A stretch of 64,000 nucleotides of DNA from Methanocorpusculum labreanum Z (lineage in GTDB: Archaea > Halobacteriota > Methanomicrobia > Methanomicrobiales > Methanocorpusculaceae), in assembly GCF_000015765.1 (NCBI RefSeq), contig NC_008942.1, positions 697,921-761,920 on the forward strand, given 5' to 3'. Positions 1 through 64,000 of the stretch are shown one piece after another. The position numbers were made by a program, and so were the translations under genes. Within the stretch, counting starts at the first letter, position 1. Every line of letters begins with the position of its first letter. The notes under the pieces are model-generated. The model was not told where the DNA came from, did no database searches, and was given only the letters and a program-made list of their open reading frames with translations.

Positions 1-311
1 ATTTCCCATTCGGTATCGCTCAATGCTTTGTAGCCGGTTGCCAGTTCGGGTTTGAGTTCCATGTTCTGATCATCATAGAAAAGCGTCTCAAAGAGGCCCG
101 CTTCCCGCACATACCAGCCTTCCCACCCATTGGCCGGGTCGAGACTGCCGCTTGAATCGGGACCGAAGTTCATGACGACGCGAAGCGTACTGTCATCATT
201 TCCTGACTGGACGCATCCGGCGCAAATCACCATGGCGCCGATCAGTACGCCTGCAATACACAGTGCGGCGAATCCGTTGATGGATAAGCCCTCTAAAATA
301 CGTTTTTTCAT
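1..311 (-). CDS. ABC-type peptide/nickel substrate-binding lipoprotein (N-terminal part)
   Basis: Only the first ~103 codons are in the window; the gene runs off the left edge. The N-terminus is basic (MKKR), followed by a hydrophobic stretch and a lipobox-like ICAGC, so this is probably a lipid-anchored extracytoplasmic protein. After it comes the pattern of family 5 solute-binding proteins: a short strand (LRVVMNFG), then SGSLDPANGWEGWYVREAGLF, then an 'ETLFYDDQNMELKPELATGY' type segment. Family 5 proteins feed oligopeptide, dipeptide or nickel ABC importers. Substrate cannot be told from this part. Start chosen at the ATG complementary to 309-311, which gives a complete signal sequence. 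It is divergent from the MFS gene. Confidence 0.8.
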   Translation of the reverse strand, partial: MKKRILEGLSINGFAALCIAGVLIGAMVICAGCVQSGNDDSTLRVVMNFGPDSSGSLDPANGWEGWYVREAGLFETLFYDDQNMELKPELATGYKALSDTEWE

Positions 312-468
312 ATCAACACACCAAAGTTATGAATAATTTTATATTTGTAATACTATATTAATACATTCAGAATAATTATATGTTAAATATTTGTTGAAAT
401 TTGATGAACGTAAGATTAAACAAATAAATAGAATGCGTGATTATCAATACTCATCTTCAGGCGACTCC

Positions 469-1653
469 ATGCGTCATACCTACAATACAAAAATAACCGG
501 GGCGATCAGCGGTCATTTTCTGATCGATCTGTATACGCCGATCCTGCCGGTGATCCTCCCTCTTCTCATTGTCAATCTGGGGCTCTCGTATTTTCTTGCA
601 GGGCTTGTCGTTACCGTATTCAATGTGGTCTCGTCCGTGACCCAGCCGTTTATCGGGCTTTACGGAGACCGGACTGGTAAATGGGTGAGCGTGCCGTTCT
701 GTGTTCTGATCGGCAGCGTAGGAATATCACTCTCGGTTCTGGCGAACAATTACCTGATCGTTCTGTTCCTTGTCGGAGGAGCGGCCGTCGGTCATGCCCT
801 CTTCCATCCTTCCGCGATGGCCCTCGTCCATAAACTGAGTCCGCCTGCCAAAAAGGGATTGTACAACTCGATTTTTACCACAAGCGGCAGCATCAGTTAT
901 TCGCTCGGCCCGATGATCGCCGGTTTTTTCATCACGTTCGGCGGTCTGCCGTCGGTCGCCTGGATGATGGTTCCGGGGATCGTCGGGGCTGCCTGGATCT
1001 ATCGAAACGACCGCCGCACCGGAACGGTTGAGCCGATCAAAAAAGAGCCGGTCGAAAAGAAACAGGTCCACGGGAAGTACTGGTGGATCCCGGCCGGTCT
1101 GGTTGTGACGGTGTGTGCTCTGCGGGCCTGGGCGTATGTTGGGGTCATTACGTATCTGCCGACCCTGCTCCTTTTATGGAATCAGGGGATCGACACGTTC
1201 ACGGTCTCGGTCATCATCACGGCCATGCTCTTTACCGGCGTGTTCGGGCAGGTGGCCGGCGGCTATCTTTCCGACCGTTTTGGACGGAAAAAAGTCCTGG
1301 TGCTTGGATTCCTCTGTGCGATCCCGTGTTTCTGTCTGATATTCCTCACGACCGGATGGACGATGTATGCCGGGATCATGCTGTATGCATTCTTTGCGAG
1401 CTTCTGTTATGTGGCTTCGGTGACGATGACTCAGGATCTTCTGCCGGGCAGCGTCGGGTTTGCGTCTGGCCTCACGCTCGGTCTTTCGATGGGTATCGGC
1501 GGAGTTGGAGCGGCCCTGATCGGGTGGGTAGCGGATGTCATGGGTTCCCTGCCGGACGCGATGTTTCTGCTGATTATTCCAACGATCCTCTGTCCGATTC
1601 TCGCGCTGTTTATCAAATACTCGGATAAGCCCGCTGCGGTCGCCGAAGAGTGA
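469..1653 (+). CDS. MFS transporter, fosmidomycin-resistance (Fsr)-like
   Basis: A 394-residue membrane protein with about 12 hydrophobic segments, the size of Fsr-type major facilitator pumps. The first helix carries GHFLIDLYTPILPVILPLL, which matches the Fsr subgroup start. The second half has the MFS loop signature GYLSDRFGRKK around nucleotide 1260. Likely role: proton-driven drug or metabolite efflux in the cytoplasmic membrane; the substrate is unknown. The reading frame is open back to a TTG at 391, but the 26 extra residues are polar and lie before the first helix, so the ATG at 469 is preferred. It stands alone, divergent from the binding lipoprotein. Confidence 0.82.
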   Translation: MRHTYNTKITGAISGHFLIDLYTPILPVILPLLIVNLGLSYFLAGLVVTVFNVVSSVTQPFIGLYGDRTGKWVSVPFCVLIGSVGISLSVLANNYLIVLFLVGGAAVGHALFHPSAMALVHKLSPPAKKGLYNSIFTTSGSISYSLGPMIAGFFITFGGLPSVAWMMVPGIVGAAWIYRNDRRTGTVEPIKKEPVEKKQVHGKYWWIPAGLVVTVCALRAWAYVGVITYLPTLLLLWNQGIDTFTVSVIITAMLFTGVFGQVAGGYLSDRFGRKKVLVLGFLCAIPCFCLIFLTTGWTMYAGIMLYAFFASFCYVASVTMTQDLLPGSVGFASGLTLGLSMGIGGVGAALIGWVADVMGSLPDAMFLLIIPTILCPILALFIKYSDKPAAVAEE

Positions 1654-1733
1654 GGCGGCGTCTCACTGACTGCTGAATCTCCGGCAAAAATCCGAGAATA
1701 ATTTTATCTTCAAACACAGCTATACAGAAAATA

Positions 1734-1868
1734 ATGGCATTTGATTTTGTAGATTACGATGACGATTCCATCCGATTTGCAGATAAGACCGACAAAAAGA
1801 AATCCGGCGAACATTTCCCGAAAAAGGCTGATATCAAAGCGATGAAAACCAAGAATAAACGCAGGTAA
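1734..1868 (+). CDS. Small charged protein of unknown function (44 aa)
   Basis: A short ORF starting MAFDFVDYDDDSIRF and ending in a very basic tail (KAMKTKNKRR). The N-terminal half is acidic, the C-terminal half lysine-rich, and there is no membrane segment. The start ATG lies about 27 nt after an AT-rich stretch (ataattttatctt, around 1697-1709) that could act as a TATA region, which would suit a nearly leaderless archaeal gene. I do not recognise the family. The clean charge pattern and intact frame suggest it is real; the evidence is only composition and position. Confidence 0.5.
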   Translation: MAFDFVDYDDDSIRFADKTDKKKSGEHFPKKADIKAMKTKNKRR

Positions 1869-1898
1869 TTTTTTTTCAAAAATCTATTTTCTCATTTC

Positions 1899-2777
1899 CG
1901 TATCCGGAACGAATTGAAACCAAAATTTGACCGTTGGCAAATATACATCTCCCACATCTCATTACTTATTTCTGATTTAGGGGGTGCGGGAGGGGACAGC
2001 TGAGGGGAGCGAAAGCGACGAGAGCCTTGAGCAAACCGATGGTTTGTGACCCGGCGCGGAGGCGGATCGACGGCACCCCAAATCAAATAAAAAATATTGA
2101 ATGTTGGGATATAGTCTGAAAAGTACGTGGTTCACGAACCAAGTCGTCTTTTCTATTCAAATAGGATTTACGCGGTGTTAATGACAATCCAATTCGGGAA
2201 GGAGGTTGTTGGGTGTGGAAACCTGAGATAAAACCAACCGCGAATCGGCGCGAATCCTGCCCTTCGGGCGAGGCGAATCGGATTTGCTTTTCCTCACTCT
2301 CGCTCGTCGTATCCCTCGCAAATCAAAGATTTGCTCGGCTAAGACACGACGGCTCGTCCCTTCATCGGGACCGTTCGGGCAAATCCTGTCGGCGCCCCAG
2401 CGCCTCCTATATGGAAGAGATTCATTGACCAGGTCTCAATATGAAAAATATCCTCTTTACTGACAGTCACGATATAAAATCAAGAGGCAAATCAATCATG
2501 GGAGCCGCTGGGGCGGCGACAGGATTTGCCCGAACGGTCCCGATGAAGGGATGAGCAAGACAGCGAAGCTGGATTGCGAAAGTGAGGATAAGCAAATCCG
2601 ATTCTTCTCGCCCGAAGGGCGGATTCGCGCCGATTCGCGGTTGGTTTTTCTCTTGTGTCAAAACGAATGTCGTACACGAAATCGAAGTACATCTCATAAG
2701 AACTTCAGTTTTTTCCGGTAGGATCTCACCGCGTAAGTCTTATTCAACATCTTTTTTCTCCGTTTCGTATCCGGAAC
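1899..2777. repeat. Repeat-rich gap bounded by a 12-bp direct repeat
   Basis: The 927-bp gap between the small gene and the P-type ATPase holds no convincing gene. The 12-mer cgtatccggaac occurs at 1899-1910 and again at 2766-2777, each preceded by a similar T-rich segment, so the repeat-bearing DNA sits between two copies of one short sequence. Inside are a GC-rich module (about 1981-2085) of the hairpin family also seen near 7.8, 14.0 and 26.1 kb, and an inverted-repeat element at 2161-2743. Confidence 0.55.
2161..2743. mobile_element. Non-coding inverted-repeat element (583 bp)
   Basis: The ends are related inverted repeats: ATAGGATTTACGCGGTG at 2161 and, reversed, CACCGCGTAAGTCTTAT ending at 2743. 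They match the ends of the larger element at 25849-26679. Inside, about 2230-2400 is repeated in inverse orientation at about 2495-2650 with few differences, so single-stranded DNA or RNA could form one long hairpin. No transposase is encoded, so this is MITE-like (inference). ORFs in both arms are by-products of the repeat. Confidence 0.6.
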
Positions 2778-2795
2778 TCATTATACTGCTGCTGA

Positions 2796-5456
2796 CTACT
2801 CCGACGGGTAGATTCGTCTCATCACCTTCTTGATCGCATACACGACGCCGGTCGTGGCAAATGCCGCCAGCAGGATCACCGCCCAGGTATCTGCCGTAAG
2901 GGGCGTTGTTCCGATCGTCTGCTGCATAAACGGAACATAGATCACCATGATCTGCAGGAGCAGGGATAAACTTACAGCGCCGACCAGGACCTTATTTTCC
3001 CGTATCAGCGTTGTGAGGCCGAACCCGTTTTCTTTGCGGATGTTGAGGACATGGAGTAGCTGGGCAAGAACCATAAACGTAAAAGTCGCCGTCTGCACGT
3101 AAAGCAGCGAAGTATTCTGGGTTAAGAAGAAATTAAAGATCAAAAAGGAACTCAGTCCGAGAACAGCACCGCTGAAAAGGATCCTTCCAAGAAACCGCTT
3201 ATTGATCAGGCCGCTATGTGTACTCCTCGGCGGCGCTTTCATGATGTTTGCCTCTGCCGGTTCATATGCCAAGGCCATAGCCGGCGCAATATCGATAACA
3301 AGGTTAAGGAAGAGAATATGGAGCGGCAGGATAGGCAGAGGTTTCAGGAAACTGACGCTCAGAAAAATCGTGATGATCTCGACCATATTGCAGGAAAAAA
3401 GGAACGAAACATACTTTTTTATGTTCGAAAAGATGACCCTTCCCTCTCTCACGGCGTCCACGATCGTGTAAAACCGGTCATCCGTCAGGATCATATCCGA
3501 CGCCTCTTTGGCAACCTCCGTACCCCGGATCCCCATCGCCACGCCGATATCCGCACTCTTCAACGCCGGCGCATCATTCACCCCGTCCCCGGTCATTGCC
3601 ACGACGGATCCCTCCTTTCGCAGTGCATCCACGATCTGCATCTTATTTTCAGGCGAAACACGGGCAAACACCGCGGTCTTTTTCACAAGATCGCCGAACT
3701 CCGGCGTCCCGGCCGCCAAATCAAGCTCTTTTCCGGTGATCGCCGCCTTTGCCTCCCTCAGACCTATCTCCCGGGCAATGATCGAGGCGGTTTTCGGATC
3801 ATCGCCCGTTATCATCTTCACCTGGATGCCGGCCTGCTGGCAGATACCGATCGCTTCTCTGACATCGTTTCGCGGGGGATCCGTGATCCCGACGATCCCG
3901 AAAAGATCCACCCGATCGAGATACGAAACGATGCTTACTCTGCTCCCGTCTCCGCTATATCCGTTGAGTTTGCCGACCCCAAGAACCCGCAGACCTTTTT
4001 CCGTCAGATGGTCGTTTGCGTCTTGCAGCCTTTCCTTCTCTTCTCTTGACTGCAGAGACATCGCAAGAAGCACGTCCGGCGCTCCTTTGATAAACGCATG
4101 GACCGTTTCCCCGTGTTCATACACCGTGATCATATACTTCCTCGCGGAATCGAACGGCATCTCGCCGATCCTAACCCAGCCGCCCGCATGAAGACTTTCC
4201 CTGCTTATTCCCGCTTTAGCTCCCAACACGACCAGAGCTCCTTCGGTCGGATCGCCGATCACGGAATACTCCAGCTCATCCTTTTTCAGCACTGCATTGC
4301 TGCAGAGGACCGCGGCGGCGATGATGTCCCAAAGCCGGTCGTCATCCGAAAGATCGACAGCACGCTCATCGGCGAGAATATTTCCGACCGGCTGATACCC
4401 GTTTCCTTCAACCGTATATGACCGGTCGTTTGTCAGCACGATCCTTCCGACCGTCATCTGATTTTCGGTGAGTGTCCCGGTTTTATCCGTGCATATCACG
4501 TTTGTCGAACCAAGGGTCTCCACGGCCGGCAGGTGTTTGACCAGCGCCTTATGTTCCGCCATCGTCCGCATCCCGCGGGACAATGTCATCGTTGACACTG
4601 CAGGCATCGCCTCGGGGATCGCGGCCACGGCGAGGATAAGCGCCGTATGAAGAATGGCCTCAATCGGATGGTTCGTCACAAACCCGGCGGTCAATACCGC
4701 AATGCCGGCCAGCAATGCCACGAGGATGAGGATTTTGCTGAGCTTGTTCATCTCTTTACCAAGCGGCGTCCTCTCTTTGATGCCGCTCTCTAGCATCCCG
4801 GTGATCTTTCCCACTTCCGTCGACATCCCGGTACTGGTGACGACCGCATGGGCATTACCCCGTGTTGCGGATGTGCCGGCAAAGACCATATTGATCCTGT
4901 CCCCAAGTCCGGTATCCTCGGAAAAAAGTGCCAGTGCATCCTTTTCGACCGCGTCCGACTCCCCGGTGAGGGCGGACTCGATACAGGCAAAATTCATACT
5001 GCGGATAAGTCGTGCATCCGCCGGAACGGAATCGCCCTCCTCTATAAAGATCAGATCACCGGGTACCAGTTTCGAGGCATTGATCTCCTGCCAGACGCCG
5101 CCCCGCACGACCTTGGCATGGGTGAAGATCATCCGCTGGAGGGATTCTATCGATTTCTGTGCCTTATATTCGGTAAAAAAGCTGGTAAGTACGGCGATCA
5201 TCAATGCGATCAAAACAGCGATGCCTTCGATGATCTCCCCCATGGAAAAAGACAGGACCGCGGCGACGATCAGGATGTAGACGATGATATTATTGATATT
5301 ATGCAGCAGAATACGCCAGGCTGAAACGCCCCTGGCTTTTTTCAGCTCATTTTTTCCGTATTCCTGCTGTCTTTTCTGTGCTGTTTCTTCGGATAACCCG
5401 AACACTCTGTCAGTATTGAGTTCTGTGAGCACATCCTCTATCGTTTTTTTGTACAT
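2796..5456 (-). CDS. Type II P-type cation-transporting ATPase
   Basis: An 886-residue ion pump close to the usual length of type II P-type ATPases (SERCA/PMR1-like Ca2+ pumps and relatives). Visible motifs in order: N-terminal cation ATPase domain, actuator loop TGES (164-167), PEAMP in helix M4 (281-285), the phosphorylation site DKTGTLT with catalytic Asp324, the hinge GDGVNDAPALKSADIG, and a C-terminal block of membrane helices. PE-x-x-P in M4 is typical of type II pumps. M6 reads NLVIDIAPA where Ca2+ pumps usually have N..TDG.PA, so the ion is uncertain (Ca2+, Na+ or other). It is convergent with the repeat region and has no obvious partner. Confidence 0.92.
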   Translation of the reverse strand: MYKKTIEDVLTELNTDRVFGLSEETAQKRQQEYGKNELKKARGVSAWRILLHNINNIIVYILIVAAVLSFSMGEIIEGIAVLIALMIAVLTSFFTEYKAQKSIESLQRMIFTHAKVVRGGVWQEINASKLVPGDLIFIEEGDSVPADARLIRSMNFACIESALTGESDAVEKDALALFSEDTGLGDRINMVFAGTSATRGNAHAVVTSTGMSTEVGKITGMLESGIKERTPLGKEMNKLSKILILVALLAGIAVLTAGFVTNHPIEAILHTALILAVAAIPEAMPAVSTMTLSRGMRTMAEHKALVKHLPAVETLGSTNVICTDKTGTLTENQMTVGRIVLTNDRSYTVEGNGYQPVGNILADERAVDLSDDDRLWDIIAAAVLCSNAVLKKDELEYSVIGDPTEGALVVLGAKAGISRESLHAGGWVRIGEMPFDSARKYMITVYEHGETVHAFIKGAPDVLLAMSLQSREEKERLQDANDHLTEKGLRVLGVGKLNGYSGDGSRVSIVSYLDRVDLFGIVGITDPPRNDVREAIGICQQAGIQVKMITGDDPKTASIIAREIGLREAKAAITGKELDLAAGTPEFGDLVKKTAVFARVSPENKMQIVDALRKEGSVVAMTGDGVNDAPALKSADIGVAMGIRGTEVAKEASDMILTDDRFYTIVDAVREGRVIFSNIKKYVSFLFSCNMVEIITIFLSVSFLKPLPILPLHILFLNLVIDIAPAMALAYEPAEANIMKAPPRSTHSGLINKRFLGRILFSGAVLGLSSFLIFNFFLTQNTSLLYVQTATFTFMVLAQLLHVLNIRKENGFGLTTLIRENKVLVGAVSLSLLLQIMVIYVPFMQQTIGTTPLTADTWAVILLAAFATTGVVYAIKKVMRRIYPSE

Positions 5457-5661
5457 TCCCTCTCTCCAGGAAAGCGTGGATGGTCCAAATAACCGCCGTG
5501 ATCATGCAGTATTCATTCTGGAAACAACGGATTTTGCTGCGCCTGCCCCGAAAAAGCATACCTAACCGATGCCTATAATCAATGAATGGTTGGAAGAAGA
5601 CATAAAGCCAGTCTATTCCGGCACTTAAAAAAAATGGGGGTGATGTAGGTATGCCAAAAGA

Positions 5662-7683
5662 TCAGTGGACTTTGGTTCCTTCCGGCACATCCTTCAGCGG
5701 AACAAGAAGCGATGCCTCTTCGCCTGCGGCAAACAGCATCCCGTTGCTCTCCTCGCCCCGGAACTTTGCCGGCTTCAGGTTTACGACCACGATGATCTTC
5801 TTATCCACCATCTCTTCAGGCGTATAGACATCGGCGATGCCTGACACGATCTGTCTGACCTCGGTTCCGATATCCACCTGCAGACGCAGAAGTTTCGTCG
5901 TCTTTGGCACTCTCTCCGCTTTCACGACCCGACCCACGCGGAGATCGAGCTTTGCTACATCGTCTATTGTTATGATCTCTTCCGAGATTGGTTCTATTAC
6001 TGCTTCCATAGTATTCTTTCCTGCTGCTTTCTTCTTCGAATCCTCGGCCCGCTTTGTCAGCACGGCCTCCATCTCCTCACGCTGCTTGTCCTCGATTCTC
6101 GCAAACAGCGGCTTCACATCGCCAAGTGTTGTGTTCTCGAACGGAACCAGCGCATCGCTGATCGGGCGGCTCTCGATCTTGTCCGTATAGCCGAGCATCT
6201 CCCAAAGTTTCTGGGAAGACTCGGGCATCACCGGCTGCATGATAAGAGCACACGCCTTCACGATCTGGAGACAGTTCTTTAATATCTGTGCGGCCGCTTG
6301 CGGATCTTCCTTGATCAGCTTCCAGGGAGCCGCGTTCGAGATATAGCTGTTTCCGTATGCCGCGAGAAGAAGGATGCCGTCGACGGCCGCCTTGAACTCG
6401 TATGCACGGACGGACTCCTCAATTGCAGCGAGCGAACGTTCGATCTCGGCAAAGATCTCTGCCTCGACCGGGACCTGCGGCACATCGCCGAACTTGGTCT
6501 TGACCAGGCTCATGCTCCGGTTCGCGAAGTTCCCGAACGTGTTCACGAGTTCATTATTGATCCGTGCCTGGAACTCTTTCCAGGAGAAGTCCAGTTCGCG
6601 GGTGTGGCTCGTATAGGCGAGGAGATAATACCGGAGATAATCCGCCGGCAGTCCCTTGTCAAGGTAATCCTCTTTCGTCCAGACGACGTTTCCTTTCGAT
6701 TTGGAGAACTTCTCGCCGTCGATCGTGACCATGCCGCTCGCTACGACCGCGGTCGGCGGCTGATAGCCGGCCCCGTGAAGCATTGCCGGCCAGAAGACAC
6801 AGTGGTGATAGATGATGTCGGACCCGATGAAGTGGACTCTATCTCCCTCGCACCAGTATTTCTGCCAGCTGTTGTTGGTGGCTTTCGCCCATTCTTCAGT
6901 GAACGAGATGTATCCGATCGGGGCATCCACCCAGACATAGCAGACGAGATCGTCGGATCCCGGGAACTTGACGCCCCAGTCCATCATTCGGGTGATGCAC
7001 CAGTCTTTGAGTTCGTTTTCTACCCAGCCGATGGCGTAGTTTTTGGCGTTGAGCGTTCCGCCGAGGGTCGGCAGATACTCCAGAAGATAGTCCCTAAAGC
7101 TGCTGAGCTTGAAGTAGTAGTGCTTCTGTTCGCGGAGTTCGGCTTTGGTCCCGCAGGTTGCGCAGACGGGATCGAGGATCTCTCCGGGTTCGAGGTGCCG
7201 GCCGCATCCCGAGTCGCATTCATCCCCGCGGGCATGTTTGCCGCAGTAGGGGCAGGTTCCTTCGACGTACCGGTCGGGGAGGAAGCGTTTGCATTTGGGG
7301 CAGTAGCTTTGCTGGATGGTCTGTTCGTAGACATATCCGCGGTCGATGAGGGTCTGGAGGATGGAGACGGTCCGGTGGTGGTTGGTCGGGTCGTCGGTCA
7401 TGCCGAACCGGTCGAATGCGATGCCCATGGATTTGAAGACGTTGTCGAAGTGGGCGTGGTATGTTTCGGATACGGCACGCGGCGTGGTTTTTTCGGCCTC
7501 GGCCGTGACGACGATGGGGGTCCCGTGGTTGTCGGATCCGCAGATGAAGACGATGTCGTCGCCGAGACGCCTGAGGTATCGTACGTAGAAATCGCCTGGG
7601 ATGTACGTCCGGAGGTGCCCGAGATGGCAAAAACCGTTTGTATAGGGCAAACCGCACGTAACGACAGTGGGCTTATTGGTCAT
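5662..7683 (-). CDS. metG: Methionyl-tRNA synthetase
   Basis: Class I synthetase of 673 residues that charges tRNA-Met in the cytoplasm. The HIGH motif appears as HLGH (residues 20-23) within the Rossmann domain. The KMSKS loop appears as KFSKSKG at about residue 327. A double zinc-knuckle insert is visible (CPKCKR, CPYCG, CDSGCGR, CATCG). An anticodon-binding helical domain follows. The last ~110 residues are a fused OB-fold tRNA-binding domain (LDLRVGRVVKAERVP, then SGIADVYTPEEM and KPAKFRGEESNGML), which in some species is a separate protein. The start ATG is complementary to 7681-7683. The initiator tRNA-Met, one substrate, is encoded at 44.1 kb. Confidence 0.97.
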   Translation of the reverse strand: MTNKPTVVTCGLPYTNGFCHLGHLRTYIPGDFYVRYLRRLGDDIVFICGSDNHGTPIVVTAEAEKTTPRAVSETYHAHFDNVFKSMGIAFDRFGMTDDPTNHHRTVSILQTLIDRGYVYEQTIQQSYCPKCKRFLPDRYVEGTCPYCGKHARGDECDSGCGRHLEPGEILDPVCATCGTKAELREQKHYYFKLSSFRDYLLEYLPTLGGTLNAKNYAIGWVENELKDWCITRMMDWGVKFPGSDDLVCYVWVDAPIGYISFTEEWAKATNNSWQKYWCEGDRVHFIGSDIIYHHCVFWPAMLHGAGYQPPTAVVASGMVTIDGEKFSKSKGNVVWTKEDYLDKGLPADYLRYYLLAYTSHTRELDFSWKEFQARINNELVNTFGNFANRSMSLVKTKFGDVPQVPVEAEIFAEIERSLAAIEESVRAYEFKAAVDGILLLAAYGNSYISNAAPWKLIKEDPQAAAQILKNCLQIVKACALIMQPVMPESSQKLWEMLGYTDKIESRPISDALVPFENTTLGDVKPLFARIEDKQREEMEAVLTKRAEDSKKKAAGKNTMEAVIEPISEEIITIDDVAKLDLRVGRVVKAERVPKTTKLLRLQVDIGTEVRQIVSGIADVYTPEEMVDKKIIVVVNLKPAKFRGEESNGMLFAAGEEASLLVPLKDVPEGTKVH

Positions 7684-7724
7684 GCGGTACTATTTGGAGC
7701 GGATTGGTATTAAATACTGATTTC

Positions 7725-7995
7725 GTGGGTTGGCGACGAAGGGGTTGCCTTAGCTTGAGCAAGTTTTCGAAGGAAACGTGCGAGTGCGGGTTGGACGCGG
7801 AACGCGGACGACCTTGGCGGAGGCGGACCGACCCATAGGGGCGGGCTTAGCCGAGCAAGGCTTTGCCTTGCGACCAAATCTTTGATTTGCGACTGCGGGC
7901 GGGGACCTTTAGGTCCCTCAGCTGAGCAAACCGAAGGGTTACGACTTAGTTTACTGAGTTCGCCGGCTTCTTTCCGGTTCCCCTGAGATGCTGTC
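7725..7995. repeat. GC-rich modular hairpin repeat, left side of the island
   Basis: Intergenic DNA upstream of metG with short self-complementary units joined by conserved GC-rich spacers: gcaagttttcgaaggaaac, gcaaggctttgccttgc, caaatctttgatttgcg and ggacctttaggtccc. The spacer ggcggaggcgga and the piece ttggacgcggaacgcggacg are the reverse complement of spacers in the 13.8-14.2 kb tandem array. No gene is visible here. Confidence 0.6.
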
Positions 7996-8316
7996 AGAAA
8001 TCATTAGGGGTATCAGAAAGAGAAAGGGTTTGAAAGAACAAATCCTGACTCCGAAGGATTACCTCGAGTGATGGATCACGTCTAAGGAGCAGTAAATCAT
8101 TTTGCACAGGGGAATATTTCTGCGAGAAATCGGAATCTTTTTTTTTGTTTTTGGAAAAATCTCTTATCTCACCAGTGGATTCTAGTGAGAATGATATTTT
8201 GGTGTAGCGTTCAGGTTATGTGTAATTTAAACTGATTTACATAAATACATTAATCCTAATTATCCATTTTTATAATTTTTGATGTATTGATTGATTACAA
8301 ATGCATGTATCATAAT

Positions 8317-8528
8317 TTATTTTAAAATTCTAGAGTGAATGTAGTGTCTCATTAATATAAATTTGAATATTTTCATAATATCTTTATAGCACTTCTCTGC
8401 AGAGATAACGTCCTGATATTGATATCCCATATTATATGTAGCAACTTCAATATAATATTCTATTGCATTTATAAGATCCCCTTATTCTTCATAATTATAT
8501 GCCATGTGATATAATGAATGTGCCAAAT
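8317..8528 (-). pseudogene. Decayed C-terminal tail of the TPR ATPase
   Basis: Directly after the stop codon of the large ATPase, another TPR repeat can be read in the next frame: DDNLNLAHSLYHMAYNYEE, then a stop where the other copies have lysine, then GDLINAIEYYIEVA, running to a natural-looking end (HSRILK then TAA at 8317-8319). Compared with the intact copies, one A is missing in the run just before 8546 (ATCGCCAAACAG against ATCGCTAAAACAG), and AAA has become TAA. Two small lesions thus removed about 70 residues from an ancestral longer protein. Confidence 0.7.
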
Positions 8529-11500
8529 TTAAGTTATCATCTGTTTGGCGATTTCCTTTGCTGAATCAAAACATTTATTAGCTTCATCATATTTTTTTAA
8601 TTTTTCATAGCACCTTCCAGCTGAAGTAAAGTCCTTATACAGATATTGCGTATTAGATTCATATTTTGCAGCTTCAATGTAATATTCTGCTGCATTTATC
8701 AGATCCCCTTTTTCTTGATAATTATATGCCATGTGATATAATGGATATGCCAAATTTAAGTTACCATCTGTTTTAGCGATTTCCCTTGCTGAATCAAAAC
8801 AATTAATAGCTTCATCATATTTTTTTAATTTTTCATAGCACCCTCCAGCATAATTAAAGTCATTATACAGATGTTGTGGATTAGATTCATATTTTGCAGC
8901 TTCAATGTAATATTTTGCTCCATTTATCAGATCTCCTTTTTCTTGATAATTATATGCTATGCGAGATAATGGATGTGCCAAATTTAAGTTACCATCTGTT
9001 TTAGCGATTTCCTTTGCTGAATCAAAACATTTAATGGCTTCATCATATTTTTTTAATTTTTCATAGCACCTTCCAGCTGAAGTAAAGTCCCCACACAGAT
9101 ATTGCGTATTAGATTCATATTTTGCAGCTTCAATGTAATATTCTGCTGCATTTATCAGATCCCCTTTTTCTTCATAATTATATGCCATGTGATATAATGG
9201 ATGTGCCAAATTTAAGTTATCATCTGTTTTAGCGATTTCCTTTGCTGAATCAAAACAATTAATAGCTTCATCATATTTTTTTAATTTTTCATAGCACCCT
9301 CCAGCATAATTAAAGTCATTATACAGATGTTGCGGATTAGATTCACCTTTTGCAGCTTCAATGTAATATTTTGCTCCATTTATAAGATCCCCTGAATCTG
9401 CGTAACTCTTTGCCACTCCTGAGTAAAGGCGACCTAAATTTAATTTGTATTTTTCTGCTTTGTTGCGACTCAACTCAATAATTTCTGTAGCATTATTATT
9501 ATATCCCTTCTCTATCATGGTTTGTATAATTATTTGTATTTTTTTTAAGGATTTTGCTAGGGAATATGAGAATTTCATATTATTAGTAATGGTATCAATA
9601 ATACATTTTTGAGCTTCATTGATTTTTCCTAGATATATCAAAACTCTGGCATAATCTAGACGAACACCACTGATGTGATTCATATTTTGTCCATTCATAG
9701 GTGATAATTTCAATGATTTGTTGAAATATTCTTTGGATTTATTTAATTTTTCAGTGAATTCTGGACTGTTTTGGATACTTATTCCCCACGATAAATACAT
9801 TTTTCCTAGTTCATTTAGGGCAACTGCATTGTGTTTTCTATCAAAACTATTTGCAGATTCAAGATAAAGAGAGGTGGCTTCTTCATAGTTTATAGGAGTA
9901 TGATTATTTCGTGAAATATCTATTTTAGTGGAAGCCAACATATTTAAAGCATAATAATTGGATTTGTCCTGTTTATTGTTATATTTTATATATTCAGATA
10001 ATATTTGAGCAGCTTTGGTGAGATGGCTACCATTATTATATTTATCTAAGATATCTCCATAGTGTAATAAAAAATTAGCATATGTTACTATGAGCGATCC
10101 TGCTTTAGGATATTTTTTGATTATCTCATCTAATCTATTATCTATATATATATCCATCTTAATTTTATCAGATTTATCGCGACATAATTTTGATTTTTCT
10201 ATCAATAATTTAATATATGAATTTTCTAATACTATTTCAAAATTAGTAAATTTTTCAGGCATTAGTACCTTTTCAAGCTCACTCAATGATTTAAATAAGC
10301 TATTTATCTCATTTTCAGATATATTAAAGAAATCTATTTTACATTGATTATTAGTTGCTTTAGATCCCTTATTTTTCAAATAATTTGCATATGATAATCT
10401 ACAAATAACATCATTTCCATGAAAGCTATCTCCAATACCTATTTCATTTTTATCCCTAAAATATCGCTGATATATTGATTCTGCAGAGTTATCATTTCCT
10501 GCTCTCCTATAATGAATTGCGAGAGAGGAATAATTTGATGGATCTATTATTCTTCTTTTCTTTTGTGTTTCGATATTTTCTAAAAATAAATCTTCTATTT
10601 TTTTACCATACATCTTATATTCTTCAGAATTGTGATCATATTTTCTAATAATATTATCTCTTAAAAATGTTGCGTAAGTATGTATTTCTTTAACATCGTC
10701 CCTATAATTTAATTTTTCAAAAGCATATGTATAACATTCAATAATTCTCTCATCTCTATTATCAGAATATGGGATATATCGACATTTCCATGCGTAATCA
10801 ATCCAATGATTATATAACTCAGATTGAGCATATGTTATATATATTGGGTTTATTTTTGAGTTTTTAATAGTATTTATATATATATCAGTGGCATACTTGA
10901 GATTTTCATAAGAAATCTTACCTAAATCGATGCATAAGAAAACATCGGCGATATCAATAACATTAGTATCTAGTTTTCCTTTAATATTCTGGATGATCTT
11001 ATCTACAGATTTATTATAGCAAGTATTTATTATCTGATTATATTCACTTATGATATCATAGTTTTCATTATTCGTTCCTTTTCTTATACCCTTCTTCCAT
11101 TGTCTATTAAGAGAATAAATTTTTTCAGGAGTGTTCTCAACTATTTTCTTTTCAAAATAATATGTTTTTAAATGTTTTATTTTTAATTTAATATCTTCTT
11201 TTTGCTCTTTATATGCATATTCATTTATAATCTCATCTAAAAAATATGATGAAACAAAGTAATCATTTTTGGTTAAAAATAATAATATCAATGGAATAGT
11301 TATATCAGAATTAATATGATAAAATTTATTTATAGTTAACCACATTAAACAGTACATTCCGCGTGGGTATTCATTTAGGGTGTCTACTGAAAACTTTTGA
11401 TTTGACTGTTTAAGAAATATAACTAAATGGTGAATATAAAATGGCAATCCTTCACTTTTTTCGCGTATTTTAGTTAAAATATCATCTTTATCCCCTGGGA

Positions 11501-12461
11501 GTGTATCATTTTCTACATCGTATTTTTTTAAATAATTGTTTAATATCTGATATAGATTTAATTCGTCTGATTTTAGTTCGAGGACAACATAGTCGTTAAC
11601 TGCTGTTCTAAATAAATCTGAGAGTTGTTTAAGGGAGTCAAATTCATCATTACACAAAGTAATTATCACTTTGAATGGGCCTATCCAATTACCATTATTG
11701 TCCGTGCCTAATGACAGATTTATTAAATTTTCAAATCTGTTCTTTACTTCTTCACTTGTATCACCATCTCTATATAATGCATCTAATACTAAAATAGTAG
11801 TCTTCGGATCAGAATCGCCTAAATTATCATCCCATTTTGATATTGCATCTGAATTTGGATTGAGAAATATTATGTTTTTTATTTTATTAGTAGATTGACG
11901 AAGAGATTCATTATTTTCAAAAAAACGCTCAATACTCCACAATAAATATATTGATTTACCAATGCCTGCTCTCCCTTTTATAAATATAATTCTAGCGTCA
12001 TCATAAAAATCAATCGGATCAATATTTGAAAAATCAATAACTTCTTTAAATTTATCCCAATTTTTATCGGTCTCATTTTCGATAAATTTACCGATTGGGA
12101 GATTTTCTAAAAAATCTTTATTTGATATCAAATTATTCAAATCACTTTTTTTATGAATATTATATTTAACTAATTTTCCATAAGCATAATTTTTCCCATT
12201 ATCACATTTATTCTCTCCATTTCTTCTGGAGGATTTACACATATTATGAATATATTTTAAAAATTCTTTCAATAAATCAGTGGTAATTCCTGTGATAATT
12301 CCTATGATAATTGTGATAACTATTGAAGATATAATAAGAAATTGGATGAATTGGATTATTTGACTGAAAATATTAAAATAATAATTTAATATCATACTAC
12401 TAATAATAATAACTAACAATGTTACTATTATAGTTATAATTATCCCTTTTTTTTGAAACAT
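8529..12461 (-). CDS. Membrane-anchored STAND-type P-loop NTPase with C-terminal TPR array
   Basis: A 1310-residue protein, far more AT-rich than its neighbours. Order: two N-terminal membrane helices (about 7-27 and 35-63), a basic linker, then a P-loop ATPase with Walker A GRAGIGKS (163-170) and Walker B ILVLDAL (223-229). A later GLPFYIHHL matches the GxP motif of STAND ATPases, which are oligomerising switch proteins such as NACHT, AP-ATPase and Avs. A long helical-repeat region follows and ends in four near-identical 76-residue TPR units. By analogy it would sense a ligand through the TPRs and signal through the membrane part; that is inference, and no defence role is proven. No partner gene lies beside it. 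The present C-terminus (AKQMIT) comes from a one-base deletion. Confidence 0.8.
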   Translation of the reverse strand: MFQKKGIIITIIVTLLVIIISSMILNYYFNIFSQIIQFIQFLIISSIVITIIIGIITGITTDLLKEFLKYIHNMCKSSRRNGENKCDNGKNYAYGKLVKYNIHKKSDLNNLISNKDFLENLPIGKFIENETDKNWDKFKEVIDFSNIDPIDFYDDARIIFIKGRAGIGKSIYLLWSIERFFENNESLRQSTNKIKNIIFLNPNSDAISKWDDNLGDSDPKTTILVLDALYRDGDTSEEVKNRFENLINLSLGTDNNGNWIGPFKVIITLCNDEFDSLKQLSDLFRTAVNDYVVLELKSDELNLYQILNNYLKKYDVENDTLPGDKDDILTKIREKSEGLPFYIHHLVIFLKQSNQKFSVDTLNEYPRGMYCLMWLTINKFYHINSDITIPLILLFLTKNDYFVSSYFLDEIINEYAYKEQKEDIKLKIKHLKTYYFEKKIVENTPEKIYSLNRQWKKGIRKGTNNENYDIISEYNQIINTCYNKSVDKIIQNIKGKLDTNVIDIADVFLCIDLGKISYENLKYATDIYINTIKNSKINPIYITYAQSELYNHWIDYAWKCRYIPYSDNRDERIIECYTYAFEKLNYRDDVKEIHTYATFLRDNIIRKYDHNSEEYKMYGKKIEDLFLENIETQKKRRIIDPSNYSSLAIHYRRAGNDNSAESIYQRYFRDKNEIGIGDSFHGNDVICRLSYANYLKNKGSKATNNQCKIDFFNISENEINSLFKSLSELEKVLMPEKFTNFEIVLENSYIKLLIEKSKLCRDKSDKIKMDIYIDNRLDEIIKKYPKAGSLIVTYANFLLHYGDILDKYNNGSHLTKAAQILSEYIKYNNKQDKSNYYALNMLASTKIDISRNNHTPINYEEATSLYLESANSFDRKHNAVALNELGKMYLSWGISIQNSPEFTEKLNKSKEYFNKSLKLSPMNGQNMNHISGVRLDYARVLIYLGKINEAQKCIIDTITNNMKFSYSLAKSLKKIQIIIQTMIEKGYNNNATEIIELSRNKAEKYKLNLGRLYSGVAKSYADSGDLINGAKYYIEAAKGESNPQHLYNDFNYAGGCYEKLKKYDEAINCFDSAKEIAKTDDNLNLAHPLYHMAYNYEEKGDLINAAEYYIEAAKYESNTQYLCGDFTSAGRCYEKLKKYDEAIKCFDSAKEIAKTDGNLNLAHPLSRIAYNYQEKGDLINGAKYYIEAAKYESNPQHLYNDFNYAGGCYEKLKKYDEAINCFDSAREIAKTDGNLNLAYPLYHMAYNYQEKGDLINAAEYYIEAAKYESNTQYLYKDFTSAGRCYEKLKKYDEANKCFDSAKEIAKQMIT
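8545..9380 (-). repeat. 228-bp coding tandem repeats (TPR units in A-B-A-B order)
   Basis: The end of the ATPase gene has four copies of a 76-codon unit with very high DNA identity. Two versions alternate: A carries PQHLYNDFNYAGGCYEKLKK and B carries TQYL..DFTSAGRCYEKLKK. The order A-B-A-B indicates that a 456-bp two-unit block was duplicated recently. A fifth, damaged unit lies beyond the stop codon. Confidence 0.85.
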
Positions 12462-12695
12462 ATTGTTGATCTACAGGCTATAATTAGAAGTATTCTACAA
12501 TAAAGTTTTGCTATAAAGAGATTTTCATCATTCAATCCGCATCAGATGATATTGATGTACAAAATAGAGCCATTTTTGTAAGGAAATCTGGCAGACTGAA
12601 AATGTACGTTTGAAAAAGATGAAATTATATCATGAGAAAAGCATATTGCATCATCTAGTAACATACATTAAAAAAGAGTTGCTCATATCCAAAAA

Positions 12696-12857
12696 TCACG
12701 CCAGGACGACATAACTCTCCGCATTGTTGGCACTGTTCAGCCGCAAACTCTTCCATACCCTTGCATGCCTGCTAGTCTCCTTCGAAAACTTACTCGGCCT
12801 TGGCCGCATCTTTTGGGCAACCTGTTTCCTTATGGTAATATGAGAGTTTTTGATCAT
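12696..12857 (-). CDS. Possible small basic protein (53 aa), doubtful
   Basis: The ORF begins MIKNSHITIRKQVAQKMRPR and ends NNAESYVVLA. It is rich in Arg, Lys and Ser, has no membrane segment and no clear Shine-Dalgarno sequence. It could be the remnant of a longer gene. I do not recognise it; it is listed because its composition is less random than that of the ORFs around it. Confidence 0.2.
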   Translation of the reverse strand: MIKNSHITIRKQVAQKMRPRPSKFSKETSRHARVWKSLRLNSANNAESYVVLA

Positions 12858-12952
12858 ATTTTTGGGGGACAAGGCCGTGACTTCGGAGTGGAGCGGTCAC
12901 ATTGATATGCAATTGTTTAGATATACCCATTTTGTCATATTTTTGCTGTGTG

Positions 12953-13202
12953 GGTTGACGTCAGACGGCAGACGTCAGGTTGTTTTTATGGAAAACAGAT
13001 ACCCCGGGAATTTTTTGGGACTTTTTTCTTCTTTCATTTTTTGACTTTGTGTTAAATATATATAGTTTTAGAAAGAAAGAAATAACACAAGAGTATTTTG
13101 GCATCACATCTCTCTCGGGAGAGTGTGGCTCGATTTTTCAGGGTAGTTCTTTTTTTCTGAAAAGACAGGTGACGTCTGACGTCTGCCGTCTGATGTCAAC
13201 CA
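12953..13202. repeat. Inverted repeat pair enclosing 250 bp
   Basis: The left arm ggttgacgtcagacggcaga (continuing to 12978) and the right arm 13176-13202 are reverse complements over about 26 bp with one mismatch (gacgtc against gatgtc). The DNA between is AT-rich and includes ttaaatatatatag. The structure resembles a small non-autonomous element; no target duplication is evident. Confidence 0.5.
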
Positions 13203-13359
13203 TGAAGGTGGGTTCTAATCTAGGTGGATCTTCGTGAGCTGGATGTGCTGGGAATGAGTTGGTAGGCGCTTCTCCTCATATCAGTAAAGAACATGACGAT
13301 ACACAGATCTATCCCTGTCAGACAAAGCATATCGCTGATTCTGCCGAATCCTGCTTCAC

Positions 13360-13698
13360 TCAAATGATCCGTGTACCGCCGAATGCGTGGATCGTTCGCG
13401 TTCCGGCTTTGCATCTACCGCCCTGCAGGGTTCCTTTCGGGATAAAAATTTCTTCACCGGGGTGCAGGACCGTTTCTTTGCCGTTTATCGTGATGATATA
13501 CTCTCCGGCTACGCAGATCATGTATTCATCATAATCATGCCTGTGTTCTTTCGAGATTCTGTCGGATGAACATGTCCAAAAGGCCATTTGACTTCCATCC
13601 TGAGCGGTATAATAGTAACCGTCGACATCCGGCGTGTTTTGCTGCAGAGTTGGCACACGGTTTACACCTCTTTTCATAAATTCTGGGAAATTGTCCAT
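13360..13698 (-). CDS. Single-domain cupin protein
   Basis: A 112-residue protein with one cupin beta-barrel. The first cupin motif is clear: HRHDYDEYMICVAG, fitting HxH-x3-E-x6-G, so a metal site with two His and one Glu is likely. The second motif region, HPGEEIFIPKGTLQGG, keeps the PxG turn but has no obvious histidine. Small cupins of this type act as isomerases, sugar- or metal-binding proteins, or sensors; the substrate cannot be told. It stands alone between the AT-rich island and the 109-bp repeat array, so it may belong to the accessory region. Confidence 0.75.
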   Translation of the reverse strand: MDNFPEFMKRGVNRVPTLQQNTPDVDGYYYTAQDGSQMAFWTCSSDRISKEHRHDYDEYMICVAGEYIITINGKETVLHPGEEIFIPKGTLQGGRCKAGTRTIHAFGGTRII

Positions 13699-13829
13699 TC
13701 CAGTGTCCTCCTTTTCTCCTTCGACATTCTTCCCTCCGGTGAGACGATGGGATATGTATTATGTCTGTTTTACCAGTATGTTGATGTATCCCCAAAAGTT
13801 CGAGCACTGCCGACCGTGGTCCATTTTCA

Positions 13830-14196
13830 GCGTCCAGCCCGCAGTCGCAAACCTTCGGTTTGGTCGCAAATCAAAGATTTGCTCCGCTGAGGTCGTCGAC
13901 TTCGTCGCCAACCCGCCTCCGCTTAGGCCGTCCGCGTTGCGTCCAACCCACAGTCACAAACCTTCGGTTTGGTCGCAAATCAAAGATTTGCTCCGCTGAG
14001 GTCGTCGACTTCGTCGCCAACCCGCCTCCGCTTAGGCCGTCCGCGTTGCGTCCAACCCACAGTCACAAACCTTCGGTTTGGTCGCAAATCAAAGATTTGC
14101 TCCGCTGAGGTCGTCGACTTCGTCGCCAACCCGCCTCCGCTTAGGCCGTCCGCGTTGCGTCCAGCCCGCCATCACAAACCTTCGGTTTGGTTAGTT
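13830..14196. repeat. 109-bp tandem repeat array (three full units and part of a fourth)
   Basis: The segment caaaccttcggtttgg recurs at 13848, 13957, 14066 and 14175, exactly 109 bp apart. Each unit has two short hairpins (AAACC-TTC-GGTTT and GCAAATC-AAA-GATTTGC) followed by a GC-rich spacer with gtcgtcgacttcgtcgcc and cgcctccgcttaggccgtcc. The units are almost identical. The period is not a multiple of three and the arrangement differs from CRISPR, since no variable spacers are present. ORFs across it are artefacts of the repeat. Confidence 0.9.
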
Positions 14197-14262
14197 AAGA
14201 TTACCCTTTCAGGGTAGCCCGCAGTCGCAAGTTTCCTTCGAAAACTTGCTCCGCTGAGGGCG
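14197..14262. repeat. Related hairpin modules after the array
   Basis: Directly after the 109-bp array are two further short palindromes: taccctttcagggta, and caagtttccttcgaaaacttg followed by ctccgctgagg. The linker tccgctgagg matches the array, but the hairpin sequences have been swapped. These lie just downstream of the component A2 stop codon. Confidence 0.55.
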
Positions 14263-14265
14263 AAC

Positions 14266-15903
14266 CTATCGGTTCACCCCGCTTTCCAGATCCGCGGCCA
14301 TCTTCTTGACCTCCTTCTCGGAGATCTGCGCAAGCACCTCTGCCGTTGGACCCTCCGCGATGATCTTTCCGCCGCGGATAAACATACATCGATCGCACAC
14401 ATCCCGGACGAAGTCCATATCATGGGAAACGATGATAAACGTCTCATCCATCTCATCACGTGCATGCACGATCGAATGCTTCACATCGATCTTCGTGATA
14501 GGATCCATCGTTCCCGTCGGCTCATCCAAAAGAATGATCCGCGGCTCCCGGATAAGGACCTGACCCAGCGCCACACGGTGCTTCTCTCCTTCCGACAGCT
14601 CCGAAGGCTTCCGGTTCAGGATATCCTTCGCCTTCTTCTCCGTAAAACCCGCCATCCGAAGCGTGATCACCGCTTTACGAACGGCAAGCTCCTTTGGAAA
14701 CTCCAGCCCGATCGCGTCCGTCAGATTATCGATCACCGTCCGGTGAGGATACAGATCATACTCCTGATGTAAAAGCCCGATGTACTTCTTCGCTCTCCCG
14801 CGGAAATCGTATCCAGGTTTTCGCATATCCACCCACTCATCGCCGACCCTGACCTCCAGCGTTCCGCCTGTCGGCTCATACAGACCCGCGATCATCTTTG
14901 AAAGCGTCGTCTTACCTCCGCCGGAGACCCCGATGATACCCAGGATCTCCCGCTCATACACCTCGAACGTGATCTTATCCACCGCATTGATCACGCCGCG
15001 GTCCACTGCGATGAACTTCTTCGACAGATCCTTCGCCCGAACGATCGCACTCCCGCAGTCGGCACATGAATAGGTACAGTCATCCTTGCATCCTTTCATG
15101 AACTCGGCAACGATCTCTTCCGGACTGCCGATCCTCGTGATCCGTCCGTCATCCATCAGGACTGCACGATCGCACACATCTTCCAGCACCTGGGCAAAGT
15201 GGGACGTGATAACCATACCCATTTTCTTCTCCGTTCCCGCGGCTTTCAGCAGCTCGTGCACGATCGTCGCGGTCTTCGGATCCAGCGTCCCCGTCGGCTC
15301 ATCGGCGCACAAAAACAGCGGTTCGCGGGCCAGCTGCCGGGCAAGCACCACGCGCTGCTTCTCTCCGCCGGAAAGATCGCGGGCAACATGCATCATCCGG
15401 TGACTCAGCCGGACCTCGTCAACAAGATCTGCCGCACGGGAAAGTGCCTGGTTTGCCGGGTAGTTGATATCGTCGAGTGCCCGCAGAACATTCTCGATCA
15501 CGCGGTCGTCGCCGTAGAGCGAAAACGTTCTCTGGAACATCAGCGAGGTTCTGGCCATTATCTTTGCTTTGACCGCCGCGTTTTCCGGCGCCCAGAAATC
15601 GATGTCTTCGGCCGCGAGTGTTTCACCGCAGACCGGACAGGGTTTTCCTTCATCGCTTCTAAACTCGATCCTGCCGCATTTTTTGCAGCGGGAAATATGA
15701 TAGATGATTTTGCCGCTGGTTGGCGGGGTGTCGATACCCCGTATAAGGTGGATCAGAACGGTCTTTCCGCATCCCGATCTTCCGATCACGCCCACGATCT
15801 CTCCTTCGGCTATTTCGAGGCAGATATCGTCTAAAACGCGAATCCGCTCTTCCTCGCCGAAGTCCATACATACATTTTCTATTGTTATAAACGGTGTCGA
15901 CAT
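14266..15903 (-). CDS. atwA: Methyl-coenzyme M reductase activation component A2 (twin-ABC ATPase)
   Basis: A 545-residue soluble protein with two ABC ATPase domains. Walker A motifs are GRSGCGKTVLIH and GVSGGGKTTLSK; signature motifs are LSGGEKQRVVLARQ and LSEGEKHRVALGQ, with Walker B LCADEPTG and ILLDEPTG. A zinc-knuckle-like insert (CKKCGR...CPVCG) early in domain 1 and CADCG between the domains are typical of component A2. The protein is ATP-dependent and helps reductively activate the Ni-F430 of methyl-CoM reductase, so it marks the organism as a methanogen. Start: GGAG stands 6 nt before the ATG at 15901-15903. Two upstream codons (TTG at 15915, ATG at 15909) are less well placed. Confidence 0.88.
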   Translation of the reverse strand: MSTPFITIENVCMDFGEEERIRVLDDICLEIAEGEIVGVIGRSGCGKTVLIHLIRGIDTPPTSGKIIYHISRCKKCGRIEFRSDEGKPCPVCGETLAAEDIDFWAPENAAVKAKIMARTSLMFQRTFSLYGDDRVIENVLRALDDINYPANQALSRAADLVDEVRLSHRMMHVARDLSGGEKQRVVLARQLAREPLFLCADEPTGTLDPKTATIVHELLKAAGTEKKMGMVITSHFAQVLEDVCDRAVLMDDGRITRIGSPEEIVAEFMKGCKDDCTYSCADCGSAIVRAKDLSKKFIAVDRGVINAVDKITFEVYEREILGIIGVSGGGKTTLSKMIAGLYEPTGGTLEVRVGDEWVDMRKPGYDFRGRAKKYIGLLHQEYDLYPHRTVIDNLTDAIGLEFPKELAVRKAVITLRMAGFTEKKAKDILNRKPSELSEGEKHRVALGQVLIREPRIILLDEPTGTMDPITKIDVKHSIVHARDEMDETFIIVSHDMDFVRDVCDRCMFIRGGKIIAEGPTAEVLAQISEKEVKKMAADLESGVNR

Positions 15904-16069
15904 GCTCATCTCCAAAATTCGGATACTAATTGTACCTGATTGATTCGTGTCGCATACATTAATATATTTTGGCGCATATGAGTACTCACTGCATATTTTC
16001 CCAAACCAGACCGGACAAACGAAAACGCTTTAGGTATGGCATGAGAAGATATCCAGTACGAGTTGAGAT

Positions 16070-16444
16070 ATGCCTGAGAACCCAGAGATTTGTCCAAAAG
16101 GTAGATGCGGAAGACCGCGGGTACGGCGCTGCGTCGAACTTGATGAAACGCCGGGTTGTTACGCACCGGTCTGTCCGCGAAGAAAGGCTAAGATCGAGAT
16201 GGTTACCTTGTATCCCGAAGAGATCGCGGTTTTGAAACTTGTCGATCTCGAAGGGCTCTCTCAGGAGGACGCAGCCGGTGTTCTGGGTGTGTCCAGAAAA
16301 ACGGCATGGCGCGACCTTCACGAGGCACGCTATAAAGTCGCCGATGCTTTGGCCAACGGAAAAATGATCAAGGTATCCTGCTGCCCGCACGCAGACGGCA
16401 CAGTCCATCCGGATGGCTGCCGTATGCAGGGCAATGAGGAATAA
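16070..16444 (+). CDS. DUF134 (UPF0251) predicted DNA-binding protein
   Basis: A 124-residue protein with the DUF134 layout: a basic N-terminus with cysteines (CPKGRCGRPRVRRC), then a sigma-70 region-4-like helix-turn-helix, EEIAVLKLVDLEGLSQEDAA followed by GVLGVSRKTAWRDLHEARYK, and the ending VADALANGKMIKV. The tail has CCPH and a further Cys that may bind metal. Such proteins often sit beside Mrp/Nbp35 ATPases or Fe-S and dinitrogenase-cofactor genes, as here (Mrp follows 327 bp downstream). A role as redox- or metal-linked regulator is inference. Confidence 0.85.
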   Translation: MPENPEICPKGRCGRPRVRRCVELDETPGCYAPVCPRRKAKIEMVTLYPEEIAVLKLVDLEGLSQEDAAGVLGVSRKTAWRDLHEARYKVADALANGKMIKVSCCPHADGTVHPDGCRMQGNEE

Positions 16445-16771
16445 CCTTCAGGGTCTATCCGGCATATCCATTCATTATTTCCGGTAAAACGGAAGGAACC
16501 GGCGGGTGATGACCGCCGCCTTGTGTTTTCCTGAAAAAAACGTTATCACATCCACGTCCCTCTAAACTCTCAAGAGAGGATCCGTTCTTCGTCCCGCTGC
16601 AAATGCCGTTGAAATAGATTCGATTCTTATCTATTCCCGGGATTTTGGATCCCTCAGCACATTCCGGTTTGGGTCGATCCCCGAACCATCTTATTTCTCC
16701 AATATGCGTCTCTCAATCTCTGCTGTATGTACAAATGATTCTGCAGCAGAACCAAAACGGAGCAATGATAC
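16445..16771. other. 327-bp gap before the Mrp ATPase
   Basis: No ORF or RNA gene is supportable here. A GC-rich palindrome (ggcgg-gtgatga-ccgcc) lies at about 16501-16517 and could be a terminator stem for the DUF134 gene. A second short palindrome, ctctcaagagag, lies at about 16567-16578. Confidence 0.4.
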
Positions 16772-17644
16772 ATGACCACTGAAACATGTCCTGAAAACTG
16801 CACAGAAAACTGTGAAACCTGTTCACATAAACCCGAATCGACCGCAAAGATGCCGGAGAAGTCCGATATCCGCGTGCGTCACGTGATTCTCGTCCTCTCC
16901 GGAAAAGGCGGGGTCGGGAAGAGTACCGTCTCGGTGAATCTCGCCTACGCGCTTTCCAACCACGGTTATCAGACCGGTCTTTTGGATCTCGATATCCACG
17001 GCCCATCGATCGGCAAGATGCTCGGGATCGAGGATCTGCGTCTTCAGGCGATCGGCGAGCGCATTATGCCGGTGAAGGTGACCGGCTCGCTGAAGGTCGT
17101 CTCGATGGCCCTTCTTTTGAACGAGACCGACAGCCCGGTCGTATGGCGCGGACCGATGAAGGCGGCCGCCACCAAACAGTTCCTCGGCGACGTGGAATGG
17201 GGCGACCTGGATTATCTTATCGTGGATCTTCCGCCGGGAACGGGCGACGAGGCACTGAATATCATCCAGTTCGCGCCGAATGTGGAGGGCGCCGTGATCG
17301 TGACGACCCCGCAGGATGTCGCGGTTTTGGATGCGACGAAGGCGATCAAGTTTGTCGAGATGATGGATCTTTCCGTTCTCGGCGTGATCGAGAATATGTC
17401 GGGCATGGTCTGTCCGCACTGCGGCGAGATCGTGGACATCTTCGGCAAAGGCGGCGGCGAAAAGGCTGCCGAGCAGTATAAGGTCCCCTATCTCGGCGCG
17501 ATCCCGCTGGATATCGAGATGCGGAAAGCCGCCGATGAGGGAAGGCCGTTCATCGTCCGAACACCAGGCCAGACCAGCCCTACCTGGGATGCCGTCGATA
17601 AGGTTATGGAAAATCTGATCGCCGTTATCGAGGCCAAAGAATAA
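16772..17644 (+). CDS. Mrp/Nbp35-family Fe-S cluster carrier ATPase
   Basis: A 290-residue MinD-like P-loop ATPase. The deviant Walker A motif is GKGGVGKST, followed by LDLDIHGPSIGKML (switch I) and VDLPPGTGDEALN (Walker B/switch II). The C-terminal CPHC (in SGMVCPHCGEIVDIFGKGG) is the pair that bridges a 4Fe-4S cluster between subunits. The N-terminus has four extra cysteines (CPENCTENCETC), as in Nbp35, so a second cluster is likely. Function by family: assembly or transfer of Fe-S clusters to apo-proteins in the cytoplasm, which is important in Fe-S-rich methanogens. A T-tract right after the stop probably ends the transcript. Confidence 0.9.
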   Translation: MTTETCPENCTENCETCSHKPESTAKMPEKSDIRVRHVILVLSGKGGVGKSTVSVNLAYALSNHGYQTGLLDLDIHGPSIGKMLGIEDLRLQAIGERIMPVKVTGSLKVVSMALLLNETDSPVVWRGPMKAAATKQFLGDVEWGDLDYLIVDLPPGTGDEALNIIQFAPNVEGAVIVTTPQDVAVLDATKAIKFVEMMDLSVLGVIENMSGMVCPHCGEIVDIFGKGGGEKAAEQYKVPYLGAIPLDIEMRKAADEGRPFIVRTPGQTSPTWDAVDKVMENLIAVIEAKE

Positions 17645-17645
17645 T

Positions 17646-17657
17646 CTTCTTTTTTTT
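17646..17657 (+). terminator. T-rich terminator after Mrp
   Basis: An almost unbroken run of pyrimidines (cttcttttttttg) begins two bases after the stop codon, as expected for archaeal intrinsic termination, which depends on T-tracts. Confidence 0.5.
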
Positions 17658-17699
17658 GAAGAAACTGTATTAGGGTTCGGCTTCGTATCTAATACTGTA

Positions 17700-18485
17700 A
17701 TGCGTACCCTCACTTTTCCGGTCCGGTCCCTTGGTTCCGTTCTTCCAATGGACACCGATCCATCCGCTCTTACCGAATGGCTTTCAAAGCGGCGCGGCAA
17801 AGAGACCGATCTTACCACCTGGAATGTCGAAACGACCCTCACTGATCAGCTTGAGTTCGTCGATTTTCCTGCGGCAGGAGGGGAGTTCTACGCTGACCGG
17901 ATCCTCGATTCCTGCGGGAATGTGGTCGACGGGAACGTATCTCATGAATTCGATCCTGATTTCGGCACGATTCTTGCCGACGTCTCTCTCGTCCAGGCCC
18001 GCCGGAAAAACTGCTGGTGGAGCATACCCGCCCCCTCGGCGCTTGACGTCGGTGATGCATACTTCGGGGATCCCGAGGAGTTCAAAACCGCTCTTTTCGA
18101 AACTGTCTCCACGCTCTGCCGCAGCATGCGGGATGCCGGCATCCCGGGCCACATCCTGACCGCGGACCGGCCCGACGAGATCGAGCTGGAGTATTTTTCC
18201 GGCAAACGGTATCTCTGGGCGGTTTCAAACGACGCTCTTCCGGAGATACTCGAGATCCAAAAAGACATCGTCATAACGGCTGAAGGCGTTTCGCTCCTAC
18301 CCGACCTTCTCGACTCCTTCGAGATTCGAAACATCTACATCCGTGATGCCGACCCGGCGGCACTTCGGTCTGTTCTCCGGCACATCGATCCCGAATATAT
18401 CCAGGTCTGCGGTGTCGGACCCGAAGAAGGAAGGCCAGAATACTGGGAAAAACTTGCCGCCGTCTCTGTTGAATCCACCGAATAA
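17700..18485 (+). CDS. Uncharacterised protein, 261 aa
   Basis: A soluble, acidic protein with no membrane helix, no cysteine-pair motif and no nucleotide-binding loop that I can see. It contains repeated alpha/beta-like stretches in the C-terminal half (DIVITAEGVSLLPDLLD, RNIYIRDADPAALRSVL, YIQVCGVGPEEG). I do not recognise the family. The ATG lies about 30 nt after a promoter-like AT stretch (gtatctaatactg), so translation may be leaderless. It ends 45 bp before the Fic-like gene and may share a transcript with it. Confidence 0.7.
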   Translation: MRTLTFPVRSLGSVLPMDTDPSALTEWLSKRRGKETDLTTWNVETTLTDQLEFVDFPAAGGEFYADRILDSCGNVVDGNVSHEFDPDFGTILADVSLVQARRKNCWWSIPAPSALDVGDAYFGDPEEFKTALFETVSTLCRSMRDAGIPGHILTADRPDEIELEYFSGKRYLWAVSNDALPEILEIQKDIVITAEGVSLLPDLLDSFEIRNIYIRDADPAALRSVLRHIDPEYIQVCGVGPEEGRPEYWEKLAAVSVESTE

Positions 18486-18530
18486 GCGAAACATACACAT
18501 CCCCTCCCGCCTAATATCTGTACATCATAT

Positions 18531-19419
18531 GTCTGCGAATGAGCTGTACCGCGTTGAAGTCCGTGTCCGAAATGGTCTGAAAAGATATTATCTGGTGCGT
18601 GAAGTCAACACCGATGCAAAAAAATTTGCGGCAACCCGCGTTATCAAATCAGGAACGAAACCGACCAAAGCCGAGATATCCCGGACGATCGCACTTTTCG
18701 GCTTCGACCTCGAGATGAAATGCATGAACAAAGTGGCGAAGTTTCGTGCGGGAAAGTTCACCTTCGAGCGGTACGCAGATGAGGATGAATACTTCGAACT
18801 GGAAAAGTTCCGCTATCTGCTTGCCAGGTGTCCCCCGGGAGACCTGGATCATGAATCGGCGGCATACATCTCCGCCGCCGCATGCACGGCCGCCGTGGAA
18901 TTTACGCCGGCAGAGGTCTCCCGTCTCTTCTCCGCAGGCGAGATCCCGCGCGGCAAACGGCTCTTTGATGTGAACGTCGTGCAGAACCTGCATAACGCCT
19001 ATCGTCTGCACGGAAAAAAAGAGCGCCTGACCCCGAAAGCGGTGTACCGGCTTCAAAGCACTCTTTACCAGAATATCGACGAGGCTCCCCTCACCCCCTC
19101 GTCGAAAAAGGATCTCGCCGCACTTCTCTCCTCATTCAATCAGAAGATCAAGGAGAACGCTCATCCCTTTGAACAGTGTTTCCTCTTTTACGAAGCATTT
19201 TTGGCCGAGTTTCCCGAAGCAGGACTTCTCGGCTTTGAACTTTTTTCCCGGATGACAGCCGGATTCGGCTACCGGATCCCTGTCAGCAGCTGGCCGGAGA
19301 TGATCGCATGGGTGAAAACCCGGAATGCCGATCTGGAGTTTTCCGTCCGCCGTTCATTCGACGAGATGACCAAAGGCAAGATCGGGGTCCGACAAAAGCA
19401 GCTGGACTTCTTCGGCTGA
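18531..19419 (+). CDS. Fic-like protein lacking the catalytic motif
   Basis: A 295-residue protein starting MSANELYRVEVRVRNGLKRY; the open frame continues upstream, but only into the previous gene, so the ATG at 18531 is taken. The middle (VVQNLHNAYRLHGKKERLTPKAVYRLQSTL) looks like the helical core of Fic-domain proteins. HPFEQCFLFYEAFLAEF aligns with the usual hP-ieqA-x-x-H-x-x-F helix. Where AMP-transferring Fic enzymes have HPFxDGNGRxxR, this one has PEAGLLGFELFSRMT, so the active-site His and the phosphate-binding Asn/Arg are missing. It may be an inactive, repurposed Fic fold. The assignment is by eye and could be wrong. Confidence 0.5.
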
Positions 19420-19552
19420 ACCCGCCGGACCCGGCCTGCCGGCCCCCAAATCTCTTCGCCGCCGGTAAATCCCATCTTCACTATGTTTTACCCTTCGATC
19501 TTAGCATCCTATTTATTAAGTAGTCAGAACTCTCACTAATATACACACTATC

Positions 19553-20761
19553 ATGGACCGTGAAAACCAACCGATCAACCTCAAAGATGTACTCATCGAG
19601 ATGAAGGACATCAGCGAACTCATGGTTGATCTGGCTTATTCTGCGGTGCTTTTCGAAAGCAACGCCATAGCAGATGAAGTCATAGAACTCGAAGAACGTA
19701 TGAATGACCTCGTTTACCAGGCACGAATCACCAGTATGATGAGTGTACGGCGTATCGAAGAGACCGAACCGATGAGCGGTCTTCTCCAGCTCGCCGAAGC
19801 CTCGGAAAGGATCTCGAACCATGCGGCCGATATTGCGAAGAATATCATGCGGCATGTATCCTTCCCCGCAAATCTCCGCAGAGCCCTTCCCGAGGCTGAA
19901 GAAGCCACCCACCGAACCGTCGTTGCTGCCGGCAGTCCCCTTGACGGCGCACGCCTCGGTGATATCAAACTTCAGTCGGTCACCGGGATTCGGATCATCA
20001 TGATCAGAAGGATGCGTCAGAGATTCTACGATCCCGACAAGCATACGGTCCTTCGTTCCGGCGATGTCCTTGTCGGCCGCGGGCCGGAGTACGGGTTCCC
20101 CGAACTCTGCGAACTCGCCGGTCAGCCGGTTCCGGGCGACAATGACCTGACCTCGTCCCCCATCAACGATCTCGACCGTGCGGCCGCTCTCATGATCGAG
20201 ATGAAAAACATCAGCGAACTCTCCGTCGGGCTTGCCTACTCGGCTCTTCTCCACGACAATCTGGATCTGGCAAACGAGGTCGTGGCTCTTGAAGAAGAGC
20301 TCGACGAGATGCGGCTCCGGCTCGATCTGTGGACGCTCGAAGCTGCGAAAAGGGTCGAGGACGTTGCCAGTCTGCGTGGCATGCTCTATATGTCCTCGTT
20401 CGCCGAATCGATCTCGGACGCCGCAAGCTCGATTGCCGATGTGGTGCTTCGTGAGATCGAGGTCCCGCCGATCATCAAACGCATCGTTCGTGAATCCGAT
20501 GAGATCATTGCGTGGGTCACGGTCCATGAAGGATCCACTCTTGACAAAAAATCCCTTGCCGAGTCTCATGTAGGCACGGTGACTGGAATGGTCATCTTTG
20601 CCGTCAAACATGAAAACCGGTGGATCTATCGTCCGGCGAGAAATGTGTGCCTGTATGCTGGCGATCTTCTGGTCGCCCGCGGCAGACGTGATGGTGAAGA
20701 AAAGCTCTACGGTCTCTGCGGAGCAGATACCGATGAAATAGATAATTTTGAAGAGGAGTAA
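19553..20761 (+). CDS. Tandem PhoU/RCK_C-domain regulator
   Basis: A 402-residue soluble protein built of two similar halves. Each half has a PhoU-like helical domain (LIEMKDISELMVDLAYSAVLF and MIEMKNISELSVGLAYSALL), followed by an RCK_C (TrkA_C) domain (SVTGIRIIMIRR...VLRSGDVLVGRGPEYG and TVTGMVIFAVKH...LYAGDLLVARGRRDG). RCK_C domains bind small ligands and control K+ or other ion carriers; PhoU helices bind metals and contact transporters. No channel gene is adjacent, so the target is unknown. The stop codon overlaps the Shine-Dalgarno region of the RecJ-like gene 4 nt downstream, indicating translational coupling. Confidence 0.82.
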   Translation: MDRENQPINLKDVLIEMKDISELMVDLAYSAVLFESNAIADEVIELEERMNDLVYQARITSMMSVRRIEETEPMSGLLQLAEASERISNHAADIAKNIMRHVSFPANLRRALPEAEEATHRTVVAAGSPLDGARLGDIKLQSVTGIRIIMIRRMRQRFYDPDKHTVLRSGDVLVGRGPEYGFPELCELAGQPVPGDNDLTSSPINDLDRAAALMIEMKNISELSVGLAYSALLHDNLDLANEVVALEEELDEMRLRLDLWTLEAAKRVEDVASLRGMLYMSSFAESISDAASSIADVVLREIEVPPIIKRIVRESDEIIAWVTVHEGSTLDKKSLAESHVGTVTGMVIFAVKHENRWIYRPARNVCLYAGDLLVARGRRDGEEKLYGLCGADTDEIDNFEEE

Positions 20762-20765
20762 AAAT

Positions 20766-22604
20766 ATGAAAGATATCGTATACCGGCTCGGCCCGGGTTG
20801 TGAAGTGGATGACATTGTTGAAGGCAACATGTACATCGGCAAAGTCCAGGGTTTCGCGACGTTCGGCACCTTCGTCCAGTTAAACGACAGGACCAAAGGT
20901 CTCCTGCATAAAAGCAATGTCCTGACCGAAAAACATGAACGCGATTCGATCGTCGTTCTTGTCAATCAGGTCCGCCCCAACGGAAACATCGATCTCAGAG
21001 AGGTTGTGATCCCCGAAGGAAGCTACGAGACCCAGCTCGTTGCAAAGAAGATCACGCTTACGAGACTCTCCGATCTTGTGTCAAAGATCGGCAGAAACGT
21101 GACGATCGAAGCGGACGTCGTCCAGATCAAACAGACGTCGGGCCCGACCATCTTTACCATCTGCGATGACTCGGGTGTCGAGGATGCGGCGGCTTTCACC
21201 GAAGCAGGCGTCCGCTCCTATCCCGAAGTAAATCTCGGCGACATCGTCAGAGTATTCGGCGAAGCCACCCGCAGAAACAACCAGATGCAGATCGAGGTCT
21301 CCGGGATGCAGGTCCTTAAGGGTGAGGAAGCCGACAATGTCCGCGGACGGATCAACCGTGCTCTTGAAGCACGCGCTGAGCCGCCGGAAGTCACCCCCCT
21401 CGTTAAAAGCGAAGTTATCGAAGCACTCTGGCCCGAGATGCGCAAACTCGCCAAGATCGTCCGCCGCGCCGTTTTGACCCAGCAGCCGATCATCATCCGT
21501 CACCACGCGGATGCCGATGGAATCTGTGCCGCCGTCTCCGTCGAAACTGCCGTGACCCAGTTCATCCGGGACAACGGCGGGGATCCGGATCAGGACAACT
21601 TCCTTCTGCGCCGCTCGCCCTCGAAAGCTCCCTTCTATGAGATCGAGGACGTGACCAGAGATCTGGACATGATGCTCAAAGACAATGTCCGGTTCGGTCA
21701 GAAACTTCCGCTCATTCTTCTCATGGACAACGGCTCGACCGAAGAGGACATGCCGTCCTACAAGATGACTGAGGTGTATGGTCTCGACGTGATCGTTGCC
21801 GACCACCACCACCCTGACGACACCATCGACAAGTATCTCCTTTCCCACGTGAACCCGTATCATGTCGGCGGCGACTTCGGCGTCACCGCGGGTATGCTTG
21901 GAACGGAAATCGCCCGGCTGATCAACCCGGCCGTCGAGTCCCGCATTCTTCACTTCCCGGCGGTAGCCGGAGTCGCAGACAGAAGCGAGGCCCCAGAACT
22001 CGATTCCTATCTTGCCTTAATCGAAGGACAATACACCCGCGATGAATGCAAAGACATGGCCCTGTCTCTTGATTACGAGCAGTACTGGCTCAGATTCAAT
22101 GACGGACGCGAGATCGTCAAAGACATCCTCAATATCAACAACGCTCCCGAACGTCATGCAAAACTCGTGAACCTCCTCGTCACCGAGGCGAATGCCGCGA
22201 TCGAGGATCAGATGAACACGATGATGCCCCACATCCATGATCAGAAACTCACCTCAGGTGCGAATCTGTTCCTTGCCGATGTGGAGATGTTTGCCCACCG
22301 GTTCACCTTCCCGCCTCCGGGAAAATCCTCCGGCGAAGTGCACGATATCCTCTGCAAGAAGTACGTGGACGAACCTGTCGTCACGCTTGGTCTCGGCCCG
22401 GACTTTGCGGTCATCAGATCCCGGGGTGTTCGAATGAACATTCCGCAGATGGTCAGATCCATGCGTGACGAAATGCCGGGAGCCGGAATCTCGGGCGGAG
22501 GTCACCTCGTTGTCGGCAGTATCAAATTTGTCGAGGGTATGCGTGCCCAGGTAATCGAGAAGATGATCGAGAAGATCTCGGAATTCCCCGTAACTTCCCT
22601 TTAA
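20766..22604 (+). CDS. S1/OB-domain DHH phosphoesterase, archaeal RecJ-like
   Basis: A 612-residue protein. The N-terminus is an S1 RNA-binding domain (MYIGKVQGFATFGTFVQL, RTKGLLHKSNV). An OB-fold follows (VTIEADVVQIKQTSGPTIFTI). The DHH domain has HHADADGICAA and VADHHHPDDTID, and a DHHA1 end has GISGGGHLVVGSIKF. This is the domain order of archaeal RecJ-like exonucleases related to Cdc45/GAN. The likely role is single-stranded DNA or RNA 5'-3' digestion in replication, repair or RNA turnover; the exact substrate is not fixed by sequence. The start ATG at 20766 is preceded by gaggag; a TTG at 20748 is rejected because it lies inside the upstream gene. Confidence 0.85.
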   Translation: MKDIVYRLGPGCEVDDIVEGNMYIGKVQGFATFGTFVQLNDRTKGLLHKSNVLTEKHERDSIVVLVNQVRPNGNIDLREVVIPEGSYETQLVAKKITLTRLSDLVSKIGRNVTIEADVVQIKQTSGPTIFTICDDSGVEDAAAFTEAGVRSYPEVNLGDIVRVFGEATRRNNQMQIEVSGMQVLKGEEADNVRGRINRALEARAEPPEVTPLVKSEVIEALWPEMRKLAKIVRRAVLTQQPIIIRHHADADGICAAVSVETAVTQFIRDNGGDPDQDNFLLRRSPSKAPFYEIEDVTRDLDMMLKDNVRFGQKLPLILLMDNGSTEEDMPSYKMTEVYGLDVIVADHHHPDDTIDKYLLSHVNPYHVGGDFGVTAGMLGTEIARLINPAVESRILHFPAVAGVADRSEAPELDSYLALIEGQYTRDECKDMALSLDYEQYWLRFNDGREIVKDILNINNAPERHAKLVNLLVTEANAAIEDQMNTMMPHIHDQKLTSGANLFLADVEMFAHRFTFPPPGKSSGEVHDILCKKYVDEPVVTLGLGPDFAVIRSRGVRMNIPQMVRSMRDEMPGAGISGGGHLVVGSIKFVEGMRAQVIEKMIEKISEFPVTSL

Positions 22605-22615
22605 ACACCCGGATC

Positions 22616-22628
22616 TCTTTTTTTTCTT
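22616..22628 (+). terminator. T-rich terminator after the RecJ-like gene
   Basis: A pyrimidine tract (ctttttttttctt) lies 12 bp after the stop codon and before the promoter of the next gene. Confidence 0.5.
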
Positions 22629-22640
22629 CTATACATACAT

Positions 22641-22702
22641 GTTACGAAGAACGTAACAATATCTTTATAATGTAAAAGATTCAATACTTACGTGAGGTAA
22701 GT
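22641..22702 (+). promoter_or_regulatory. Operator, TATA box and RBS hairpin of the small HTH gene
   Basis: Three elements lie in a row. A perfect inverted repeat, gttacg-aagaa-cgtaac, occupies 22641-22657. A TATA box, tttataa, follows at 22664-22670. A second inverted repeat, acttac-gtgag-gtaagt, occupies 22686-22702; its loop and right arm contain the Shine-Dalgarno gaggt. The first palindrome abuts the TFB/TBP site and could bind a repressor, possibly the HTH protein itself. The second could mask the ribosome-binding site in RNA. Confidence 0.55.
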
Positions 22703-22706
22703 CAAA

Positions 22707-22964
22707 ATGGCCGAACCTAAAACAATTCTTGAAAGATACAATGAAACCCAGGCGAAGATCCTCGGATACCTGAAAGCAGGTGTATCCAAGGGTGGAAGAT
22801 TCTTTAAAGCGAAGTATATCGCTAAAGATCTCGGTCTCTCCTCGAAGGAAGTCGGGACCAACCTCGCCATCCTCTCCGAAATTTGCGACGAGCTGGACAT
22901 CAGCCGCTGGAGTTACTCCAACAGTACCACCTGGATGGTAACGAGCAAATCCATGCAATATTAA
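22707..22964 (+). CDS. Small archaeal winged-helix-like protein (DUF7123-type)
   Basis: An 85-residue protein. The central part, GRFFKAKYIAKDLGLSSKEV followed by GTNLAILSE, reads as a winged helix-turn-helix, and the C-terminal SRWSYSNSTTWMV fits a wing. Proteins of this kind are widely conserved in Euryarchaeota without a known function; I think it belongs to DUF7123, but I cannot verify that. The good Shine-Dalgarno gaggt at 22695-22698 fixes the start. The promoter region carries two inverted repeats, which fits a regulator under its own control. Confidence 0.72.
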   Translation: MAEPKTILERYNETQAKILGYLKAGVSKGGRFFKAKYIAKDLGLSSKEVGTNLAILSEICDELDISRWSYSNSTTWMVTSKSMQY

Positions 22965-23047
22965 TAATCCATATCATCCATCCCCTCATTTTTTGTTTTC
23001 CGTCGAAAACAACAAACTTAATTACTCTTCCTTTCCTCTATGTTAGT

Positions 23048-23224
23048 ATGGCTGTTAAAATTTTTGAGATAGTGGAAACCCTAGAATTCGTATCCGATAT
23101 CGACGGGGAAAAGGACTGCCTTATGGCGCAGCAGGGTCCTCACTGGTTCAACATCGATGTCCCCAAAGGCTCCGGTCTCAAAGCAGGCGACAAAGTCAAA
23201 ATTACCGTTGAGAGGGCTGACTGA
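23048..23224 (+). CDS. Small conserved-looking protein, 58 aa
   Basis: It begins MAVKIFEIVETLEFVSDIDG and ends GLKAGDKVKITVERAD. The alternating hydrophobic pattern and the 'GLKAGDKVKI' turn suggest a small all-beta domain, like SpoVT/AbrB or OB-type mini-barrels. It is followed 8 nt later by the next gene, so the two are likely in one operon. Function unknown. Confidence 0.6.
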   Translation: MAVKIFEIVETLEFVSDIDGEKDCLMAQQGPHWFNIDVPKGSGLKAGDKVKITVERAD

Positions 23225-23232
23225 GCCGGGAT

Positions 23233-23619
23233 ATGGAACAAAAGCATCTGCTGATCATCGGCGGCGTTGTATGTATTGTTGCCGCCATCGCTCTCATCCT
23301 GATACTGACCGGAGGGACCACGCTTACAGCAGGGACTTCGGTCTATGAAAACGGCGTATTGACGACACCGATCCATTACGACGGTGAAGAAAAAGATGTG
23401 TGGTTCCAGTACAATATTTTCCGTCAGGACACGCTTCTTGGCTCCACGCAGGTCTGTGAATCCGAGTCGGTCTTAGGCACGCTGACCAAAGGCGACTTTA
23501 CCACCGACTTCCAGATCGATCTCCCCCCGGGCGAGTACAAGGTGTTCATCTATGTTCTCGAGCGTGATGACGGAACCCGCCGGATCACCGGATTTATCCA
23601 GAACATTGTGATTGCATGA
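23233..23619 (+). CDS. Membrane-anchored protein with extracellular beta domain, unknown
   Basis: A 128-residue protein with one N-terminal membrane helix (LLIIGGVVCIVAAIALILIL) and a ~95-residue domain outside the cell. That domain has alternating strands (DVWFQYNIFRQDTLLGS, GEYKVFIYVLERDDGTRR, GFIQNIVIA), giving an immunoglobulin- or fibronectin-like impression. No catalytic motif is visible. Its stop overlaps the start of the adenine deaminase reading frame (ATGA at 23616-23619), so the two are cotranscribed. Confidence 0.6.
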   Translation: MEQKHLLIIGGVVCIVAAIALILILTGGTTLTAGTSVYENGVLTTPIHYDGEEKDVWFQYNIFRQDTLLGSTQVCESESVLGTLTKGDFTTDFQIDLPPGEYKVFIYVLERDDGTRRITGFIQNIVIA

Positions 23620-25219
23620 CGCAGATCTTCGATAATGCCCTTCTTTTTAATCCTGCCGTCGGCGAGTGGCAGCAGGCATCATTCTCCGTCGAAGACGGTA
23701 TGGTGAAGCTCGTTGGAAAACCAGGGTCCCTAACTGGGGAGACCGTGCATGATCTCTGCGGAGCACAGGTTGTCCCGGGCCTGATCGATGCCCATGTGCA
23801 TATCGAGAGTTCTCTTCTTACCCCTCGCGAGTTCGGTCATCTTTCTCTTGTCAGCGGCGTGACAACGGTGATCGCGGATCCTCACGAGATCGCAAATGTG
23901 TCCGGATGCGCCGGTATCGATTTCATGCTTGAGGATGCAAAAAGTTCTCCGGCGGATATCTTCTTCATGATCCCTTCCTGCGTTCCGGCGACGCCGCTGG
24001 ACAAAGGAGGGGCCGTCGTCTCGTCAGAAGACGTGGCCTCATACAAAAATACTCCAGCAGTCATCGGTCTTGGCGAGATGATGAATGTTCCGGGCGTTCT
24101 TTTTGACGATCCGGAAGTTCTCGCTAAACTCGCCGTCTTCGATCACGTCGACGGGCATGCACCGGGACTCTCCGGCGAAGCGCTCTGCAGATACGCAGCT
24201 CACCATATAAAAACGGATCATGAGTGTATCTCCGCTCTGGAAGCAAACGAAAACTCTCTCTTGGGATGTGTGTTTTTCTCCGCGAAGGGGATGCTGCGAA
24301 AAATGTTGCCGCTCTCTCAAAAATCGTGAACGATGTGACCGCCGCCCGGTGCTGTTTCTGCACGGACGACCGGCATGCGGATTCCCGGGTCCGGGAAGGT
24401 TCGATCGACCACTGTATCCGAATCGCGGTACAATCCGGGATGAGTCTGGAGCTGGCTCTCCGGCTTGCGACCCTTTCTGCGGCCGACTGTTTTGGTCTCG
24501 CCGACCGCGGGATGATCGCCCCCGGTCGCCTCGCGGATTTCTGCGTGCTGCAGGACGGCCCGGAATTCTGCGTCTCGAGCGTCTATAAACGCGGCGTTTT
24601 GGCCTCTTCCATCCCAAAACCGGGCCCGGCAGGTCAGTGTATCTGCCCGCCGTTTTCCTGCCGTATCCCGACAAAAGAGGAACTTGCTCTTCCAACGGGA
24701 AATCTCCGGGTCATAGGACTTGTCCCGGGAGAGATCATAACCGAGGCTCTTGAAAGCTCGAAGGTCGGCAGCGTTCATAAGGTCGTGAGTGTCGACCGCT
24801 ACCGGTCCGCAGGATTCGGCGTGGGACTCGTGAAAGGATTTTCCTTTGTGAAAGGGGCCATCGCCGCTTCGATCTCGCACGATGCCCACAATATCATTTC
24901 GGCCGGTGTCACGGATGAGGAGATCATTTCAGCCGTCACCGCGGTAAAAGACAGCGGCGGGGGAATGGCGGTCGTCTGCGACGGAATTACCACCGTTCTC
25001 CCTCTTCCGTGCGGTGGGCTGATGACGCCCCTTTCGTATGAAGAACTCCTTGTCCGCATGGATGGGCTTGCCGAGAGACTGCAGGCGACCGGCGCCTCCC
25101 CCACTGCGTTCATGAGCCTTTCATTCCTTTCTCTTACGGTGATCCCTCATCTCAGAATCACGCCTCGCGGCCTTTTTGACGGAGATTCGTTCAAAGACGT
25201 GCCGATTCTTTTCGAGTAG
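23616..25219 (+). pseudogene. ade: Adenine deaminase, interrupted by a frameshift
   Basis: Two adjacent frames together make one adenine deaminase (adenine to hypoxanthine plus ammonia). Frame 1 (from 23616) has the amidohydrolase metal motif DAHVHIESSLLTP, then DPHEIANVSG, GLGEMMN and HVDGHAPGLSG, and ends TDHECISALEANE before running into unrelated residues. Frame 2 takes up exactly there with LSLGMCVFLREGDAAKN, FCTDDRHAD and the C-terminal half, ending at 25219. Restoring one A in the run at 24250-24253 joins them (ANEKLSLGM). Either the gene is newly inactivated or this is a sequencing error; both halves are otherwise intact. Start overlaps the previous gene by 4 nt. Confidence 0.85.
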
Positions 25220-25258
25220 GGAAAAAGACTATCTGCTTATCGCGACATACGTATCACA

Positions 25259-25810
25259 ATGAACTTCACCCGGTTCCTGTCGTTATTCATGATTGCCGCA
25301 TTCCTGCTTCTGCTCGTTCCAGGTCAGGCTTTGGCAGACCAGGGTGTGGTCATCACGCTTCCCGATGACAATCAGACGGTCAATGATGATAACACCTCCG
25401 TGTTTGTGGAAGGATCTAACCGGTACGGGTATCTGACCGTTGACTCGATGCAGGTGATTCCCTCGGGAACTGATGTCGAGATTACCGTGCACTATTCCGT
25501 TACTCCCTGGATCGCCTTTCTGGTCTTTCTTTTCGGCAAACAGGATCTGAAAAATCGTGTCCTCTCCGTGGTAGGCTATCCGGAGACGGGAAAAGATTCC
25601 CAGGTCGTGACCTACGCATATGTCGACAACAGCCGTGCGATTATCACTGTGAAAAATGCAGTGATCGATTATGGGGATGGATCGTACTGGTATCCTGCTC
25701 ACACGTTTGGCACCGTCATCCCGAAACTGACCTTTGTCCTTGGCCCGACCGAGACCAAGACTTATACCAATATGCAGGTCATGCCGAAAGGTTTCGGATA
25801 CTTCCAGTAA
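25259..25810 (+). CDS. Secreted protein of unknown function, 183 aa
   Basis: A clear signal peptide (MNFTRFLSLFMIAAFLLLLV, cleavage likely after ALA in PGQALADQG) precedes a ~155-residue domain of mostly beta strands. The domain has one hydrophobic stretch (WIAFLVFLFGK) that could be a buried strand or a weak membrane helix. There are no cysteines in the mature part. I do not recognise the family. It lies downstream of ade in the same direction but with its own 39-nt spacer. Confidence 0.6.
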   Translation: MNFTRFLSLFMIAAFLLLLVPGQALADQGVVITLPDDNQTVNDDNTSVFVEGSNRYGYLTVDSMQVIPSGTDVEITVHYSVTPWIAFLVFLFGKQDLKNRVLSVVGYPETGKDSQVVTYAYVDNSRAIITVKNAVIDYGDGSYWYPAHTFGTVIPKLTFVLGPTETKTYTNMQVMPKGFGYFQ

Positions 25811-25848
25811 ACTATCCGTGACCGTCTTCGAAAAAAAGGATATTTAGG

Positions 25849-26679
25849 ATAGGACTTACGCAGTGTTAATCACAATCCAATTTGGAAGGGAGATTGTCCG
25901 GTTTGGACACCTGAATTTGACAGTTTGTGGAAATACCACTTCATGAATACCCCGAGATTTTTTTTCAAAAGCCTTGATAACCGCTCTCGTGAGTCACCTA
26001 CTTTTCAGAATAAATCTCCAATATTCCATATATTTTTTTGATTAATGGGTGCGGGAGGGCGACTCCGGCGCGGAGGCGGATCGACGGCATAGCCGGCGAC
26101 CTTAGCTGAGCAAATATCTGATTTGCGAGCCCGACGCGGCGGTCATATCCTATCTGCCATGGCCCTATATGTTTCCGTGTAGTTCTATGGTGATGGAATA
26201 TTCAGATATTACGTATGCGGTGTTGGGGTGGAGATTCAATTCGGGAAGTATGAGACTGAGATAATACTCCTAAGCCACTTCCCTTCAAAATATATTTCAT
26301 AACCCCTAATCCCTTCCATTCTAACTATTCAACGACAGATTAGCTAAGCAGAACGTTAACGTGAGCCCTCGACATACGATATCTCCACCGCGTCGGGCTC
26401 CGCGCCGGATCGCAAACCTTTGGTTTGCTCAGCTGAGGTCGGCCGCTTTCAGCGTCCAACCCGCAGTCACACCCCGCACCCATTAATCAAAAAAATATAT
26501 GGAATATTGGAGATTTATTCTGAAAAGTAGGTGACTCACGAGAGCGGTTATCAAGGCTTTTGAAAAAAAATCTCGGGGTATTCATTAAGTGGTATTTCCA
26601 CAAACTGTCAAATTCAGGTGTCCAAACCGGACAATCTCCCTTCCGAATTGAATTGTGATTAACACCGCGTAAGTCCTAT
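25849..26679. mobile_element. 831-bp element with ~207-bp inverted arms
   Basis: The left arm 25849-26055 and right arm 26473-26679 are near-perfect reverse complements; both begin ataggacttacgc(a/g)gtgttaa. The middle (about 26056-26470) has the GC-rich modules of the hairpin-repeat family (ggcgcggaggcggatcgac, gctgagcaaatatctg, gatcgcaaacctttggtttg). No transposase or other gene is present, so it looks like a non-autonomous, MITE-like unit. The end motif is shared with the element at 2161-2743. The right end reaches the stop codon of the DUF373 gene. Confidence 0.75.
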
Positions 26680-27860
26680 TAGTATTTTACTTTTTTATAT
26701 ACGGGTTTTCCTTTATTTCCTGATGTTTCCTCTTCCTCAAGTCTCTCCCGGATCTCCATCCAGGTCTGAACTCTTTTCTGCACCCGGGGTCTGAAGTAGA
26801 TGCCCATAAAAGCGACTGCAAGGCCGGTGACGGTAAGAAGCATCATTGCGATGATCCCGTCTGTAGTGGTGAACGGAAATGGTTCTACCGGTGCGATGGA
26901 GAGGAAGTAGATCACGGCGCCGTAAGTGATCATTCCTATGGCAACGACAAAGAACGGCACGACGAATATTCTGGAAATACCTTCCTGATTATTCTGGATG
27001 TAATCCGTGATCTTTCCGGCGGCGGCGACAAGGGCGGCGATGATGACCCAGATGACCGCTCCAAAGAGGAATGTCAGTGCAAGGTAGAGGACACCCACAT
27101 CTCCCGAGTTTGGGTAATTGGTAATTACGCTCATCAGTCCCGAGATGACACCTCCGATGACCAGGATCACGGCTACCAGATAGGCAACGAAGGAGAACTG
27201 GCCTTTTTTGAATGATTCGATGACCGCATGTCCTGCATAAATGAAGTACTCGTCAAAATTGAATCCCTTAAAGAGGAGATATATACCGATGATTCCAACC
27301 GCCACAAGAGTTGCGGAAACGCCGGGTGCAAGCAGGGCAACAAGAGCGTAGAGAAGAAGGACGAAACCGATTGGGAGCAGAACGCTTTTTGCGATTTTTG
27401 GATCGTTCATCAGTTTCTTGATGATATAATATGTGCCTTCGATGTTCGGGAGCTGTTTGATTATTACCCGGACAACGCTCGCCACTTTGATGTGGGACTG
27501 GATGATCGGGAGGACGTATTCATCCTCCGCTCCGTCGGAGATGAGGATACATTCGGTCACACCGGTGGTTTCGATGACCTGTTCAAGAAGCTCGCTGACT
27601 CTCCTGTCCCCTTCGAGCATGTTCATGTGATTTCCACCGATCACGGCGACTTCCACGTCTTCGCCGTTCTCCTTCAGCTCATCGTAGGTTTTTATGGCCT
27701 GAAAAATGGCATTCGTATCGGAATCTTCAGGATCAGCTGTTCCAAGGCGTATTGCCGCATCGAGGCAGGCTTCCCTTCCAACCGCGGGGCTCTCCACGCC
27801 GGCCTTATATCCCACGTCGTCATCTCTGTCAATGCTCAGAATAAGAGTCCGTGCCCTCAT
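26679..27860 (-). CDS. DUF373 family membrane protein
   Basis: A 393-residue protein typical of archaeal DUF373. The soluble N-terminal ~155 residues form an alpha/beta domain beginning TLILSIDRDDDVGYKAGVES and including VIGGNHMNMLEGDRRVSE and ILISDGAEDEYVLPIIQS. About seven hydrophobic segments follow, and the last residues are basic. The function is unknown. The stop codon lies exactly at the end of the inverted-repeat element; the last codons (KPVYKKVKY) may therefore have been altered by its insertion. Confidence 0.85.
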   Translation of the reverse strand: MRARTLILSIDRDDDVGYKAGVESPAVGREACLDAAIRLGTADPEDSDTNAIFQAIKTYDELKENGEDVEVAVIGGNHMNMLEGDRRVSELLEQVIETTGVTECILISDGAEDEYVLPIIQSHIKVASVVRVIIKQLPNIEGTYYIIKKLMNDPKIAKSVLLPIGFVLLLYALVALLAPGVSATLVAVGIIGIYLLFKGFNFDEYFIYAGHAVIESFKKGQFSFVAYLVAVILVIGGVISGLMSVITNYPNSGDVGVLYLALTFLFGAVIWVIIAALVAAAGKITDYIQNNQEGISRIFVVPFFVVAIGMITYGAVIYFLSIAPVEPFPFTTTDGIIAMMLLTVTGLAVAFMGIYFRPRVQKRVQTWMEIRERLEEEETSGNKGKPVYKKVKY

Positions 27861-27937
27861 TGTTATACAGTTACCATTTATGGATTAAATATCTGTGGGA
27901 AAAAAGCGGGAAAAAATATAGGTTATATTTGAAAACT

Positions 27938-28819
27938 TCAGATAAGCTTTGAGCGCTGAAGTTTTAATAAGTCCTCGGTGGTGAGCTTCTCTCCGCTCTT
28001 GAATGCGTTGAAGATGGTTTCTGCTTCCTTCCTTGCGGACTTGTTCTCTTTTACGCTCTTGACTTTCTTCTGCTTTGAGCGGATGCCGGTTAAGACTTTG
28101 TCATAGTCACGGAGCTGTTTCTGGCATTCGAGGAACTGTTTGTGTTCTGCATCTGCAGCTTCCTGTGCCTCGACGAACTGTTTGTGTTTTGCGTCTGCGC
28201 CTTCCCGTGATTTGTCTGCCTTCCTGTAGCACTCGACCATGAGGTCGTGGTGTTTCTGGGCAAGTTCGGCCTTCTCGGTTACTTCAGCGTGGATTGCGGA
28301 TGCCTGCTTGCGGAATTCGCGTGCCTCGATTAAGCGGGTGCGGACTTCTTTATTCTGTTCGTGCTCGACTTCCTGGTCCTTGAGTTCGGTCCTGAGCTGT
28401 TTGATTTTGTCAACAAGCTCATTTTCCTTCTCTTTGGACATCGACTCAGTCTGCTGTCTCTCTTCGAGCTGGTCGATCTGACGCTGGATGTCTTTTGCCG
28501 AGGGCTTCTTTTCGTGGCTCTGTGCCGCCGAACCGGTTCCCTGCTCTCCTCTGAGGGCATCGATTTCTTCAAAGAGGGTGTTTGCCTTGTCGTTTAACTC
28601 GTTCCTTTTCTCTTTCAGGGACTGAACGTCGTTATTGGACTGGTCACGGAGCTCTTTGTTTTTCTGTGCGTCCTCGACATACTGGCGGGTTGCGTTGTTT
28701 AACTCGTTTCTTTCGCGGGCAAACTGGCTTGCCTGGGAGTTTAACTCGTTACGCTTTGCTTTGTGTTCTTCAGACTCTTCAAGGAGTAATTTTCTTTTAT
28801 CGACAAGATCTTCGGTCAA
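27938..28819 (-). CDS. Archaeal coiled-coil protein (COG1340-like)
   Basis: A 293-residue protein that is almost wholly coiled coil: repeated RNELNSQ, RNELNNATRQ, KEKRNELNDK type heptads, broken at about residue 95 by a flexible EQGTGSAAQ linker. The C-terminal basic segment (KNKSARKEAETIFNAFKSGE) ends in a short helix (TTEDLLKLQRSKLI) that is well conserved in such archaeal proteins. A scaffold role near ribosome or chromosome has been suggested for relatives but is not shown. The start is a TTG at 28817-28819; there is no earlier in-frame ATG and no internal Met before residue 130. Confidence 0.75.
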   Translation of the reverse strand: MTEDLVDKRKLLLEESEEHKAKRNELNSQASQFARERNELNNATRQYVEDAQKNKELRDQSNNDVQSLKEKRNELNDKANTLFEEIDALRGEQGTGSAAQSHEKKPSAKDIQRQIDQLEERQQTESMSKEKENELVDKIKQLRTELKDQEVEHEQNKEVRTRLIEAREFRKQASAIHAEVTEKAELAQKHHDLMVECYRKADKSREGADAKHKQFVEAQEAADAEHKQFLECQKQLRDYDKVLTGIRSKQKKVKSVKENKSARKEAETIFNAFKSGEKLTTEDLLKLQRSKLI

Positions 28820-29239
28820 CGTTCTTACCTATCCTGAGCAGCCGTCCGCAGAGGGGTGGTCCCAAAGGTCGCCCGCGCTGGAGAAGATACCAAAATGCAT
28901 GAAAAATGACGTAAAAACAAGTGCAAAGTTTCAATGATAGTATTCAATCTCCTGTACCGGCGGCCGATCCTTTGGAATCACCCGACTCCGCAGATATACG
29001 ACTTTCCTATAATTAGTGGTGGTATGGAGAAATAAAGGTGTCGTATAATTCCTGTGAAAAACAGTCTTTTCACCTCAACCCATATATCGGCGGGTCGGGT
29101 GTTTACGGGCAGATTATTGATATGTATCTGCCCGGATATATGTCCTGTGGGGGTATGGTGACGGTATATCTTTTGGCGTCCGATTTCCCCCTTGTGTATG
29201 TATGAGTGGTGTGTGAAACTGATGTTTGGTTGAGTTGGT
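28820..29239. other. 420-bp gap between ftsZ and the coiled-coil gene
   Basis: It probably holds the ftsZ terminator and the promoter of the coiled-coil gene. A minus-strand ORF at 28978-29256 overlaps the ftsZ end and has no convincing start or composition. No RNA gene is recognised. Confidence 0.4.
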
Positions 29240-30397
29240 TTACATGATCCAGTCAAACGAGGAACCGCTGCGTGCAGTCGCGGTATTTTGCTGATGGGTG
29301 GAAGATGCCGAGGGGCTCTGTGAGGATTTGTTTGAGCTGGTGTTGCCGACCTGGAACGTGCTGACCGAGTGGCCGCCGAGGACCTGGGGACACTGGATGC
29401 CGGTCATGATTGCCATGACGGAAACTTTTCCTTCGAAATCTTTGCGGACTCTTGCTCCCCAGATGACATCTGCGTGCGGGTCGAGTTCATAGGTGAGCTG
29501 CTGTGCGATCTCTTCTGCGTCGTGGAGCGTGAGATCGTTTCCGCCGGTGATGTGGATCAGGCTGCCGGTTGCTCCGCGGAAGTCGATGTCGAGAAGCGGG
29601 TGGGCAAGACAGTCGCGGATAACGGACTCGGCCTTGTTCTGCTGTTTTGACTCTCCGACAAGCATGACTGCAAGGCCGCCTTTGCTCATGATGGCGCGAA
29701 CGTCTGCGTAGTCGATGTTGATTAAGGACGGCTCGGTGATCGTCTCGGAGATGCCTTTAACAGTCTCGGCGATGAGCTGATCCATGACGGAAAATGCCTG
29801 GCCGAGCGGCAGGTTCGGTACGAAGTTTTTGAGTCTGTTGTTGTCGAGAACGATTACGGAGTCTGCTGCCTGGCGCATTGCCTCGAGACCGTCTTCCGCT
29901 TTCAGCATTCTCGCCCGTTCTACCTGGAATGGATAGCTTACCATTGCAATGACGATGGCTCCGTGCTCTTTGGCGATCTGTGCGACTACTGGTGCCGATC
30001 CGGTTCCGGTTCCTCCGCCCATGCCTGCGGTGACGAAAACGAGGTCGGCATCTTTCAAGATCTCTTCAAGGGTCGGGCGTGCCATCTCGGCGGCACGGCG
30101 GCCAACATCGGGGAATCCTCCTGCACCAAGTCCGCGGGTCAGGGATTTGCCGATCAAAACGCGCTTGTCTGCCTGGATCATGTCCAAGTGCTGCTTATCG
30201 GTGTTGATTGCGATGGTTTCGGATCCTGCGACCTTCATGTTGTGAAGTCTGTTGATCGTGTTGTTTCCTGCGCCTCCGCATCCGACAATGACGATTCTCG
30301 GCTGTCCGAGCATGTCGTCGTCATCGACGATCGATGTCGTCTGCATTCCTTTTTCGAGCTCCGAGTTCTTCAGTGCCTCATTGATAATACTCTGCAT
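29240..30397 (-). CDS. ftsZ: Cell division GTPase FtsZ
   Basis: A 385-residue tubulin-like GTPase that forms the division ring at mid-cell. The Rossmann start is [17 protein letters not shown], the tubulin signature [10 protein letters not shown] lies at 127-136, and the synergy loop is [11 protein letters not shown]. The C-terminal tail (after about residue 345) is Ser/Gln-rich and ends in a short hydrophobic-acidic peptide, SSFDWIM, likely the binding site for a membrane anchor. The ATG at 30395-30397 is chosen because ggggtg stands 14 nt upstream; the open frame continues 23 codons into the cdrS gene. The CdrS-like regulator gene ends 28 bp upstream, so both are in one operon. Confidence 0.95.
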
Positions 30398-30425
30398 TTT
30401 TGTAAACACCCCAATAATTTTACTC

Positions 30426-30611
30426 TTATAATCGTGCGTCAAACGTGGAGATCTGATCACTGTCACGCATAATCCTATCTCCTCTCTGGGAGAGGAACTC
30501 CCTTACTGCATATCGTACTGCTTCGGAAACGGTGGGAAACTCGCCTGATTCGACAAGTTTTTCAAGCAGTTCGACCTGCTGCGGGGGTAGGCGTATGGTG
30601 ATTCGGTCCAT
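30426..30611 (-). CDS. cdrS: Ribbon-helix-helix regulator, CdrS-like
   Basis: A 61-residue protein. The first strand, [20 protein letters not shown], followed by the helix pair [20 protein letters not shown], is the ribbon-helix-helix fold; such dimers insert a two-stranded ribbon in the DNA major groove. In Haloferax, CdrS is a short RHH protein that controls ftsZ2 and cell division. The size, sequence style and position directly before ftsZ make this a likely counterpart. The ATG at 30611 is used; the frame stays open to 30698, but the extra codons overlap the operator repeats. Four 11-bp repeats just upstream suggest autoregulation. Confidence 0.82.
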
Positions 30612-30621
30612 TTTACTCCAT

Positions 30622-30676
30622 TCTGACAAATGTCTGTCATTTGTCTGCCATTTGTCTGACATTTGTAAGACATTAA
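30622..30676 (-). promoter_or_regulatory. Iterated 11-bp operator of the cdrS-ftsZ operon
   Basis: Written on the + strand: tctgacaaatg (30622-30632), tctgtcatttg (30633-30643), tctgccatttg (30644-30654), tctgacatttg (30655-30665), then a weaker taagacattaa. The exact 11-bp spacing puts each unit about one helical turn apart, as in operators bound cooperatively by RHH dimers. The array starts 11 nt from the cdrS start codon. Confidence 0.75.
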
Positions 30677-30718
30677 GCTGACGTCTGATCTTGGACAAAA
30701 TCTAATTGGATGTTAGTA

Positions 30719-30726
30719 TATATAAA
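30719..30726 (-). promoter_or_regulatory. TATA box of cdrS-ftsZ
   Basis: The minus strand reads TTTATATA. A start site about 25 nt downstream would be near 30695, so the iterated operator would lie in the first transcribed 20-75 nt. Confidence 0.5.
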
Positions 30727-30814
30727 TGTATCGTGTGATATTCGTGTGTTAAAACAAAATCAGTTTCCATATGTGGTCTATTTATGCCGCAAGAAACCAA
30801 GTTTATAGTACAAA

Positions 30815-31810
30815 ATGCAGAAATATTTCCCTGAGAAAGCGGTGCACGGCGGCCGGATTATCGCTTTACGCCAGAAATACGGCCCCGATCTTCTTGATGT
30901 GAGTGCAAGCATGAATCCATTTTTACCTCATATCTCCTGTGATTTCAGGGATGTTGATCTCTGCGAGTATCCTGATGATACATATAGTGCGTTAAAGGAT
31001 AAAATTGGTCGTGTCTTTTCCCGCCGCAGCGATGAGATCTGCGTTGGAAACGGCTCGGCGGAGCTTATTCGCGTCTACTGCAGCGTTGTTCTCTCCGGTC
31101 AATCTCCCGTCAGGATTGATCCGCCGACATTTGGTGAGTATGCGCTTTCCGCAACACTTGCCGGCGCTCTTATCATCCCTGGCAGGGATGCGGATCTTCG
31201 GATCATCTGTAATCCAAACAACCCGACAGGTATTCTGACATCCCGTGATGAAATGCTTGCTATTTTGGATGACTGTACGAAAAAGAATTCCCGTCTCTTC
31301 GTGGATGAGGCATTTATGGAACTTGCCGCACGCGATGAGTCTATTTCGGATATCAGGTCGGACGATCTTTTTGTGATGCGTTCGATCACCAAATGCTTCT
31401 CGGTGCCGGGTATAAGATTTGGTTTCGGGTTCGGTCCGGCGGATCTGATTGAGAAAATCGAAACGGTGCGAACCCCCTGGGCGGTGAACGCATTTGCAGA
31501 AGCCTTTACCATGCAGGCTCTCGACCACTACGATGAACTCGTCGATTCTGCAGAAAAAATATCGCGGGAACGGGAGTGGTACTTCGCCCGCCTTGCTGAA
31601 CTCGGGCTTACTTTTGCACCAAGTTCGGTAAACTATATACTAGTGCATCTCGGCAGGAATGCGGCCGCGTTCACCGAGGCGATGCTGAAACACGGTGTTC
31701 TGGTTAGGGACTGCACATCCTTTGGTCTGCCCGACTCGATTCGTATCTCGATCGAAACCCGGGAGAAGAACCTCCGTGTCGTGGAGGCACTGAGAGAATG
31801 CTTGCGCTGA
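30815..31810 (+). CDS. cobD: L-threonine-O-3-phosphate decarboxylase (PLP enzyme)
   Basis: A 331-residue fold-type I PLP enzyme, like histidinol-phosphate aminotransferase. Features: N-terminal HGG (residues 16-18), ICNPNNPTG, FVDEAFMEL, and the PLP lysine in SITKCFSVPGIRFGF (Lys193). In cobamide synthesis CobD makes (R)-1-amino-2-propanol phosphate for the nucleotide loop. The next gene is cobY, overlapping by 13 nt, which supports CobD over HisC. Methanogens need corrinoids for methyl transfer to coenzyme M. Confidence 0.83.
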   Translation: MQKYFPEKAVHGGRIIALRQKYGPDLLDVSASMNPFLPHISCDFRDVDLCEYPDDTYSALKDKIGRVFSRRSDEICVGNGSAELIRVYCSVVLSGQSPVRIDPPTFGEYALSATLAGALIIPGRDADLRIICNPNNPTGILTSRDEMLAILDDCTKKNSRLFVDEAFMELAARDESISDIRSDDLFVMRSITKCFSVPGIRFGFGFGPADLIEKIETVRTPWAVNAFAEAFTMQALDHYDELVDSAEKISREREWYFARLAELGLTFAPSSVNYILVHLGRNAAAFTEAMLKHGVLVRDCTSFGLPDSIRISIETREKNLRVVEALRECLR

Positions 31811-32400
31811 TCCTTGCCGGCGGTGAGGGTTCCAGGCTCCGCCTCGGCGAGAAAGCTCTTGTGATGGTCCATAACCGGCCGATGATCGCCTGGGTGCTTG
31901 AAGCATTCACCGAAGCGGGGTGTGAGCCGATCGTCGTCACGTCCTATAAAACCCCGTTTACCCGGAACTGGTGCCGTGCAAACGATGTTGCGTTCATCGA
32001 TACGCAGGGAACTGGCTATGTCGAGGATCTCTGTGAAGCGGTGGAAATCTCCGGAGAAGACGGCCCGCTCTTTACGTCAGCGGCCGACATCCCCTGCCTC
32101 ACGGCCGATATTATCGAACATGTGCTCGATTCATATCGTTCCTCGGACAAACCGGCATGTTCGACCTGGGTCCCGCTTACACTCTGCGAACGATACGGCA
32201 TGCAGCCAAGATACCGCGAGGAGATCGACGGGGTCGCAGCAACGCCGTGTGCGCTCAATATTTTCATGGGAAGTCTCGTTGCCGAGGTGCAGGATGAACT
32301 CTGTCTTTTGCTCGATGAACCTGGTCTCGCGTTCAATATCAACACGCGTGAAGAGCTGGCGGTTTTAGAACGCGAATTTTGTTTTGTTCGACCCTGTTAG
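31798..32400 (+). CDS. cobY: Adenosylcobinamide-phosphate guanylyltransferase
   Basis: A 200-residue nucleotidyltransferase with the GT-A/MobA-like start LALILAGGEGSRLRLGEKAL and a VTSYKTPFT segment. TSAADIPCLTADIIEHV contains the metal-binding Asp region. CobY is the archaeal replacement for bacterial CobU in activating cobinamide phosphate with GTP. The frame overlaps cobD by 13 nt, so they are translated as a pair. The C-terminal FNINTREELAVLE is typical of the family. Confidence 0.85.
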   Translation: MLALILAGGEGSRLRLGEKALVMVHNRPMIAWVLEAFTEAGCEPIVVTSYKTPFTRNWCRANDVAFIDTQGTGYVEDLCEAVEISGEDGPLFTSAADIPCLTADIIEHVLDSYRSSDKPACSTWVPLTLCERYGMQPRYREEIDGVAATPCALNIFMGSLVAEVQDELCLLLDEPGLAFNINTREELAVLEREFCFVRPC

Positions 32401-32474
32401 CGAACACCTTTTTTCTGCAAACCCGAAAAGCCGTAAGTATAAACACTCCATCCCGCCAATACTATCTACTCAAC

Positions 32475-34157
32475 ATGGCAGATGCAGATATTCGAAACGA
32501 TATATATGTCCTGGCACTGGAAAACGCGGTTAAACACAAGGCCGTTCCCCGTGCCGGCGCGATTCTTGGAAGCGTGATGGGTGCCCACCCCGAACTTCGA
32601 AGCAAGGCAAAAGAGATCAATGCTCTCATCCCGGAGATCCTTGAAGAAGTCGCCGCTCTTTCGATTGAAGAACGCGAAGAGAAACTGATGTCTCTCAATC
32701 CCGGAGCAATAGAAAAGATGCATGAGAAGAAGGAGAGGAGCCATGAACTTCCCGATCTTCCAAACGCAGAATCAGGGGTCGTCATGCGTTTTGCGCCCAA
32801 TCCATCCGGTCCGCTTCATCTGGGACACGCCCGCGCCTCGGTTCTAAACGACTACTACGTGAAAAAATACGGCGGGAAATTCTACTACCGTGTCGAAGAT
32901 ACCGATCCAAAACGCGTTGACCCGTCTGCATACGAGATGGTCTCCGAGGATCTTGCATGGCTTGGGATCGGGATCACCGATGTGGTTTATCAGTCGGATC
33001 GTTTTGCGATCTATTATGAATATGCACGAAAACTCCTCGAACTCGGCGGGGCGTATATGTGTACCTGCGACAACAACGAGTTCCGCGAGAAAAAGCTCAA
33101 GAAGATCGCCTGCCCCTGCCGCGAGATCTCCGTTGAAGAGAATCTGAAAAGATTCGACGACATGCTTGCCGGAAAGTATGCCGAAGGAGAAATCACGCTC
33201 CGGGTCAAGACCGATATCGCCCATCCGGATCCGGCCGTCCGTGATTTTGCCGCGATGCGTGTTTTAACGAGCACGCCCCACCCGAGAAAGCCGGCGATCT
33301 TCGTCTACCCGCTGATGAACTTCTCGGTGGCGGTCGACGATCATCTGCTTGGGATGACGCATGTTATCCGCGGCAAGGATCATATCGCAAACACCCGTCG
33401 TCAGGAGTATATCTACAACTACTTCGGCTGGAAGATGCCGTACTTCTATCATTATGGAAGGATGTCCATTGCTGGACTCGAACTTTCCACCTCCGGCATG
33501 CGCAAAGGGATCAACGAAGGTCTCTACACCGGCTGGGACGATATCCATCTTGGAACGCTTCGCGCTCTTGCCCGCCGCGGGATCCAGCCGGAGGCAGTTC
33601 GCGCTGCCACGATCGATATCGGTATGGGTGATACGGATATCTCGTTCTCCTGGGAAAATCTGTTTGCCCAGAACAAAGCGGTGATCGATGCCGGCGCGGA
33701 TCGGTATTTCTTCGTTCCGGATGCTGTTGAAGTGGAAATCGCCGGCGCCCCAAAGACCGAGGCCCATGCTCCGGTGTATCCGAATCAGCCCGAGCGGGGA
33801 GAACGCGTTCTTCCGTTCACGGGCCGCGTTCTTCTGCCGAAGAGTGAGATGGAAAAAGGCGGAATGCTTCGACTCAAGGATCTGTTCAATATCAATATCA
33901 CAGGTCCGAACTCTGCCGAGTATGCGGGTGATTCGCTTGCCGAGGCCCGTTCTCAAAAGGCGGCGATCGTTCAGTGGCTCCCAACGGAAACGGCAGCTCC
34001 CTGCTCGCTCCTTACGCCGGAAGGCATCCAGGAAGGCTTCTCTGAGCCGGCAGTTCTTGGGTATCTCGGCCGGATCGTTCAGTTCGAGCGAGTCGGCTTT
34101 TCCAAGATCGATGCCGTGAATGATGGAAAAGTGATCGCCTACTTCACGCACCGCTGA
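32475..34157 (+). CDS. gltX: Glutamyl-tRNA synthetase (archaeal type)
   Basis: A 560-residue class I synthetase. An N-terminal ~100-residue helical domain precedes the catalytic start MRFAPNPSGPLHLGHARASV (HLGH as the HIGH motif). A Cys cluster follows (CTCDNNEFREKKLKKIACPC). The KMSKS equivalent lies in LSTSGMRKGINEG. The C-terminus is a beta-barrel as in GlnRS, marking the archaeal type that charges both tRNA-Glu and tRNA-Gln (the latter later amidated). ATG at 32475 chosen; the frame upstream runs back into cobY. Its stop overlaps the next start by 1 nt. Confidence 0.95.
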   Translation: MADADIRNDIYVLALENAVKHKAVPRAGAILGSVMGAHPELRSKAKEINALIPEILEEVAALSIEEREEKLMSLNPGAIEKMHEKKERSHELPDLPNAESGVVMRFAPNPSGPLHLGHARASVLNDYYVKKYGGKFYYRVEDTDPKRVDPSAYEMVSEDLAWLGIGITDVVYQSDRFAIYYEYARKLLELGGAYMCTCDNNEFREKKLKKIACPCREISVEENLKRFDDMLAGKYAEGEITLRVKTDIAHPDPAVRDFAAMRVLTSTPHPRKPAIFVYPLMNFSVAVDDHLLGMTHVIRGKDHIANTRRQEYIYNYFGWKMPYFYHYGRMSIAGLELSTSGMRKGINEGLYTGWDDIHLGTLRALARRGIQPEAVRAATIDIGMGDTDISFSWENLFAQNKAVIDAGADRYFFVPDAVEVEIAGAPKTEAHAPVYPNQPERGERVLPFTGRVLLPKSEMEKGGMLRLKDLFNINITGPNSAEYAGDSLAEARSQKAAIVQWLPTETAAPCSLLTPEGIQEGFSEPAVLGYLGRIVQFERVGFSKIDAVNDGKVIAYFTHR

Positions 34158-34810
34158 TGTCTGCGTCCGAGGTTGCCGGGCTTTTGTCTGCGGAGGAGGT
34201 CACGCTATCCCATATCCGCCGTGCGGTCCATCATCTCCCCAAATCGTGTCGCGCCGTTCTTTACGACGAGGCACATCCCCTCCATCCTTCTGCGGTCGGC
34301 GAATTTTTTGAAGCACTTTCCTATGAACTTCTTTTGAGCGCATCGGAGAATTCCTCTTTAATTGTCTCTATTGCTGCGAAACTTGCCGATGCGGAGTATA
34401 TTCCCTATGATAAATACTCCCCCGACGGTCTTTGGTACTCGCGGGACGGCGGCATTCGATTTAAAATGAAGGGCCGTGTCGCTGCGGAGATGGATCTTCT
34501 TATTAAAACCAGTGACGGTGTTCGGATCTTCGGCGAAGTGATCTCAGGTTCTGCGGGGACCAAAGGTTTCCTCTCCGAGATCGCAGCGAAAAAATCACTT
34601 TTGTCCGAGATATACGGCGATCCGGTCGAGTTTCTTTTAGTCCTTCCCTACGAGCCGCACTCCGGTCTTCGCTGCGTGGGAGAGAACGATGCCTTCGCGG
34701 TCATCTCGGGTGGAGATACTCTTTACAAAAATGTGCAAAAGTCCGAGGTGATGATGCGAAAACTTTCCCCGGCAAAGAGTTCGAAACGCGTGGACGGCAG
34801 GGTCTGGTAA
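34157..34810 (+). CDS. Uncharacterised protein, possible PD-(D/E)xK-like fold
   Basis: A 217-residue protein starting in the last base of the gltX stop codon, hence translationally coupled. The first half is helical (VTLSHIRRAVHHLPKSCRAV). The second half has an AEMDLLIK - GVRIFGEVISG - KKSLLSEIYG order that recalls the E...D-(x)-E-x-V/K arrangement of restriction-endonuclease-like folds. That is weak pattern evidence; I do not recognise the family. Context suggests a link with translation or tRNA, but this may be chance. Confidence 0.65.
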   Translation: MSASEVAGLLSAEEVTLSHIRRAVHHLPKSCRAVLYDEAHPLHPSAVGEFFEALSYELLLSASENSSLIVSIAAKLADAEYIPYDKYSPDGLWYSRDGGIRFKMKGRVAAEMDLLIKTSDGVRIFGEVISGSAGTKGFLSEIAAKKSLLSEIYGDPVEFLLVLPYEPHSGLRCVGENDAFAVISGGDTLYKNVQKSEVMMRKLSPAKSSKRVDGRVW

Positions 34811-34852
34811 TTTTTCGCCGGATACAAATATTATATAAAAAAAGAGAGGTGG

Positions 34853-35626
34853 TCAGAGTGCATTCACCAGGGATTTTCTGGTAATGAATCCAACGACCTT
34901 CTCACCTTCAGCGATCGGAACGGTACTGATATTTTTCGTAAGCATCATGTCCACTACTTTGGAGACAGGGGTGTTCGTCTGCACAGTAATGAGGGGTGTT
35001 GACATGATGTCCCCTGCGGTTACGTTTCGGAGCGCATTGTCGAAGTGTTTGTCGATCTCGCTTTTCAGTTTTACGAGGACCTTTGCAATATCCGTTTCCG
35101 TGACAATACCGACGGATTTATTTCCGTCCATCACGATAAACCGGGTTGCGCCGTTGTTTGCCATTCTGCGGTGAAGCTGGACGAGGCGGTCGTCCGGCGT
35201 GATACGGGGAGCAATCTCGGTGAATGTATCCAGCGGTCCTTCGGGAACCATATGTCTCAGCAGGTCGCCTTTCGTGACCTGACCTATGAGACGGTGTTCT
35301 TCATCCCAAACAATAACAACCTTGTATCTTTGGAGAAGCGGGACGAGTAACTCCGCGTCCTGATCCTGATAAACCGAGGTAAAGTCCTCTTTCGTGACGC
35401 TTGCAACGCGAATCTGGGATGCCGGAATATTGCCGGTTTTTTTGCTTCCCATCTTTTCTGCGATGGTCCTACGTGCTGCCGTACCTACGACTACGTGGTC
35501 GTTAGTGACGACGATCGGATCGATCCCTTCTGCCAGCATCTTTGAAAGAGCTTCCGGGATCAGTGCAGATTTTGCAATCGAAACGGGTTTGGACATTACG
35601 TCTTTTACGGTTAGTTTCTGGTTCAT
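34853..35626 (-). CDS. Four-CBS-domain protein
   Basis: A 257-residue protein made of four CBS motifs in two Bateman pairs: VKDVMSKPVSI..., ASQIRVASVTKED..., IAPRITPDDRLVQLHRRM..., VTAGDIMSTPLITVQTNTPV.... Each ends in the usual GxVTxxDL(L) turn (GQVTKGDLL, GIVTETDIA, GFITRKSLV). CBS pairs bind adenosyl ligands such as AMP, ATP, SAM or MTA and act as energy or SAM sensors. No fused catalytic domain is present. A paralogue follows upstream on the same strand with a 147-bp gap, so an operon is possible. Confidence 0.88.
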   Translation of the reverse strand: MNQKLTVKDVMSKPVSIAKSALIPEALSKMLAEGIDPIVVTNDHVVVGTAARRTIAEKMGSKKTGNIPASQIRVASVTKEDFTSVYQDQDAELLVPLLQRYKVVIVWDEEHRLIGQVTKGDLLRHMVPEGPLDTFTEIAPRITPDDRLVQLHRRMANNGATRFIVMDGNKSVGIVTETDIAKVLVKLKSEIDKHFDNALRNVTAGDIMSTPLITVQTNTPVSKVVDMMLTKNISTVPIAEGEKVVGFITRKSLVNAL

Positions 35627-35773
35627 GTTTGCTTCCTCCTTTGAAGAGTTTTATTCAATCGTGCGGCGGAAAACATCGTTTTGCTTTGCAGTCCAACGCC
35701 TGCAGAGGATGTTTTCGGGTTTCCACCAGGTGAATCGCCTGCATATATTCTCAGGCGCCATTTGGTGAAATGT

Positions 35774-36649
35774 TCAGATCGTTCCTGTGAGAGCCTTTAC
35801 CAGATCGAATTCGGTCACGATTCCGCTCAGCTTTCCTCCGTCCATAACGGGGAAGGCTCCGATCCCGCGGTTCAGCATCTCTTGTGCCACAATGCTGATC
35901 GGCATGTCGGTTGCGACCGTTCTGATGTCGGAAGCCGTCATTACATCCCTTACCGGGAGGCTGAGGACCTCATCAACGGTTCCGGTGTGCATCTCGGAAA
36001 AGACTCTGCCGTTTCCAAGATAGCCCATGATGTCCGTTGCCGTGATCATACCGAGCAGGATCCCGTCTTTTACTACGGGTAACCGGCGGTATCCGTCATC
36101 CACAATCTGTTTTGTTACGTTGCTCAGAGGCAGATCGGGCGAGACCTTCTTCGGACACGGGGTCATGATCTCGTCGACCACCAGTTCCGACTCCGTTCCG
36201 GCAAGCATCCGCATCAGATCGTATTCTGTGACGATGCCCGCAATCGTGGAGTCGGGGTTCAGAATCGGAAAACCTCCATGTCCTGTTTCCAGAAGGATGT
36301 TTGCCGCTTCTTTTACGGTCGTCGCCGGCGAAAAGCCGGTCACGTTTTCCGTGGCGATCTCCCGCAGGCTCTCATTCAAGGCGGCCAGAAGATTTCCCTT
36401 ATGCTTGTTTGCAATAAGGTTGTATCTGCTGCCCCCTCCCATCATGTCTATAACATCAGTGATCGTTACAATCCCAATAAGTTTCTTGGTTCCGGGATCC
36501 GTGATCGGCAGGCGACGAAAGTTGTGCCGGCTCATCATCTGGATCCCTTCGATGATACTCATCGTTGGAGGCACCGAGATGACATTCAGACTTGCGATAT
36601 CAAGAACGCTGTTCTTTTTTCCTTTGGATTGTTTTGCTGGTGATGTCAT
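35774..36649 (-). CDS. Four-CBS-domain protein (paralogue)
   Basis: A 291-residue protein with four CBS motifs (LNVISVPPTMSIIEGIQMMS, NVTGFSPATTVKEAANIL, DEIMTPCPKKVSPDLPLS, VRDVMTASDIRTVATDMP), each with GIVT-x-x-D or GMIT-x-x-D. The glycine-rich loop at MMGGGSRYNLI is an unusual insertion between motifs 1 and 2. It probably senses adenine nucleotides; its partner is unknown. It is divergent from the oapA-like gene across a 304-bp regulatory gap. Confidence 0.88.
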   Translation of the reverse strand: MTSPAKQSKGKKNSVLDIASLNVISVPPTMSIIEGIQMMSRHNFRRLPITDPGTKKLIGIVTITDVIDMMGGGSRYNLIANKHKGNLLAALNESLREIATENVTGFSPATTVKEAANILLETGHGGFPILNPDSTIAGIVTEYDLMRMLAGTESELVVDEIMTPCPKKVSPDLPLSNVTKQIVDDGYRRLPVVKDGILLGMITATDIMGYLGNGRVFSEMHTGTVDEVLSLPVRDVMTASDIRTVATDMPISIVAQEMLNRGIGAFPVMDGGKLSGIVTEFDLVKALTGTI

Positions 36650-36953
36650 GTTTTTACCAACGCTAGGGTGGTATAATGAGTTAATGCTCTGTCATGACTT
36701 AATAGGCTTATGATTTGAGTATTTTTTACGATCGCGCGAAAATTCGCGAATATTCTTGGGGTATTTGCTTAATCCTTTTAAATATTTTTGGTCATGCGTC
36801 GCATAGCTGAAGGTTCACTATTCCAAGGGTCCGCCCATGGAGAAAGGAGATGATTTTCTCCCCATATAGGCGTACATTTTTCCCCAGACAATAGCATGAG
36901 GTTTATATCACATTAGGGGAGAATATACTACATAGTCCAATTTAGGTGTTTTA
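36650..36953. promoter_or_regulatory. Divergent promoter region, CBS gene and GTPase operon
   Basis: A TATA box, TTTATATC at 36902-36909, fits a start near 36932 for the GTPase operon. A second TATA-like TTTTAAATA at 36776-36784 lies farther upstream, and the 120 nt after it hold an imperfect hairpin (atggagaaa paired with ttttctccccat, about 36837-36866), so a longer leader or a small RNA is possible. A palindrome, cgcgaa-aa-ttcgcg (36735-36748), is a candidate operator for the CBS gene. Confidence 0.45.
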
Positions 36954-37580
36954 ATGGTAGCATTCTCTCGTATCAGAAGCTTTTTCGGAAAGCTGTTTGG
37001 CAAAAAACGCTCGCGGGTGGGCATCTACGGTCCGCCGAATGCGGGTAAAACCACACTTGCCAACCGTATTGTCCGCGATGTGACCGGTGAGGCAGTTGGC
37101 CCAGTCAGCGAAATTCCTCACGAAACGCGTCGTGCGAGAAGAAAGGAAGGTGTCGAGATCAACTCGGGAAGCAGCAAGCTGCTGATCGATATCGTCGATA
37201 CGCCTGGAGTCACCACAAAGATCGATTATCACGAGTTTCTGGAATACGGTATGGATCAGGACGAAGCCGTGGCCCGAGCCCGTGAAGCGACCGAAGGCGT
37301 CGCCGAAGCAATGCACTGGCTGCGTGAGGATATCGACGGCGTGATCTATGTTCTCGACAGTACCCAGGATCCGTTCATGCATGTGAACATCATGATGGTG
37401 GGTATCATCGAATCCCGCAAACTCCCGGTCATTATCGTCGCAAACAAGATCGATCTGCCGGATGCAGCTCCGCAAAGGATCAAGAGTGCATTCCCCCAGC
37501 ACCCTGTGGTTCAGGTCTCCGGTCTCGAGGGCCACAACATGGACGAGCTTTATTCGAAGATCGCCGAGGTTTTCAGGTGA
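36954..37580 (+). CDS. Era-like GTPase (OapA-like)
   Basis: A 208-residue small GTPase: G1 GPPNAGKTT, G2 region PHETRRARR, G3 DTPGVT, G4 ANKIDL, and a G5-like VSGLEG. The N-terminus is basic and amphipathic (RIRSFFGKLFGKKR), perhaps for membrane or RNA contact. The three-gene set GTPase + DUF2073 + zinc ribbon is conserved in Euryarchaeota and is called OapA-OapB-OapC in Haloferax (origin-associated proteins). No origin repeats or orc1/cdc6 gene are seen here. Confidence 0.85.
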   Translation: MVAFSRIRSFFGKLFGKKRSRVGIYGPPNAGKTTLANRIVRDVTGEAVGPVSEIPHETRRARRKEGVEINSGSSKLLIDIVDTPGVTTKIDYHEFLEYGMDQDEAVARAREATEGVAEAMHWLREDIDGVIYVLDSTQDPFMHVNIMMVGIIESRKLPVIIVANKIDLPDAAPQRIKSAFPQHPVVQVSGLEGHNMDELYSKIAEVFR

Positions 37581-37585
37581 GGTAA

Positions 37586-37954
37586 ATGATTCAGGGTGTT
37601 CAGATTGATATGCTGTCCGCGGATCGTCTGTCCAAGATGACGTCGTATGAAAAGATACGGCTGATTCTGGACGATGTTCGACAGGGCTGCGTGGTTGTTC
37701 TCGAGCAGGGTCTTACTCCGGAAGAACAGGGTAAGCTTCTCGAGACGACCATGATGGAGATCACGCCGGGTGGTTTTTCCGGGATCGAGATCGAAACCTA
37801 TCCGTCGGTTGGAGGCGACAAAGGATTCTTTACGAAGGTATTCGGTAAAAAGAGCAATGCTCCGCGGTTGATGGTCATCGGTCCGGTCGATCAGCTCAAA
37901 ATGCTTTCCCGGGAAAAAGACAGACTTATTGCTTGGGCTTCAGCAGCACAGTAA
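37586..37954 (+). CDS. DUF2073 protein (OapB-like)
   Basis: A 122-residue soluble alpha/beta protein starting 5 nt after the GTPase stop, with VQIDMLSADRLSKMTSYEKI at the N-terminus and PGGFSGIEIETYPS in the middle, which are typical of DUF2073. VEX-type basic FFTKVFGKKSNAPR precedes the last strand (LMVIGPVDQLKML). Function is unknown; it always travels with the GTPase and the zinc-ribbon gene, so the three probably work together. Confidence 0.82.
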   Translation: MIQGVQIDMLSADRLSKMTSYEKIRLILDDVRQGCVVVLEQGLTPEEQGKLLETTMMEITPGGFSGIEIETYPSVGGDKGFFTKVFGKKSNAPRLMVIGPVDQLKMLSREKDRLIAWASAAQ

Positions 37955-37957
37955 TCC

Positions 37958-38350
37958 ATGCCGCACAAGTGTACAAAATGTGGACGCGAGTTCCGTGACG
38001 GATCGGTCGAGATCCTTCGCGGATGTCCGAGTTGCGGAGGAAAAAAATTCCTCTACGTAAGTGACCGTGTGAAAAACGCGGATGTTTTAGAAGAGAAGTC
38101 TATCGAAAAAATCGCCGAGGAGACCGAGCAGGAAGTGCTCGAAGTAAAACACCAGGGTCCGGCTACCCGTCCGACCGATATTTTAGAGCGTGTCGAGAGT
38201 GTTCGAATCGTCAGTAAAGGCAGCTATGAACTGAACCTCGAACGGCTTGCAGAATCTCAGGATATTATCATAGGTATGGGGGATGACGGCAAATATATGC
38301 TGGATCTTCCCTCCATGTCCAAAAGAAAGAACGATCCTAAAAAGAAATAG
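37958..38350 (+). CDS. Zinc-ribbon protein (OapC-like)
   Basis: A 130-residue protein with an N-terminal CTKCGREF...CPSCGGKKF zinc ribbon, an acidic middle (EEKSIEKIAEETEQEVLEV) and a C-terminal domain (IRIVSKGSYELNLERL-like, then IIIGMGDDGKYMLDLPSM). It starts 3 nt after the DUF2073 gene. The third member of the OapABC-like operon; role unknown. A T-tract about 7 nt after the stop (38357-38365) probably ends the operon. Confidence 0.82.
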   Translation: MPHKCTKCGREFRDGSVEILRGCPSCGGKKFLYVSDRVKNADVLEEKSIEKIAEETEQEVLEVKHQGPATRPTDILERVESVRIVSKGSYELNLERLAESQDIIIGMGDDGKYMLDLPSMSKRKNDPKKK

Positions 38351-38468
38351 GATCCGTCTATTTTTTCAGATCTCTTGAACTGATTTTTCATGCCGCAAAT
38401 CGCGGTGTCATTTTTGATAACGATGTCGAAAAATCATATGAATACTAAAAAAATCGTAAAAAACAAAG

Positions 38469-38542
38469 CGGGCCTAAAGGGATTTGAACCCCTGGCCTAC
38501 GGATTAAGAGTCCGTCGCTATTCCTGACTAAGCTATAGGCCC
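38469..38542 (-). tRNA. tRNA-Lys (anticodon CTT)
   Basis: Acceptor GGGCCTA pairs with TAGGCCC. The anticodon arm is ACGGA-CTCTTAA-TCCGT with anticodon CTT, and the T arm is CAGGGGTTCAAATCCC(T). The discriminator is G, no CCA is encoded and there is no intron. Confidence 0.95.
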
Positions 38543-38666
38543 CGTTTTCTGTGTCGTTTGACCTAATTACATATGTCATGGGAATATTTATAGATTTTCT
38601 TCCGTCATTTATGTGGCCGTCCAATCTCCATATCATTAATATCCAACCAATACCAATAAGATACTC

Positions 38667-40160
38667 ATGGTTGAGACTGATGGGACTCAGGCCGTATCCC
38701 CCAAGAATAAAAATAAACAGATAAAATATCTCATGCTGGGATGCGGGAGTCTTGGGTATAATGTACTTGAAGAGCTGAGTGAATCGAATGAAAACATCCT
38801 GATTATTGATTCCGATGAGAAACGGATCGATGATCTCCGTGACCACCGCCACCAGGCAACTGTCGGGGACATCAGCGATCCGCAGATTCTCCTGAAGCTA
38901 CCCGAACCAGAAGTGGTTTTCATTCTTTCCTCGGACAAAGACGCGAATCTTTCCGCGGTCCAGAACATCAGAAAAGCATACCCCAATGCAAACATCATCG
39001 CCCGTGCCGTGGATCTTTTTTCAACCGATCAGTTAGCCGACAACGGAGCCGATGTCGTATTATATCCGCAGAAGGTCGTGGCGAAATCTGCAGTAAATCA
39101 TATGACGAATCTCATCGCATCCAGAAATGCGCAGAGACTTTACTCGCTTCTTTCGTCATGGTCGGGGACACTCGGCATCATCACGCATAAAAATCCGGAT
39201 CCGGATGCGATTTCCAGTGCGATGGCCTTATCGGTGATCGCAAATGATGCCTCGAACGGCAAACTCACGACCAGGATCCTCTACGAAGGCAACATCGGCC
39301 ATCAGGAAAACCGTGCCTTCGTGAACCTTCTCGAGATCAAGATGGAGCATCTGACAAAAGAGATCCTTGCAGAGTGCAATTATCTGGCTCTCGTCGACTG
39401 CGTTGGTCCGGGGATGAACAACGATCTTCCGCCAAGTACCAAGATCAACATCATCGTCGATCATCACAGCGCCGAGGGTGTGGTTCGCGAGTATAAACCC
39501 GAGTTCCTTGAATCCAGGCCCGATGCCGGCGCGACCGCTTCCATTCTCACACAGTACCTTCAGGAACTCTATCTCCCGATTGATACGAAAGTGGCGACCG
39601 CTCTTTTCTACGGGATCCGTGCGGACACGCATGAGTTCCAGCGAAATATTTCATCCCAGGATCTCTATAACGCGGCGTTCCTTTTGCCGCACGCCGACCG
39701 TGCCCTCCTTGAAATCATCATGGCCCCGTCCCTCTCCCAGGAAACGATTGAGGTTTTAGGAACTGCGATCATGAACCGCGAGGTTAGGCAGGGCTATCTC
39801 TTTTCCAACGTCGGGTATGTCCGAAACCGTGATGCCATCCCCCAGGCCGCAGATATGCTTCTGACCCTTGAAGGGGTCACTACGTCCATGGTGTATGGGA
39901 TCACCGATACGCACATCACCCTTTCAGCCAGAAACAAGGATATCCGTCTGCATGTCGGGGATGTGATGAAGGAGGCTTTTGCCAAGATCCCCGGCGCATC
40001 TGCAGGAGGTCATGCGACAATGGCTGCTCTTTCCATCCCGCTGAACGCTTTTTCCCTGGTCAAAGATAAAGAAGAACTCCTTTCCATGGTCATCGACCCT
40101 ATTCTCTCCAATTTCATGAAACTCGTTGGCATTTCCGATGGAGAAGGGGATGAGATCTGA
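38667..40160 (+). CDS. TrkA_N-DHH-DHHA1 fusion phosphoesterase
   Basis: A 497-residue fusion. Residues ~18-135 are a Rossmann NAD-binding TrkA_N domain (YLMLGCGSLGYNVLEELSES; IIDSDEKRID; ATVGDISDP). Next is a DHH domain: THKNPDPDAISSAMAL, VDCVGPG, then IIVDHHSAEG, and a DHHA1 end with GASAGGHATMAALSIPL. DHH-DHHA1 proteins split phosphodiesters such as oligoribonucleotides (NrnA) or cyclic dinucleotides. The RCK part may make the activity respond to nucleotides or NADH. MptE follows with an 11-nt overlap. Confidence 0.85.
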   Translation: MVETDGTQAVSPKNKNKQIKYLMLGCGSLGYNVLEELSESNENILIIDSDEKRIDDLRDHRHQATVGDISDPQILLKLPEPEVVFILSSDKDANLSAVQNIRKAYPNANIIARAVDLFSTDQLADNGADVVLYPQKVVAKSAVNHMTNLIASRNAQRLYSLLSSWSGTLGIITHKNPDPDAISSAMALSVIANDASNGKLTTRILYEGNIGHQENRAFVNLLEIKMEHLTKEILAECNYLALVDCVGPGMNNDLPPSTKINIIVDHHSAEGVVREYKPEFLESRPDAGATASILTQYLQELYLPIDTKVATALFYGIRADTHEFQRNISSQDLYNAAFLLPHADRALLEIIMAPSLSQETIEVLGTAIMNREVRQGYLFSNVGYVRNRDAIPQAADMLLTLEGVTTSMVYGITDTHITLSARNKDIRLHVGDVMKEAFAKIPGASAGGHATMAALSIPLNAFSLVKDKEELLSMVIDPILSNFMKLVGISDGEGDEI

Positions 40161-40779
40161 AGACTGGGAACCCTATTACGTTCGTATCCTAGCGTATTTT
40201 GGATTCTCGCGCGAGGATGATGAGCGTTCGGCCGAGATTTTGTCATCTCTCCTGGTAAGAGATGATATTGCGCTTTTAGAGGACACGATTCGCGGGAAAG
40301 ACTGTATCGTCTGCGGCAACGCTCCGTCACTTCCAGCCGAGATAAAAAAAACCGATTTTACTGGTAAAGTCGTGATCGCGGCCGATGCGGCGGCCAGCGT
40401 ACTTTTTTCGAAGGGAATCAGACCTGACATCATTCTCTCGGATATCGACGGGATGGACGAGGATTTCCTGAAAATGAACGATGCCGGAACGATCTTGGTT
40501 TTACATGCTCACGGGGACAACATCCCGCTGATCCGTTCATGGGTCCCGAAGGTCCGCGGTCCAATCGTTGGAACAACGCAGAGTACGCCGCTTTCAAACG
40601 TCTATAACTTCGGCGGCTTCTCCGACGGGGACAGGTGCGTGTTCGCAGCTCATGAGTTTGGGGCAACTTCCGTAGAGCTGATCGGATTCGATCTTGACGA
40701 TAAAAGTGTGGATCCGATCAAACACGGAAAACTGATGATCGCCCGCAAGCTGCTCAAACTGGCTGGTCATGACGTCTGA
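40150..40779 (+). CDS. mptE: 6-hydroxymethyl-7,8-dihydropterin diphosphokinase, archaeal type
   Basis: A 209-residue DUF115 protein beginning MRSEDWEPYYVRILAYFGF. Motifs: CIVCGNAPSL, VIAADAAASVLFSKGIRPDI, LSDIDGM and LHAHGDNI. MptE makes the diphosphate intermediate in tetrahydromethanopterin synthesis, the C1 carrier of methanogenesis. The ATG at 40150 is favoured because ggag stands 6 nt upstream; alternatives at 40126 (TTG) and 40138 lie deeper in the previous gene. It overlaps the radical SAM gene by 11 nt. Confidence 0.88.
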   Translation: MRSEDWEPYYVRILAYFGFSREDDERSAEILSSLLVRDDIALLEDTIRGKDCIVCGNAPSLPAEIKKTDFTGKVVIAADAAASVLFSKGIRPDIILSDIDGMDEDFLKMNDAGTILVLHAHGDNIPLIRSWVPKVRGPIVGTTQSTPLSNVYNFGGFSDGDRCVFAAHEFGATSVELIGFDLDDKSVDPIKHGKLMIARKLLKLAGHDV

Positions 40780-42424
40780 TGCGGTAATTATCGACGGGTA
40801 TGTGGATGAACCGGCGTGCCTTGGGGTCCCGCCCTACATCTCCCCGTATATTCGAACCGTTGCGGGCGTCCTAAAAGAGCACGGGTACTCTGTTCGGTAC
40901 GTGATGATCGACGAACTTCGCAAAGATCCGCTCGGCGTTCCAAAACTCCGTGAAGCGCCTGTTGTCGTGATGATCGCCGGTGTCACCGTTCCGGGAAAAT
41001 ATCTTTCCGGAACCCCTGCCACGCTTAGCGAACTCCAGCAGATAGGATTCACGCTTCGCGGAAAAACCGTGTCGCTTCTGGGCGGTCCGATAGGATTCGG
41101 CTATTCGCCTCAGGGCGGGGCCCGTGCGGTAAAAGAAGCGGTATCCGGCTGGACGGCGATGCTTTCCGGAGAACCGGCAGCGGCTCTTTCCTCGTATCTT
41201 TCCGGAGGCGAACCGAATGGAATACTGTCCTATCCCGATTACGACCGGTGGGCAGTTCTTGGCGCCGAGATAATCCGCAGGCATCCGTTTTTTCCGCATG
41301 TGATGTGCGAACTTGAGACGGCGAAGGGATGCTTCCGCTGTATTTCGGGCGGCTGCTCGTTCTGCACGGAACCGTTTTACGGAATGCCGAGGATGCGGAG
41401 TATCGAAGGCATCGTATCCGAGGTCTCTGCTCTTTCAAAAGCCGGCGCCAGACATTTCCGGCTGGGCCGTCAGCCCGATCTGCTGGCTTTTGGAACATCA
41501 GGTTCCGAGTATCCAAAACCAGAACCCGACAAACTTCGTGCATTGTTTTCCGGCATCCGCGAAGCTTCGCCCGATCTTTTGACCCTGCATATCGACAACG
41601 TGAATCCCGGGACGATCGCCCGCCACGAAGAAGCATCCCGCGAAGCACTTCTCGCCATCGTCGAGGGGCATACCGAAGGAGACATCGCTGCGTTCGGTGT
41701 TGAGTCGGTCGATCCCGCGGTGATTGAGGCAAACAATCTGAAAGGATCGCCGGAACAGATATTCCGAGCGATCGAGATCGTCAACGAAGTCGGCGCCGTG
41801 CGAAGAAACGGTATTCCGGAACTTCTCCCAGGCCTGAACTTCATCGGCGGACTTGCCGGAGAAACGGTGGAGACATTTGCTTTGAACAAAGCCTTTCTGG
41901 ATAAGATCCTCGCATCCGGTCTTCTCGTGCGGCGGGTCAACATTCGCCAACTCATGCCGTTTGAAGGGACGAAGGCCTATGAAAATAACTGTCTTGGCAT
42001 GCACGACAAACTTTTCCATCAGTTCAAGGACGACGTCAGAAGTACGTTCGATGTTCCGATGCTCGAACGGGTCTTTCCAGTCGGGACCGTTCTTCGCCGT
42101 GTTCTCATTGAAGTAACAGGCCCTGTCTCCTTCGGCCGCCAGATGGGGACCTATCCTGTATTGGTTGGGATCCCGATGCAGATCCCCTGCGGTACTCTTT
42201 TGAATGCCGCCGTCGTGTCGTATGGGGCCAGAAGTCTGACCGCCCTTTCGGTCCCGATTCAAATAAACATGCTGCCGGCTTCCGCTCTCAAATGGATCCC
42301 CGGCGTATCCAAAAAACTTGCACAGAAAGTGGTTGCAGGAATGCCGTATGCCGGACCTGTCGATCTCAAAAAAGTGATAACGTCAGAAAATATCGACCCT
42401 CTTCTGCCGCTGATGGAGTTTTAA
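40769..42424 (+). CDS. Radical SAM protein with C-terminal helix-hairpin-helix (COG1031-like)
   Basis: A 551-residue protein. An N-terminal B12-binding-like alpha/beta domain (IDGYVDEPACLGVPPYISPY) precedes the radical SAM core. Its cysteines read C188-FR-C191-ISGG-C196-SF-C199, so the cluster loop is CxxCx4CxxC rather than the plain CxxxCxxC; the last three could serve as a spaced cluster site. A helix-hairpin-helix (LKWIPGVSKKLAQKVVAGMP) near the end suggests DNA or tRNA binding. The reaction is unknown. It is coupled to mptE, so a role in cofactor synthesis is possible. Confidence 0.82.
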   Translation: MTSDAVIIDGYVDEPACLGVPPYISPYIRTVAGVLKEHGYSVRYVMIDELRKDPLGVPKLREAPVVVMIAGVTVPGKYLSGTPATLSELQQIGFTLRGKTVSLLGGPIGFGYSPQGGARAVKEAVSGWTAMLSGEPAAALSSYLSGGEPNGILSYPDYDRWAVLGAEIIRRHPFFPHVMCELETAKGCFRCISGGCSFCTEPFYGMPRMRSIEGIVSEVSALSKAGARHFRLGRQPDLLAFGTSGSEYPKPEPDKLRALFSGIREASPDLLTLHIDNVNPGTIARHEEASREALLAIVEGHTEGDIAAFGVESVDPAVIEANNLKGSPEQIFRAIEIVNEVGAVRRNGIPELLPGLNFIGGLAGETVETFALNKAFLDKILASGLLVRRVNIRQLMPFEGTKAYENNCLGMHDKLFHQFKDDVRSTFDVPMLERVFPVGTVLRRVLIEVTGPVSFGRQMGTYPVLVGIPMQIPCGTLLNAAVVSYGARSLTALSVPIQINMLPASALKWIPGVSKKLAQKVVAGMPYAGPVDLKKVITSENIDPLLPLMEF

Positions 42425-42876
42425 AGCTCTTTTTCCAGAATGAGCCTTGAAGCATTCGGGTAAAAATATTTTTCCTCTCTTTTTCTAATCTGAAATCCCT
42501 TTTTCAGATAGAACGATATCGCGGCGGTATTCGTATCGGCCACGGTAAGATGGACTTTATTCACTCCCTGATTTTTCATCTCGGTAAATAGCGCGGCTAC
42601 AAGATGGCTACCGACATCCATTCTCTGGCAGTCGCTTTTCACCCCGATCCTGATCAGCTTTCCCGTTTTTGGATCATTGAAATGGATGCCTCCAAGAATA
42701 TACCCCATGATCTCATGCGTCTGTGTGTTTTCTGCAACAAAAAACAGGTTCGGGAAGAGTTCTTCAATGTGGCGAAAGAGGACATGCCCTCCCATTCCCT
42801 CGAAAAGCGGTTCATCCAGTCGGCAAAGAGCTTCATAATCTGCAGAAGTATAGGTTCTGACCTGGAAATATTCCAT
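42421..42876 (-). CDS. GNAT acetyltransferase, RimI/ArdA-like
   Basis: A 151-residue N-acetyltransferase. The acetyl-CoA loop is GVKSDCQRMDVGSHLV (a variant of R/QxxGxG/A), preceded by the strand KTGKLIRIGV and followed by VHLTVADTNTAAISFYLKKGF, the usual N-terminal acetyltransferase end. Likely substrate: a protein N-terminus or small amine. It is convergent with the radical SAM gene, overlapping by 4 nt. Confidence 0.85.
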   Translation of the reverse strand: MEYFQVRTYTSADYEALCRLDEPLFEGMGGHVLFRHIEELFPNLFFVAENTQTHEIMGYILGGIHFNDPKTGKLIRIGVKSDCQRMDVGSHLVAALFTEMKNQGVNKVHLTVADTNTAAISFYLKKGFQIRKREEKYFYPNASRLILEKEL

Positions 42877-42978
42877 GATTTCGTAATATTTGGTTTTCAG
42901 ATGAGTTGAATATATCTTCGGTATATTGTCCGGAAATAGGAAATTACTTATGCTGGAACGCAGATATCATTCAATACT

Positions 42979-43251
42979 ATGAAGTGGCAGATATCAGAAC
43001 TCTTCGGGATGAGCGTCTATTCCGATAAAGCAGTATTCCTCGGCAAGGTGGAGGATGTTGTACTGGATGTTACCAATAAAAAAATCAGCGGTCTCGCTCT
43101 CTCAAACGTGAATAAAGATGTTATCGACACGAAGAATTATCTGGGAGTCATCATCCCCTACCGGATCGTCAAAGAAGTCGGCGACATCATCATAGTCCGG
43201 CACATCCCCGGGGCCTTCAAGGTCGCCGGCGAACCCTTATTCGGGGAATAA
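42979..43251 (+). CDS. PRC-barrel domain protein
   Basis: A 90-residue single PRC-barrel: ISELFGMSVYSDKAVFLGKV, EDVVLDVTNKKISGLAL, NYLGVIIPYRIVKEVGDIII. Such stand-alone PRC proteins are common in archaea; relatives CdpB1/CdpB2 take part in cell division with FtsZ and SepF, while others are linked to RNA metabolism. This one could belong to the CdpB group, but that needs a tree. It is followed 9 nt later by the Thg1 gene. Confidence 0.85.
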   Translation: MKWQISELFGMSVYSDKAVFLGKVEDVVLDVTNKKISGLALSNVNKDVIDTKNYLGVIIPYRIVKEVGDIIIVRHIPGAFKVAGEPLFGE

Positions 43252-43260
43252 TACTCTATT

Positions 43261-43983
43261 ATGAAAGATCGTGAGATTTTTGCCGGTCTTTCCACAACCG
43301 TCCCTTTTGTGCTGCGGCTTGACGGCCGATCCTTTCATCGTTTTTCCAAAGACCGGTACAAAAAACCCTACGACAAGGTCTTTTCCGATGCAATGGTGAA
43401 AACGGCCCGTGCACTCGTGACCGACAGCGGTCTTTCTCCTTCGTTTGCCTACACATTCTCCGACGAGATCAGTCTCTATGTGCCGGCTCCGGTTTTCGAC
43501 TGCCGGGTAGAAAAACTGGCGTCCGTTTCGGCGGCTTTTGCCGCCTCGGCATTTACTTTGTATGCAGGTGCCTCCGAACCGCTGGCATTTGATGCCCGGG
43601 TCATTCCAATCGAGGAAGGACTGTTTCCCGCCTATCTTTCATGGCGGCAGGCGGAGGCGTGGAGAAATCATATGAACGGCTATGCTCAAAAAATTCTTCA
43701 GGACGAAGGGGTGTCCCCGACAAATGCGCAGAAACAGCTGGATGGAATGAATGCCGCCGCGCTGCATGAATTTGCCTTCTCGCGCGGCGTGAATCTTGCG
43801 TTGACTCCTGCATGGGAGAGGCGCGGGATATGCATTTATCGGGATGTCGTGATGCGTGACGGATATAATCCGATCAAAGATGAAAAAGTCTCGGTTGAAC
43901 GAACCATCGCGGTCATTGATGAGGATGTTCCGCTCTTCAAATCGCCAGAAGGAACGGCCTGGGTCCTTTCCAAGATTCGCTGA
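43261..43983 (+). CDS. thg1: tRNA-His guanylyltransferase (Thg1-like)
   Basis: A 240-residue 3'-5' nucleotidyltransferase. Motifs: VLRLDGRSFHRFSK with the first metal Asp, then AYTFSDEISL with the second, and a palm fold like that of DNA polymerases. The central SWRQAEAWRNHMNGYAQ also fits. Archaeal Thg1 proteins add G(-1) to tRNA-His or repair 5' ends with template. It lies 9 nt behind the PRC-barrel gene and 77 bp before the initiator tRNA gene on the other strand. Confidence 0.93.
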   Translation: MKDREIFAGLSTTVPFVLRLDGRSFHRFSKDRYKKPYDKVFSDAMVKTARALVTDSGLSPSFAYTFSDEISLYVPAPVFDCRVEKLASVSAAFAASAFTLYAGASEPLAFDARVIPIEEGLFPAYLSWRQAEAWRNHMNGYAQKILQDEGVSPTNAQKQLDGMNAAALHEFAFSRGVNLALTPAWERRGICIYRDVVMRDGYNPIKDEKVSVERTIAVIDEDVPLFKSPEGTAWVLSKIR

Positions 43984-44059
43984 CCCGATCAATTTTCATT
44001 TTATTTTTAGTTACGATGAATCTGCAGCTACTGCTGTTAAAAAAAATAATGTACAATCA

Positions 44060-44134
44060 TAGCGAGGGATGGATTTGAACCATCGGTCTACGGGTTATGA
44101 GCCCGTCGGGATTTCCTGACTACCCCACCTCGCT
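44060..44134 (-). tRNA. Initiator tRNA-Met (anticodon CAT)
   Basis: Acceptor AGCGAGG pairs with CCTCGCT, so position 1-72 is A-U, an archaeal initiator feature. The anticodon arm ACGGG-CTCATAA-CCCGT has three consecutive G-C pairs next to the loop, the initiator hallmark. The D arm GGGGTAGTCAGGAAATCCC also fits. Discriminator A; no intron; CCA not encoded. Confidence 0.93.
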
Positions 44135-44253
44135 TCCAAAAAGCTTCACACCTACTTCGTGTGCCTTATAATATACACAAGTGGAACTTAAATAGATTTG
44201 TAAATGATATCCAATATGGTGATAAGGGATCGTCACCTATCTAAGATCAGAAT

Positions 44254-44616
44254 ATGACGAATAATCGCGATTTGCCCGCACCGCCGACGGAGGCATTGCC
44301 TATACTTACGCTGACCGAAGCGAACTTCAATACCTTTACTTTGCAGATTTCTGCTCTTGTGATTGATTTTTTTAATGACTGGTGCGGATCATGTCGATTT
44401 TTCGCTCAGATATTTTTTGATGTCTCTCTTGAATATCCCGAGGTTCAGTTCTGTACATGTAATACTGAAGAGAACAGTCATATCACAGCTGAACTTCGCA
44501 TCCGCGCCGTTCCAACTCTTATGTTCATCAAAAACGGGACCGTTGTTAAAATCCGTAACGGCGCCCTGTCAAAAGAAGAGTTCAGGGAAGACCTCAATTC
44601 CGTATTTCGCGCATGA
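44254..44616 (+). CDS. Thioredoxin-like protein
   Basis: A 120-residue thioredoxin fold with active site W43-C44-G45-S46-C47 (canonical is WCGPC), cis-Pro loop RAVPTLMF and end KIRNGALSKEEFREDL. A 20-residue polar N-terminus precedes the fold, with no signal peptide, so it is cytoplasmic. The Ser in CGSC should change the redox potential relative to CGPC. Overlaps the helicase gene by 4 nt (ATGA). Confidence 0.9.
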   Translation: MTNNRDLPAPPTEALPILTLTEANFNTFTLQISALVIDFFNDWCGSCRFFAQIFFDVSLEYPEVQFCTCNTEENSHITAELRIRAVPTLMFIKNGTVVKIRNGALSKEEFREDLNSVFRA

Positions 44617-46745
44617 GTGTCTTTACTTCGCTTCATCCAACCCTGCAGGAGCTGCTTCTTACCGGTCTTGGCTGGGACGATCTTCGTTTGGTCCAGGAGG
44701 AAACCTACCTCTCGGTAAGCAGCGGGGCCGATACGCTGGTCCTTGCCCCGACTGCCGGCGGTAAGACCGAGTCAGCTTTTTTCCCGGTTCTTGACGGGAT
44801 TTTAAAGGATCCGTCGGAGCATCTGTCTGCGATCTATATCTCTCCTCTTAAAGCTCTCATTAACGATCAGCTGGACAGAATCCTTTTCCTGTGCGCCCGT
44901 ACCGAACTTAGTGCCGCGGTTCAGCACGGTGATGTGTCCGATCGGGATCGGTTTGATTTTGCCGGATCCGAGCATGCGGATATCCTTTTGACCACACCGG
45001 AATCACTTGAGGTTCTCTTAAGTGATGCAAAAACTAAAAACGCGTTTAAAGAGGTCAGGTACCTCATCATCGACGAGATCCATGCATTTATGGAGTCGGA
45101 TCGCGGCGTTCATCTTCGCTGTCTGATGGATCGTCTGGAGTTTCTTGGAAAAAAGCGTATGATTCGGATCGGTCTCTCGGCAACGGTTGGAAATCCCGAA
45201 GCACTTCTCGACTGGTTCTCAGGACCAAATCGAAAAAAACATCTTGTTTCTATTCCTTCACCTCCTTCGAAAAAACAGTTTACGTTTGTGGTGGAACCTG
45301 AGTTTACCGGTCAGGTGCGGGCGATCGCGGGATATGTTTCAGGAAAAAAAGCCTTGATGTTTACCGAAAGCAGGAGTCTGGCAGAGAAACTGGTTCTTCC
45401 TTTACGCGAGGAGCTTCCTTCGGTGTTCCTTCATCATTCTTCGGTTTCGCCGCAGGACCGCGAGGCCGCAGAGCTTTCGTTCGGGCAGGTCGGCGGAACG
45501 TGTGTTATTTGTACGAGCACGATGGAACTCGGCGTCGACATAGGGGAGCTCGATCTTGTCGTTCAGTATGGTCCTCCTCGTTCGGTCTCCTCGTTCCTGC
45601 AGAGGCTTGGACGTACCGGTCGGCGTGGAAGTCCCGCAAAGATGATCTTTATCGTTTCAAATGCGTGCGATCTTCTTATCGCCGTTTCGGTGATCGAGGC
45701 GGCGATGCAGCATTCGGTCGAGTCACTGAAAGCACCGTCTCGTCCGTATCATGTTCTCGTCCAGCAGTTGTTTCTCCTTCTGAAAGGCAGAACTGGGATG
45801 AGCATTCGAAGCATCATCGATTCGCTTCGCGCATTGACACCGTTTAAGGATTTCTCCGTCGCTCAATTTTCTGCAGTTTTGGAATATCTCGTTGCGGAAA
45901 ATTATCTGACCTGTTCCGGTGATCTCTATATTGCCGGAACCAAAGCAGAAATGGAACTTGGACGTTCCAACTGGCTTGCTCTCATATCTGTTATCCGCGA
46001 TGCAGGAGGATTTCTTGCCGTTTTGCCGGAAGGGACGGTGGTCGGGACACTGGACCCGCGGTTCGTGGCGGGAGATCCGGGAAAGACATTTTCATTTACC
46101 GGAAAAACCTGGCGCCTGCTTCACCGCGATGATGCGCATAAACGTGTCCTCATCGAACCGGCGTTCGCCAAAGGGGATGTGAAACGTCCGTTCTGGAGCG
46201 GCGGTGACGGGGGAAGTTATGCAAGCACTCTTGTCTGTCAGTCGGTTGCCGCTGTTCTTGGAAGAGGTATTCCCTCTCTTCCTCTTCCTCTCGAACAAAA
46301 AACTATGGTAGAGGATCTTATCAGAATGCTTCCTGATGATTTTTCACCCGGGACCATTCATCTTCGCACCGAACCGGAACTGAACGGTTACTCGGTCGTT
46401 GTTTCCACATTCCTCGGAACGCGGACAAATCAGACTCTCGCTCATCTCCTGAAAACCAGGCTCGACGGCAAGCATGCCGTTCATTATACGCAGTTTGCGA
46501 TTAGGATCTTCGACTGGGAAACGCCAGACGCCGGTGAATCTGTCGCCGTAATCCTTGAAGAATTGAGTGGGATGTCTGTTCTTTCTCTTGCAGAGGCACT
46601 CCCTCGCCTTCCGGCATCTACCTGGAAATTTGGAGAACTTCTCCCAGAGGATCTTCGGCTGGAGATGGCGGCATATGATTATTATGATCTTCCTGCTCTG
46701 CTTACTGCATTATCATGGTTCCGGACTCGAAAATACTATATATAA
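44613..46745 (+). CDS. Lhr-like DEAD/DEAH-box helicase
   Basis: A 710-residue superfamily 2 helicase. Walker A LAPTAGGKT (44-52), motif Ia YISPLKALINDQ, Ib TTPESLEVLL, motif II DEIH (about 154-157), SAT motif LSATVGNP, motif IV-VI STMELGVDIGELDLVVQYGPP and RLGRTGRRG. The arrangement and the C-terminal ~300 residues are like the Lhr core of archaeal helicases, but shorter than ~900-residue Lhr. Likely role: repair-linked unwinding of DNA or RNA-DNA forks. Coupled to the thioredoxin gene. Confidence 0.88.
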   Translation: MSVFTSLHPTLQELLLTGLGWDDLRLVQEETYLSVSSGADTLVLAPTAGGKTESAFFPVLDGILKDPSEHLSAIYISPLKALINDQLDRILFLCARTELSAAVQHGDVSDRDRFDFAGSEHADILLTTPESLEVLLSDAKTKNAFKEVRYLIIDEIHAFMESDRGVHLRCLMDRLEFLGKKRMIRIGLSATVGNPEALLDWFSGPNRKKHLVSIPSPPSKKQFTFVVEPEFTGQVRAIAGYVSGKKALMFTESRSLAEKLVLPLREELPSVFLHHSSVSPQDREAAELSFGQVGGTCVICTSTMELGVDIGELDLVVQYGPPRSVSSFLQRLGRTGRRGSPAKMIFIVSNACDLLIAVSVIEAAMQHSVESLKAPSRPYHVLVQQLFLLLKGRTGMSIRSIIDSLRALTPFKDFSVAQFSAVLEYLVAENYLTCSGDLYIAGTKAEMELGRSNWLALISVIRDAGGFLAVLPEGTVVGTLDPRFVAGDPGKTFSFTGKTWRLLHRDDAHKRVLIEPAFAKGDVKRPFWSGGDGGSYASTLVCQSVAAVLGRGIPSLPLPLEQKTMVEDLIRMLPDDFSPGTIHLRTEPELNGYSVVVSTFLGTRTNQTLAHLLKTRLDGKHAVHYTQFAIRIFDWETPDAGESVAVILEELSGMSVLSLAEALPRLPASTWKFGELLPEDLRLEMAAYDYYDLPALLTALSWFRTRKYYI

Positions 46746-47175
46746 TTTTTGTTATATCCCTGCAGGAATTATAGGTATGATTTATTATGGTTTCGCTCCT
46801 AGTTGGGCGGAATAAATCTGGAGGAATGGGGGAAATAGAGTATCTTTCACGTTTTAGGATGGAATCCTCGGAGAATATTATACAAAATCTCTCTTGGATA
46901 TATCAAAGGACTCAATTTAGATATATTTTCATTCGTTGCTGATTTGTTTGATTCCTGAAACATTTTCTCAAAATACTTCCAAATTATTTGAATACGTTTG
47001 GATTATTCAGGTTATTGGAATCATATGTCATGAATCCTTCCACTTGCGCCTACGAGGAGTGAGTAATGGAGTTTCTATTCACATTCAGTGATACTGTTCA
47101 TGTACGAAATTCGAGGAGTACAAACTTTATAAACGAAAAACCCTGATACTATGTTTGTCATAGGGGGATAGTTAA
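46746..47175. other. 430-bp gap before the TrmB-type regulator
   Basis: No gene is recognised. The DNA is AT-rich and holds the promoter of the regulator at its right end, described separately. Scattered small ORFs do not have ribosome-binding sites. Confidence 0.45.
47126..47163 (+). promoter_or_regulatory. TATA box and palindrome before the TrmB-type regulator
   Basis: TTTATAAA lies at 47126-47133. A palindrome, ctatg-tttgt-catag, at 47149-47163 covers the expected start site (about 47155-47160). This is where a repressor would block initiation, so autoregulation is plausible. The purine-rich aggggga at 47162-47168 can serve as Shine-Dalgarno for the TTG at 47176. Confidence 0.55.
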
Positions 47176-47946
47176 TTGGTAGAAGATGATGTTATAAAAG
47201 CGATTCAGGATCGATTAGTTGCCTGCGGAATGCGGGAGTATTCTGCTAAGGTATATACAACACTATTTTCCGTCGGTATTGCGAAAGCAACCGAACTCCA
47301 TGAATTAACTGGTATCCCCCGGGGACGTATTTATGAAACTCTTGATGATCTGAGTCAGCAGGGATTTGTTACCGAATTTGGTACAAATCCAGTTTACTAC
47401 CGGGCCGATGATGCTGAACGCACCTATCTGCGTGTCTTAAGTCTTGAGCTGCAGAGACTTGACAAACTTCGGGCATGCCTCCTTGATATACAGAATCTTC
47501 ACCGTCCCTACGAAGTCTCAGGCATAACCGAGTTCCATACACCAAAATCTATTTCTACGCAAGTGGAACTGAAACTCAAACGAATAAAGTCTGAACTGCT
47601 TGTGGTCTGTAATGATAAAGACACACTGCATAAATATGCGGGCATCATTGCAGAGACCGCAAAACGCCTCCCGGTATATCTGGTTGTGCTGAATGATGAA
47701 ATAGCACAAGCAGCTCCAATCAAATGCTACATGACGAATGATACTCTGCAGAGAAATCTCATGCAGGTCTCTTTTTTTACCGGAAAAGAAACGCTTCCGT
47801 TTTTGATCTACTTCTATTGCGACCGAAGTTCAACGATGGGCATCTTAAGGTCGAATAACGAGGAGTTTGCTTTCTCGACCGAGTCGGATGTCTACGCAGA
47901 GTTCGTCGTCAAAAATTTTCTCAAGACGATTAAACCCGTTAAGTGA
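47176..47946 (+). CDS. TrmB-family transcriptional regulator
   Basis: A 256-residue protein. An N-terminal winged helix (MREYSAKVYTTLFSVGIAKA, ELHELTGIPRGRIYETLDDL, QQGFVTE) is followed by a coiled linker and a C-terminal phospholipase-D-like sensor domain as in TrmB, which binds sugars in thermophiles. The start is TTG at 47176; no later ATG keeps the first helix. The effector is unknown. The nearest downstream genes are a small monooxygenase and the alcohol-oxidation pair, which it might control. Confidence 0.83.
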   Translation: MVEDDVIKAIQDRLVACGMREYSAKVYTTLFSVGIAKATELHELTGIPRGRIYETLDDLSQQGFVTEFGTNPVYYRADDAERTYLRVLSLELQRLDKLRACLLDIQNLHRPYEVSGITEFHTPKSISTQVELKLKRIKSELLVVCNDKDTLHKYAGIIAETAKRLPVYLVVLNDEIAQAAPIKCYMTNDTLQRNLMQVSFFTGKETLPFLIYFYCDRSSTMGILRSNNEEFAFSTESDVYAEFVVKNFLKTIKPVK

Positions 47947-48591
47947 CTGAAATCAGCGGTTGCTATTTTTTTATCCACTTCAGTCGACTGATTCATTATT
48001 TGGAAATTACCGAAGCGGGATGCTATACTCTCAATATACATGTCTTTATCCTGCATATTTTCAACGCGCAGGTTGGGTTGAACTTGTTTACGAACTATGA
48101 AATTGTATCCGGCCTGCACTCAATTTGGCATCCATCGATTTTCATCGGAAAAATGACCCTCGAGAAACCATGTGTGTCCCCTTGTCCCAGGACTCATCCG
48201 AGGTATTTCTGAAATACAGATGATACTTTTTTCGGTGTGCGGATACGGAAACGTCTCTAGTTTTTCCGTAATGAAAATGAATGCAATGTGGGTATTTCTG
48301 GCTATTAGGATTTTTAATGGATATTTTCCATGTTTCTGGAAATTTTTGATTCAGCCTGGGCAGGAAATGTAAGGGTATTTTGTATATGTCCGTATTGTCA
48401 GGATACTATTTTCATTTTCTCTAATCAATACTGCGCAAACATCGATAATCTAATACTATTTTTTCTAAACTAATTTAATAGATCTGCTCCTTGATTTCCG
48501 AACAACGTTTTTTGCAGGTCTCGTGAATAGATTTATATTTCACTCTCGAAAAAACAGAACCGTTGCCAAATGGGCAATGGAGTAATTATTT
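47947..48591. other. 645-bp gap with the promoter of the small monooxygenase
   Basis: No gene is supportable; ORFs here have low-quality starts and atypical composition. A perfect palindrome, cagtcgactg, lies at 47981-47990, shortly after the TrmB-type stop. The right end holds the promoter and hairpin described separately. Confidence 0.45.
48532..48582 (+). promoter_or_regulatory. TATA box and leader hairpin of the small monooxygenase gene
   Basis: TTTATATT at 48532-48539 predicts a start near 48562. At 48560-48580, ccgttgcc-aaatg-ggcaatgg forms an 8-bp hairpin (one G-U pair). Its 3' arm contains the first two bases of the Shine-Dalgarno ggag (48579-48582). The stem could therefore limit ribosome access or protect the 5' end. 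Confidence 0.55.
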
Positions 48592-48879
48592 ATGATAACA
48601 ATTATCGCGAAATGTACCGCTAAAAAAGAATTTGTCGATGATTTATTGGAATTAGCGTTGGAATTGGTTCAATTCAGCAGAAAAGAGGAAGGAAATGTAT
48701 CGTATGATTTTTATCAGGATATAACGTTCCCGGAGAAATTTACGTTTATCGAATGCTGGAAGGATTCGGCAGCAATCGACTCACACAATGCAACGCCGCA
48801 TTTCAATCATTTTGTGGAGAAGACTGGTCGGATCTTCGCCGGACCCCTGGATGTAGCTCTTTTCAGAAAGCTGACGTAA
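48592..48879 (+). CDS. Antibiotic biosynthesis monooxygenase (ABM/YgiN-like)
   Basis: A 95-residue ferredoxin-fold ABM protein: MITIIAKCTAKKEFVDDLLE, NVSYDFYQDITFPEKFTFIE, SHNATPHFNHFV with the typical His pair. Family members act on quinones, haem or polyketides without a metal cofactor, or serve in oxidative stress. In an anaerobe a quinol- or oxygen-detoxifying role is possible (inference). It lies alone, upstream of the alcohol dehydrogenase. Confidence 0.85.
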   Translation: MITIIAKCTAKKEFVDDLLELALELVQFSRKEEGNVSYDFYQDITFPEKFTFIECWKDSAAIDSHNATPHFNHFVEKTGRIFAGPLDVALFRKLT

Positions 48880-48987
48880 CTTCATTTCTCTCTTTTCCCA
48901 ACCAAAAAACATATATTTTTCGTATTCTGCATAATTTCTGAAATTTTTGTCTTAATTAATCTAATAGTTCCAATTTAATCACAATTA

Positions 48988-48995
48988 TTTATAAT
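48988..48995 (+). promoter_or_regulatory. TATA box of the alcohol dehydrogenase gene
   Basis: tttataat in an AT-rich run. A start site near 49018 would give a leader of about 138 nt before the chosen start codon. Confidence 0.4.
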
Positions 48996-49155
48996 AATTT
49001 GTTGTTATTTTTGTGTCCGGAATTTCGGTTACATCATTCTTTTATTAAGCTACTTCATAAGAGTTATTCGTTGGTTGGCAGTTTGATCACATGTGGCAGT
49101 AGTGGTTGAAGGCATCAATCGACAGAACCATACATATCTATTGGATGTGACACGA

Positions 49156-50229
49156 ATGAAAAAAACAATAAAAGGACTTGCAATGAAGCGGATCGGAGAG
49201 ATCGGCTGGGTTGAGAAAGAAGCTCCAAAGTGCGGACCGCTTGACGCAATCGTTGCGCCGCTCGCAGTTGCACCGTGCAGCTCGGATGTTCACACCGTCT
49301 GGGAAGGGGCTCTTGGAGAGCGCCACGACATGATTCTCGGCCACGAGGCTGTTGGAGAAGTCGTGGAAGTTGGATCCATGGTAAAAGACTTCAAGCCAGG
49401 TGACCGTGTAATTGTTCCGGCAATCACCCCTGACTGGCTGTCCATTGAAGCACAGGACGGTTTTGCCCAGCACTCCGGAGGAATGCTTTCCGGGTGGAAG
49501 TTTTCCAACTTTAAAGACGGTGTTTTCGGTGAACTTTTCCATGTAAACGAAGCTGATGCAAATCTTGCAATTCTTCCGGACTCTATCCCGGTAGCCGAAG
49601 CATCAATGATTGCAGACATGGTCCCGACCGGATTCCAGGCAGCAGAACTTGCCGATGTGAAGCTCGGCGACACCGTCTGCTGTATTGGTATCGGCCCGGT
49701 CGGGCTGATGGCAGTTGCCGGAGCAAATCACATGGGAGCATCCCACATCCTTGCGGTCGGCAGCAGAAAAGACTGCGCAAATGCAGCACGCGGATATGGA
49801 GCGACCGACATCATCAACTACAAGAACGGTGACATTGTCGAGCAGGTTCTGGACAAGACCGATGGCAAAGGTGTAGACAAAGTCTGTATCGCCGGTGGAG
49901 ATGTCAACACCATGCAGGAAGCAATCAAGATGGTCAAGCCCGGAGGAATCATCGGAAACGTCAACTACCTTGGTAAAGGCGAATTCGTCACGATTCCGCG
50001 TATCGAGTGGGGTTGCGGTATGAGCAACAAGTTTATCCACTGCGGATTAATGACCGGAGGCAGGCTGCGGATGGAGAAGCTCGCCAGCCTCGTTGAAGTA
50101 GGCAAACTTGACCTTTCACCATTACTCACCCACAGATTCAAGGGCTTTGACAAGATTGAAGAAGCACTTCTCTTGATGAAAGACAAACCAAGTGACCTTA
50201 TCAAACCGGTTGTCACCATCAAAGAGTAA
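49156..50229 (+). CDS. adh: NADP-dependent secondary alcohol (isopropanol) dehydrogenase
   Basis: A 357-residue zinc-type medium-chain dehydrogenase very similar to the Thermoanaerobacter brockii/Clostridium beijerinckii enzyme: PLAVAPCSSDVHTVWEGALG, ILGHEAVGEVVEVGS, PGDRVIVPAITPDW, ending LMKDKPSDLIKPVV. The catalytic zinc site is Cys, His-Glu (GHE) and Asp, without the structural zinc lobe of horse ADH. GIGPVGLMAVAG plus AVGSRKD (Gly-Ser-Arg) fits NADP preference. It oxidises 2-propanol to acetone. ATG at 49156 matches the family's N-terminus; the frame extends to a GTG at 49093. The F420-dependent partner follows. Confidence 0.92.
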   Translation: MKKTIKGLAMKRIGEIGWVEKEAPKCGPLDAIVAPLAVAPCSSDVHTVWEGALGERHDMILGHEAVGEVVEVGSMVKDFKPGDRVIVPAITPDWLSIEAQDGFAQHSGGMLSGWKFSNFKDGVFGELFHVNEADANLAILPDSIPVAEASMIADMVPTGFQAAELADVKLGDTVCCIGIGPVGLMAVAGANHMGASHILAVGSRKDCANAARGYGATDIINYKNGDIVEQVLDKTDGKGVDKVCIAGGDVNTMQEAIKMVKPGGIIGNVNYLGKGEFVTIPRIEWGCGMSNKFIHCGLMTGGRLRMEKLASLVEVGKLDLSPLLTHRFKGFDKIEEALLLMKDKPSDLIKPVVTIKE

Positions 50230-50314
50230 TCTTCATGAGTGGTAAGCCTCATAAAAATCAAATTTTTTTAGTAACTATCTTCATAGAAACACCCTTAGAT
50301 CAGGAAATGCTATC

Positions 50315-50986
50315 ATGAAAGTTGGAATAATTGGAGGGACTGGGAATATCGGTGAAGGTCTCGCACGTCGAATTTGTATCGGTGGTAAATTCGACGTAGC
50401 AATTGGATCTCGTGACCCGTCAAAAGCGATCGTTGCTGCAGACGGAGTTACCTGCTGCCTTAACGACCGCTGTTGTACCGGCGGGGTCTGCAATGGTGGG
50501 ACGAATGCAAGTGTTTGTGATGCTGATATCATTATTCTCTCAGTTCCGTTCGACAAAATCGAATCGACTATTGATGCAATCGGCAAGGAAACATTTGAAA
50601 ACAAGATCGTTGTTTCACTCATCAACCCGATGCTTCGGTTCCCGAAAGAAAAATACTTCCTGCCGGACCGCCCGGCGGAAGGATCCGCAGCCCTTGCAGT
50701 AAAGAAAATGCTGCCTTCGTCTGCAAAACTCTGTACAGGGTTCAACAATGTTGCATCAGGAAAGTGGATGGAACTTGATGAAGAACTTGATTACAGTGTT
50801 TGTGTATGCGGAGATGACAAGGAAGCAAAGAAGGTCGTCATGGACCTGGTATCCAGCGTCTCGAAACTCAAGCCGCTTGATGCGGGACCACTGGCAGTTT
50901 CAGGGGTAATTGAAAGTATTACGCCGCTTGTAATTACTCTTGCAATGAACAATGGTCTTAAGGACGTAGGGGTCTACTTCAAATAA
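50315..50986 (+). CDS. fno: F420-dependent NADP reductase
   Basis: A 223-residue protein: MKVGIIGGTGNIGEGLARRI, VAIGSRDPSKA, IIILSVPFDKIES, CGDDKEAKKVVMDLVS, PLDAGPLAVSGVIESITPLV. Fno passes hydride between NADPH and F420, so with the alcohol dehydrogenase it turns alcohols into F420H2 for CO2 reduction to methane. The segment after the NADP loop is cysteine-rich: Cys47, 48, 53, 54, 59 and 68, where Archaeoglobus Fno has none in the equivalent loop. caggaaatgctatc before the ATG provides a Shine-Dalgarno. Confidence 0.92.
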   Translation: MKVGIIGGTGNIGEGLARRICIGGKFDVAIGSRDPSKAIVAADGVTCCLNDRCCTGGVCNGGTNASVCDADIIILSVPFDKIESTIDAIGKETFENKIVVSLINPMLRFPKEKYFLPDRPAEGSAALAVKKMLPSSAKLCTGFNNVASGKWMELDEELDYSVCVCGDDKEAKKVVMDLVSSVSKLKPLDAGPLAVSGVIESITPLVITLAMNNGLKDVGVYFK

Positions 50987-51115
50987 CATCTCAAGACTGA
51001 ATGTGTCTGTCAAATTTCTCTTAGGTAAAACCTCTCTTTCCGCCAGGAAAGGGCCAAAATGAGCGCTAAAACCCGCTCATTTTTTCTTTTATTCATAATC
51101 GGTGAAAAGTAAATT

Positions 51116-51895
51116 ATGACTCCTATATACTCAAGTCCAATGAAAGTTGGGGTTATCGGCTGTGGTAATGTCGGATCAATATTAGCCGAACGGCAAAAAT
51201 CATTCAAAATCGTCGCCGCCTACGATTCTATTCCCGAGCGGGTCGCTGCATTTTCTGACAAATACGGGGCGAAACCGTTTTCCGATATCGATGCATTTTT
51301 GCAGGAGCCGCTTGATATCGTTGTGGAAGTTGCTTCGATCAATGCCGTAAAAGACCTTGCAGAGAAAGTTTTGCTTGCCGGCAGGGATCTCATCCTTCTC
51401 AGCGTTGGAGCTCTTGCAGATGACGCGTTTCGAAAAGAGCTGCTGACTACCGCAAAACAACTTCATAGAAGGATTCATATTCCATCCGGAGCCATTATGG
51501 GTCTGGATAATGTCCGTGTCGGGAAAATCTCCCGGGTCGATAAGCTTTTTTTGAAAACGACAAAACCTTCCCGTTCTCTTAACTCAAATGAATCCGTCTT
51601 CAAATGTCTTTTCGCCGGAAAAGCCCGTGACTGCGTAGCGTTGTATCCGAAAAATACGAATGTTGCCATCTCTCTCTCGCTTGCATGCGGAAGAGAGGCC
51701 GATGTCGAGTTGTGGGTCGATCCGAAAGCGGAACAGAATATGCATGAGATCTTTTTCGAAGGGGAGTTTGGAGATGCGTATATTCGGATACGCAATCTTC
51801 CGGCTCCGGAAAATCCGGCAACCAGCTATCTTGCTGCATTGTCCGTATTGAGTCTTCTGGAATCTCTGGACAGCCCACTGGTAATCGGTGCATGA
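51116..51895 (+). CDS. nadX: L-aspartate dehydrogenase
   Basis: A 259-residue enzyme starting with a Rossmann fold (VGVIGCGNVGSILAERQ) and including VVEVASINAVKDLAEKVL, ILLSVGALADD and HIPSGAIMGLDNVR, the pattern of NadX. It oxidises aspartate to iminoaspartate, the first step of NAD synthesis in many archaea. The first ATG (51116) has ggtga ten nt upstream; an internal ATG (51140) also remains possible. It overlaps nadM by 4 nt, so the two are one operon for NAD formation. Confidence 0.9.
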   Translation: MTPIYSSPMKVGVIGCGNVGSILAERQKSFKIVAAYDSIPERVAAFSDKYGAKPFSDIDAFLQEPLDIVVEVASINAVKDLAEKVLLAGRDLILLSVGALADDAFRKELLTTAKQLHRRIHIPSGAIMGLDNVRVGKISRVDKLFLKTTKPSRSLNSNESVFKCLFAGKARDCVALYPKNTNVAISLSLACGREADVELWVDPKAEQNMHEIFFEGEFGDAYIRIRNLPAPENPATSYLAALSVLSLLESLDSPLVIGA

Positions 51896-52491
51896 TACGC
51901 GGACTTTATGTGGGAAGGTTTCAGCCTTATCATAACGGGCATAAAGCTTTCATTCAAAAAATCGCCGAAGAGGTCGATGAACTTGTCATCGGCATCGGCA
52001 GTGCGCAAATGAGTCATACCGTTCGCCATCCGTTTACAGCGGGAGAACGGATTTTAATGATCTCGAGGGACCTAATACATCTTGATATTCCAATATATAT
52101 CATCCCTCTTGAGGATGTTAAGCGGAATTCATTGTGGGTTTCGCATGTGATTTCGATGTGTCCTCCGGTAACTCAGATCTATACCTCCAATCCGCTGATA
52201 TCTCAGCTGTTTCTGGAAGCAGGCAGGCATGTCGTATGTCCATCGGGACTTTGTCCCCATAAAGTGCTGTCAAGCGAAGAGTGGTGTTCTCTGGTAAAAG
52301 CAGGAGATAACTGGGCATCGTACGTCCCATCGGACACCGTGCGGGTAATCGAAGATGTCGGAGGAGTCGAGAGGATCAGACTCATTACCCAAACGGATGA
52401 ATCGGTCGTATCCGGCAATATGCAGCCTCAGACCATCTCTTCTTTTTCAGGCTGTGAACCAAATGGAATTCCGTCAACAGACAGATCTTAA
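51892..52491 (+). CDS. nadM: Nicotinamide-nucleotide adenylyltransferase, with altered second motif
   Basis: A 199-residue archaeal NMN adenylyltransferase, joining NMN and ATP to NAD. The first nucleotidyltransferase motif, GRFQPYHNGH, and the following GIGSAQMSHT, FTAGERI and NSLWVSHV are intact. The second motif, normally Y-S-G-T-E-I-R (holding ATP phosphates), reads L-S-S-E-E-W-C at about residues 124-130, so the usual Thr and Arg are absent. VERIRLITQTDE near the end is conserved. A further C-terminal tail of ~25 Ser/Pro-rich residues is unusual. It may be active with another residue, or have shifted function. Confidence 0.83.
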   Translation: MIRGLYVGRFQPYHNGHKAFIQKIAEEVDELVIGIGSAQMSHTVRHPFTAGERILMISRDLIHLDIPIYIIPLEDVKRNSLWVSHVISMCPPVTQIYTSNPLISQLFLEAGRHVVCPSGLCPHKVLSSEEWCSLVKAGDNWASYVPSDTVRVIEDVGGVERIRLITQTDESVVSGNMQPQTISSFSGCEPNGIPSTDRS

Positions 52492-52513
52492 CGAATCTTA
52501 AGATGATGTAGTC

Positions 52514-53329
52514 TCAAATGCAATCTTCCTGATTATTCGATTCCCTGCGAAGTTCTGCTGAAACTCGTTCGTTAGCGACCTTTCTATAGCCCTCATCGAT
52601 CTCGAAACCGATAAACGGGACGCCAAGGCGGATCGCGGCAATCGCCGTGTTTCCAATCCCCATAAATGGATCCATCACCAGCCGGCATTTATCTAATCCG
52701 TGATCTTTTATGCACATCACGGGAAGCTGAATGGGAAACGTCGCCGGATGCGGCCGGCTTTCCCGGATCGTTTCGTACGGGATGAACCAGGTGTTTCCCC
52801 GGTCTCTGAGATCGCGTTTTTCCCCTCCCCAGCGGTTCACATTGCTCTTATCCTGATACGGCACGCCGGTTGCGAGCCTGTCGATCTGCACCGTGCCGTT
52901 TTTCGTGAAATGAAAGATGAATTCATGACAGTCGTTATGATATCGTTTACTGTTTATCGGTTTGTAATGTCCGGCTGCCACTCCTTCATCTGGAAGTGCG
53001 ATGGATTTGATCCAGTGGATCATATTCTGAAGAACAAATCCCTGTTCCCGAAACGCCTGCGCCACATCGATAGGGATCCACGGGTCTTTCAGGCTCCCGC
53101 CGATGTTCAGATAGAAGGAACCGTGATCCGAAAGAACGCGGTATGACTCTTCGGCAACCGTCCTCATCCATTTCAGATAGGTATTACGCGGGATCGTATC
53201 GTCGTAGGTCGTATAGGCTTTCCCGATGTTGTATGGCGGCGAGGTCACGATCACATCGACCATGCCGGGCGTTAACGTACTCATTCCCTCGACACAGTCC
53301 ATGTCGTAAATCCTGTTGAGTTCAGTCAT
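52514..53329 (-). CDS. DNA methyltransferase (N4-cytosine/N6-adenine), beta-class layout
   Basis: A 271-residue enzyme. The catalytic motif TSPPYN stands near the N-terminus (29-34), and the SAM motif [14 protein letters not shown] near the C-terminus (about residue 218), so the order is that of beta-class MTases. SPPY favours N4-cytosine methylation but N6-adenine is possible. No restriction enzyme gene is nearby, so it is an orphan. The start overlaps the FKBP gene's end by 8 nt. Function: epigenetic marking or protection against foreign DNA. Confidence 0.88.
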
Positions 53330-53756
53330 GTTTCACGATCTTGACTATGGTGATTTCGTATGTCAGGGTTTCCCCTGCAAGCGGGTGGTTTGCATCCACG
53401 GTGATCTTCGTATCCGTAACGTCAACCACGGTGACCCTGCATGGCCGGTCGAATACTTCTACCGTGATGATATCGCCGGGACTGGGTGCATGTTCGAGTT
53501 TGAGTTTTTTTCGTTTTATCGAAAGAACCAGACGCTTCAGATATTTCCCGTATGCTTTTTCCGGAGGAAGAACAACAGTCACCGTGTCCCCTTCGTTTTT
53601 TCCGATCAACGCCTCCTCAAATGCCGGATTTATCTGTTTATTTCCGATAATAACGGTTACCGGTTCCTGTGTGCGGGTATTCTCGAATATCTCTCCGTCC
53701 GGACGTTTGCTGACGAAGTGGAGCTGCAGCGTATCACCGGATTTTACGACAGACAT
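53322..53756 (-). CDS. FKBP-type peptidyl-prolyl isomerase (SlyD-like)
   Basis: A 144-residue protein with a split FKBP domain: [51 protein letters not shown], and an insert-in-flap ([18 protein letters not shown]) followed by the last strands [18 protein letters not shown]. SlyD-type archaeal FKBPs accelerate proline isomerisation and act as chaperones. There is no metal-binding His tail. Upstream of the MTase gene in the same direction. Confidence 0.9.
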
Positions 53757-53830
53757 ACCTATCTGTATGACTGAAGAAATACTTTAATGGATCGCGTTTA
53801 TCGTTTTGATCAAATTATCCAAAAATAGGG

Positions 53831-54091
53831 TTAAGTGGCTGAAATCAGGGGGATAACGAGTTTCTTATACACGCCGTCGCCGCTCTGATGCAGGATTCGA
53901 AATTCATATGTCCCGGGCTTTTCCACTTCAACGGTCCAGATATAGTTACTCCCATTCTCATCAATAGTACAATCATTCCCGACGATACTTATCCCCTCAG
54001 ATTCAAGGGGTCTCCATGTAAGACTATGAGGACTCGTGATGATAACGGTAAAGCTTGTTTCGCTGTTTTGTTGGATCGCGTATGATTCCAT
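53831..54091 (-). CDS. Small beta-sandwich protein, possible chagasin-like inhibitor
   Basis: An 86-residue protein made of beta strands (TSFTVIITSPHSLTWRPLE, YIWTVEVEKPGTYEFRILHQ, GVYKKLVIPL). The order recalls the I42/chagasin fold of cysteine-protease inhibitors, but NPTTGYxW and the GxG loop motif are not clear. No signal peptide. Strong Shine-Dalgarno (ggaggt, 5 nt before the ATG) supports it being a gene. Family uncertain. Confidence 0.5.
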   Translation of the reverse strand: MESYAIQQNSETSFTVIITSPHSLTWRPLESEGISIVGNDCTIDENGSNYIWTVEVEKPGTYEFRILHQSGDGVYKKLVIPLISAT

Positions 54092-54299
54092 CTTTACCTC
54101 CGAATATCTATATTACCTTGTTTAATGTGGTATACTTGAGAATGCGAAGTTTCACTATATATTTTTTCTGGTTAATTTTTGGATTTTATTTTGAAAAAGT
54201 CTAATTTTTCAAATATTATTAACTTAGTTAACACGTCGGGATCCAGCTGCCCGAGAATCGATATCTCTGGTAATATAAGCTAAAATGAAAAATAAAGAA

Positions 54300-54383
54300 C
54301 GCCGAGGGGGAGATTTGAACTCCCGAGGTGTCGCCACCAGTGGCTTTCGAGGCCACCGCCCTTCCGGACTAGACTACCTCGGC
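54300..54383 (-). tRNA. tRNA-Ser (anticodon CGA)
   Basis: Acceptor GCCGAGG pairs with CCTCGGC. The anticodon arm is GTGGC-CTCGAAA-GCCAC with anticodon CGA, and a long variable arm marks a class II tRNA. Discriminator G; no intron; CCA not encoded. Confidence 0.93.
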
Positions 54384-54467
54384 AGGTGTCTATACGATAC
54401 GTTATGGTATGCGCGTAGTAAGCATACGTGTTTGAATGTAAAAAATATATGGGATTGGTGGCCGGAT

Positions 54468-56054
54468 TTACATCTGGCCGGCGCCTTTGGAGATCATCAT
54501 GTCATCAACGCGGATGAGAAGCATGGCGGTCTCCGAGGCACTCTGAATTGCCTGGCGTTTAACTCTCTTCGGTTCAACAACGCCGAGTTCCTTCATGTCG
54601 ACAACGGTGCCGGTAAACACATCAAGACCTGCATACTTCTGGCCCATCGCGTGTGCCTGACGGAGATCGATGACTTTGTCAACGGTGTCGAAGCCGGAGT
54701 TTTCTGCAAGAGTCTTCGGGATGATCTCGAATGCTTTTGCATAGCCTTCGATGGCGAGCTGGACACGGCCGCCTTCGGTTGCTGCGTATTCCCTGAGTCT
54801 GAGGGACAGTTCGGTCTCAACAGAACCGCCGCCGATTGTGTAGGAACCATCTTCGACGACGTCCTGCACGACACGTTTTGCATCTTCGATCGCACGTTCG
54901 AGTTCATCGACAAGGTGCTGTGAGGAGCCGCGGAGAAGGATGGTCACTGCCTTCGGGTTTTTGCACTCGGAGAGTTTCGTCATCTCGAGATCTTCGAGCA
55001 TCTCGAGTTTGCCTGCAGTTCCAATAGTTTCGGGGGCGAGGTCTTCGGGTTTGTTGATGACCTGACCGCCAAGTGCTTTTGCTGCATACTTCATATCTTT
55101 TTCCGGAACGAACTCAAGTGCATAGATGCCGTGTTCGCCAAGGTAATACTGTACCGGGTCGGCGATTCCTTTCTGGCAGAGGACGACATTTACGCCGTTC
55201 GCAGCAAACTTGTCTGCCATTGCCTTGAGGGTCGCACGTTCTGCAGAGGAAAATGCCGAGAGCTGTTCTGCTGAAGTGATCTTGATCTTGGATTTGGTCT
55301 GGGTCTTGGTGATCTCAAGCGGGCCGGCAATGAAGGCTGCTTTGACGCCTTTGATCTTTTTCGGCATCAGTGAGTCAAGTCTGGTTTTATCAATCAGGAC
55401 ACCTTTGATGAGTTCGGCACTCATCGTGTCGCTGCGTTTTGTCTTGACAAGGATGTCATCTTCATTGACCTGCGTCTTTTTCCCGGAGGTTTCTGCAACA
55501 CCGGAAACTGCCTCGACAACAACATCGCATGCCTGATCCATGATGCTTTCGATGGATTTTCCGGTCATCGCGGTTTTGGCGATAAGTTTCAGCATGTTTT
55601 TGTCTTTCGGCGTGACGTCGATCGCAAGTTTTTCGAGGAGTTCGAGCGCCTTGAGCATACCAAGGTTGTATCCTTTTGCGATAACAGATGGGTGGACACC
55701 GCTGTCGATCAGGTGTTCTGCCTGCTCCATAAACGAACCGACCATCACAACTGCGGTCGTAGTGCCGTCGCCGCATTCATTGTCCTGGGTTTCAGCTACT
55801 TCGACGACAAGTTTTGCACCCGGGTGTTCAACATGGATCTGGTGCAGGATTGTTGCTCCGTCGTTGGTGATGACGATATCGTCGCTACCCTGGGTAACCA
55901 TCATCTTGTCCATACCGCGGGGGCCAAGAGTTGTTCTCACTGTATTGCCAAGGACCTTTGCTGCCATGATATTGGAGCGGAGTGCTTCCTGTCCCGGAAC
56001 GCGTTCTACGTTATTACGTAAAATGACGACCTGCTGACCTGAGTTGTTTGCCAT
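54468..56054 (-). CDS. Thermosome subunit (group II chaperonin)
   Basis: A 528-residue chaperonin that forms double-ring folding chambers in the cytoplasm. ATP-binding features: TLGPRGMDKMMV, ITNDGATILHQI and the phosphate loop GDGTTT (95-100), then the apical domain, and GGGSVETELSLRLREYA near the C-terminus. The end (DDMMISKGAGQM) is short and lacks the GGM repeats found in many group II subunits. One copy is in this window. Start ATG complementary to 56052-56054. Confidence 0.96.
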   Translation of the reverse strand: MANNSGQQVVILRNNVERVPGQEALRSNIMAAKVLGNTVRTTLGPRGMDKMMVTQGSDDIVITNDGATILHQIHVEHPGAKLVVEVAETQDNECGDGTTTAVVMVGSFMEQAEHLIDSGVHPSVIAKGYNLGMLKALELLEKLAIDVTPKDKNMLKLIAKTAMTGKSIESIMDQACDVVVEAVSGVAETSGKKTQVNEDDILVKTKRSDTMSAELIKGVLIDKTRLDSLMPKKIKGVKAAFIAGPLEITKTQTKSKIKITSAEQLSAFSSAERATLKAMADKFAANGVNVVLCQKGIADPVQYYLGEHGIYALEFVPEKDMKYAAKALGGQVINKPEDLAPETIGTAGKLEMLEDLEMTKLSECKNPKAVTILLRGSSQHLVDELERAIEDAKRVVQDVVEDGSYTIGGGSVETELSLRLREYAATEGGRVQLAIEGYAKAFEIIPKTLAENSGFDTVDKVIDLRQAHAMGQKYAGLDVFTGTVVDMKELGVVEPKRVKRQAIQSASETAMLLIRVDDMMISKGAGQM

Positions 56055-56134
56055 AATCGTTATTCTCCTGTACTAATATGTTAAAAAAGTGGATTGGACT
56101 TCTATATAAATATGTTGTATTGGTTATTGACTCT

Positions 56135-56731
56135 TCAGTCGATACGTTTAATTGTAAACAGCGAGTAGACCGGAACGCCCTCTATTTCCTTGACACCGCG
56201 CTTATCAAAGATTACACAGATGCCAACCGGGGTGGCTTTGTGGCGGCGCAGATAATTTACGATCTCTGTAAGAGTGTTGCCGGTTGTGATGCAGTCGTCC
56301 ACAATTAAACAGCGTTTTTGGGAGACTTTGCTGAAGTTTCCGGATATCGATCCGATTTTTCCTTCCGGATTGTGTTTTGAAGGATGGTATATGGCGAGAT
56401 TGAGTCCGTCTTCTGCGGCGATCATCGTTGCGAGAGGTACACCCGATACGGATATTCCGATAACGGCGTCGACTCCCTCCTCCTCTTCGTTTGCTGCCTC
56501 AAAATGGGCCAGCATCATGGATGAGATTCCACCAAGGAGTGTGGTGTTCGAACTGACGTTCGTCCAGTCGATATGTACATCTTTCGGTGCCGCGATCCCG
56601 GCCTTTCCCTGCGTCAGAAGCCAGGTGACCGTATCGACCGAGAGGCTGAGTTCATCAGCGATCTGACCGGATGAGTGGCCTTCAGCATGAAGGTCTTTTG
56701 CTTTTGCCATGAGCTCTTCTAAGGAAGACAT
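56135..56731 (-). CDS. HTH-phosphoribosyltransferase protein (PyrE-like/GfcR)
   Basis: A 198-residue protein with an N-terminal helix-turn-helix ([20 protein letters not shown]) and a phosphoribosyltransferase domain: [20 protein letters not shown] and the PRPP motif [13 protein letters not shown]. In archaea such proteins resemble orotate phosphoribosyltransferase, and a haloarchaeal member (GfcR) is a transcription regulator of sugar catabolism. Here the effector is unknown. ATG at 56731 chosen; the frame extends 50 codons upstream but with an unlikely composition. Confidence 0.85.
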
Positions 56732-56808
56732 ATGAGAAGTAATCGCTTTTTCCGCATATATGCTTTTGTGAAACTTCTGCTGAAAAGCAGGTTCTTCCGG
56801 CAGAAAAG

Positions 56809-57957
56809 ATGGGAAACCTACTAAAAGTGAAAAGTTCAATCTTTCACATAGATATGTCGGCAAAATATGTGACTGAATCATTTCAGAAGAAAGTCATGCC
56901 ATATCTCACCACGTTCAACGATGCTGAAAAAAAGCAGTTCTACCTTGATGCAGATGCGGCCGTACAGGAACTTGTTTCAATGGGGAAAGACCCCAAGCAG
57001 GTTCTCTGGGTCATGCAGAGTATAGGTCTGTACCTCTATGGAAATTCCGGGAAAAATTTCTATGTCGATTACCAGAAGATCGTTCTCTCGGACACCTGTG
57101 TTCTCTGGTCGATGCAGCCGCCCGGCGGAGGATGTATCCACCTTTTCCAGACTGAAGAAGGAAAACTGCTCATCGATGCCGGATACGGGGTCAATTATGC
57201 TGACTGGGTACAGACGCTCGGCGATTTTGGTCTCGGCGATTTTTCCGATGTAAAACATGTTCTCTGTACTCACGGGGATGCCGATCATGTTGGAATAACC
57301 GGATTGCTGCCCGTTCCGCCGTTTGTTCATCCGATCACGAAAGAGCTTCTGGAAAACGGCTCCCGCTCCTTTTCCTCCACGAATGATCTTCTGCTGTTGG
57401 AGCATGTCTATACAACTACGGTGAACACTTTTTCCCAACTGGCATACCCGAAAGAGTATATCCTTTCCAAAACCGAGCCGCTGAAGATGCGGGGGATCTT
57501 TCCGGTCATCGACATAATCACGTTTGCCGGACTTACCTTCGAGGTCTGGCAAAGTCTCGGCGGTCATCTTGCCGGTCAGCTCTTCTTCTACGAACCAACA
57601 CAAGGTCTGCTCTTTACGAGCGATGCCATTCTGAACTTTGCCTCGCTCTCCCCCTGGCGTTTGATCTATGGGTCGATCCCGGATTACCTTATCAATTCCG
57701 TCAATATCAACAGTGAGATCGGACGAAAGGAAAGGACCGAACTAACGAGACTAGCTGTTGAGCTCGATGCCGAACTAAGGAAAAATGGGAAGTGTCTCAG
57801 ATTATGCTGCGGTCACGGGGCAGTTTCAGTCATTGACGAGAAGGGAAACCTCAGCATACTCGATCCGGTGATCCATTATTCCAGAAGAAAATACACTGAG
57901 GGACTGCACAACCTTGCTGCTAAAATATCCTGGTTTATCAGAAGACGGCTGATCTGA
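56809..57957 (+). CDS. MBL-fold metallohydrolase, oxidoreductase-like lactamase domain
   Basis: A 382-residue protein: an N-terminal helical ~85 residues, then a metallo-beta-lactamase domain with [15 protein letters not shown] and THGDADHVG (HxHxDH variant, reading H-G-D-A-D-H), [12 protein letters not shown] and LFTSDAIL, then CCGHGAVS. The first His of HxHxDH is followed by Gly-Asp rather than a second His, so the metal site is altered. Substrate unknown. Start at 56809 is uncertain: ATG at 56854 (MSAKYVTES) is equally good. Divergent from the GfcR-like gene. Confidence 0.78.
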
Positions 57958-57965
57958 AATATTCG

Positions 57966-58442
57966 TTACCGTCGTTTTCCTTTTTCCGTCCCGCGCCGGA
58001 TCGGAGCAGAACCGCAGATAGGACAGTCTTCCTCATCTGCCGGAATCTCTGCTCCGCATCCCGAACATATTTTTTTCCAGACCTTTTTCTTGGCATTTCT
58101 CTGCAGAATACCTTTGGTTGATATTTTCAGATGCCGGCAGACATTTTGTACGGCAAAATCATCGGAAATCACCGTGCCATCCAGTGTCAGGCCGAGAGCG
58201 ATGACCGAAATATCCGTATCTGAGAGAACTCTTGCATCCCCGCTTTTGAGTGCCGCGTTTGTCGCTGCAAATATGTGTTCCGCTTCCGGCTCGGTCGTTA
58301 CGAGTCCTTTCTCCGTAAGGATCTCAAACCGCATCTTAGATGCCAGATCCTTAAGTTCGCTGACAACCTCGGGAGTGGTAAAAAGCTCTCCGTCAAGCGT
58401 ATAATCGCCGAAAAAATAGGATGAATCCAGAATATATTTCAT
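57966..58442 (-). CDS. nob1: Ribosome maturation endonuclease Nob1
   Basis: A 158-residue PIN-domain nuclease with a zinc ribbon. PIN acid residues: LDSSYFF (N-terminal Asp), PEVVSELKDL, LSDTDISVIALG and ISDDFAVQNV. The zinc ribbon is CSGCGAEIPADEEDCPICG. It trims the 3' end of 16S rRNA precursors. The 3' end is a basic tail (RRGTEKGKRR) for RNA binding. It begins within the last codons of the prs gene (ATGA overlap), so both are one operon. Confidence 0.93.
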   Translation of the reverse strand: MKYILDSSYFFGDYTLDGELFTTPEVVSELKDLASKMRFEILTEKGLVTTEPEAEHIFAATNAALKSGDARVLSDTDISVIALGLTLDGTVISDDFAVQNVCRHLKISTKGILQRNAKKKVWKKICSGCGAEIPADEEDCPICGSAPIRRGTEKGKRR

Positions 58443-59284
58443 TTACGTATGGCGTCTGCTATGACACCCGATGCCGTGATCCTGCTTGAGGCACGCTCGA
58501 TCGTGTCCGAGGATGCAATGTCGGCAAGGCCGGCCTGCATAAGTTTGATGTATCCGCCGGAAGCAAAAACGCCGTGAACACCCGCGGCCCGGACCGAGGT
58601 TGCCCCCTGTTCGAGCAGCATTCCGGCGGCCTTTGCCATCGAACCGCCCGTCGCGATGATATCATCCACGATGATACAGTCTCTTCCTTTTGCTTCCAGG
58701 TGTTTTGGGGCCATAGTAACTTCCGAACCCGAGAGCCGCGTCTTATCCAGATGATCACAGTCCCATTTTCCAACCGCCGCCACGCCTTTGGCAAACTCCC
58801 ATGCACCCTCATCGGGAGAAAGGATCAGCGGATTGTCCAGAGCCATTGTGCCGATGTATGCTCCGATCTCCGGCGCAATCGTCAGATTCTTTGCAGGACA
58901 GCGGAAATGTCCGAGAATCGAGGTATCATGGATATTGATGGTAAAGACCCTGTCTGCGCCGGTCGAGAGTGCCCGTGCCATTGCCCGTGCTGAGATCGGC
59001 TCGCCGTCATTGAACTTCTTGTCCTGCCGTGCGTATCCCATATATGGCAGAACAAGCGTTGTCTCTTTTCCCTCGCATGCATCGAGCAGGAGAATTGCCT
59101 GCAGTGTGGACTCCGGATCGACCGTGCTTGCAATGATTATCATCTGGTCATCATCATCCATTATGCGTATGGACTGCTCACCATCCGGGAATGTAGTGTA
59201 TTTTACTTCAGATAGATGACAGCCGAGCTTCTGCGCCGTGCGTGCCGCGAGAACCTGGCTTTTTTCGGTATAAACTACTTTCAT
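58439..59284 (-). CDS. prs: Ribose-phosphate pyrophosphokinase
   Basis: A 281-residue enzyme making PRPP from ribose-5-phosphate and ATP for nucleotide, histidine and methanopterin synthesis. Motifs: FPDGEQSIRI, the flexible-loop region LPYMGYARQDKKFNDGEPIS, and the PRPP loop CIIVDDIIATGGSMAKAA. At ~280 residues it fits the archaeal class. The 3' end overlaps nob1 by 4 nt. Confidence 0.95.
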   Translation of the reverse strand: MKVVYTEKSQVLAARTAQKLGCHLSEVKYTTFPDGEQSIRIMDDDDQMIIIASTVDPESTLQAILLLDACEGKETTLVLPYMGYARQDKKFNDGEPISARAMARALSTGADRVFTINIHDTSILGHFRCPAKNLTIAPEIGAYIGTMALDNPLILSPDEGAWEFAKGVAAVGKWDCDHLDKTRLSGSEVTMAPKHLEAKGRDCIIVDDIIATGGSMAKAAGMLLEQGATSVRAAGVHGVFASGGYIKLMQAGLADIASSDTIERASSRITASGVIADAIRK

Positions 59285-59364
59285 GATAAGACTCTAACAA
59301 CTATCTCTTACTGAAACTACTTAAAGCATAATCAAGTACAAATATTAGCATCTTTAATTGAGGT

Positions 59365-61398
59365 ATGGAACACAATATGGAACATGAGAATAATCCGGGA
59401 CAAAAAACAGAAGAAACTGTTATGGGGACAGTTTTGGATGTAAACCCGGCGCAAGTCACGGAAGAAATCCCGGCGCGGGATACTTCGCCCGTGAAAGAGG
59501 TGTATGCCTCTGACGGATATGATGCCGACCTTTTCGGCGGCGTTCGGTTTGACACCACGGCGGATCTCGTAATCCCCCCGTCCCTGATCGATCAGGTCAT
59601 CGGTCAGGAACACGCAGTGGATGTTATCAGAAAAGCCGCCACTCAGCGCAGGCACGTCATGATGATCGGAAGTCCCGGTACCGGCAAGTCGATGCTTGCT
59701 AAGGCCATGTCCGAACTCCTCCCGAAAGAGGAAATGCAGGACATCCTGACGTACCCGAATCCTGAGGATAACAATAATCCGATCATCCGGGTGGTTCCTG
59801 CAGGAAGAGGAAAAGAGATCGTCGCGGCCCACAAAGAAGAGGCCCGCAAACGTGCCTCCTCGAAGAACACGATGCTTCTCATCCTCGTCATTGGTATTCT
59901 TGGGATCGCTCTGATTTCAGGCCAGCTTCTGATGGGTATCGTCGCCGTGGCCTTTATCTTCATGGCATTTCGTTCATTCATGCCCAAAGAAACTGCGATG
60001 GTTCCAAAACTCATCGTCTCCAACAAACCAGACTCGACCGCACCTTTCGTGGACGGGACCGGATCCCACGCCGGAGCACTGCTCGGAGACGTTCGCCACG
60101 ACCCGTTCCAGTCGGGAGGTCTCGAGACCCCTGCCCACGACCGTGTAGAGGCCGGAGCAATTCACCGGGCACACAAGGGTGTTTTGTTCATTGATGAAAT
60201 GAACACCCTTGAACTCTCTTCCCAACAGAGTCTGTTGACGGCACTTCAGGAAGGCGAGTTCCCGATCACCGGTCAGTCCGAGCGTTCATCTGGAGCCATG
60301 GTCAGAACCGAACCGGTTCCATGCCGGTTCCTGATGATCGCAGCAGGAAATCTCGATGCTGTCCAGCATATGCACCCTGCACTTAGGAGCCGTATTCGCG
60401 GATACGGATACGAGGTCTACATGAGCGAGACCATGAATGATACGCCTGAAAACCGGGCAAAGCTCGTCAGGTTCGTAGCTCAGGAAGTTAAAAACGATGG
60501 TAAGATCCCGCATTACGACCCATCGGCGGTATCCGAGATCCTTCGCGAGGCAAAACGCCGGTCCGGCAGAAAAGGCCACCTGACAGTGAAGCTGAGAGAT
60601 CTCGGCGGTCTTGTCCGTGTCGCCGGTGATCTCGCCATTCAGGAAGGGTCCCCGGTCACATCGGTCCATCATGTTGTCTCGGCAAAACAGATCGCAAGAT
60701 CCGTTGAGGATCAGATATCCGACGAGTACATCCGTCGGACCCGGGATTATGATCTGACGATCGTTTCCGGCAATCTTGTCGGAAGGGTGAACGGACTTGC
60801 CGTTGTCGGCAACGATGCAGGATCGGTCCTTCCGATCACAGCCGAGGTTACCCCCTCGCAGGGCGCAGGGATGGTTATTGCGACCGGTCTTTTGAAAGAA
60901 ATCGCCCAGGAGTCAATCAAGAACGTGAGCGCCTTAATCAAGAAGTTCTCCGGAACTGACATCCGCAAAGTCGATATCCATGTCCAGTTCATTGGAACAT
61001 ACAATGGGGTAGAGGGAGATTCGGCATCCGTGACCGTCGCGACGGCGGTAATTAGTGCGCTTGAAGACATTCCGGTCCGGCAGGATGTGGCGATGACCGG
61101 ATCCCTGTCGGTAAGAGGAGATGTTCTTCCGATCGGCGGTGTCACCTACAAGATCGAGGCAGCCGCAAAAGCCGGGATCCGCACGATCATTATCCCGCAG
61201 TCGAACCTTGCCGATGTTCTTATCGAAGAGCGGTATTCCGATATGGTTTCCATCATTCCGGTGACCAGAATCGAAGAAGTGCTCAGATATGCACTCGTTC
61301 CCGAGGACAAGGAGGCATTCGAACAGAAACTCCTCCAGATCGGCAAACATATGGATATCCCGAAAATGCCGATGCCCGCCGACAACGTTGCAGCGTGA
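59365..61398 (+). CDS. lonB: Archaeal membrane-bound Lon protease (LonB)
   Basis: A 677-residue ATP-dependent protease. AAA+ domain with Walker A GSPGTGKS (102-109). Two membrane helices lie inside the AAA+ domain (NTMLLILVIGILGIALI and LLMGIVAVAFIFMA), anchoring it to the membrane; Walker B is VLFIDEMNTL. The proteolytic domain has VEGDSASVTVA with the catalytic Ser, and GGVTYKIEAAAKAG with the catalytic Lys. It degrades misfolded or regulated proteins. The start ATG at 59365 or 59377 cannot be separated. Confidence 0.95.
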   Translation: MEHNMEHENNPGQKTEETVMGTVLDVNPAQVTEEIPARDTSPVKEVYASDGYDADLFGGVRFDTTADLVIPPSLIDQVIGQEHAVDVIRKAATQRRHVMMIGSPGTGKSMLAKAMSELLPKEEMQDILTYPNPEDNNNPIIRVVPAGRGKEIVAAHKEEARKRASSKNTMLLILVIGILGIALISGQLLMGIVAVAFIFMAFRSFMPKETAMVPKLIVSNKPDSTAPFVDGTGSHAGALLGDVRHDPFQSGGLETPAHDRVEAGAIHRAHKGVLFIDEMNTLELSSQQSLLTALQEGEFPITGQSERSSGAMVRTEPVPCRFLMIAAGNLDAVQHMHPALRSRIRGYGYEVYMSETMNDTPENRAKLVRFVAQEVKNDGKIPHYDPSAVSEILREAKRRSGRKGHLTVKLRDLGGLVRVAGDLAIQEGSPVTSVHHVVSAKQIARSVEDQISDEYIRRTRDYDLTIVSGNLVGRVNGLAVVGNDAGSVLPITAEVTPSQGAGMVIATGLLKEIAQESIKNVSALIKKFSGTDIRKVDIHVQFIGTYNGVEGDSASVTVATAVISALEDIPVRQDVAMTGSLSVRGDVLPIGGVTYKIEAAAKAGIRTIIIPQSNLADVLIEERYSDMVSIIPVTRIEEVLRYALVPEDKEAFEQKLLQIGKHMDIPKMPMPADNVAA

Positions 61399-61410
61399 AC
61401 TCGCCCCTCC

Positions 61411-61419
61411 TCTTTTTTT
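61411..61419 (+). terminator. T-tract after lonB
   Basis: tcttttttt begins 12 nt after the stop codon, as in archaeal factor-independent terminators. Confidence 0.5.
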
Positions 61420-61572
61420 ATTACATTTGATGACGCCGTTTTGACAGCTTTTCATCCGGCTGCAAAAACATCCTGAGTTGCACCCTCGTTACGGCAGGAT
61501 TACCTCATACTGCGTAAATAACCTAAGGTATATCTATCACCACGTCGTATTTTATTTCATTTGCGTGATGCT

Positions 61573-62151
61573 ATGACGAAATATTTGTTCAACGAAGGCA
61601 TTGTTTGGGAAGACCGCCGGAAGGGGTCGTATCTGGTTCCATATCTTATCTTCTTCATCATCTTTGCAGTGATCGCGGTACTGATCTGGATCACAGCACC
61701 ACTCCTCGCTCTTCTTCCTGCGTTACTGCCGTATCTTCCGGTTTGGCTCATATCTCCCGATCTCCTGCTTCGTATTCTTGTTTCAGCAGTGTCCGGCGTT
61801 ATTGCTCTGATCATTCTCATATCGGGACTGGTGGAACTCAACCGTCCGCGTCTGTATCTTACGCCCCGGAGAATCTGTCTGATGTCAGGCATTGGTTCAT
61901 ACAAGGAAGTGCGTTTCGACAAGATCGATGCGATCCAAATTAAAAAACATACCATCATCATATCCGCCGGAGGGACCAAAGTGATAAAGTTCGGTCCAAT
62001 CCTTGATCCGTATGCGACCAGAAACGCTGTCGTCGGGCTTATCGGGTTTGAGATGAAACCTCCGGAGGATGAGACGATCGTTTTTGATAAGGCCGTTCCC
62101 ATTCTCAGGGAAGAGGAAGATGTCTTCGATGCCGATGTCATAGATTCCTGA
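61573..62151 (+). CDS. Membrane protein with bacterial PH-like domain
   Basis: A 192-residue protein starting MTKYLFNEGIVWEDRR. Two or three hydrophobic helices follow (YLVPYLIFFIIFAVIAVLIW, LLRILVSAVSGVIALIILIS), then a bPH/DUF304-like domain with YLTPRRICLMSGIGSYKEVR and DKIDAIQIKKHTIIISAGG. Such proteins sense or shape the membrane; their partners are unknown. TTG at 61561 is less likely than ATG at 61573, which has a gtgat stretch before it. A T-tract follows directly. Confidence 0.72.
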   Translation: MTKYLFNEGIVWEDRRKGSYLVPYLIFFIIFAVIAVLIWITAPLLALLPALLPYLPVWLISPDLLLRILVSAVSGVIALIILISGLVELNRPRLYLTPRRICLMSGIGSYKEVRFDKIDAIQIKKHTIIISAGGTKVIKFGPILDPYATRNAVVGLIGFEMKPPEDETIVFDKAVPILREEEDVFDADVIDS

Positions 62152-62167
62152 TTTTTTTCTTTTTTTT
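62152..62167 (+). terminator. T-tract after the PH-domain gene
   Basis: tttttttcttttttta begins directly at the stop codon and could end transcription. Confidence 0.5.
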
Positions 62168-62238
62168 ACCAAACCGTTCCGCCTGAAATAGCAGAAGATA
62201 TGTTATTCTTCAGAACCAAATAGTATTCTTGGAAAATC

Positions 62239-63576
62239 ATGGAAAAAATACGATACTACGACATTCGGTATGTTCGGGGGACAGTTACATCCATCCAGAC
62301 GGAAAACCGTGTGATCGAAAATGCCGGCTCTTCTTTTTATGGTAAAGCTCTCTTCAGGGTCTTAGGCGAAAATGGCTGGGGATACTACTGCGCTTCATCC
62401 ATCGATATGGACGATAAAAAATCGAAAGATGCCTGCATCCAGAAAGCCGCAGCCTCGGCACGTCTTGCCGGCGTCCATACCGACATCGCCGATGTGCCGC
62501 TTGGATCCCCGCGTTCCTGGGTATGTTCTGCAAAGGAGCAGGCAGAAACTCCTCTTGAGGAGAAAGCCGCGCAGCTTCTTCTTCTCGAAGGATCCGCAAA
62601 AATACCGGAGATCTGCAGCACCTCGGCACGATACTCCGAACAGTATCAGGACGTCATCTTTGAAGACTGTAATGATTACTCGGCAACCTCTTCGGTCTGC
62701 CGCACGCTCTTCACCATCTCGGCGGTTGCAAACCGCGGAGCCGACATGCAGATGAACTACGAGCAGGAGGCGGTGGTTGGCCCCCTCTCGTTAAAAGAGT
62801 ATATTCCCTACGGCGAGAAGTGTGCGAAACGCGCAGTTGAACTTCTGGACGCATCCGTCGTTTCCGGCGGACGCATGCCTGCCGTCCTGGATCCGGCGAT
62901 CGGCGGCGTATTTGCTCACGAAGCGGTCGGTCATGCAAGCGAAGGAGACGCCGTAAGAGATGGCGTTTCCGTTCTTGCCGGCAAACTGGGTGAGCAGGTC
63001 GGCTCGTCTCTCGTCACCATCATCGATGATCCTTCCATGCACGGATACGGGTACGAACCCTTCGACGCTGAAGGTGTTGCCTGCGGACCGACAGAACTGA
63101 TCAAAAACGGGGTCATGCACAAATATATGCATTCCCGCGAGACCCTGGCCGCCGTTGGTCTGGAGACCGGTGACGCGGGTCATGCCAGAGCCGAACCTGG
63201 AATGCAGCCTCTGGTTCGTATGAGTAATACCTACATCAAAGAAGGCGATGCCTCGTATGACGAGATCATCGCCGAATGCAGAAAAGGCGTTCTTCTGATC
63301 GGTTCAAGGGGTGGACAGGTCGATCCGGGCCGCGGGGCCTTCCAGTTCAATGCAAAGTATGGATATCTGATCGAAAATGGAGAAACTGGAAAAATGATTC
63401 GTGACGTCTCCCTCTCAGGGGATATTCTCTCGGTGCTGCACAACATCGCTTTGTGCGGCAAAGAACGGAAAATGTCTTCGGGAATGTGCGGCAAAGGTCA
63501 GTCGGTTCCGGTATCTGACGGAGCTCCCCATGTATATCTGACCGAGGCTTTAGTTGGAGGCGGCGGAAATGTCTGA
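62239..63576 (+). CDS. tldD: TldD metalloprotease
   Basis: A 445-residue protein of the TldD/PmbA family. The zinc motif is HEAVGH (227-232; HExxxH), followed by a Gly/Asp-rich stretch (DDPSMHGYGYEPFDAEG). The TldD-TldE heterodimer cleaves peptide leaders or unfolded peptides (in bacteria, microcin B17 and CcdA; in archaea, peptide-derived products). The partner gene starts inside its last codons, overlapping by 8 nt, so the two are translated together. Confidence 0.93.
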   Translation: MEKIRYYDIRYVRGTVTSIQTENRVIENAGSSFYGKALFRVLGENGWGYYCASSIDMDDKKSKDACIQKAAASARLAGVHTDIADVPLGSPRSWVCSAKEQAETPLEEKAAQLLLLEGSAKIPEICSTSARYSEQYQDVIFEDCNDYSATSSVCRTLFTISAVANRGADMQMNYEQEAVVGPLSLKEYIPYGEKCAKRAVELLDASVVSGGRMPAVLDPAIGGVFAHEAVGHASEGDAVRDGVSVLAGKLGEQVGSSLVTIIDDPSMHGYGYEPFDAEGVACGPTELIKNGVMHKYMHSRETLAAVGLETGDAGHARAEPGMQPLVRMSNTYIKEGDASYDEIIAECRKGVLLIGSRGGQVDPGRGAFQFNAKYGYLIENGETGKMIRDVSLSGDILSVLHNIALCGKERKMSSGMCGKGQSVPVSDGAPHVYLTEALVGGGGNV

Positions 63577-64000
63577 GCTCGACATTGACCGGATTCTCTC
63601 CTACGGCGGGAAAAATGCCGATGAGGTGGAGGTGTTCATGCTCGATTACACCGACATTTCCCTTGAACAGCGGGAGATGGCCGTCTCTTCGGTTTTCGAA
63701 CATGCTGGCAAATCCATCTATATCAGGGTAGTAAAGGATAACCGCATTGGAATATCCGGCACCTCCGATGCGACGCGTTGGAAGGACTGCTTTGACGTGG
63801 CTATGTCTTCGGCCAAACTTTCAGAACCGGTTCCCGGATGGACCGGTTTCCCGGCAAAATCCATGCTGCCGGACGGCCGCGATCCATTCGATCCAAAGAT
63901 CTCTGTTATGCCGGATCTGGCTGCCGAATATCTGGAACGGATGAATGCCGGAGCCGCCAAACACCCCGAGGCACGCGTGGTCACCGGTGGTGTTTCCCTT
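63569..64000 (+). CDS. pmbA: PmbA/TldE, partner of TldD (N-terminal part, cut by the window)
   Basis: The frame begins MSELDIDRILSYGGKNADEV and continues LEQREMAVSSVFEHAGKSIY to the last base (144 codons). The TldE-type features seen are a short N-terminal helix, SSVFEHAGKSIYIRVVKDNR and ISGTSDATRWKDCFDVAMSS. In this family TldE lacks zinc and supports TldD. Only the first third is in the window, so the C-terminal end is unknown. Confidence 0.85.
   Translation, partial: MSELDIDRILSYGGKNADEVEVFMLDYTDISLEQREMAVSSVFEHAGKSIYIRVVKDNRIGISGTSDATRWKDCFDVAMSSAKLSEPVPGWTGFPAKSMLPDGRDPFDPKISVMPDLAAEYLERMNAGAAKHPEARVVTGGVSL

Follow-up and report, generated by a model that had tools for sequence, protein, structure and literature searches.

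Genomic setting

The DNA analysed here (the window, 64,000 nucleotides) covers positions 697921-761920 of the single-contig genome of Methanocorpusculum labreanum Z. Its reverse strand carries, at positions 8529-12461, an open reading frame of 1310 amino acids that begins with an ATG start codon and contains no internal stop. Pfam matches and hydropathy predict for its product an N-terminal transmembrane (TM) hairpin of two helices, a central nSTAND3-like NTPase and a C-terminal array of TPRs, a build that recalls the NLR immune receptors of animals and bacteria. The gene is isolated, with 846 bp between it and metG on the downstream side and about 0.9 kb separating it from a cupin ORF on the upstream side (neighbouring genes were named from their own sequences), and an Rfam scan of the intergenic parts gave no match. 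Its composition is also conspicuous: the GC content is 27.0% and GC3 is 0.19, against 53-57% and 0.65-0.73 in the four flanking genes compared, i.e. metG and those for a P-type ATPase, an AtwA-like ABC protein and a Mrp/MinD-type protein, within a genome of 1,804,962 bp (PMC3035222) with 50.0% GC. A preliminary description of this DNA had presented the gene as a solitary AT-rich element in a GC-richer chromosome, and both features are borne out by these figures. The gene was very probably acquired horizontally.

A variable slot upstream of metG

The STAND gene was absent from every congener searched. It lies within an AT-rich interval of about 5.2 kb (7823-13023) that is missing in congener G311, where blastn of the corresponding locus (L048) against the window yielded a match up to window position 7822 and then, within about 0.1 kb, a second one from window position 13024. 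A gap of 381 N in that contig falls outside this junction; since the match on the right is to a repeated element, that edge is taken as orthologous from its position. In 14 congeners metG directly adjoins a homologue of the window ORF at 17700-18485, which is likely the old gene order, and in the labreanum-like group the slot has been opened, the AtwA-like gene and others lying in between. The cargo differs from genome to genome: an acetyltransferase gene only in G164, the remnant of a type ISP/IIG restriction enzyme together with an HNH/homing-endonuclease-like gene in G213 and, in G391, whose contig stops short of the other flank of the slot, two genes upstream of metG, one for an AAA_13 protein that PDC-S06 matches (E=1e-154), the other for a Fic protein of the SoFic type (3e-43). 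A role in virus defence is probable because the gene occupies a variable slot in which close relatives carry other anti-virus genes.

The N-terminal membrane hairpin

The two membrane helices already recognised in the preliminary description are predicted to form a hydrophobic hairpin at residues 7-61 (12279-12443, reverse strand, as are all features of the gene given below), with hydropathy peaks at residues 7-25 (mean KD 3.12) and 38-56 (2.76). Single-sequence AF2 prediction of residues 1-480 was confident only for residues 1-60 (block pLDDT 72-92), and this model, with a mean pLDDT of 42, was too poor to bring out the helical ARC and winged-helix domains that follow the NTPase in STAND proteins and was not taken into a fold search. 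The hairpin is preceded by K4 and K5 and its second helix is followed by K-E-F-L-K...K-S-S-R-R, a distribution of Lys/Arg flanks which suggests that both ends face the cytoplasm. No charged residue interrupts the hydrophobic core of either helix, the Ser/Thr/Gly face does not cluster clearly, and the test for a polar face was marginal at best (p=0.05 with one segment definition, 0.10-0.35 with others). Given the lack of charged core residues and this marginal outcome, an anchor is as likely a function for the hairpin as a pore. Plainly hydrophobic helices with no clear polar face would also suit a membrane-tethered STAND/TPR protein of signalling or assembly outside defence, in which the hairpin would do no more than anchor the protein, with the TPRs as the scaffold of a stress complex or of one at the cell surface. 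The solitary position of the gene fits this proposal, as does the fact that TPR-STAND proteins serve as regulators too, MalT being an example. Nonetheless, we hold such a role to be unlikely, since the gene has a foreign composition, is missing from all congeners searched and sits in a slot with defence-type cargo in relatives; the N-termini of its distant homologues, described below, add to this argument.

The NTPase belongs to the STAND class

The NTPase module spans residues 100-500 (10962-12164). It contains a Walker A motif, GRAGIGKS (residues 163-170; 11952-11975), a Walker B motif, ILVLDAL (residues 223-229; 11775-11795), a sensor-1 region, IITLCND (residues 266-272; 11646-11666), and a GxP-like motif, GLPFYIHHL (residues 338-346; 11424-11450), which reads NAPFYIRHL in relatives and by itself is a weak sign of STAND identity; the Walker motifs and the latter lie where the preliminary description had put them. 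All relatives in the alignment share with this NTPase the G-K pair of Walker A, the Walker B Asp and further core residues. The module thus has the P-loop signature of STAND NTPases (GRAGIGKS plus ILVLD, an hhhhD Walker B), and the protein joins it, as STAND proteins do, to a repeat sensor and an N-terminal effector position, here the TPRs and the hairpin as putative effector. The exception is the sensor-1 Arg (hhT-x-R), the residue with which STAND proteins sense the nucleotide state, in whose place the motif ITLCND has Cys270. That Arg is found in relatives (sensor-1 sequences ITMRN, ATLRD, TTREY and TSREE), namely in 4/4 other rows of the family alignment and in 10/11 aligned nSTAND3 proteins, the eleventh (L085) having Lys. 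Cys270 is a single-residue departure inside an otherwise matching family, which leaves the STAND homology standing but makes canonical activity doubtful.

The affiliation of the module was approached with profiles. Residues 100-500 alone matched the Pfam nSTAND3 model (PF20720; E=0.0034) with 17.5 bits, below the curated cut-off of 27.2 bits that the relatives L009-L011 exceed (31-35 bits), followed by NB-ARC with an E-value of 0.027. The same model searched against the genome of M. labreanum itself with E up to 0.1 picked up ordinary P-loops, as it did in 14/14 controls, and that search was discarded; NCBIfam holds no model that matches this NTPase. A PF20720 search of the phylum found bona fide members in 11 genomes, and the domain was aligned from 11 proteins for comparison. 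Against this archaeal nSTAND3 alignment, hhalign scored the profile of the family at 97.6% (E=4.6e-12, 166 columns), in an alignment that brings P-loop, Walker B and sensor 1 into register, whereas no control (RadB, ABC, Mrp/MinD or helicase) exceeded 68% or 61 columns; for the window protein alone the values were 73% for nSTAND3 and no more than 2.5% for the controls. As judged from these comparisons, the NTPase is related to nSTAND3, yet outside it by Pfam's own threshold.

A KaiC/RecA-like or other P-loop ATPase carrying TPRs would explain why the top match in the PDB profile search was the KaiC-like SSO2452 (E=6e-5) and why RadB, at 68%, was the best of the hhalign controls. The SSO2452 match is, however, short (95 columns), the next one is an NB-ARC protein (0.003; NLRP9 comes lower, at 0.44, among chance matches), the GxP-like motif is in place, and the E-value of the nSTAND3 match, with its three motifs in register, is lower by about seven orders of magnitude. 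We consider that kind of ATPase highly improbable. The STAND assignment put forward in the preliminary description is strengthened by the distance between the nSTAND3 match and the RecA-type, ABC, MinD and helicase controls, and the NTPase is, on this evidence, almost certainly a STAND module. A best match to a non-STAND ATPase, which the preliminary description had named as a refuting outcome, did not arise in this comparison.

Distant relatives with exchangeable N-termini

When 394 Halobacteriota genomes were searched with the window protein as the single query, weak and distant matches appeared in six other genomes, none of them in the same genus or family, with E-values down to 7e-12 for the best relatives. 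The match in G243 was rejected, for it has five stops and is an antisense reading through a transporter-like gene. All the others fall in one family (f10), which we take, as a guess, to be possibly ANME-1. No relative was found among the genome contigs, viral contigs, plasmids and phages searched.

The nearest NTPases (24-29% identity over about 370 aa) belong to proteins of this family in which an HD-CE hydrolase-type domain replaces the hairpin and the sensor-1 Arg is present. In L010 and L011, HD-CE, nSTAND3 and TPRs share one frame; in L009 an HD-CE frame is adjacent to the nSTAND3 frame, and L014, at a contig end, retains HD-CE and the start of the NTPase. Like the window gene they stand alone, and they carry C-terminal TPRs where complete. 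A further member, L012 (1648 aa), also joins a related NTPase to a long TPR C-terminus and, although it lacks a membrane helix and has an extra region ahead of the NTPase, a gene on the same strand, 20 bp upstream, encodes a three-helix membrane protein of 133 aa, so that membrane helices are encoded at this locus too. The hairpin therefore occupies a variable effector position, since relatives carry HD-CE or other N-termini there. The wider nSTAND3 set of the phylum displays, by eye from sequence, N-termini that include SIR2-like (L087, resembling Avs5), Mrr-like (L076), cyclase-like and nitrilase-like ones, the first two being of kinds typical of immune effectors, and no membrane helix was seen among those wider nSTAND3 proteins of the phylum that were examined. 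The predicted architectures of the window protein and its relatives follow the same logic of swappable effectors as STAND defence receptors, and the replacement of the hairpin by HD-CE speaks against the signalling or assembly role outside defence mentioned above.

The Mrr-like nuclease N-terminus of L076 is part of a protein encoded in what reads as a type I restriction operon. L011 has as neighbour only a small restriction-enzyme-like fragment, and beside the remaining relatives no gene is clearly one of defence. None of the relatives sits in a housekeeping operon, an arrangement which the preliminary description had named as one that would speak against its proposal.

Comparison with known systems and a possible mode of action

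By its predicted parts, the closest experimentally studied system is Avs5 (AVAST type 5), an anti-phage receptor with nSTAND3, TPR/Sel1 repeats and a SIR2 N-terminus (PMC12931631). The two have in common a central nSTAND3-type NTPase, a C-terminal TPR-type sensor and an N-terminal effector position (PMC12931631). They differ in what fills that position, SIR2 in Avs5 and the membrane hairpin in the window protein, for which neither Pfam nor PADLOC gave a SIR2 match; moreover, the window NTPase has diverged so far that it falls below the Pfam nSTAND3 cut-off and matches no PADLOC model, and its part in immunity is putative. A parallel of mechanism only is offered by Cap1 of type III CRISPR, which likewise places two N-terminal TM helices on a cytoplasmic signalling protein and whose two-TM unit makes a gated depolarising pore in the tetramer (PMC12642688). 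Cap1 is triggered by a CARF-like domain with cA4 instead of a STAND module, and its pore helix TM2, unlike the helices described here, has charged and polar lining residues. By this analogy a pore output of the hairpin is conceivable, though we rate it as doubtful. Neither a PADLOC model nor any architecture in NCBIfam or Pfam corresponded to the combination of TM hairpin, nSTAND3-like NTPase and TPRs, and no paper on it was found in the freely accessible literature; the preliminary description had put the layout forward as one not known from methanogens, and these searches, along with some 400 genomes of one archaeal phylum, agree with it.

What the sequence itself shows is the architecture, the kinship with STAND proteins, the insertion and the kinds of genes that occur at the locus, and from these we infer that the protein probably serves as a defence receptor. 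With slightly less confidence, we favour a horizontally acquired single-gene NLR-like STAND receptor, held in the membrane by its hairpin and acting against viruses or other invaders. In such a receptor the cytoplasmic TPR superhelix would sense a viral protein or another invader signal, which would lift the autoinhibition of the STAND module and permit ATP binding and, presumably, oligomerisation; if the hairpin is an effector rather than a mere anchor, the clustered hairpins might then open a pore or disrupt the membrane, and the cell would stop. It is tempting to speculate further on a one-gene archaeal NLR-like receptor with a membrane-perforating output fused to its STAND ATPase, in which activation assembles a channel of TM hairpins, although we think this rather improbable. 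Equally tentative is the idea that such a protein would resemble the plant resistosome channels but be permanently embedded in the membrane, and would represent a lineage outside current defence models. If true, a permanently membrane-embedded NLR-type receptor would directly test whether NLR-like membrane perforation also arose in archaea.

The gene and its relatives make up a rare STAND lineage, missed by PADLOC and partly caught by Pfam, whose outputs (membrane hairpin, HD-CE or a separate membrane protein) appear interchangeable. They also draw attention to the region upstream of metG, a variable slot of Methanocorpusculum chromosomes that can be mined for more systems.

The TPR array and the condition of the present copy

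The TPR-rich C-terminus noted in the preliminary description is matched by Pfam TPR_12 (E=7e-25), mainly at residues 1029-1310. The array (8529-9377) consists of four tandem units of 76 aa (228 bp), each with two TPRs and arranged A-B-A-B: over the 150 nt compared, units 1 and 3 as well as 2 and 4 are 96-97% identical in DNA, and A and B 89-91%. The codon differences between A and B, 11 nonsynonymous and 1 synonymous, gave P=0.16 against a 3:1 expectation, and diversifying selection is not claimed. The repeat DNA runs beyond the stop codon to about position 8434, in another frame and mostly untranslated (8434-8546), and the last unit carries a one-base deletion with respect to its siblings (spacing 227 instead of 228). 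The array has thus lost its end. This truncation and the sensor-1 Cys are features missing from the preliminary description.

Because the sensor-1 Arg has changed to Cys and the TPR array is clipped, the present gene copy may be impaired. These same two traits could be taken as marks of a defence receptor that was acquired and is already non-functional through decay, for which the further stop in the untranslated remainder of the repeat and the broken gene in the G213 slot, the restriction remnant, would also speak. On the other side, the number of C-terminal repeats could vary without loss of function, 1310 codons have stayed open with an A+T content of 73%, and both Walker motifs are intact. 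Outright decay seems to us a poor prospect, a little poorer than the signalling or assembly role, and we lean towards a copy that is presently functional.

Genomic surroundings of the STAND gene

The position upstream of metG is occupied differently in congeners, by a PDC-S06 ATPase and SoFic in G391 (L050:585-4583) and by a broken type ISP/IIG restriction enzyme with an HNH gene in G213 (L047:7693-11306); judged by this gene content, it looks like a defence hotspot of Methanocorpusculum. The AT-rich island is flanked to its right and left (window 13830-14191 and 7757-7950) by GC-rich tandem repeats of 109 bp and related inverted copies, which could play a role in recombination.

Near the right edge of the island lies an element of 105-110 nt (13053-13165, + strand) that contains a TATATATA box and conserved CTTTTAGAAAGAAA...AACACAAGAGTATTT, as well as a hairpin (CTCTC/GAGAG) and a run of T residues. 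M. labreanum Z has 3 copies, the others at 1223450-1223561 and 899459-899584 of the same contig (G000:C1), and seven other Methanocorpusculum genomes hold 1-5 each, weaker in two. No Rfam match was found for this element, a candidate multicopy small-RNA gene family. Inverted repeats of 26 nt (12953-12978 and 13176-13201) flank it; the G311 copy shares the core but is bordered by other inverted repeats, as though the core were housed in different small mobile cassettes.

Elsewhere in the window, a type II DNA methyltransferase is predicted at 52514-53329 (- strand; PADLOC MTase_II, E=3e-104). In different genera of family f10, hisH-carA lies close to the nSTAND3-type genes of loci L010, L011 and L084; these genes differ (HD-CE-TPR and nitrilase-type) and do not occupy the same side of the pair.
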